DNA from: a virus | Strand: one strand, 5' to 3' | IMG/VR virus record: IMGVR_UViG_3300021376_000371 | Span: 1 to 23,026 of that record | DNA: 23,026 nucleotides | Part shown: positions 1 through 23,026 of the stretch, piece after piece | Numbering within the stretch: the first letter of the stretch is position 1 | Layout: each line of letters starts with the position of its first letter | The notes under the pieces: model-generated | Databases searched by the model: none | Told to the model about the DNA's origin: nothing | The model's input: the letters and a program-made list of their open reading frames with translations, nothing else | Made by a program: the position numbers and the translations under genes

Positions 1-3000
1 ACTCCTGCATCAGGTACACTCACTAACTGCACTGGCTACACCTGGGCAAATATTGCCAGCAAACCAACCACTCTGAGTGGTTTCGGCATCACGGATACCC
101 TGACCAGCAGCACGACTTCGACGCAGAGCGGCTACTTCGGGGATATCTTCCTGTTTGATGACTCGACGCCATCACACTATCTAGGTATCACCAATTCCGC
201 CAACCTGACGGCAGCACGGACACTCAGCATCAACGTCAACGACGCTGACCGCACCGTATCCCTTAGTGGCAACCTGACTGTTTCGGCAGCGGCGACAGTT
301 TCTGGCACCAACACGGGTGATCAGACAATCACGCTGACTGGCGATGTAACTGGCAGTGGCGCGGGCTCATTTGCGACAACACTGGCCAGTGTTGGCACGG
401 CGGGCACATACCGTTCAGTGACAACAGATGCTAAGGGTCGGGTCACTGCTGGAACAAATCCAACAACCTTTTCTGGTTACGGGATTAGCGATTCGTCGGC
501 CAATTTAGCTAATGCATTAACTGATAAGACTGGTTCTGGTGCCAACGTATTTGCTACAAGCCCAACATTAACAACTCCAAGAATTTCTAGTGCATCTCAT
601 ATAGCTGATTCTAATGGTAACGAATTAATTCTGTTCCCAACTGCGGTTGGATCAGCAGTAAATGAAATCACTGTTTCTAATGCAGCAACAGGAGTTGCTC
701 CATCTATTACTGCATCTGGTGGTGATACAAACATAACTTTAAACCTTCGTGCAAAAGGAACAGGTACAGTTAATATTGGTGCTACTGGTTTAAGTATAAA
801 CGGATCTACGTCAGGTACTGCAAATATTGTTACTCCCGCAGCTGCAGGAACACCAACATTAACTCTACCAACATCTACAGGTACTCTTGCTCTTACAACC
901 GATGCTTTAAGCAGTTCTACTACGTCTACTCAATCTGGATATTTTGGTGATATCTTCCTGTTTGATGATTCAACTCCATCACATTATCTGGGTATTACCA
1001 ATAGTGCAAACTTAACTGCAGCAAGAACTTTAAGTATTAACGTTAATGATGGAAATAGAACAATATCACTTTCTGGTAACTTAACTGTATCTTCTGCTGC
1101 AACAATTTCAGGCACTAACACTGGAGACCAAACCATTACTTTAACTGGTGATGTTACTGGTACTGGTACTGGATCTTTTGCTGCAACTTTATCTAATTCT
1201 GGAGTAGCAGCAGGAACTTATAAATCAGTTACGGTTGATGCAAAGGGAAGAGTTACTGCAGGTACTAATCCCACTACTTTAAGTGGTTATGGTATTACTG
1301 ATGCTTTAAGCAATTCTACTACGTCTACTCAATCTGGATATTTTGGAGATATCTTCCTGTTTGATGATTCCACACCTTCTCATTACTTAGGCATCACAAA
1401 TAGTGCAAACTTAACTGCAGCAAGAACTTTAAGTATTAATGTCAATGATGCTGATAGGATTATTTCTCTTTCTGGTAACTTAACCTTAGCAAATAACTTT
1501 ACCACTTCAGGTAACTTTGCTGTTACTTTAACTGCTACTGCTGCAACATCTGTTACCCTACCAACTTCAGGTACTCTTGCAACTACAGGTAACTTAAGTC
1601 AATTTGCAGCAACTACATCAGCACAACTTGCTGGAGTTATTTCAGATGAAACTGGTTCTGGTTCTCTTGTATTTGCTAACTCACCAGTATTAACAACTCC
1701 AACTTTAGGTGTTGCTACAGCAACTTCAATTAACAAAGTTACTATTACTGCTCCAACAACTTCAGCAACTTTAACTTTAGTTACTGGTTCTACTCTTGCT
1801 ACAGCTGGTGCATTTTCTCTTACATTAACTAGTACCGCTACAACCAACGCTACTTTCCCATCTGGTACTGTAACTCTTGCATCATTAACTGGTACTGAAA
1901 CTTTAACCAATAAGACTTTAACATCCCCAACATTAACAACTCCAGCATTAGGCACTCCTTCTTCGGGTACATTAACTAACTGTACTGGATTACCTATTTC
2001 ATCTGGTGTATCTGGTCTCGCTGCTGGAGCCGCAACTTTCCTTGCAACTCCTTCTTCAGCAAACTTAGCAACATTATTAACTGATGAAACTGGTACTGGT
2101 GCTAATGTATTTGCAACAAGCCCAACTCTGGTAACTCCAGTATTAGGAACTCCTACATCAGGTACTCTTACCAACTGTACTGGATTACCTATCGGTGGAT
2201 TAACAGCATCTACTTCAGCCGCATTGGGTGTTGGTTCAATTGAACTTGGACATGCTACAGATACTTCAATCACTAGATCTGCTGCGGGCAGAATTGCGGT
2301 TGAAGGTGTAAACGTTGTAACAATTTCCTCGACGGATACTTTAACTAATAAGACTTTAACATCACCATCACTGACAACACCAGCCATTGGTTCTGGTGGA
2401 TTTACTCTTGCTGGTTCAACATCGGGAACTTCAACAGTTGTTGCTACAGCAGCTGCATCAGGTACATTAACATTGCCTGCAGGAACCGATCAGTTAGTTG
2501 GTCGTGCAACAACAGATACCTTAACCAACAAGACTTTAACATCCCCAACATTAACAACTCCAGTATTAGGAACTCCTGCATCAGGTACTCTTACCAACTG
2601 TACTGGATTACCTATCGGTGGATTAACAGCATCTACTTCAGCCGCATTGGGTGTTGGTTCAATTGAACTTGGTCATGCTACAGATACTACACTTTCAAGA
2701 AGTGCTGCGGGCACTGTTCAGATTGAAGGTGTAACAGTTGCCACTGCATCCAATACATTAACATTCACAAACAAAACATATCTAATTCCATATACTGAAG
2801 GAACTGGCACAGCATTAACAGCTGGATCAGAAACAACAAACCGAGCATTATTCCCTGCAACTGGAGATACAATAACTTTAGCAGTAGGTGTATATGAAGT
2901 TAATATGGTTCTTCTTGTTACTAGAGGTGCAGTTTCTACTACTTCATCTGCACTAAGATTCAATCTTCTTGGTCTTCAAGGTACTACAGGTGCTGCTGCT

Positions 3001-3318
3001 GGTACGTTTAGTGGAATTGCAGTGAGTACTCTTGCAGATGGAGGAGCTTCAAATATTTTCCATTTTTCTGCTGTTAATATCAATGCTAATAATACTGTAA
3101 CTATTGCGTCTACAACAGCCGGTGGTACGTATAGAGTTCAGATAAGAGGAATACTAAAAATTGCTACTGCTGGAACAATCATTCCTGCATATGGATTAAC
3201 TGCTAACTTAGGTAGTGTAAGTTCAGGAAGTACTACTACATCTAGTGCGTCAAACTATATGAGATTAATTCCAATCAGCACATCTGGAACTACTACGGCT
3301 CAGGGTGGTTGGGCATAA
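1..3318 (+). CDS. Repeat-rich phage tail fibre / receptor-binding protein, 5' partial
   Basis: The frame is open from base 1, so the gene begins upstream and 1105 residues are visible. It is almost entirely Thr/Ser/Gly/Ala/Leu with no lysine-rich or catalytic stretches. Module A ([16 protein letters not shown] ... [13 protein letters not shown] ... [18 protein letters not shown] ... [14 protein letters not shown]) occurs near 94-480, 901-1300 and, shortened, 1300-1480. Module B ([15 protein letters not shown], then [11 protein letters not shown]) occurs near 1897, 2335 and 2515, with partial units at 1 and 2095. The C-terminus from about 2770 ([13 protein letters not shown] onward) loses the repeats and reads as a beta-rich globular head, as expected of a distal receptor-binding tip. 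Module motifs of this kind are typical of tail fibres of T4-type cyanophages. Codon use is GC-rich up to about 480 and AT-rich after. The stop at 3316 follows a terminal GGWA. Confidence 0.85.
2133..2265 (+). repeat. 133-bp direct repeat in tail fibre gene, copy 1
   Basis: This stretch is nearly identical to 2556-2688, with two mismatches by eye (acatca/gcatca and ggacat/ggtcat). It encodes a [19 protein letters not shown] unit followed by [21 protein letters not shown]. The identity exceeds that of the other modules, which points to recent duplication or gene conversion. Confidence 0.9.
2556..2688 (+). repeat. 133-bp direct repeat in tail fibre gene, copy 2
   Basis: This is the second copy of the repeat at 2133-2265, offset by 423 bases (a multiple of three), so recombination between the copies would keep the reading frame and change fibre length by 141 residues. 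Confidence 0.9.
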
Positions 3319-3336
3319 AGTAATTTTTCAACCCCC

Positions 3337-3365
3337 TAGACAAACCATACTAAATATGTTATGAT
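3337..3365 (+). promoter_or_regulatory. Sigma70-like promoter with CTAAATA in its spacer
   Basis: TAGACA at 3337-3342 is followed, after a 17-base spacer, by TATGAT at 3360-3365. The spacer contains CTAAATA at 3350-3356, a late-box-like heptamer. It lies directly after the tail fibre stop and about 30 bases before the next start, so one site could serve both host polymerase and a T4-type late sigma factor. Confidence 0.5.
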
Positions 3366-3394
3366 TGATCGTATCATTCAATTGGAGATTAAAA

Positions 3395-3604
3395 ATGGGA
3401 CCTGATAAAATCAAAGAAAGTTTTGAAGAACAGCTTAAGAATACTGAAGAACAAATTCAGAAACTTCAATCTGAAATTGTAAGACTCAATGAGTATCGTA
3501 CTAAATTAGTTGGTGGGTTAGAAACTCTTCAACTTCTAGAGGGGGGATCATCTGAAGAAGTAACTGAACCAGAAGTAGAAGTAACTGGTGGTGAATTAGA
3601 ATAA
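3395..3604 (+). CDS. Small acidic coiled-coil protein (69 aa)
   Basis: I chose the ATG at 3395, not the upstream TTG at 3365, because GGAG at 3384-3387 lies 7 bases before it and the upstream codons overlap the promoter. Residues 4-50 form a heptad-like Glu/Lys/Leu helix (EEQLKNTEEQIQKLQSEIV) and the last 20 residues are an acidic tail rich in Glu and Val. The stop overlaps the next start as TAATG. Position after the tail fibre suggests a late gene, possibly a fibre-associated or chaperone-like protein; this is inference from position and coiled-coil character only. Confidence 0.8.
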   Translation: MGPDKIKESFEEQLKNTEEQIQKLQSEIVRLNEYRTKLVGGLETLQLLEGGSSEEVTEPEVEVTGGELE

Positions 3605-3888
3605 TGGAAATCAGAACCAATCAAGAAGTTAAAGACATCGTTGAAAAAATTCATAGCATTAGAAATTTAGCTATGGAAGGTTTTGTTAATGCATTTCAAG
3701 GCAAACCAATATTGGTTCCTGATGATATTAAAGAATCTAGATTGTCTACATGTCAATCTTGCGAGAAGTTTCTACCAGAAACATATCGTTGTGCAGAATG
3801 TGGATGTTTTATGAATGCCAAAACAGCATTTGCACCATCTAGTTGTCCCTTAGGTAAATGGGGCAAATATCACGTAGAACAATCCTAA
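3604..3888 (+). CDS. Small Cys-rich, putative zinc-binding protein (94 aa)
   Basis: Residues 49-83 carry CQSCEKF, then RCAECGCFM, then SSCPLGKW, that is CxxC-x9-CxxCxC-x13-C. This is a compact metal-binding layout seen in a small phage/bacterial protein family of unknown function, often found beside tail genes. The N-terminal half is helical and has no cysteine. It is translationally coupled to the preceding coiled-coil gene by a one-base overlap. A zinc or iron-sulphur site is likely from the cysteines; the biological role is unknown. Confidence 0.85.
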   Translation: MEIRTNQEVKDIVEKIHSIRNLAMEGFVNAFQGKPILVPDDIKESRLSTCQSCEKFLPETYRCAECGCFMNAKTAFAPSSCPLGKWGKYHVEQS

Positions 3889-3926
3889 CAAATTGTTACA
3901 ATTAAATATAGAATCTTAAAAAGTAT

Positions 3927-3934
3927 TATAAATA
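3927..3934 (+). promoter_or_regulatory. T4-type late promoter box TATAAATA
   Basis: An exact TATAAATA, the T4 late-promoter consensus recognised through gp55/gp33/gp45, lies in the gap before the gene at 3998. The remaining leader of about 55 bases contains a 6-bp hairpin at 3965-3983 (ACATAG, 7-base loop, CTATGT) just before the GAGG ribosome-binding sequence at 3984-3987. Confidence 0.7.
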
Positions 3935-3997
3935 ACAACTTTTATTTTATAGTTATACTATTATACATAGTATTATTCTATGTGAGGGTTTTTTCTC

Positions 3998-4258
3998 ATG
4001 AATATCAAACAGTGTAGTATTTGTTCGGCACAATGGATCGATGGGCAACATTACTGGACAGGAACCAACAAAAAAGGTAATGAGAAAGATCTTGCTGGAC
4101 TAGTCTGCAACAATCTGTTGAAGAGAGGTGAATATGAAAAGTTTGACCAATGCACTAACCCATGTAAAGGAAAGGAAGGAGGACAAACATGGGAATCACG
4201 AAGACTATTTTCTGATACTTTTGATGATAAAATTAACGGGAATAAAAATAACACTTGA
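3998..4258 (+). CDS. Cys-rich small protein (86 aa), putative metal-binding
   Basis: The protein starts with CSIC (residues 6-9), then W-x-D-G-Q-x-Y-W, DLAGLVCN (32-39), CTNPCKGKEGG (52-62) and a TWESRR segment. The spaced cysteines and the LVCN/NPCKG blocks match a small family I recognise from T4-type cyanophages; no function is known. GAGG at 3984 is 10 bases upstream of the ATG. Its stop (4256-4258) lies inside the TTGACA of the next promoter, so the gene and promoter are physically interlocked. The late box upstream suggests late expression. Confidence 0.85.
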   Translation: MNIKQCSICSAQWIDGQHYWTGTNKKGNEKDLAGLVCNNLLKRGEYEKFDQCTNPCKGKEGGQTWESRRLFSDTFDDKINGNKNNT

Positions 4259-4283
4259 CAAAATGACGACCCTCCTGTACAAT
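4255..4283 (+). promoter_or_regulatory. Strong sigma70-like promoter
   Basis: TTGACA at 4255-4260, a 17-base spacer and TACAAT at 4278-4283 give a near-consensus host-type promoter. Transcription would start around 4290, just before the 45-codon ORF at 4306, and would end at the terminator at 4449. This isolates a single very short transcript, a typical early phage unit. Confidence 0.8.
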
Positions 4284-4305
4284 ACAAAACCAGGAACCCA
4301 CAGTC

Positions 4306-4443
4306 ATGAGACTCAAATCACACGAATCACCCCGTAAAATGGGTAGAAACGATAAGTCTCCGAAAAGGAGCGCCAGGACCAGACAACTAAAAAAGAAGGC
4401 AAAATGTTTCATTAGTAAATTTGATGTCCGTCACAAATATTGA
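4306..4443 (+). CDS. Very basic 45-residue protein
   Basis: The ORF starts at ATG 4306 (MRLKSHESPRKMGRNDK...) and ends at TGA 4441. About one third of the residues are Lys, Arg or His, with KRSARTRQLKKKAK at its centre. AGGA at 4292-4295 is 10 bases upstream. It lies alone between a near-consensus promoter and an intrinsic terminator. Basic early microproteins often bind nucleic acid or host enzymes, but nothing in the sequence names a target. The transcript could instead act as a small RNA. Confidence 0.6.
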   Translation: MRLKSHESPRKMGRNDKSPKRSARTRQLKKKAKCFISKFDVRHKY

Positions 4444-4448
4444 TTACT

Positions 4449-4488
4449 AATCCCTATCCAAGACTCTTGACTTGGACAGGGATTTTTG
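4449..4488 (+). terminator. Intrinsic terminator overlapping the next promoter
   Basis: AATCCCT (4449-4455) pairs with AGGGATT (4478-4484) and TCCAAG (4457-4462) with CTTGGA (4471-4476), with one A/C mismatch between them, an 8-base loop and a short T run at 4483-4487. It ends the 4290 transcript. The loop/stem junction contains TTGACT at 4467. Confidence 0.85.
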
Positions 4489-4500
4489 GTATTGTATATA
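4467..4500 (+). promoter_or_regulatory. Candidate promoter for helicase 1, embedded in the terminator
   Basis: TTGACT at 4467-4472 lies in the loop and 3' stem of the terminator. With 17 bases spacing it faces TATTGT at 4490-4495, and TATATA follows at 4495-4500. The -10 is not resolved, but the A+T-rich block ends 17 bases before the GTG start at 4517. Confidence 0.45.
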
Positions 4501-4516
4501 AAGAGTTGAGATTTCT

Positions 4517-5764
4517 GTGAAACTTCGTTCCCACCAAATTCGTTCTCTTGATGCTCTTCGCAATGCATACAAGGGTACTCTCTACATTCCTACTGGTGGT
4601 GGTAAGTCGCTGGTTATCTTTCTTGACATGATTTGTCGCATGTCACAGTCCGTCTCTCCGATGGTTACTGTGATTGTTGCACCCCGTATTCTGCTTGCTT
4701 CTCAACTCTGTAGTGAGTTTGATGAAGTCAACACCGTTGATTCTGTGAAGTATCTCCACGTTCACACTGGAGAAACTCATTTCACCAAGACCACCAACTC
4801 GGATAAAATCAACTCCGAGTTTCGTCTGTGTCAAGAAAACAACCAACATCTTATTATCTTCACCACCTATAATTCTCTGCATCGCATTGTAGAGTCTGGT
4901 ATTGACATTGACGTTGTGTATTTCGATGAAGCACACAACTCTGTGAAGAAAAACTTCTTCACTTCGACTGCTATCATGTCGTTTATGTCTGATAAGTCGT
5001 TCTTTTTTACTGCAACTCCCAAGTATCATACCAATCCTCTTGCGAATGGTATGAACAATCATATGGTTTATGGTGAGAATCTGATCACTGTTTCTGCACC
5101 AGAACTGATTCAGAACGGTAGTATTCTCCCTGCAGAAATCTCTGCATTTGAGATTGACGATGTTCGTCGTAAGGATACTGCTGCGAAAACTGATTGTGAA
5201 ACGATTCTCAATATCGTAGACAATCTTCCTGACGAATCTTCCTCCAAGGTTCTTGTTGCTGCACCAAACACCAAGATTCTGTGGAACATGCTGTCTGGTT
5301 CTGCAATCATCCAAGAACTGCAGAATCGTGGATATGAGATTCTTCATATCACCTCCAAGCACGGTGCGTATGTAAATCGTAAAAAGGTCAGTCGTGAGGT
5401 GTTTTTTGACACTTTGACTACTTACGGTCGGAACAAACAAAAAAGGTTCATTTTGTTCCATTATTCGATCCTTTCTGAAGGGATTAACGTCCCTGGTTTG
5501 ACCCACTGCGTCCTCCTTCGCAATCTGAATGTGATTGAAATGGCGCAAACGATCGGTCGTGTGATTCGTCTGGATCGTGATGATGCATCTGATATTGCAT
5601 CTGGTAAAATTCCTGCTGGTGCTTTGCATATGTACCGTAAATCTGCAGGTTTTGTCACGGTTCCTGTATATCAGAACAGTGGTAAAGATACCATCAATCG
5701 TCTCAAGAATGTGTTTCGTACCATTTTTGTTGATGGAGACCCAGTTCATTCTTACTCTCGTTGA
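4517..5764 (+). CDS. SF2 DEAH-box helicase (415 aa)
   Basis: All core SF2 motifs are present: a Q-like RSHQIRSLDAL at 4-14, Walker A PTGGGKS at 25-31, Ia VIVAPRILLASQ near 53, DEAH at 137-140, TATP at 165-168, motif V SEGINVPG near 320 and motif VI QTIGRVIRLDR at 344-354. This gives an ATP-dependent DNA or RNA translocase of the type III restriction-helicase/UvsW-like branch, with no added nuclease or recognition domain. Family members in T4-type phages act in recombination and fork processing. The start is GTG 4517; no strong Shine-Dalgarno is visible. Expression is probably early from the promoter in the preceding terminator. Confidence 0.9.
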   Translation: MKLRSHQIRSLDALRNAYKGTLYIPTGGGKSLVIFLDMICRMSQSVSPMVTVIVAPRILLASQLCSEFDEVNTVDSVKYLHVHTGETHFTKTTNSDKINSEFRLCQENNQHLIIFTTYNSLHRIVESGIDIDVVYFDEAHNSVKKNFFTSTAIMSFMSDKSFFFTATPKYHTNPLANGMNNHMVYGENLITVSAPELIQNGSILPAEISAFEIDDVRRKDTAAKTDCETILNIVDNLPDESSSKVLVAAPNTKILWNMLSGSAIIQELQNRGYEILHITSKHGAYVNRKKVSREVFFDTLTTYGRNKQKRFILFHYSILSEGINVPGLTHCVLLRNLNVIEMAQTIGRVIRLDRDDASDIASGKIPAGALHMYRKSAGFVTVPVYQNSGKDTINRLKNVFRTIFVDGDPVHSYSR

Positions 5765-5772
5765 ACTGGGTC
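5738..5772 (+). other. 11-bp perfect hairpin spanning the helicase stop codon
   Basis: GACCCAGTTCA at 5738-5748 pairs perfectly with TGAACTGGGTC at 5762-5772 around a 13-base loop. The right arm contains the TGA stop and is followed at once by TTGACA. There is no good T-run, so it is either a weak terminator, an mRNA 3'-end stabiliser, or the stem-loop half of a stem-loop/promoter cassette. Confidence 0.75.
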
Positions 5773-5801
5773 TTGACAAATTTCTAAATACGGTGTAGAT
5801 T
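5773..5801 (+). promoter_or_regulatory. Sigma70-like promoter with CTAAATA in its spacer
   Basis: TTGACA at 5773-5778, 17 bases, then TAGATT at 5796-5801. CTAAATA occupies 5784-5790 within the spacer, the same arrangement as at 3337. It abuts the 11-bp hairpin and precedes the ATG at 5824. Confidence 0.6.
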
Positions 5802-5823
5802 AATCCTGTTGCTTTTTACTACC

Positions 5824-6006
5824 ATGAACCAGAAAAACTTTTCCAAAATCTGTTCTCGTTTTGATGTTGCAAAGTATAATATTCCCAAGGACGTGTTGGA
5901 TTCTTTTCTGTATGCTGTTTACCTAGAAGGTTACAGCGATGGTTGGGAGGAAGGTAAGTCATGGGATTCTTCTGACATTAAACGCAAAGAACGAGTAACA
6001 GCATAA
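5824..6006 (+). CDS. Hypothetical small protein (60 aa)
   Basis: The ATG at 5824 is preferred to an upstream TTG that would overlap the promoter. The sequence (MNQKNFSKICSRFDVAKYN...) is predicted helical, with an acidic/aromatic middle (YLEGYSDGWEEG) and a charged C-terminus. It is the first gene of an early-type run. I do not recognise a function. Confidence 0.75.
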   Translation: MNQKNFSKICSRFDVAKYNIPKDVLDSFLYAVYLEGYSDGWEEGKSWDSSDIKRKERVTA

Positions 6007-6010
6007 TATT

Positions 6011-6208
6011 ATGTACGAAGAATTAACACAATTTGAACGAGCTCTTGCTCGTTTTGGAGATAAGGTCCAATTGATTGTAGGTCTGGAAGTAGGAGACAAG
6101 ATTTCTCCAGAACAGGCCTACCAGGAGATTAAAGATATGATGAAGGACCTTAAAAAACTCAGAAAGAAAGAAAAAGAAACTTGGATCTTGGAGGATATCG
6201 ATGGATGA
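6011..6208 (+). CDS. Conserved small cyanophage-type protein (65 aa)
   Basis: It begins MYEELTQFERALARFGDKVQ and continues with GDKISPEQAYQEIKDMMKDLKKL, a helical pattern I recognise from a short family common in T4-type cyanophages. The C-terminal half is a Lys/Glu-rich helix. It overlaps the next start by 8 bases. Function unknown. Confidence 0.85.
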   Translation: MYEELTQFERALARFGDKVQLIVGLEVGDKISPEQAYQEIKDMMKDLKKLRKKEKETWILEDIDG

Positions 6209-6380
6209 TTCATTTAAGGTGATCGAGGAGGATGATGGTAATCTGACCCTCTCGTGGGATGAAGCTGATCCCAAATGGAGTTTTCTAAACAACCTAAGCG
6301 AAGAAGAGATCAAAAATTTAATTACACAAGCAATTTCTAGAGCATTGGATAACTTAACCGATGACGAATACACAGATTAA
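6201..6380 (+). CDS. Small acidic protein (59 aa)
   Basis: GGAGG at 6190-6194 precedes the ATG at 6201. The protein reads MDDSFKVIEEDDGNLTLSWD, then ADPKWSFLNNLSEEEIKNLI, matching a cyanophage family with a DGN..LSWD..DPKWSFLN signature. It is strongly acidic. The 3' end overlaps the next gene by 20 bases. No enzymatic motif is present. Confidence 0.85.
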   Translation: MDDSFKVIEEDDGNLTLSWDEADPKWSFLNNLSEEEIKNLITQAISRALDNLTDDEYTD

Positions 6381-6795
6381 TTTGTTTTTAGGATTGTTTG
6401 ATGAACTGGACATTGACACATCAAATTTCAGAAACATTCACAAAATACTTGAATCATATACAAGTCAAGTAAAAATAGAATATCAAGAATTATACACTTC
6501 ATTCGTAAATATTTTGAAATTGTATATTGATAAACATGAACACAAAATCAAACACTTACAAAGTATAGTGAACAATCAAAGTATTGATGTTAAATACACA
6601 GATCTTGAATTGGATGCGATGTGTCTCAATGCAGAATTAGAAGAGACCAAACTAAAGTTGGAAACTCTTCAAACAAATTACAATATTCTACATGAAATGT
6701 ACATTAAATCGGTGAATAATTCTTTAGAATTAGCAAGAAATGTTGATGAATTAGAAAAACAAATCAAACAACAAACGACCAATAAAAACAACTAA
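6361..6795 (+). CDS. Predicted coiled-coil protein (144 aa)
   Basis: It is rich in Leu, Lys, Glu, Asn and Gln with long helices. Residues 85-140 (ELDAMCLNAELEETKLKLET onward) have regular heptads, so an elongated oligomer is likely. Base composition is more AT-rich than neighbours. It shares its first 20 bases with the 6201 gene. No homologous family comes to mind. Confidence 0.8.
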   Translation: MTNTQINLFLGLFDELDIDTSNFRNIHKILESYTSQVKIEYQELYTSFVNILKLYIDKHEHKIKHLQSIVNNQSIDVKYTDLELDAMCLNAELEETKLKLETLQTNYNILHEMYIKSVNNSLELARNVDELEKQIKQQTTNKNN

Positions 6796-6806
6796 TTCAA
6801 TTGTGA

Positions 6807-6835
6807 TTGACACGCCTCGGTATCCCTGGTATTCT
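6807..6835 (+). promoter_or_regulatory. Sigma70-like promoter
   Basis: TTGACA at 6807-6812, 17 bases, then TATTCT at 6830-6835. It lies in the only gap of this cluster and decides the start of the following gene: an in-frame GTG at 6803 would lie upstream of the transcript. Confidence 0.6.
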
Positions 6836-6859
6836 TACAAGGTAATCGAAAAACACCTC

Positions 6860-7282
6860 ATGGCAACTCGCTCACGCATTGGTATCGAACTCTCTGATGG
6901 CAGTGTCCTCTCTGCCTATCACCACTGGGACGGTTATCCTGAATGGTTGGGTCGTATCCTGAAAACTCATTACAACAGCAAAGAACTTGCCACCGAACTG
7001 ATTGACGGTGGTGATATGTCCTGCTGCTGGACTAATGAGAAGTTTCGCACCGATGAAGGTGTGGAAAATAAGTCAGAGTATGGTCCTCAGTATTACTCTG
7101 AGCGTGGTGAAGATTGTCCTCCACGCCTTGATAAAAATCTTGGTGACTATCTCACTCAAGGTGCAGAAGAGTTTGGATATGTTTATACTCAACAAGGAGA
7201 ATGGTTGTGCTATGATACTTGTGAATGGCACGATTCATACCTTGAAGCGCAAGAGATTCCGAATGGAGCACTGGCAGCATGA
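6860..7282 (+). CDS. Conserved phage protein, MATRSRIGIE family (140 aa)
   Basis: The start at ATG 6860 gives MATRSRIGIELSDGSVLSAY, then HHWDGYPEWLGRILKTHY and ELIDGGDMSCCW. The opening and the HWDGYP...G..L..HY block match a widespread phage family of unknown function. The earlier in-frame GTG at 6803 is rejected because the promoter covers it. It overlaps the next ATG as ATGA. Aromatic and acidic residues cluster in the C-terminal half (GDYLTQGAEEFGYVYTQQ). Confidence 0.9.
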   Translation: MATRSRIGIELSDGSVLSAYHHWDGYPEWLGRILKTHYNSKELATELIDGGDMSCCWTNEKFRTDEGVENKSEYGPQYYSERGEDCPPRLDKNLGDYLTQGAEEFGYVYTQQGEWLCYDTCEWHDSYLEAQEIPNGALAA

Positions 7283-7452
7283 AAAAGAACAAACAATCAA
7301 ATCCAGAAGATTATCTTTCTGCAGAAGACTATGTTAAATTCAAGAAACGTCAATATAAAGCGAAACAGGTACAAGAACAGATCAAACAAAACAACAAATC
7401 CTTACTTGGGTTTGGGTACAACTACCAGGAGATTCGGCATGAAAACAAGTAG
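7279..7452 (+). CDS. Small basic protein (57 aa)
   Basis: It starts in an ATGA overlap with the previous stop (MKKNKQSNPEDYLSAEDYVK) and continues with a Lys/Gln-rich helix KFKKRQYKAKQVQEQIKQ. It overlaps the next gene by 14 bases. No recognised family; the charge pattern could suit nucleic-acid or protein binding. Confidence 0.7.
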   Translation: MKKNKQSNPEDYLSAEDYVKFKKRQYKAKQVQEQIKQNNKSLLGFGYNYQEIRHENK

Positions 7453-7624
7453 TGCAGTAGGACTTACAATTGGAGTGCTTTTCCTTGCACTCATTGGAAT
7501 TTCAATTGAAGCACTTGCTTTAGGTTTAATTCTTTCGTGGTTTGGTGTGAGTCTTGCTTTTTGGCAAAACCTTATCATCATCCTTCTTGCAAATGCAATT
7601 TTTAACAACTCCTCTTCTAAATGA
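7439..7624 (+). CDS. Two-helix membrane microprotein (61 aa)
   Basis: ATG 7439 is preceded by AGGAG at 7427-7431, spacing 7, which fixes the start; an in-frame upstream ATG at 7331 lies inside the previous gene. Residues 5-33 (AVGLTIGVLFLALIGISIEA...) and 36-55 are hydrophobic, giving two likely transmembrane helices with short polar ends. Function unknown; membrane location is inferred. Confidence 0.8.
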   Translation: MKTSSAVGLTIGVLFLALIGISIEALALGLILSWFGVSLAFWQNLIIILLANAIFNNSSSK

Positions 7625-7628
7625 ACAA

Positions 7629-7796
7629 ATGACAGAAGACTTTGTACGTCTCAACATTCATGAGATCGAAATTATTCTATCATCACTTCAATTACTTAAC
7701 AATAGTATGGAAAGACTGATTGAAAAAGAACATGGAAGTGTTTCAACACTATACAATAAACTGTATACAGTAAGTGAATCATTGAACAACGACTGA
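7629..7796 (+). CDS. Small helical protein (55 aa)
   Basis: It reads MTEDFVRLNIHEIEIILSSLQ and then LLNNSMERLIEKEHGSVSTL, a leucine/isoleucine-patterned helix pair. ATG 7629 lies 4 bases after the membrane-protein stop. No recognised family. Confidence 0.7.
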   Translation: MTEDFVRLNIHEIEIILSSLQLLNNSMERLIEKEHGSVSTLYNKLYTVSESLNND

Positions 7797-7821
7797 TAAG
7801 AGACACTGATGGGTTGGGCCC

Positions 7822-7850
7822 TTGCGGTTTCAGCCCTTTCGTTTTATACT
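7822..7850 (+). promoter_or_regulatory. Weak sigma70-like promoter next to a hairpin
   Basis: TTGCGG at 7822-7827, 17 bases, then TATACT at 7845-7850. GGGTTG at 7811-7816 can pair (one G-U) with CAGCCC at 7831-7836 and is followed by a T-rich stretch, so the -35 would sit in a terminator-like loop. This repeats the layout at 8503. Confidence 0.35.
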
Positions 7851-7877
7851 GCTAATGTAGTTAAGAAAACCACCCAC

Positions 7878-8054
7878 ATGAAACCTTATCCTCTTGGTAT
7901 TGACAATCCCTATGTGATTCGTGGTGTTCATGGTACAACTCGCTGGGGGTTGTATGATCGACAAAATTACCAGAAAATTGCAGAATTTGCATCCCAACTT
8001 GATGCATATGATGCACGCCGCCACATTCTAAAATCACAAGGTTACAACGCATGA
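7878..8054 (+). CDS. Hypothetical small protein (58 aa)
   Basis: The ATG at 7878 gives MKPYPLGIDNPYVIRGVHGT, then TRWGLYDRQNYQKIAEFASQ, with a helical C-terminus. An upstream in-frame ATG at 7809 would add a hydrophobic 23-residue leader, but that stretch overlaps a promoter and hairpin, so the shorter form is preferred. The PYVIR..G.TRWGLYD...N core resembles short phage proteins that may form a small beta fold. Function unknown. Confidence 0.7.
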   Translation: MKPYPLGIDNPYVIRGVHGTTRWGLYDRQNYQKIAEFASQLDAYDARRHILKSQGYNA

Positions 8055-8224
8055 ATCTCTCTCCCAAATATATTGCTGCAATTTTTCTCGGATTTGCATT
8101 TATTTTTGGTTGGAATGTATTTTTGATTCAACGTGATAATAAAATGTTTGAGGGTTACAAGAACCGTCAAGCACAAATCTGCGAACAAATGAAATCCTTT
8201 CATCCCGATTGTCACATAGAATGA
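8051..8224 (+). CDS. Single-pass membrane microprotein (57 aa)
   Basis: It starts in an ATGA overlap. Residues 7-26 (YIAAIFLGFAFIFGWNVFLI) form one transmembrane helix, followed by a charged tail with two cysteines (QICEQMKSFHPDC). A single N-terminal helix with a short soluble tail suits an inner-membrane protein. No family recognised. Confidence 0.75.
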   Translation: MNLSPKYIAAIFLGFAFIFGWNVFLIQRDNKMFEGYKNRQAQICEQMKSFHPDCHIE

Positions 8225-8487
8225 CTAACTCTAATCTCTCTAAAATCAAACCGAAACTTCGTACAACTGGTATTGTTTCTGGTAATTTCGGTAGACCAAA
8301 AGTAAAAGCAGGTTCTTCTCTCAGTGAAATTGGTATGTCAAAATCGGACAAGATTTATGTTGCAAAACCAGATGACTATCTTCAGCGCATGTATGATGCG
8401 TTTGAAAAGACTGAAGATCCTAAACTGAAAGAGTTTATTTATGAAGAAATCCGTAAAATTTTGATTCAGCGTAACTTATGGAAGTGA
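8221..8487 (+). CDS. Hypothetical basic protein (88 aa)
   Basis: ATG 8221 overlaps the previous stop as ATGA. The N-terminal 40 residues are Lys/Gly/Ser-rich and probably disordered (NLSKIKPKLRTTGIVSGNFG), and the C-terminal part is helical (YLQRMYDAFEKTEDPKLKEF). It is the last gene before the 8503 terminator. Function unknown. Confidence 0.8.
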   Translation: MTNSNLSKIKPKLRTTGIVSGNFGRPKVKAGSSLSEIGMSKSDKIYVAKPDDYLQRMYDAFEKTEDPKLKEFIYEEIRKILIQRNLWK

Positions 8488-8502
8488 TCAGATATCCTTA
8501 TT

Positions 8503-8531
8503 AGAGGCCATGTTGACATAGCCTCTTTTTT
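8503..8531 (+). terminator. Intrinsic terminator with a promoter -35 in its loop
   Basis: AGAGGC at 8503-8508 pairs with GCCTCT at 8521-8526, followed by six Ts (8526-8531). The loop contains the TTGACA of the downstream promoter, and TGT/ACA within it can extend the stem. It terminates the 6842-8487 transcript. Confidence 0.85.
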
Positions 8532-8541
8532 GTCGTATACT
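8513..8541 (+). promoter_or_regulatory. Strong sigma70-like promoter inside a terminator
   Basis: TTGACA at 8513-8518, 17 bases, then TATACT at 8536-8541. The -35 is in the terminator loop and the terminator T-run is the spacer. It drives the gene at 8566. Confidence 0.85.
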
Positions 8542-8565
8542 AAGATCAATCAAAGGAAATCCCCA

Positions 8566-8916
8566 ATGACCACGTTCGCCCAGTTCCAAGCAGAGCAAGA
8601 CGCTCTCAACACCATCCACCTCAACATCGTCAAGTACGGTATGATGTTGTGTGATGCTCTCCAGCAGACTGCTCCCGATGGTTATTTCTTTGCCCTTGAG
8701 TCTTCTGGTCGTAAGTATCATAAAGTCTTCATGTATATCGATGGTCGTCGTGATTCTATTCACGCTTTCATCGACAAGAAGACTGGTGATGTGTTCAAAC
8801 CTGCTAGCATCAAAGCTCCTGCTAAGCATGTTCGCTTCAATGTGCTCTCTATTCCTTCCCGTGAAGAGATGTTCCGCCGTGCAAACTGGGCGGGTGGTTA
8901 TCTTTACCTGCGTTGA
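8566..8916 (+). CDS. Conserved cyanophage protein (116 aa)
   Basis: AAGGA at 8553-8557, 8 bases before ATG 8566, and the position downstream of the promoter fix the start. Key segments are YFFALESSGRKYHKVFMYID and HAFIDKKTGDVFKPASIKAP, a block I recognise from a family frequent in cyanophages and other marine phages. The fold looks alpha/beta. No catalytic motif is evident. Codon use is rich in C-ending codons compared with genes before 8500. Confidence 0.9.
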   Translation: MTTFAQFQAEQDALNTIHLNIVKYGMMLCDALQQTAPDGYFFALESSGRKYHKVFMYIDGRRDSIHAFIDKKTGDVFKPASIKAPAKHVRFNVLSIPSREEMFRRANWAGGYLYLR

Positions 8917-8919
8917 ATC

Positions 8920-9006
8920 ATGGTCACTGTAGGTCTTTACATCATCGGTGGTGCAGTTATCTCCACCTTTTTCACTCTCTTTTATCTGGAGGATAAAAAC
9001 AAATGA
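8920..9006 (+). CDS. 28-residue membrane peptide
   Basis: The ORF reads MVTVGLYIIGGAVISTFFTL and then FYLEDKNK: one hydrophobic helix with a short charged tail. It starts 3 bases after the previous stop and overlaps the next gene as ATGA, which supports real translation. CTGGAGG near 8987 would serve the next gene. Confidence 0.6.
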   Translation: MVTVGLYIIGGAVISTFFTLFYLEDKNK

Positions 9007-9131
9007 TTACTTCAATCATGGCAGGATTTGCCTTCGGTTATTGTGTGGTGGACATCATTCAAAACTACCGTGCAAACAAACGTATCGATGAATTGCTTCG
9101 TGAAACTACGACGACTGAAAACTACGACTGA
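9003..9131 (+). CDS. Small membrane-associated protein (42 aa)
   Basis: ATG 9003 overlaps the preceding stop, with GGAGG at 8989-8993 10 bases upstream. Residues 1-20 (MITSIMAGFAFGYCVVDIIQ) are hydrophobic and the remainder is charged (NYRANKRIDELLRE). Likely a single-span or peripheral membrane protein. Confidence 0.65.
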   Translation: MITSIMAGFAFGYCVVDIIQNYRANKRIDELLRETTTTENYD

Positions 9132-9137
9132 ACACCA

Positions 9138-9326
9138 ATGGACACTTGGAAACCAAATCGGCCTTTGATGTTCACTCTTCCCGAACAGTTCACCTTGATA
9201 GAATCTCTTGCATCTTATTCAGTTCAGTATCCCGAAAATGAAATTGCAAAAGAATTGTATCTTGAGTTTATGAAGGATCGTGAAAATTCTAAATACAACA
9301 GAATCAAAATTGTTAACGAAAAATGA
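9138..9326 (+). CDS. Hypothetical small protein (62 aa)
   Basis: It reads MDTWKPNRPLMFTLPEQFTL followed by a helix IESLASYSVQYPENEIAKEL and a polar end. It overlaps the next ATG as ATGA. A CTAAATA box lies inside its 3' end (9289-9295). Function unknown. Confidence 0.75.
   Translation: MDTWKPNRPLMFTLPEQFTLIESLASYSVQYPENEIAKELYLEFMKDRENSKYNRIKIVNEK
9289..9295 (+). promoter_or_regulatory. CTAAATA late-box-like heptamer inside coding sequence
   Basis: An exact CTAAATA ends 27 bases before the ATG of the signal-peptide gene at 9323. It is one of five occurrences, all 22-38 bases before a start. Confidence 0.4.
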
Positions 9327-9694
9327 AACTCGCACTTATTGCATCTCTCTTGTTTTTACCTGTTCTACCAGTTCAGGCACAACAAACCAATTACTACCAG
9401 TCCTGCAAAGGATATAGAGAAAAGTATACTCCTGGTTATGTAGATGGTTCTGGTAACTATGTACAAGGTTATACCACTGTGGAAGAATATCCAACTCAAT
9501 GTGGTTATAACTCTTATCAACCACAACCACAACAACCACACTATTCAGCTCCTCGTCGCAGGTGTCCCGTGGTGCTTGGTGCCCTTTTAGGTGGCGGCAC
9601 TGCCGCAGCAATTGCCAAACGTGATTCTTGGAGTTGGGCCATTCCTCTGGGTGCGGTCTTGGGTGGTGGTGCAGTGTCAGCCTCGTGTGAGTGA
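9323..9694 (+). CDS. Exported glycine-zipper protein (123 aa)
   Basis: Residues 1-20 (MKLALIASLLFLPVLPVQAQ) form a classic signal peptide with an AQA-type cleavage site and no lipobox cysteine. The middle has a Tyr/Gly-rich block with two cysteines (YYQSCKGYREKYTPGYVDG ... QCGY) and a Pro/Gln linker. The C-terminus is a glycine zipper: GALLGGGTAAAIAKRDSWSW, then GAVLGGGAV. This architecture resembles small periplasmic/outer-membrane glycine-zipper proteins in cyanobacteria and their phages. A role at the host envelope (receptor masking, lysis or exclusion) is inference. Confidence 0.85.
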   Translation: MKLALIASLLFLPVLPVQAQQTNYYQSCKGYREKYTPGYVDGSGNYVQGYTTVEEYPTQCGYNSYQPQPQQPHYSAPRRRCPVVLGALLGGGTAAAIAKRDSWSWAIPLGAVLGGGAVSASCE

Positions 9695-9864
9695 TGAAAT
9701 ATTCACTACATCTCAAGGATTATATGGGTTCTCGTTTAGACTTTGCAAATTTGGATGAATTGGAGGAGTTCATGCGCTACACGTGGTCTGGTGACTGCAC
9801 CTTGACAAAAATTTTGGATTCTGGTATGATTTTAACTATGGATGATATGGAGGTTACCCCCTGA
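9694..9864 (+). CDS. Hypothetical small protein (56 aa)
   Basis: It reads MKYSLHLKDYMGSRLDFANL, DELEEFMRYTWSGDCTLTKI, then an acidic end. TGATG couples it to the preceding gene and again to the next. A complete promoter (9802-9830) is embedded in codons for TLTKILDSGMI. No function recognised. Confidence 0.75.
   Translation: MKYSLHLKDYMGSRLDFANLDELEEFMRYTWSGDCTLTKILDSGMILTMDDMEVTP
9802..9830 (+). promoter_or_regulatory. Intragenic sigma70-like promoter
   Basis: TTGACA at 9802-9807, 17 bases, then TATGAT at 9825-9830, within the gene ending at 9864. It would begin transcription about 25 bases before the next ATG (9864). Confidence 0.65.
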
Positions 9865-10118
9865 TGGTTGATTTTGCAGACATGATTGAAACTCGTCTTG
9901 ATGAAGTCGAAACTCGTATGATGTGGTTAGCATCACAAGGTAGATCAGATGATGCACTTGCTTTTGCTAATGAGTATATCATATGGGCAAAAGTAGAACC
10001 AGGAGATGATTACAACATCCTTTGGATGGAGGACATGAATCCACGTAAACCAAAACGTCGTTCTAGTAGAAATCCAAATCAACCGAACCGACGTAATTAC
10101 AAACCAAAGACTAAATAA
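9864..10118 (+). CDS. Hypothetical protein with basic tail (84 aa)
   Basis: The N-terminal 55 residues are acidic and helical (MVDFADMIETRLDEVETRMM, then LASQGRSDDALAFANEY). The last 28 are Arg/Lys/Asn/Pro-rich and probably disordered (RKPKRRSSRNPNQPNRRNYK). Such a tail suggests nucleic-acid contact. It can be read from the preceding mRNA (TGATG) or from the embedded promoter at 9802. Confidence 0.8.
   Translation: MVDFADMIETRLDEVETRMMWLASQGRSDDALAFANEYIIWAKVEPGDDYNILWMEDMNPRKPKRRSSRNPNQPNRRNYKPKTK
10111..10117 (+). promoter_or_regulatory. CTAAATA late-box-like heptamer
   Basis: The box overlaps the stop codon of the preceding gene and ends 28 bases before ATG 10146. Confidence 0.4.
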
Positions 10119-10145
10119 TACAAGTTTTTAGGAGTTACTTCAATC

Positions 10146-10307
10146 ATGGATGCCAAAGAGACTTATCTCTGGAACACTGCTCAAGAACTAATTGAAAAGT
10201 CAGTTGAAGAAACCCTAGAGGGAAACATCGAGTTAGCAACTTCATTTTCAAATGAAGCAAAAATGATTCTGGATCAACTTGGAAATTACTGTGGAGCTAT
10301 TGAATAA
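10146..10307 (+). CDS. Hypothetical small acidic protein (53 aa)
   Basis: TAGGAG at 10129-10134 precedes ATG 10146 by 11 bases. The sequence (MDAKETYLWNTAQELIEKSV, then EETLEGNIELATSFSNEAKM) is a helical acidic protein. The next ATG follows the TAA by one base. No family recognised. Confidence 0.7.
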   Translation: MDAKETYLWNTAQELIEKSVEETLEGNIELATSFSNEAKMILDQLGNYCGAIE

Positions 10308-10308
10308 C

Positions 10309-10500
10309 ATGACTCATTATGACAAGTTAATTGACACTCTCGTCCAGCATCTCTATGATGCATGGGAGCACAAACATTGGGATGAGCAAGTAGCAAAAAG
10401 AAAAGCACATGAGATTCTAACAACTGTAGAAGCATTTCAAGCTAATCGTATTTTGGAAACAGAAACATCAGTGTATACACAATGGAGGGCATCTGACTAA
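10309..10500 (+). CDS. Hypothetical helical protein (63 aa)
   Basis: It starts MTHYDKLIDTLVQHLYDAWE, then HKHWDEQVAKRKAHEILTTV. I chose ATG 10309, directly after the previous stop, over an upstream in-frame ATT. A promoter (10331-10359) is embedded near its 5' end. Its stop overlaps the next ATG by one base. Confidence 0.75.
   Translation: MTHYDKLIDTLVQHLYDAWEHKHWDEQVAKRKAHEILTTVEAFQANRILETETSVYTQWRASD
10331..10359 (+). promoter_or_regulatory. Intragenic sigma70-like promoter
   Basis: TTGACA at 10331-10336, 17 bases, then TATGAT at 10354-10359, inside the gene at 10309. It would give a transcript for 10500 onward with a leader of about 135 bases, longer than at the other embedded sites. Confidence 0.5.
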
Positions 10501-10712
10501 TGGCATTATCTAAGCAAGTAGTAGATTCACTTGAAGAAGCACAATCAGCAATGCGTAATGCACTTGCTTTTGCAGCAAGGAACGAACGCCCTGTAGTCTG
10601 CAATGCAATTTCAGAATCTATTTGTCGAATTGAACAAATTAAATCTTTTGATAGTTTAATGGACAAACTAGAAGAACACAACAATGATAATCAAAGCAGG
10701 CGATACAGTTAA
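10500..10712 (+). CDS. Hypothetical helical protein (70 aa)
   Basis: MALSKQVVDSLEEAQSAMRN and the following ALAFAARNERPVVCNAISES suggest a helical bundle with two cysteines. It overlaps the next gene by 29 bases in another frame. No recognised function. Confidence 0.75.
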   Translation: MALSKQVVDSLEEAQSAMRNALAFAARNERPVVCNAISESICRIEQIKSFDSLMDKLEEHNNDNQSRRYS

Positions 10713-10899
10713 GTTTCTAGGATGCTCACCAGAGCAGGTTAGATGGGGCAACAACGATGATCCAACTGGTATCCTAATCGTAGGTGACAAATACTATGTG
10801 GAGCATGTAGAAGTGCATTCACAGCACACTAGGATTGAATTACGTGGTGTGCTAAAATTAAAGTTTAACTCAGTATGTTTTGAGGTGATCGATGACTAA
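10684..10899 (+). CDS. Small beta-barrel (SH3/KOW-like) protein (71 aa)
   Basis: The sequence MIIKAGDTVKFLGCSPEQVR ... GDKYYVEHVEVHSQHTRIEL ... FNSVCFEVIDD has alternating beta strands and a GDxYxVxxVEVHSxHT block ending in FNSVCF, which I recognise in a short family found in phages and bacteria. The fold suggests SH3-like binding, but no ligand is known. It overlaps both neighbours (29 and 8 bases). Confidence 0.85.
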   Translation: MIIKAGDTVKFLGCSPEQVRWGNNDDPTGILIVGDKYYVEHVEVHSQHTRIELRGVLKLKFNSVCFEVIDD

Positions 10900-11218
10900 C
10901 ACTAAACTTATCAACCCATTCTGGTATTGGTATCGTTTGTGTTTTCATGATGATTATCGACTTGATGATAGACATTTGTGTGCAGATTTTTGGTATCAAT
11001 TAAACTATGGTTGGTGGACCATGGAATATGATTCATTCATCAAGAATACTGATGAAAGTGATATGTTCATAAGTTCTCCTGATGAGATTCCAGAGACTAT
11101 CTACTTGACAGAAGAGGACTTTGACTTTATGATAGAGAAGATAAACAACCCACCCCCACCGACTCCATTCTTACGACAACTACTCTCTCGACCTGCACCA
11201 TGGGACGAAAAACTCTGA
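10892..11218 (+). CDS. Protein with a TacA/DUF1778 antitoxin-like C-terminus (108 aa)
   Basis: The last 40 residues (YLTEEDFDFMIEKINNPPPP, then TPFLRQLLSRPAPWDEKL) match the toxin-neutralising tail of DUF1778/TacA antitoxins: D/E-rich helix, N/D-x-P, a short linker, then LLxRxxxWD. The N-terminal 60 residues are Trp/Tyr-rich (FWYWYRLCFHDDYRLDDRHL) and show no ribbon-helix-helix DNA-binding domain. No GNAT toxin gene is nearby. The protein could neutralise a host acetyltransferase toxin, or the motif could serve another partner. The last 120 bases also carry an embedded promoter. The assignment rests on motif memory only. Confidence 0.85.
   Translation: MTNTKLINPFWYWYRLCFHDDYRLDDRHLCADFWYQLNYGWWTMEYDSFIKNTDESDMFISSPDEIPETIYLTEEDFDFMIEKINNPPPPTPFLRQLLSRPAPWDEKL
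11105..11133 (+). promoter_or_regulatory. Intragenic sigma70-like promoter
   Basis: TTGACA at 11105-11110, 17 bases, then TATGAT at 11128-11133. It lies in the codons for LTEEDFDFMI of the antitoxin-like tail and about 65 bases before ATG 11200. Confidence 0.65.
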
Positions 11219-11733
11219 AAAATTGGGAAAACTATGCTACTGTTGCCTATGACAGTATGAAAGCAAACATAGAAAACTGGAAAAATCCAGATCTTAAACG
11301 ACCAATCACGCGAATTTACTATGATTTGATTTTTTGTTCTGGTCATCCAAACGATAGTGGTTTGATCAGTGCAGACGCGCTTCTCGCTAAGATAAAAAAA
11401 GAAAAAGTAACAAAGGACCATTGTTTTTCTCCTCAGTTTATTGCGAGACTGATCATGGATCACCATGATTACTTTTTATCCTCAAGAGAAACGTTCATGA
11501 AAATCTACTTTGATTCATGCCGTACAATAACAGTAACACCAGAAGAAAATACAAAGTTGAGAACACTCACACGTAATACAAAAGATGGGTTTCGTATCTT
11601 AGTTCCAACAACCCACAAATACAGTCATATAAATATTGAGTTGTTGGATGCAAAAACTAAAGTAAATAATATCTTGCAAGTGCCCACAATCATCACAGAG
11701 TACGAAAAGCAATACATCATAACAAAGGAATAA
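11200..11733 (+). CDS. Hypothetical protein (177 aa), conserved phage type
   Basis: It overlaps the previous gene by 19 bases. Notable segments are ITRIYYDLIFCSGHPNDSGL, KVTKDHCFSPQFIARLIMDH and DSCRTITVTPEENTKLRTLT, then FRILVPTTHKYSHINIELLD. The DHxxSPQF and SCxTIxVTxEENxxL blocks resemble a family I associate with T4-type cyanophages whose function is not established; the DH and cysteine residues could suggest a nuclease or metal site, but I see no complete HNH motif. A TATAAATA octamer occurs within it at 11628-11635. Confidence 0.85.
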   Translation: MGRKTLKNWENYATVAYDSMKANIENWKNPDLKRPITRIYYDLIFCSGHPNDSGLISADALLAKIKKEKVTKDHCFSPQFIARLIMDHHDYFLSSRETFMKIYFDSCRTITVTPEENTKLRTLTRNTKDGFRILVPTTHKYSHINIELLDAKTKVNNILQVPTIITEYEKQYIITKE

Positions 11734-11786
11734 GTCAAATCACAATTGCTTATATGTAATATCGTTTTTGCTTATACTATTTTCGC

Positions 11787-11816
11787 TTGACATGACAGTG
11801 ATATGTGGTGTATGAT
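11787..11816 (+). promoter_or_regulatory. Sigma70-like promoter
   Basis: TTGACA at 11787-11792, an 18-base spacer, then TATGAT at 11811-11816, in the 121-base gap before ATG 11855. The same 18-base version recurs at 20436. Confidence 0.75.
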
Positions 11817-11854
11817 TACCTTACAAACAAAAAACCCTGCACAGAACTTCGCAA

Positions 11855-12259
11855 ATGACTTACAAAGCAACTCTCAAGGTTAAGTTTGATACTGAATGGA
11901 CTTACCCCCATTACAGCAGTGGGTTTTGTGATATGATGCTCCCCGAAGAGCATTACACTTTTGAGGTTCCTGCTGAAGACCTTAATGTTCATCAACTGTT
12001 TCGTTTCTTCGCAACTGTTGCCCGTGCGATGGGTCACGATGAACTTACCATTATGAAAGGTGGTTGTGGTCTCGCATTTGCTGAAGACCGAAGTGTAGAG
12101 AATATGCGTAACGTTGCTGATGAATTTGAATTGACTTTGGGTGAAGACCTGAGGAAGAAGTTTGATGAAATGAAAGAATCAGACGCAGAGTGGGAGCGTA
12201 TCGAAAAAGGTCTAATGGGAACTGTTCTAACTGATGATGAAGAACAATGCGACGTGTGA
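11855..12259 (+). CDS. Conserved cyanophage-type protein (134 aa)
   Basis: MTYKATLKVKFDTEW, FEVPAEDLNVHQLFRFFATV and GGCGLAFAEDRSVENMRNVA form an alpha/beta N-terminal part; residues 90-134 are an acidic helix. A DLNVHQ(L/Y)F...F block recurs in cyanophage small proteins of unknown function. No Shine-Dalgarno is obvious; the start is the first ATG after the 11787 promoter. It overlaps the next gene by 13 bases. Confidence 0.85.
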   Translation: MTYKATLKVKFDTEWTYPHYSSGFCDMMLPEEHYTFEVPAEDLNVHQLFRFFATVARAMGHDELTIMKGGCGLAFAEDRSVENMRNVADEFELTLGEDLRKKFDEMKESDAEWERIEKGLMGTVLTDDEEQCDV

Positions 12260-12447
12260 CTGTAAAACCTAAATCTAGCAAGGCAAAGAACCGTCTTGCT
12301 AACTCTATGGATGGTAATCCTATCTGTGTTGTTGAGCAGGACAAAGGAGATGGTATGCTGTTTCTTGTTAGTGAGAATCAGAAATACTGCTTCTGGGTCA
12401 ATGTAAATGAAGACTGCCATTGGGAAACTGAATGGGAGGTGCTATGA
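12247..12447 (+). CDS. Conserved small protein (66 aa)
   Basis: It reads MRRVTVKPKSSKAKNRLANS, then ICVVEQDKGDGMLFLVSENQ and CFWVNVNEDCHWETEW. The basic N-terminus followed by a beta sheet ending in FWVN...D.HWE matches a short family I recognise from cyanophages. It overlaps the next start as ATGA. Confidence 0.9.
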   Translation: MRRVTVKPKSSKAKNRLANSMDGNPICVVEQDKGDGMLFLVSENQKYCFWVNVNEDCHWETEWEVL

Positions 12448-12725
12448 CTGATCAAGAAATCCTTGATAATGCTGCACTCAAGGTATCACAAATCCTCCGA
12501 ATCTCTGTAGGAGAGATTGATAAGACGAAATTCGTGTATCTTTATACTCTTCTCTACAACATGATGGGTCAAGGCCCAGATGGAAAATCTTGTGAGGAAG
12601 GTGATCTAAACATGCGGCACTGGTTGAATACTCATAACAACCACTTGGGATTCTGTCCTGCAGCCCGCTTGACAGATGAAGGTTCTATGCGTATGATCAT
12701 CTCATATCTTGAGAGTTTCCTATGA
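12444..12725 (+). CDS. Protein with a DUF2384-like C-terminus (93 aa)
   Basis: The start is ATG 12444 in an ATGA overlap, with GGAGGT at 12435-12440 just upstream. The C-terminal 37 residues (MRHWLNTHNNHLGFCPAARL, then TDEGSMRMIISYLESFL) recall the MbcA/ParS/Xre toxin-binding domain (WLxTxNxxLG...P...L...EG...v..yL), with one residue missing before the proline. The N-terminal part is helical and has no clear HTH. The alternative is an unrelated cyanophage family with a chance WLNT motif. Inferred role, if right: antitoxin mimic. Confidence 0.85.
   Translation: MTDQEILDNAALKVSQILRISVGEIDKTKFVYLYTLLYNMMGQGPDGKSCEEGDLNMRHWLNTHNNHLGFCPAARLTDEGSMRMIISYLESFL
12669..12697 (+). promoter_or_regulatory. 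Intragenic sigma70-like promoter
   Basis: TTGACA at 12669-12674, 17 bases, then TATGAT at 12692-12697, within codons for LTDEGSMRMI. A transcript would start about 18 bases before ATG 12722. Confidence 0.65.
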
Positions 12726-12889
12726 CGAAACCACAAACATTCCAACATATCACACGATGCATTGATGCACATGGCGTCCATCATCTTGATGCTTTGGATG
12801 AATTTGGACGCCACTGGTATGCTACTATGCAACAGAAAGAAGAACCGTGGTTGACTTATGTCAAACATTGGGAATTGAGGACACACTGA
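12722..12889 (+). CDS. Small His/Trp-rich protein (55 aa)
   Basis: The ORF reads MTKPQTFQHITRCIDAHGVH, HLDALDEFGRHWYATMQQKE, then EPWLTYVKHWELRTH. It contains seven histidines and four... aromatic-rich clusters near its C-terminus and one cysteine. It starts in an ATGA overlap. Metal binding is possible but no defined motif is present. Confidence 0.75.
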   Translation: MTKPQTFQHITRCIDAHGVHHLDALDEFGRHWYATMQQKEEPWLTYVKHWELRTH

Positions 12890-12907
12890 ATGGGAGGATG
12901 ATGAACT

Positions 12908-13090
12908 ATGACTGAATCACTACACAAAATCGTAAGCAAATACATCCACCATTCTGATGCCGATGATTTGTGCCAGGATATTACAGGTTGGTTGATGCGT
13001 AACTATCAATACTACAAAGACCGACCAACTGTTGATAAAATCTGTGAAGACATTTGGAAATCCTGTGAGGAGGCAGACAAAGTAAAATGA
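12908..13090 (+). CDS. Hypothetical small protein (60 aa)
   Basis: GGAGG at 12893-12897 lies 10 bases upstream of ATG 12908. The sequence MTESLHKIVSKYIHHSDADD, LCQDITGWLMRNYQYYKD is helical, with three cysteines spread along it. It overlaps the next gene as ATGA. Function unknown. Confidence 0.75.
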   Translation: MTESLHKIVSKYIHHSDADDLCQDITGWLMRNYQYYKDRPTVDKICEDIWKSCEEADKVK

Positions 13091-13326
13091 ATCTCTATAT
13101 TATCAGCGATGTTCTTTGGGATGTTACTCGTGGAATGTGTGTAATTGCTGCTGAATCTATGTCTCATTGTGAAGAGATTTATGTGAAAAAGTTTGAGCAT
13201 TATGAGATGTGGTCAGGTGGTGAGATTATTGACGCACAAACAGATTTTAAGGATGCGACATTTCAGGTGATTGAAAACATCAATCATCCCGCAGGTGTTA
13301 TTAATTATGTTTTCGGAGGAGGTTGA
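13087..13326 (+). CDS. Hypothetical alpha/beta protein (79 aa)
   Basis: It reads MNLYIISDVLWDVTRGMCVI, AAESMSHCEEIYVKKFEHYE and ends with a beta/Gly-rich part (VINYVFGGG). The pattern strand-helix-strand suggests a small domain that presents a substrate surface, but no family is recognised. The stop is one base before the next ATG. Confidence 0.8.
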   Translation: MNLYIISDVLWDVTRGMCVIAAESMSHCEEIYVKKFEHYEMWSGGEIIDAQTDFKDATFQVIENINHPAGVINYVFGGG

Positions 13327-13327
13327 A

Positions 13328-13654
13328 ATGACCAGCAATTTGCTAAAACTGAATGAAGAGGCACCAGCGTTTTCTTATACGCTGAAAGAGTTATTCAATG
13401 TGATTATGTGTATCATTGCACACCCACACAAAACACTCACAGAGCATGACAAATCTCGTGCTATGGCAGTATTTCTAACCTTTGCTGATTATCTTGGTAA
13501 CTATACCGAGAGTGACAACAACCACGGTCATGTCATCTACGAATCAGATTCTACTGATTTTGAAGGATATGTGTTGCAGTTGCTTAATAAGAATAAACCA
13601 ATGGATTTCTATCACACTGATGCTGACAAGATTCTTAATGGTAAAGACAAATGA
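13328..13654 (+). CDS. Hypothetical helical protein (108 aa)
   Basis: GGAGGAGG at 13315-13322 is 5 bases before ATG 13328 and fixes the start over an upstream in-frame ATG. Helical segments LKELFNVIMCIIAHPHKTLT and EHDKSRAMAVFLTFADYLGN are followed by an acidic region. It is coupled to the next gene by ATGA. No recognised motif. Confidence 0.8.
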   Translation: MTSNLLKLNEEAPAFSYTLKELFNVIMCIIAHPHKTLTEHDKSRAMAVFLTFADYLGNYTESDNNHGHVIYESDSTDFEGYVLQLLNKNKPMDFYHTDADKILNGKDK

Positions 13655-14118
13655 AACTCTTTGATTACGTCTACTACGAAGATTATGGGCACGAATGGTA
13701 TTTCCATGTGCTCTCAAACTATCCTAAGTTTGCATTCATTGATTGTGTAGTGCAATGGGATGAGTTTCCTGCTACTGAATGGTTTCCATCCATTCTGTTT
13801 GGTATTGGTCCACATGATTTATTTGGTATCTCAATCCGATACAGAAAGTTTGAGATTCGCTTCAACCTATTACATTTCAAACCACGCAACTTAGAATGGT
13901 ATCGCACTGGAAGCTTGACCTACAGAAATTCTATGTTATTCGACGAACCACTACTCAATTCACTACAAGGAACTATGGCAACGATTGATCCCTATTCAGC
14001 AAAGAAAGAAGCAATTGATGAGAATTATATAGATACTATTGAGGAACGACTTACTTGTATTGAAGATAAAGTTAACTTACTCAGTGCTCAACTTAAACTA
14101 GAGTCTTATAAAAAATGA
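13651..14118 (+). CDS. Hypothetical aromatic-rich protein (155 aa)
   Basis: Residues 1-85 are beta-rich and aromatic (MKLFDYVYYEDYGHEWYFHV ... GIGPHDLFGISIRYRKFEIR), and the last 40 form a helix (IDTIEERLTCIEDKVNLLSA). The layout suggests a globular domain plus a short oligomerising coiled coil. It starts in an ATGA overlap. Function unknown. Confidence 0.8.
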   Translation: MKLFDYVYYEDYGHEWYFHVLSNYPKFAFIDCVVQWDEFPATEWFPSILFGIGPHDLFGISIRYRKFEIRFNLLHFKPRNLEWYRTGSLTYRNSMLFDEPLLNSLQGTMATIDPYSAKKEAIDENYIDTIEERLTCIEDKVNLLSAQLKLESYKK

Positions 14119-14306
14119 TAGGAAATCCAGATAATATCAAACTTGATAGTCCTTCAAAGATGTTTGAGTATGAAAAAATGGCAAGAACAATTGACCAGTG
14201 TGAGAATGTAGAAGAACTGCGACTCACACTTAAATCAGTATTGAAAACGTTTATGAAGTATCAAGAAACAACCGCTAAAATTCTTACGATGCCCCCACCA
14301 CAATGA
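14115..14306 (+). CDS. Conserved small helical protein (63 aa)
   Basis: MIGNPDNIKLDSPSKMFEYE and KMARTIDQCENVEELRLTLK contain the (L)xxPSKxFxYEKxxRxID pattern of a short cyanophage family. The rest is one long helix ending in a Pro-rich tail. ATGA overlaps couple it on both sides. Function unknown. Confidence 0.85.
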   Translation: MIGNPDNIKLDSPSKMFEYEKMARTIDQCENVEELRLTLKSVLKTFMKYQETTAKILTMPPPQ

Positions 14307-14542
14307 CACAAGAAGATAAGTATGCTCTCGAAGAGTTTCTTCGTGCTGCACTCACTACTAGTGGTGTCGTTGCTGCATTCATCATAATTATGCTTGTAAT
14401 CATCAATGTTAGTTCTGGTGGTAAACCAGCAGAATCATCATTTGAAGTGGTTGATAAGTACAAAGAGTGTGATGTGGTAAGATATGCACCGCACCAAGTT
14501 GCCGAATACAAGTATTTCTTATATTGTCCTCCACCACGATGA
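14303..14542 (+). CDS. Single-pass membrane protein of cyanophage type (79 aa)
   Basis: Residues 17-37 (LTTSGVVAAFIIIMLVIINV) form one transmembrane helix. The soluble tail contains VVDKYKECDVVRYAPHQVAE and YKYFLYC, a C(D/E)VVRY.P...A.Y.YFL.C signature I recognise from many cyanophage small proteins. Two tail cysteines could form a disulphide if exported. The N-terminus would be cytoplasmic by charge. Confidence 0.85.
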   Translation: MTQEDKYALEEFLRAALTTSGVVAAFIIIMLVIINVSSGGKPAESSFEVVDKYKECDVVRYAPHQVAEYKYFLYCPPPR

Positions 14543-14931
14543 ACGATGATATGCCCTGGGTCAATCTGACTCAAGAAGAAGTTGAAGAACTTCGTAGTAA
14601 AAAACAAGAACTCACACAATATGGAAAGGAGAAAATCCGACAACTTATGATGAATCAAGAACCCTACCCCGATGAAATGTTTGAAGAAGCAGCAAAACGA
14701 GAAGCAGAAAACAAAGCATTAGAATCACTTGGAATTGATTATGAGGACTTCAAAGGTGAAGATGATGTAGATTATGAAGCACCAAACGGAGACTATATCA
14801 AGTCTTATCCACTTATCAATCGTGTGGAAGTTATTTCTGGTGATGGAAGAGAGTTTGTTCGGTATGACTGCGCTAATGTTCAAGTATCACAACAAGATGA
14901 TGGACGCACACTTAAGGTATTTGTATCGTGA
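14539..14931 (+). CDS. Hypothetical acidic protein (130 aa)
   Basis: ATG 14539 overlaps the previous stop. The first 70 residues are a highly charged helix (LTQEEVEELRSKKQELTQYG ... DEMFEEAAKREAENKALESL) and the C-terminus a small beta domain (NRVEVISGDGREFVRYDCAN). No family recognised. It overlaps the next start as GTGA. Confidence 0.8.
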   Translation: MNDDMPWVNLTQEEVEELRSKKQELTQYGKEKIRQLMMNQEPYPDEMFEEAAKREAENKALESLGIDYEDFKGEDDVDYEAPNGDYIKSYPLINRVEVISGDGREFVRYDCANVQVSQQDDGRTLKVFVS

Positions 14932-15128
14932 TTAACTTTGATGCTCGTTCCGAAAAAAACCCAGACGAAATCGTGCTGGAAGATGTTAAGATGTTTCACT
15001 ATGAAACAATGGAAGAAGGTCGTCATGTATGGATTGGTATCTATACAAATGATGGCAAGATTTACCACATGAATATTGGTGGTGATAATCTCAAAGTATA
15101 CTACAGTAATGAAACTTGCGAACTATGA
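14928..15128 (+). CDS. Hypothetical small protein with GTG start (66 aa)
   Basis: GTG 14928 overlaps the previous stop as GTGA. The sequence MINFDARSEKNPDEIVLEDV, KMFHYETMEEGRHVWIGIYT and a further strand suggest a beta-sandwich. Function unknown. Confidence 0.75.
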   Translation: MINFDARSEKNPDEIVLEDVKMFHYETMEEGRHVWIGIYTNDGKIYHMNIGGDNLKVYYSNETCEL

Positions 15129-15358
15129 CACAACTGATTGATCCTTCTGATCCACGTTATTACCGCCAAACATCGGACGAACCTTATCTTCGTCACGATT
15201 ATAAATTAGTGACGAGCACTGGCGAATCTGTTATCTTTGATAACTATGAAGATGTGCAGCGCAGGTGGTTTGAGCGTAGTGGTAACTTTTTAAGTCACGT
15301 TGAGGTTCTAGACCACAAAGAACCAAAGAAAAAAAATAAAAAAGGATTTAAACTATGA
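15125..15358 (+). CDS. Conserved small protein with basic tail (77 aa)
   Basis: ATG 15125 in an ATGA overlap is preferred to a TTG at 15116. The core YKLVTSTGESVIFDNYEDVQ, RRWFERSGNFLSHVEVLDHK and the KKKNKKGFKL tail match a cyanophage family with a F.dY.....WF......SHVEVLD...KGFK signature. Function unknown. Confidence 0.9.
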   Translation: MTQLIDPSDPRYYRQTSDEPYLRHDYKLVTSTGESVIFDNYEDVQRRWFERSGNFLSHVEVLDHKEPKKKNKKGFKL

Positions 15359-15816
15359 TCGACTGGAACACAAGATTTCAAGCACTATCTGATATAGAAA
15401 AAGATAAGATCGCTCTGTTGAGAGTGATTGAATGTACGAATGGTATTATTCAGTATAAGTTTCGTGATGAGGATGAAGACGCCTTAACATTAGAAGAAAC
15501 CAGAAATGCCATGAAGTTTTCCATGGGATGTATGAAACGTATGGAAATACCTGTAGGCGATAAAGTGGTTACATTTGCACCTGAAACCGCAGAACTCTTT
15601 ACTGAAATGAGAAGACTGTATATCTCTGGTGCAAAACAAAACAATCAAGAAGATTTCAATGAGTTTCTCAAAGGATCTAAAGCTAATTTACTTGCAGTCG
15701 GTAAAGAACGTATTTTACATGCAAGGCGTCTTGTATTTGAGCATATTGACGAATTGCCACCACATACGTTAGAATGGGGACTATCATACATCTTTAGTTT
15801 TGCGGGGTGGGTATAA
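15355..15816 (+). CDS. Hypothetical helical protein (153 aa)
   Basis: It has long helices (LSDIEKDKIALLRVIECTNG ... ALTLEETRNAMKFSMGCMKR ... GKERILHARRLVFEHIDELP) and no cofactor motif. It begins in an ATGA overlap and ends in TAATG. No family recognised. Confidence 0.8.
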   Translation: MIDWNTRFQALSDIEKDKIALLRVIECTNGIIQYKFRDEDEDALTLEETRNAMKFSMGCMKRMEIPVGDKVVTFAPETAELFTEMRRLYISGAKQNNQEDFNEFLKGSKANLLAVGKERILHARRLVFEHIDELPPHTLEWGLSYIFSFAGWV

Positions 15817-16010
15817 TGCCAATCTTTCCTGATTGCTACGATGAGTGGGGTCTATATAAGATAACCTACTATGGAGACCACAAAATGTATGAAATGCTAT
15901 TTGAGGGCACCGAAGAAGAGTGTCGTCAATATGCCTACGATAACTACACTGACAAGGAGCAAACTAACATGTGCTTAATGGATTGGGAAGCTAGGGAGTG
16001 GGATGTATAA
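15816..16010 (+). CDS. Hypothetical small protein (64 aa)
   Basis: MPIFPDCYDEWGLYKITYYG and DHKMYEMLFEGTEEECRQYA suggest two strands plus a helix, a layout common in short phage proteins that handle host partners, but no family is recognised. Starts and ends in one-base TAATG overlaps. Confidence 0.8.
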   Translation: MPIFPDCYDEWGLYKITYYGDHKMYEMLFEGTEEECRQYAYDNYTDKEQTNMCLMDWEAREWDV

Positions 16011-16405
16011 TGGGGATGTTCGACTATTTTCGCTCATCATATGATTTGGGTGAGCAATTTACAAATACAGTGTGTCAAACCAAAGACATTGAAGATGGTA
16101 TTGGTGGCACAATGACTGACTATTGGTTAGACCCGTCTGGTCAATTGTGGCAACCAAGCTATATGAACACACATACATTTGAGGAGATTGCTAAAACCGA
16201 TGATCGGTATGATGAGAAGCGCAAGTTTCTTAATTATGAATGGATTCCCACTGGTGTGCATGGTAAATACCGACCACACTACATTACAAAATATATTGAA
16301 GTGTATCCTGCCAACTGGGACGGAAAATGGGAAGATTGGCCTCGGTTGCGATTGCACTTTCGACATGGTAAACTACAAGAATACGTTGACATGACAGGAC
16401 GATGA
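16010..16405 (+). CDS. Conserved phage protein, MGMFD family (131 aa)
   Basis: It reads MGMFDYFRSSYDLGEQFTNT, VCQTKDIEDGIGGTMTDYWL, DPSGQLW, ending KWEDWPRLRLHFRHGKLQEY. The MGMFD...SSYDLG...CQTKD......M..YWLDP.G.L pattern is a widespread phage/prophage family of unknown function. Start ATG 16010 is chosen because the family begins MGMFD and it overlaps the prior stop by one base. Confidence 0.9.
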   Translation: MGMFDYFRSSYDLGEQFTNTVCQTKDIEDGIGGTMTDYWLDPSGQLWQPSYMNTHTFEEIAKTDDRYDEKRKFLNYEWIPTGVHGKYRPHYITKYIEVYPANWDGKWEDWPRLRLHFRHGKLQEYVDMTGR

Positions 16406-16563
16406 ATTTTACACAAGAACAATACAAACTGATGTACACTGCAGTACGCAGGTATCAGTATGACAAAACTGCATTGAACGGAACTGACTATTGGAACTGT
16501 TCTGAGATTCTGGATCAATTGTTTGATTCTGTTTATACTCAAAGACAGGAACAACAAACATGA
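16402..16563 (+). CDS. Small helical protein (53 aa)
   Basis: MNFTQEQYKLMYTAVRRYQY, DKTALNGTDYWNCSEILDQL, then LFDSVYTQRQ. The QY.L.Y.AVR.YQ...........Y..C..ILD.LF pattern is one I recognise in short cyanophage proteins. ATGA overlap with the preceding gene. Function unknown. Confidence 0.85.
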   Translation: MNFTQEQYKLMYTAVRRYQYDKTALNGTDYWNCSEILDQLFDSVYTQRQEQQT

Positions 16564-16575
16564 AGAAATCTATAG

Positions 16576-16608
16576 ATGTGTGGATTTTCGCACATTCCGT
16601 GTTATAAT
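16576..16608 (+). promoter_or_regulatory. Hairpin plus extended -10 promoter
   Basis: TGTTATAAT at 16600-16608 is an extended -10 (TGn followed by a consensus TATAAT). The normal -35 position is instead occupied by a hairpin, ATGTG (16576-16580) with CACAT (16591-16595). A second hairpin GCGGA/TCCGC at 16628-16642 lies in the leader of the 16654 gene. Confidence 0.65.
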
Positions 16609-16653
16609 GAACAATGTAAACATTAGTGCGGAGAAATTCCGCGAAACTTCCGC

Positions 16654-16830
16654 ATGAATGACCACGAATGGAATGAATTGAATCGTATGCACCGCGAAAT
16701 CACCTTAAGTGGTATACCTGCATTTGATACCAAGTATCTCGAACAGTATACAGAACTGTTGACCAAATCTCTACAAGGCAAAGGAGACATGTCTCCAGGA
16801 GACACAGATATTCCAATGGAAAAACCATGA
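16654..16830 (+). CDS. Hypothetical small protein (58 aa)
   Basis: The ATG at 16654 is the first after the promoter and leader hairpin. MNDHEWNELNRMHREITLSG is followed by IPAFDTKYLEQYTELLTKSL and a Pro/Gly tail. The leader hairpin ends 11 bases before the start and may affect ribosome access. No family recognised. Confidence 0.7.
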   Translation: MNDHEWNELNRMHREITLSGIPAFDTKYLEQYTELLTKSLQGKGDMSPGDTDIPMEKP

Positions 16831-16964
16831 TACTATCTTTGTTTAAATGGTTTATAAAACCATCTGATAAACCGATTTTTAAAGAACATAATTTATATGA
16901 TAAAATTGTAGAGTTAGAACACCGCATTGAACAATTAGAACATGAACGACAAACTGATGACTGA
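16827..16964 (+). CDS. Small amphipathic/coiled-coil protein (45 aa)
   Basis: The first ten residues (MILSLFKWFI) are an amphipathic or membrane-surface helix, and residues 23-43 form an acidic heptad helix (YDKIVELEHRIEQLEHERQT). ATGA overlap with the previous gene. A membrane-peripheral role is inference. Confidence 0.65.
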   Translation: MILSLFKWFIKPSDKPIFKEHNLYDKIVELEHRIEQLEHERQTDD

Positions 16965-17172
16965 TCTTGGCAAGTGTCTGGTGTGGGGATGGATCTTCAC
17001 AGCAAACTGCCTTGTTATCATACAACACGAAAAATTGCAAGACTTGACAAAACGGGTTGATGCACAGTATAATGAGATTCATTCTATTCTTAATGCACAA
17101 AATTCAAACATTATGCAACTTCAAAATCGAGGTGTTACTTCCAATACAAATCGTACTGGAGAGTTTGAATGA
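16942..17172 (+). CDS. Membrane-anchored coiled-coil protein (76 aa)
   Basis: One hydrophobic helix (LVWGWIFTANCLVIIQH) precedes a polar helix LQDLTKRVDAQYNEIHSILN, giving a membrane anchor with a soluble coil. A second in-frame ATG at 16957 is possible; neither start has a Shine-Dalgarno. A perfect -35/-10 pair lies inside its coding sequence. It overlaps the preceding gene by 23 bases. Confidence 0.75.
   Translation: MNDKLMTDLGKCLVWGWIFTANCLVIIQHEKLQDLTKRVDAQYNEIHSILNAQNSNIMQLQNRGVTSNTNRTGEFE
17044..17073 (+). promoter_or_regulatory. Intragenic consensus sigma70 promoter
   Basis: TTGACA at 17044-17049 and TATAAT at 17068-17073 are both perfect consensus with an 18-base spacer, inside the codons for DLTKRVDAQYNE. 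It would initiate about 90 bases before ATG 17169. Confidence 0.7.
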
Positions 17173-17414
17173 CAGAGTTTACACCATCCGCAAAGTTTCC
17201 GTTTGAGAAGTTTCCATATCGTATAGAAGTAACAAATGAACCACGAGTGTGTTGGTTCAAATGCGTAGAAGATGCGGAAAAATTCATTTCACAACATCAA
17301 CTCACGAAAAAAGATTATGTTATGGAGTCAAACAATGTGGAGACTGTGGGCAAAAGCACTCGGAGAAAAGGCACACAAAAAAAATCGAGTCGCCGACAAA
17401 ATCGCACTGATTAG
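17169..17414 (+). CDS. Conserved cyanophage protein with basic tail (81 aa)
   Basis: MTEFTPSAKFPFEKFPYRIE, VTNEPRVCWFKCVEDAEKFI is a family signature I recognise from many T4-type cyanophages. Residues 58-81 are Lys/Arg-rich (GKSTRRKGTQKKSSRRQNRT). That basic tail is encoded by bases that also encode the start of the next gene in another frame. A nucleic-acid role is suggested by the tail only. Confidence 0.9.
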   Translation: MTEFTPSAKFPFEKFPYRIEVTNEPRVCWFKCVEDAEKFISQHQLTKKDYVMESNNVETVGKSTRRKGTQKKSSRRQNRTD

Positions 17415-17559
17415 AACAATCATTTTTGCAACGTATTTAACTACTAATTGTTTCATTATTGCAGGTGTCATACGACATTGGAATGACGGAACAACTACTG
17501 AAATCTTTATTGAAAATCCCCATGAAACACCTAGACAACATTCGAATTACAATCCATGA
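17335..17559 (+). CDS. Membrane protein of MWRLWA family (74 aa)
   Basis: GGAG at 17324-17327 is 7 bases before ATG 17335 and the family begins MWRLWAxALGEKA, so this start is chosen over upstream in-frame codons. Residues 22-46 (ADKIALIRTIIFATYLTTNC onward) give one transmembrane helix, followed by VIRHW. I recognise the MWRLWA...ALIRT......TN.FI.A.VI.HW pattern from cyanophages. It overlaps 80 bases of the preceding gene out of frame and 77 of the next. Confidence 0.85.
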   Translation: MWRLWAKALGEKAHKKNRVADKIALIRTIIFATYLTTNCFIIAGVIRHWNDGTTTEIFIENPHETPRQHSNYNP

Positions 17560-17722
17560 CGACCTATCTGAGACAAATGTCAGCTTGACTGAATTTCTGT
17601 CTGCACTAAGGGCAGATGTGGACATGCTACGAGCAGATGTGGATCGATTGGAAGCTGAAAACATTGAAACGACAAATTGCTTGTACGAAATTCAAAATCG
17701 CATTGATATGCTAGAACAATGA
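17483..17722 (+). CDS. Coiled-coil protein (79 aa)
   Basis: Residues 1-25 are polar (MTEQLLKSLLKIPMKHLDNI), and residues 40-79 have regular heptads with a repeated RADVDxL unit (ALRADVDMLRADVDRLEAEN). ATG 17522 is an alternative start that would shorten the overlap. No catalytic motif. Confidence 0.7.
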   Translation: MTEQLLKSLLKIPMKHLDNIRITIHDDLSETNVSLTEFLSALRADVDMLRADVDRLEAENIETTNCLYEIQNRIDMLEQ

Positions 17723-17919
17723 GTGAACGTGCCCAACAGTTAATGGATGCAGTATGGGACGCACGACAGAATGGTGCGGATACTGAAACAAAACTTGTTG
17801 CTGCTATTCTAAGACTTGCATCTGACGCCGTGAGGTGTTATACTGCACAGAACGGTATAGAAGTCCTAGACCGTCAAGACCTCATTAACATTACATACGA
17901 ATTAACTGAACTCAAATGA
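17719..17919 (+). CDS. Conserved small cyanophage protein (66 aa)
   Basis: MSERAQQLMDAVWDARQNGA, DTETKLVAAILRLASDAVRC and YTAQNGIEVLDRQDLI match a family pattern (A..I.DAVWEARENGADTE.KLVAA) I recognise from cyanophages. It is fully helical with no motif. ATGA overlaps on both sides. Confidence 0.85.
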   Translation: MSERAQQLMDAVWDARQNGADTETKLVAAILRLASDAVRCYTAQNGIEVLDRQDLINITYELTELK

Positions 17920-19394
17920 CAATTACACTCAAGGATATGCAATCAATGAAGAACACGGATCCATATCGTGACTTTCTTACTACTCCTTTTTGTCTGGAGA
18001 TTTACGATCCAAAGTTTTATGATCGTAGACATACCATGACTATTTTTGTTGGTAAAATGGGTCAAGGTAAAACTCATGCATACACCAACAGTTTCCTTCG
18101 TACACTGATTGATCTTCCCAACAATGAAGGTCCTCAATTGTTGATGTATTCTGTACCAGAAACGTCTAGTTTTGAACACGATAAGTTCGAACAGGCGTGT
18201 GATCATCTGAGTCAGACTCTTGGTAAAACAATTAAGTATGTCACCACTATGGAAAGAACTGGCAATCTGAAAAGTCAGTTGCGTAAAATTGAGAAACAGT
18301 ACCTTGCAAAAGGTTATATTGTGGTGTATTCCATGACAAATGCGGCAATCACGAGTGATGCGACGAGAGATTTCGTCAATCGACTGATGGTTGATGATAT
18401 CAAGATTTCTGTTATGGTAGACGAATCTCATACTTGGTTGTGTTCGTGTCAGGAGAATTACAATTTGGTGACTGGTAATAGTGGTACAAGATCTTATGAA
18501 GCTAAATTGTTTGAATTCTGTGCTCATATTGCTAAAAAGAGTCCGTTCGTGTTCGGTATGACTGCAACAGCTAATCGTGAACAACGTGGTGAAATTCGTC
18601 CTGCCGAAGGACTGTCATTCAAAATTGCCAATAAAATGTGTCCGAAAAAGAATCTTCTTACACGAAATGGATGGATTAGTTCTTTCAACCTGTATGATGT
18701 CAAACACACAGGTCTCATTCTAAAAGAGTTTGTCAAACATCATCAAAATTCAATTGAGGAATCAAACACTAAAAAGTGTGCAATGATTAGTTGTGCCGCT
18801 CGTATTGACACTCCTAGATCTAATCCTTGGACACTAGAGGTTATGCATGAACAACTGCGTCAGGATTTGATTCAATATGCAAATTATGATATGGATGATC
18901 ATGTGATTGCAATCTTGAATAAAGATGGTTGTAAAACTTTTACTTTGAATGGTGATGGAGAGAGAATCACTGAAGATGAACTCAAAGAACGAATGAAAGA
19001 TCCAACAGATCCTTTACATTATTTGCTTGTTGTATACAAGGGAGTATGTGGAACTGATATTTCTTCCTTAAGTCATTACATGTCTGTACATGCAAAAAAC
19101 AAAAAAACATCAGATCAGGTACACATCACAGTTGGTAACATTCAACGCCTAGGTCGATTTGTTCGTGCTAATCTGAATAGTGACATCTATGATGGATATA
19201 CACTTGAACAGTACATCAATAAGTATCATACCAATGAAGAAATGATGGAACAACTTATCATTGATAATTCATTCCATGCATGGATGCCAGACACTGATAC
19301 TAATCATGTCGTTAAACAACTATTTGAAGATGAGTATGCAAATAGTGTAGAAGATGCAAGAGAGTATATCCGTCAACTACCAGTTGTAAGGTGA
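17916..19394 (+). CDS. SF2 helicase-like ATPase (492 aa)
   Basis: Walker A GKMGQGKT at 46-53, a Walker B/motif II DESH at 169-172, motif III TAT at 216-218, a motif V-like GVCGTDISSLSHYMS near 376 and motif VI QRLGRFVR at 410-417 define an SF2 NTPase. The DESH instead of DEAH/DEAD is a variant. The last 75 residues are an extra helical/acidic domain. The protein is much longer than its neighbours and differs from helicase 1 in every loop, so it is not a duplicate. A role in DNA or RNA unwinding is inferred. It is coupled to its neighbours by ATGA and GTGA overlaps. Confidence 0.9.
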   Translation: MTITLKDMQSMKNTDPYRDFLTTPFCLEIYDPKFYDRRHTMTIFVGKMGQGKTHAYTNSFLRTLIDLPNNEGPQLLMYSVPETSSFEHDKFEQACDHLSQTLGKTIKYVTTMERTGNLKSQLRKIEKQYLAKGYIVVYSMTNAAITSDATRDFVNRLMVDDIKISVMVDESHTWLCSCQENYNLVTGNSGTRSYEAKLFEFCAHIAKKSPFVFGMTATANREQRGEIRPAEGLSFKIANKMCPKKNLLTRNGWISSFNLYDVKHTGLILKEFVKHHQNSIEESNTKKCAMISCAARIDTPRSNPWTLEVMHEQLRQDLIQYANYDMDDHVIAILNKDGCKTFTLNGDGERITEDELKERMKDPTDPLHYLLVVYKGVCGTDISSLSHYMSVHAKNKKTSDQVHITVGNIQRLGRFVRANLNSDIYDGYTLEQYINKYHTNEEMMEQLIIDNSFHAWMPDTDTNHVVKQLFEDEYANSVEDAREYIRQLPVVR

Positions 19395-19852
19395 AAGAGT
19401 TTAATTATGCCCTGGACTATAAAGTTCTGGACTTCACACTTACGGAGAATCGCCATCTTTATCGCATTGGAAGGGGTGAACAAGGAGTTCTACTGGTTCG
19501 CCCTTATACAAACGATATTTGTGCTCACTGGAGATTTGTAAATGAAGAAACTGCTCGTCATTCTGCTGATACAATTTACGCCATGTTTTGTGATTATAAA
19601 CGGAGGAAAGATTTCATTGGTATGGACATGGCGAGGAAATTCTTGGAGATGGGTTTTACAAGAGCAAGACGCTATGCCAATCATTCCAGTGGTCAGAAAT
19701 ATAATCTTCAAGGAGAGATTCTTCCACAGGAAACAGATTGTCTCACTAATGAGAAAGCAAAGGCAGCTAGAGTGTTTAAAAAAGTGAGAGATACTGCCGC
19801 ATATGATCCAGAGTATGTTATAATGAGAAAACAATGGAGAGCAGCAGAATGA
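19391..19852 (+). CDS. DUF4385 family protein (153 aa)
   Basis: The GTG at 19391 overlaps the helicase stop as GTGA. The blocks YRIGRGEQGVLLVRPYTNDI, CAHWRFVNEETARHSADTIY, then DFIGMDMARKFLEMGFTRAR and RYANHSSGQKY are the DUF4385 signature found in T4-type cyanophages and some bacteria. The domain's biochemical activity is unknown to me. Its placement directly after a helicase may be a functional link. Confidence 0.9.
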   Translation: MKEFNYALDYKVLDFTLTENRHLYRIGRGEQGVLLVRPYTNDICAHWRFVNEETARHSADTIYAMFCDYKRRKDFIGMDMARKFLEMGFTRARRYANHSSGQKYNLQGEILPQETDCLTNEKAKAARVFKKVRDTAAYDPEYVIMRKQWRAAE

Positions 19853-20019
19853 CTGAAAAGGATAAAATCTTTCGTGATGTTTGGTGCTGTGCCTATCAAC
19901 GAAGATATCGTGCCATGGTTAAAAAAGATTGGGAATTATATCGTCGTGAGCATGATACAATATTGATGTGCCTTGGTATAGCGAAGTGGGTAACATTTGA
20001 AGAGGATATGAAGAAATAA
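19849..20019 (+). CDS. Small Cys/Trp-containing protein (56 aa)
   Basis: ATG 19849 in an ATGA overlap gives MTEKDKIFRDVWCCAYQRRY, RAMVKKDWELYRREHDTILM and CLGIAKWVTFEEDMKK, a basic helix pair with a CC motif. Last gene before the 560-base gene-free region. No terminator is obvious after it. Function unknown. Confidence 0.75.
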   Translation: MTEKDKIFRDVWCCAYQRRYRAMVKKDWELYRREHDTILMCLGIAKWVTFEEDMKK

Positions 20020-20048
20020 TTTAGAGTTGCGGAGTTTTTTCACAATCC

Positions 20049-20066
20049 TGTGGATTTTGTGGAAAA
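20049..20066 (-). promoter_or_regulatory. Two abutting DnaA-box-like 9-mers
   Basis: On the minus strand 20058-20066 reads TTTTCCACA, which equals the cyanobacterial (Synechococcus) DnaA-box consensus as I recall it. The adjoining 20049-20057 reads AAATCCACA, matching TTATCCACA at 7 of 9 positions. Head-to-tail boxes with no spacing beside AT-rich repeats are origin-like, but a chance pair is possible. CACAATCC with GGATTTTGTG can also form a hairpin here. Confidence 0.4.
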
Positions 20067-20122
20067 CTTTAAAAGATTAAAAAAAAGATAAGTGAGAGAA
20101 AAATATGGATTAAAAAAAGTTG

Positions 20123-20130
20123 TATAAATA
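20123..20130 (+). promoter_or_regulatory. T4-type late promoter box TATAAATA
   Basis: An exact late box with no gene for over 400 bases downstream. The first thing it would transcribe is the hairpin-rich stretch at 20150-20240, so it may drive a non-coding RNA or an origin primer transcript. Confidence 0.55.
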
Positions 20131-20152
20131 TGCGATTATTATTGATTACTAC

Positions 20153-20245
20153 GGAAATATCTCTAAAGGTACGGAGGGCGTACAAGGTAAGCGAGTCTAC
20201 CATGGATCGAACGGCTTGTCAACCCCTCTGGCCATACCATATTCT
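20153..20245 (+). ncRNA. Candidate structured RNA
   Basis: GTACG (20169-20173) pairs perfectly with CGTAC (20179-20183) around GAGGG, and GGTA with TACC immediately after (20186-20201). In an alternative fold GAGGG (20174-20178) pairs with CCCTC (20224-20228) and ACAAG (20182-20186) with CTTGT (20215-20219). The stretch is more GC-rich than its surroundings and lies 25-115 bases downstream of a late box. It has no tRNA T-loop geometry and no riboswitch I recognise. Confidence 0.3.
20194..20222 (-). promoter_or_regulatory. Candidate minus-strand promoter
   Basis: On the minus strand TTGACA (20217-20222) is followed after 17 bases by TAGACT (20194-20199). It would transcribe leftward across the late box and the DnaA-like boxes, antisense to the candidate RNA. 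The -10 is only 4/6. Confidence 0.3.
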
Positions 20246-20426
20246 GAAACCCTCAAAATCAGAAAAACAGTAAAATATTATTAATTATTAACTATTACCT
20301 TACTACCCCTCGGAAATTCTGAAAAACACTCAAAATAGTAACTTTTTTAAATGATTTTACTAGGGTTCTCATTACTAAATTATTATTATACATATGCGTA
20401 TTATTGATTATTATTCATTAACCCTC

Positions 20427-20450
20427 AGAGTGGCCTTGACAAAGGCCTCT
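20427..20450 (+). other. Hairpin with promoter -35 in its loop
   Basis: AGAG-T-GGCC at 20427-20435 pairs with GGCCTCT at 20444-20450 (one bulged T), leaving TTGACAAA as the loop. There is no T-run, so it is not an obvious terminator. Confidence 0.65.
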
Positions 20451-20465
20451 AGAATCGAGTATGAT
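20436..20465 (+). promoter_or_regulatory. Sigma70-like promoter P1
   Basis: TTGACA at 20436-20441, 18 bases, then TATGAT at 20460-20465. The -35 forms the loop of the 20427 hairpin. It is the upstream of two tandem promoters for the gene at 20581. Confidence 0.65.
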
Positions 20466-20495
20466 GGCTCTGTCAAGGATCAAAGGTTGCTTAGA

Positions 20496-20522
20496 GGCCT
20501 TATTATTAATTATTAATAAGCC
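20496..20522 (+). other. AT-rich hairpin between tandem promoters
   Basis: GGC (20496-20498) and TTATTA (20500-20505) pair with TAATAA (20514-20519) and GCC (20520-20522), with one bulge and an 8-base loop. It lies 2 bases before the P2 -35. Confidence 0.5.
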
Positions 20523-20524
20523 AC

Positions 20525-20553
20525 TTGACAATCCCTCCGAGACCCTGTATTAT
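20525..20553 (+). promoter_or_regulatory. Sigma70-like promoter P2
   Basis: TTGACA at 20525-20530, 17 bases, then TATTAT at 20548-20553, 27 bases before ATG 20581. It rules out the longer ORF that runs in frame from 20461. Confidence 0.7.
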
Positions 20554-20580
20554 TATTATTGTTCACTAAAGAACTTACCA

Positions 20581-20877
20581 ATGGAAAAAAGCTATTCTGA
20601 TCCTCGCTTCTATGTTGAATGTGATGATACTTCATCGGCCATTTCGATGGTTGGCCTTGACGTAGATAATGAAGTTATTATGATTCAATACGTTCAGAAC
20701 AATACTAGTGAAGATCAACCTGATAAAAAATATTATTATACATGTAATGACTTCAATAAAGCAAAACTGGCCGTTATGGAACATTATTATCTTTATGATG
20801 AGAACAATGTGAAGTCCAGTGGTCGTTTTATTAATAATCTTAAAAGGGATCTAGAATTTACACAGATTGACTACTAA
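20581..20877 (+). CDS. KTSC-domain-like protein (98 aa)
   Basis: The start at ATG 20581 follows promoter P2; an in-frame ATG at 20461 lies upstream of it and encodes promoter and hairpin sequence. The order SSAISMVGLDVDNEVIMIQY, KYYYTCNDFNKAKLAVMEHY, then VKSSGRFINNLKRDLEF parallels the KTSC domain (SsxIxxvGYD...L.V.F...YrY..V.......A.S.GkyFn..Ir), with an insertion in the middle. KTSC domains occur at the ends of lysyl-tRNA synthetases and as stand-alone phage proteins; function is unclear. Confidence in the family is moderate. Confidence 0.85.
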   Translation: MEKSYSDPRFYVECDDTSSAISMVGLDVDNEVIMIQYVQNNTSEDQPDKKYYYTCNDFNKAKLAVMEHYYLYDENNVKSSGRFINNLKRDLEFTQIDY

Positions 20878-20880
20878 ATA
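20874..20880 (+). promoter_or_regulatory. CTAAATA late-box-like heptamer
   Basis: The box overlaps the stop of the preceding gene and ends 22 bases before ATG 20903, the shortest of the five spacings. Confidence 0.45.
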
Positions 20881-20902
20881 TTATTAATAGTATACAACTA
20901 CT

Positions 20903-21028
20903 ATGGATCCCTGGATGTACGAAACCGAACAAGATTTAGAAGAAATTATTAATGATGTATTGGGTGAATCATCATATTATGAGTATGATGACGCATCTGA
21001 ATTCAATATTGAATTTGATTACGAGTAA
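20903..21028 (+). CDS. Highly acidic 41-residue protein
   Basis: The ORF reads MDPWMYETEQDLEEIINDVL, GESSYYEYDDASEFNIEFDY, E. About 14 of 41 residues are Asp or Glu with only no Lys or Arg visible, so it could mimic DNA or bind a basic partner. The CTAAATA box upstream suggests its own promoter. Adjacent to a very basic 61-residue protein. Confidence 0.65.
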   Translation: MDPWMYETEQDLEEIINDVLGESSYYEYDDASEFNIEFDYE

Positions 21029-21056
21029 ACAATTAGGAGAACACTTACAGTTAACA

Positions 21057-21242
21057 ATGGCCAGAACTTATCGTAGAAACAATCAAGAACACGCGACCTT
21101 CTTTGCAAAGAACAAAAAAGATCGTGGTGCAGGTAAAAAGAAACTCGTTGAACGAGATCTAGAAATGCAACAACAATATAAAGACTTTAAGATTAAAACT
21201 CGAAGTAAAAGTAATCAATTCGATGAAGACTACAGTTACTAA
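21057..21242 (+). CDS. Basic small protein (61 aa)
   Basis: MARTYRRNNQEHATFFAKNK, KDRGAGKKKLVERDLEMQQQ and KTRSKSNQF are rich in Lys and Arg. I chose ATG 21057 because the upstream in-frame residues overlap the acidic gene; AGGAG at 21034-21038 is distant (about 18 bases). It ends immediately before the 21257 terminator. Function unknown; nucleic-acid binding is inferred from charge. Confidence 0.75.
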   Translation: MARTYRRNNQEHATFFAKNKKDRGAGKKKLVERDLEMQQQYKDFKIKTRSKSNQFDEDYSY

Positions 21243-21256
21243 GTAATAACCACAAG

Positions 21257-21284
21257 CCCCTTGACAAATCAGTCAGGGGGTTTT
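21257..21284 (+). terminator. Intrinsic terminator with a promoter -35 in its stem
   Basis: CCCCT-T-GAC (21257-21265, one bulged T) pairs with GTCAGGGG (21272-21279) around a 6-base loop AAATCA, followed by GTTTTAT. The 5' stem contributes most of the TTGACA of the next promoter. Confidence 0.85.
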
Positions 21285-21289
21285 ATATT
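21261..21289 (+). promoter_or_regulatory. Strong sigma70-like promoter inside a terminator
   Basis: TTGACA at 21261-21266, 17 bases, then TATATT at 21284-21289. The -35 overlaps the terminator stem and loop and the T-run ends in the -10. It drives the GC-richer block from 21316. Confidence 0.8.
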
Positions 21290-21315
21290 GGCCAAGTTAC
21301 CACCGATTTAAACCG

Positions 21316-21534
21316 ATGCAACCCGACTACGTTACGATTCCTAACGACATCACGGCCTTCCTGGGAGTGGCCGGACTCGCCGCAGTGGCCACAATACTCT
21401 GGTATGCCACCAGTCGCAACGGCCGATATGAATCAGAATTGCTAATGCAACGTATGAGGACTGCTAATCAAAAAGCCGTTGACAACGAGACTCCGATGGA
21501 CGATGATAGCGAAGTGTTCACCGAGACGGAATGA
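21316..21534 (+). CDS. Single-pass membrane protein (72 aa)
   Basis: MQPDYVTIPNDITAFLGVAG precedes LAAVATILWYATSR, giving one transmembrane helix at residues 11-33; the tail is polar and acidic (DDDSEVFTETE). GC content and codon use are higher than in the genes before 20000, marking a compositional change. A TTGACA-17-GATGAT pair at 21479-21507 within the gene is a weak further promoter candidate. Function unknown. Confidence 0.8.
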   Translation: MQPDYVTIPNDITAFLGVAGLAAVATILWYATSRNGRYESELLMQRMRTANQKAVDNETPMDDDSEVFTETE

Positions 21535-21749
21535 CTTTCGTTCACGCACTCCTGTCTGCAGGTTACCTTCTCGACGAGGAGAACTTCGACGAGAATTGCT
21601 ACATCAAAACCGATTCCCAAGGTTTCATTCACATCTACCAAACTGGTGAGAATGAAGGTGAATGGAACTACGTGAAGATGACTGAGGATTTTGATGTTCT
21701 CACCGAGGTCACTTTCAACCCCGATTCTAACACTGTGATTCACAAATGA
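21531..21749 (+). CDS. Hypothetical small protein (72 aa)
   Basis: MTFVHALLSAGYLLDEENFD, ENCYIKTDSQGFIHIYQTGE and EWNYVKMTEDFDVLTEVTF form a strand-rich small domain. It starts in an ATGA overlap. No family recognised. Confidence 0.8.
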   Translation: MTFVHALLSAGYLLDEENFDENCYIKTDSQGFIHIYQTGENEGEWNYVKMTEDFDVLTEVTFNPDSNTVIHK

Positions 21750-21904
21750 AAGACATTCGAATCGAAGTCCAAACTTACGACGGTTGTGTTACCATCTGGT
21801 ACGAACGTTCAAAGGCAAAGAATGCTTGTGATTCTATCCACAATCGTGTATTGAATCAACTTGCTGGTTTGAATCTCAAGCGTGTCGAAGTTTCGGTGAT
21901 CTGA
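21746..21904 (+). CDS. Hypothetical small protein (52 aa)
   Basis: MKDIRIEVQTYDGCVTIWYE, RSKAKNACDSIHNRVLNQLA, then LKRVEVSVI: strand, helix, strand, with two cysteines. ATGA overlap upstream. No family recognised. Confidence 0.75.
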   Translation: MKDIRIEVQTYDGCVTIWYERSKAKNACDSIHNRVLNQLAGLNLKRVEVSVI

Positions 21905-21906
21905 TT

Positions 21907-22062
21907 ATGACTTCACTTCTTTCTATTCTTATTCCTGGTGCCCTTGCAATCGTTGTTCCTTTTTTGATTGCAAAGTTGCTCAAGATTAAACTCTTTACGG
22001 ATACTAACTCTTACGATTCTGGATTCACCGATGGTTTCATTATTGGAGAAGATGATTACTAA
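21907..22062 (+). CDS. Single-pass membrane microprotein (51 aa)
   Basis: Residues 3-24 (SLLSILIPGALAIVVPFLIA) form a transmembrane helix, followed by KLLKIKLF and a Gly/Asp tail (YDSGFTDGFIIGEDDY). It begins 2 bases after the previous stop. Confidence 0.75.
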   Translation: MTSLLSILIPGALAIVVPFLIAKLLKIKLFTDTNSYDSGFTDGFIIGEDDY

Positions 22063-22077
22063 AACTGTGATCTGATT

Positions 22078-22275
22078 ATGGAATTCATCAACTACGTTCG
22101 TTCATTCTATGGACCTGGTGGCATTTATGACATGAAAGCAACGGATGCAATGATCATCGATGCCACCGTACAGTACTTGACAACGCCTGGTATACATTGG
22201 GCGGATGGTGATAGTCTCGACCGTGAACATGTACGTGATATTATGATCGAACGGTTCGGCTTGGTGCCAGTCTGA
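22078..22275 (+). CDS. Conserved small cyanophage protein (65 aa)
   Basis: MEFINYVRSFYGPGGIYDMK, then WADGDSLDREHVRDIMIERF and GLVPV. The FYGPGxIY and (S)xDREHVRDIMIExFGL blocks are a signature I recognise in many cyanophages. Function unknown. It lies upstream of the duplicated regulatory cassette. Confidence 0.9.
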   Translation: MEFINYVRSFYGPGGIYDMKATDAMIIDATVQYLTTPGIHWADGDSLDREHVRDIMIERFGLVPV

Positions 22276-22279
22276 GAAC

Positions 22280-22335
22280 TGTCACACGGGGGCATCTGAT
22301 GGTGGCCATGCCCTGTACAATAGCCAAGTCAACCG
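22280..22335 (+). promoter_or_regulatory. Hairpin/-10 cassette, copy 1
   Basis: TGTCACAC (22280-22287), an imperfect hairpin (22289-22308, two mismatched pairs) and a 27-base block with TACAAT at 22316-22321 and AGCCAAGTCAACCG behind it. The second copy lies 257 bases downstream. There is no -35; the hairpin sits in its place. Drives the gene at 22346. Confidence 0.65.
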
Positions 22336-22345
22336 AACCGAGATC

Positions 22346-22531
22346 ATGCGAACCAACGTTCTCCCCCTTGACAAGCTGACTGTGACCATGACCGAGGCCC
22401 AGTGGTCCACGGTCCGAACCGCTGTGCTGTGCCTTGCTGTTGACTGCCGCATCGCTGGCAAGGATTCTGACGCCGACTACTACCTGAACGCCTACAACAA
22501 CCTCAAAAAGGCCATGGGGATGGACGACTGA
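22346..22531 (+). CDS. Small GC-rich-coded protein (61 aa)
   Basis: MRTNVLPLDKLTVTMTEAQW, STVRTAVLCLAVDCRIAGKD and ADYYLNAYNNLKKAMG show a helical protein with two cysteines. The LPLD.LTVT.T..QW..VR.A.LCLAVDCR pattern resembles a family I associate with cyanophages, but the match is from memory. Codons are C/G-ending, unlike most of the window. Confidence 0.85.
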   Translation: MRTNVLPLDKLTVTMTEAQWSTVRTAVLCLAVDCRIAGKDSDADYYLNAYNNLKKAMGMDD

Positions 22532-22536
22532 ATAGG

Positions 22537-22592
22537 TGTCACACTGGGGCACCAAACGGTGCCCCTGCCCTGTACAATAGCCAAGTCAACCG
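22537..22592 (+). promoter_or_regulatory. Hairpin/-10 cassette, copy 2
   Basis: TGTCACAC (22537-22544), a perfect 8-bp hairpin GGGGCACC/GGTGCCCC with AAAC loop (22546-22565), then the same 27-base block with TACAAT at 22573-22578. Copies match in element order and length, while the loop and stem bases differ. It starts 6 bases after the 22346 gene. Confidence 0.75.
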
Positions 22593-22601
22593 CAAACGAC
22601 C

Positions 22602-22802
22602 GTGCCACACTTTAACGTTCGCTCCAAGACCGCCCACATCGACCTAGGCCGATTCTTCTATCTGGGCTGGGATCTCCGAGGCCATTATGGTGATGAGGCC
22701 TTTGGTCTGTCAATCTGGGATCTTTACATTGGCTTCTACCACGGCCAGGGTTGGTGTTGTGGTATTCTGGATGAGAACGGCTGTCTCCCTGGGCAATTCT
22801 GA
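22602..22802 (+). CDS. Hypothetical small aromatic protein (66 aa)
   Basis: GTG 22602 is the first start after the cassette. MPHFNVRSKTAHIDLGRFFY, LGWDLRGHYGDEAFGLSIWD and YIGFYHGQGWCCG are strand-rich with many aromatic residues and a CC pair. The stop overlaps the next start as TGATG. Function unknown. Confidence 0.75.
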   Translation: MPHFNVRSKTAHIDLGRFFYLGWDLRGHYGDEAFGLSIWDLYIGFYHGQGWCCGILDENGCLPGQF

Positions 22803-22978
22803 TGACATACAAAGAACTCCTGCAACAGTTGCAACAACTCAACGAAGATCAACTCAATTCTGATGTTGCCGTCTATGATACTGGCACCGATGAGTATTAC
22901 CAACTCATTGTTGAGTTAGTGTTTGCAACTGATGAATGTCAGGTGCTTGATGTAGACCACCCTATCATTCGTTTCTGA
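22802..22978 (+). CDS. Conserved small protein (58 aa)
   Basis: [40 protein letters not shown], then VLDVDHPIIRF. The MTY.ELL..L......QL..DV.VYD...DE.Y......F......LD..HP pattern occurs in a family shared by phages and bacteria. TGATG overlaps on both sides. Function unknown. Confidence 0.9.
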   Translation: MTYKELLQQLQQLNEDQLNSDVAVYDTGTDEYYQLIVELVFATDECQVLDVDHPIIRF

Positions 22979-23026
22979 TGCAATTCCAAGTTGATGACAT
23001 CGAACTCGATTTTGAGATGGAGGATG
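22978..23026 (+). CDS. Small protein, 3' partial
   Basis: ATG 22978 overlaps the preceding stop; 16 residues (MQFQVDDIELDFEMED) are visible before the window ends. The MQ.Q.DDI..DF opening resembles a short cyanophage family. Confidence 0.7.
   Translation, partial: MQFQVDDIELDFEMED

Follow-up and report, generated by a model that had tools for sequence, protein, structure and literature searches.

A gap near the end of a phage window

Does the gap at positions 20020-20580 of a 23-kb virus record hold a site from which a phage starts its replication, and would the DnaA initiator of the host act there? A sequence-only reading had proposed a replication origin or regulatory centre at this locus and hinted at the use of the host initiator. 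A search of the literature turned up no mapped replication origins of T4-like cyanophages, the only statement that we can cite being the prediction of a single theta origin in the cyanomyovirus Syn9 (PMC2984593). The window, by which we mean the whole stretch of DNA that was analysed (23,026 nucleotides), points by its genes to a T4-like cyanophage: it encodes a tail-fibre-like protein, helicases and numerous small ORFs, and its plausible genes are carried on the + strand. DNA matches were obtained to S-SRM01, S-PM2, Bellamy and S-SM2; the gene order is approximately that of a stretch of S-SRM01 (tail fibre, DEAD/DEAH helicase, small ORFs), and many of the small ORFs resemble those of S-PM2. 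The window encodes two different helicase-like proteins within 23 kb (4517-5764 and 17916-19394), the second of which matches DEAD only weakly and falls close to no known family. Farther along, the single-cell marine virus AG-345-O18 has the very same 36 bases around an early-type promoter (21257-21292, promoter at 21261).

The gap had been described as the only long one, which holds with some ORF cut-offs; at a cut-off of at least 60 aa there is a second gap (16406-16941), and at a cut-off of at least 50 aa small ORFs cover 20020-20580 too. Direct DNA comparison of the gap with phage records gave no meaningful match, and the 98-aa ORF that follows it had no convincing relative in the searches made. 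Following synteny outward from the upstream gene, and likewise from DUF4385, was abandoned, as the gap is not syntenic in either neighbourhood. In locus L007 (1781-2500) a long gap rich in short repeats (CTTCGAGATTCGCATAGGTCTCATAGTTA and similar) and in sigma-70-like promoters comes after a relative of the upstream gene.

All elements named in the sequence-only reading (boxes, repeats, a late box and two promoters) are present at their positions, and the left end of the gap reads TTTTTCACA-ATCC-TGTGGATTT-TGTGGAAAA (Table 1).

Table 1. Features in and around the gap, in window coordinates
Feature	Position	Strand	Remark
Upstream small gene	19834..20019	+	Stop codon 16-17 nt before the box pair
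Inverted DnaA-box pair, TTTTTCACA-N13-TGTGGAAAACT	20036..20068	.	17/18 to TTTTCCACA / TGTGGAAAA; pair conserved in relatives
Left box, TTTTTCACA	20036-20044		One change from TTTTCCACA; opposite to both abutting 9-mers; absent from the sequence-only reading
Third box-like 9-mer, TGTGGATTT	20049..20057	+	Abuts the right box; 6/9 to TGTGGAAAA
Right box, TGTGGAAAA	20058-20066		Exact; opposite orientation to the left box
AT-rich, easily melted stretch beside the pair, unwinding-element candidate	20067..20130	.	Stability scan
T4-type late promoter box, TATAAATA	20123..20130	+	Motif match
Repeat TATGCG(AT)TATTATTGATTA	20129, 20393		Copies differ by a 2-nt indel
Reverse sigma-70-like promoter, TTGACA-N17-TAGACT	20194..20222	-	-35 within GTCAACCCCTCT, common to relatives
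Exact 16-nt repeat, TATTATTAATTATTAA	20276, 20501		ATT-type low-complexity sequence
Early-type promoter P1, TTGACA-N18-TATGAT	20436..20465	+	Promoter search
Early-type promoter P2, TTGACA-N17-TATTAT	20525..20553	+	About 27 bp before the next gene
Downstream ORF, 98 aa, no assigned function	20581..20877	+	ORF list

Taken singly, the boxes show no enrichment: the window has 11 near-matches to TTTTCCACA against 12.5 expected. Their arrangement is less easily reached by chance: none of 2000 Markov shuffles of the gap had three boxes, and none of 300 shuffled windows had an inverted pair at 17/18. The 16-nt repeat was reached by one of 500 gap shuffles, and no conserved copy of this ATT-rich sequence was found in relatives. 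The suggestion that the AT-rich repeats form an unwinding element thus did not hold up, the repeats being of low complexity and without conservation. What relatives do share is AT-richness in the ~50 bp immediately right of the pair, which corresponds to about 20067-20117 in the window; of all 100-bp stretches in the window, only two are less stable than the one starting at 20068. As for RNA, no Rfam family reached its gathering score, single-sequence folding of the gap's two palindromic parts made no case for a structured RNA (z -0.7 and -1.0), and no intrinsic terminator, that is a G+C-rich hairpin with a T run, was found in the gap.

Around P1, three overlapping inverted repeats lie within 20432-20501 (GGCCTT/AAGGCC, CCTTGACA/TGTCAAGG and AAGGCCTCTA/TAGAGGCCTT), which could fold into alternative or pseudoknotted hairpins or act as operators covering the -35 box. 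The spacers of several early promoters in L157, L007 and the window (P1 and P2) carry CCTCTAGA or CCTCCGAGA-like words, and promoters of the form CTTGACA-N-CTCTAGA-N-TATAAT are present in many IMG/VR phages. The P1 pattern with its CTCTAGA spacer was dropped as a lead; its 69 matches lay in varied phages and the search was circular by construction.

A fixed-spacing box pair in T4-like cyanophages

P2 shares a 40-nt similarity with a promoter in contig L157, a T4-like cyanophage and the one contig returned by a scan with P2, whose gap has the same order of elements: stop codon, TTTTCCACA-N14-TGTGGAAAAC, AT-rich DNA, GTCAACCCCTC and a CTTGACA promoter. When IMG/VR was searched with the pattern TTTTYCACA-N6..22-TGTGGAAAACT, at least 120 stretches matched, compared with 7 for a scrambled-arm control (a palindrome of the same composition), so that it is the arm sequence that is conserved and not pairing alone. 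Although spacers of 6-22 were allowed, 107 of the 125 instances among the matches listed had one of 13-16, with a peak at 14-15, and homologues of T4-like cyanophage proteins were found at 108 of the 120 loci among the matches listed. The family form of the pair is TTTTCCACA-N14-TGTGGAAAA, inverted, of which the window's copy is a variant; its spacer length, 13, occurs in 5/125 instances among the matches listed.

Because this set had been chosen by its arms, we fetched a second one independently of them, namely the orthologous gaps reached through the downstream gp91 protein (29 after removal of redundancy). The pair was kept at 17-18/18 with a spacer of exactly 14 in 28 of the 29, while downstream control regions reached at most 15. 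The third 9-mer recurs as well: among 95 distinct spacers of relatives, 10 have a 9-mer of at least 7/9 abutting a box, against 0.36 expected from shuffles. No description of the pair was found in the open-access literature; subscription papers lie outside that scope and may hold one.

The family is not uniform. A spacer-20 class occurs in L205, L219, L227, L245 and L275, the spacer itself being near-palindromic (CAGTCTAATATAGATGACTG). Extra DnaA boxes, some in alternating orientation, lie within ~100-150 bp of the pair in L169, L197, L239, L230, L184 and L207, which are larger oriC-like clusters, and at several of these loci a late-like box, (T)ATAAATAG, stands alongside. An exact DnaA box stands 227-229 bp upstream of the pair in S-RIM50 (46364), S-RIM8 (41476), S-H25 (48183) and S-CAM22 (42049), ahead of the preceding small gene or close to its start. 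In S-PM2 (NC_006820.1, 17414-19333; L416 and L478) annotated tRNA coordinates overlap both CDSs and the pair; ARAGORN found no tRNA in L416 (17731-20764), and the tRNA positions of this record look shifted.

Copy number, place and anatomy of the module

Among 19 isolate genomes, 8 have the exact pair in one copy and 11 have none, and a reversed-pattern control gave 0. A copy with one mismatch in Syn19 brings the carriers to 9/19, again with one pair per genome, and leaves 10/19 isolates without. In S-RIM8 the pair stands at 41703, and in Syn9 at 52565. The carriers are 9 of 15 phages isolated on Synechococcus and 0 of 4 isolated on Prochlorococcus, numbers too small for a claim about hosts.

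The place of the pair is likewise constant. With the baseplate gene gp6 identified by domain searches (PF21379/phrog_219), the pair lay upstream of it, at 2.3-9.0 kb, in 64 of the 64 IMG/VR loci with both, among the matches listed. Since in T4 the annotated oriE precedes gene 6 by 1.7 kb, the pair is in the oriE-equivalent place. The window ends 3 kb after its own pair, and gp6 would fall beyond that end.

The anatomy was examined in 62 non-redundant loci oriented to gp6, among the matches listed. The pair is mostly intergenic, lying outside ATG ORFs of at least 60 aa in 54/62, and a marked AT excess is confined to the first 50 bp on its right (+9% in the 62 relatives). Within 600 bp to the right, forward sigma-70 promoters occur in 48/62 loci, against 7 on the left, and late boxes in 12/62, with none on the same strand in neighbouring stretches; reverse sigma-70 promoters were found in 19/62 loci, against 1 in the next 600 bp. 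The window's gap holds the same set, from AT-rich flank and late box to reverse and forward promoters.

Is the window's copy, then, a true member? Taking the family as two inverted boxes at 17/18 or better with a spacer of 12-17, the window's pair falls within it at 17/18 and 13 nt, although outside the dominant spacer of 14-15, and it shares the intergenic place followed by AT-rich DNA and promoters. It is unlikely that the family-wide pair is genuine but the boxes of the window resemble it by accident, in a promoter region like any other. Such a likeness would account for the box mismatch and the 13-nt spacer, for a right flank that a profile of the relatives' right flank did not detect, and for downstream genes that differ from those of other modules. 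Conservation, which had been proposed as a check, was borne out for the boxes across the family but not for the window's nearest relatives: the pair was not found in the 23 contigs most like the window, many of which are fragments. Against chance stand the shuffled windows, the occurrence of spacer 13 elsewhere, and the position of the pair, which opens a gap where it has the usual company of an AT-rich flank, a late box, promoters in both directions and GTCAACCCC. We regard the window's copy as probably a true member.

What binds the pair

TTTTCCACA is an experimentally supported cyanobacterial DnaA box, and DnaA of Cyanothece binds paired boxes (PMC4674748). We found the same pair in bacterial genomes, with a spacer peak at 14, and in 4 of the 16 inspected it lies upstream of dnaA, within ~0.7 kb of the part that encodes the DnaA domain; these genomes were hand-chosen among the scan matches, so that 4/16 is supportive and not a rate. 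Since the box is that of cyanobacterial DnaA and the same pair stands beside dnaA in bacteria, the phage pair is very probably bound by host DnaA. Comparison thus strongly supports the earlier hint at the host initiator, the boxes appearing to be a conserved, fixed-spacing DnaA-box pair in an oriE-like place.

Inverted symmetry and fixed spacing would also fit a dimeric regulator, and a phage-encoded or other host protein might recognise the pair, its likeness to DnaA boxes being coincidental. This we consider improbable, given that both boxes equal the DnaA box of the host and that bacteria carry this pair beside dnaA with an identical spacer preference. Still less credible, and indeed very improbable, is an RNA hairpin or transcription terminator behind the upstream gene. 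The transcript does fold (z -2.1 to -4.7) and the pair is often close behind a stop codon, but a T run follows only 19 of 232 pair ends, and the scrambled-arm control indicates conservation of the arms beyond pairing. Moreover, the right box has become TGTGGAAAT in 10 of 28 orthologues, and the left box shows no compensating change; this speaks for a protein reading each box and against an RNA stem.

An oriE-like origin and its main rival

The comparisons establish the elements, their conservation, the fixed spacing, the single copy per genome and the position; a DnaA-assisted, oriE-like origin fits because of position, single copy and anatomy. Judged from sequence, the left end of the gap would be a host-DnaA site heading an intergenic control module, with a phage origin of the oriE kind as its most likely role, a reading that we hold with moderate confidence. 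For the pair in general, an oriE-like origin is the best reading, unproven and with the chances about evenly balanced. In such an origin host DnaA would bind the pair early in infection and may help to melt the AT-rich DNA beside it; host RNA polymerase, starting from an early promoter there, would make the transcript that primes the T4-type replisome of the phage. The window's imperfect copy is presumed to work. More tentatively, and with a probability slightly short of even, T4-type cyanophages may start replication with host DnaA at a single conserved oriE-equivalent origin.

Several results count against an origin. The GC-skew check suggested by the sequence-only reading came out negative, with no inflection at the pair in seven genomes that have it, the pair is absent from ten isolates and from the 23 window-like contigs, and the window's own copy is imperfect. 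A dependence on DnaA is, to our knowledge, not known for T4-type replisomes, which we also count against it. T4 oriA and oriC likewise lie outside skew shifts (PMC3016281). The main rival to an origin is regulation or titration: host DnaA would bind the pair to regulate the nearby early and late promoters, or the pair would be a datA-like DnaA sink that stops host replication. Promoters on both strands and late boxes adjoin the pair, in E. coli DnaA acts as a gene regulator and is subject to titration (PMC11317965 and general knowledge), and the lack of a skew inflection is in keeping with such a role. We nevertheless judge it rather unlikely, as the forward promoters are a few hundred bp from the pair, which exceeds the usual range of direct control, a single pair in each genome offers little capacity for titration, and titration leaves the fixed place matching T4 oriE unexplained.

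Likeness to known origins

Among the known sites that draw in or sequester host DnaA are P1 oriR and pSC101, from plasmids and temperate phages, and datA; such sites work with a plasmid-encoded initiator and iterons, or in regulation only, and we know of none in a T4-type phage. T4 oriE has an early-mode promoter and conserved repeats without an assigned role (PMC3016281). Like the cyanophage module it lies upstream of gene 6 with an early-mode promoter and transcription in the antisense direction, and its conserved repeats, too, are suspected of binding an initiator. The two differ in that T4 has 12-nt direct iterons inside gene 5 together with repEA/repEB, whereas here a DnaA-box pair occupies an intergenic gap. 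We found no DnaA box in the T4 stretch at 76-90 kb, the repeats of the gap are unevenly spaced and so unlike the iterons of oriE, and no repEA/repEB was seen among the window's ORFs (ORF list).

T4 oriF and oriG combine a transcript with an unwinding element, and thus resemble the module in having a promoter and an A+T-rich element within a short region (PMC3016281). Unlike it, they have no known protein-binding boxes and depend on a MotA middle promoter; MotA is missing from cyanomyoviruses, which are thought to rely on early promoters of the host type (PMC2984593). With cyanobacterial oriC the module shares the 9-mer TTTTCCACA, several boxes and an AT-rich neighbour (PMC4674748). It differs in belonging to a lytic phage that encodes its own replisome, in not lying beside dnaN, and in having only one inverted pair with an occasional third box. 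It is conceivable, though we place it a little below an even chance, that a lytic phage with its own T4 replisome has, in the place of the T4 iterons, a DnaA-box pair resembling that of host oriC.

T4-like cyanophages are abundant marine viruses, and the pair gives them a precise origin candidate, once per genome and in a fixed place, as well as a motif that can serve as an annotation handle for many phage genomes. If the origin reading is true, the start of phage replication would be tied to the host's own replication control.
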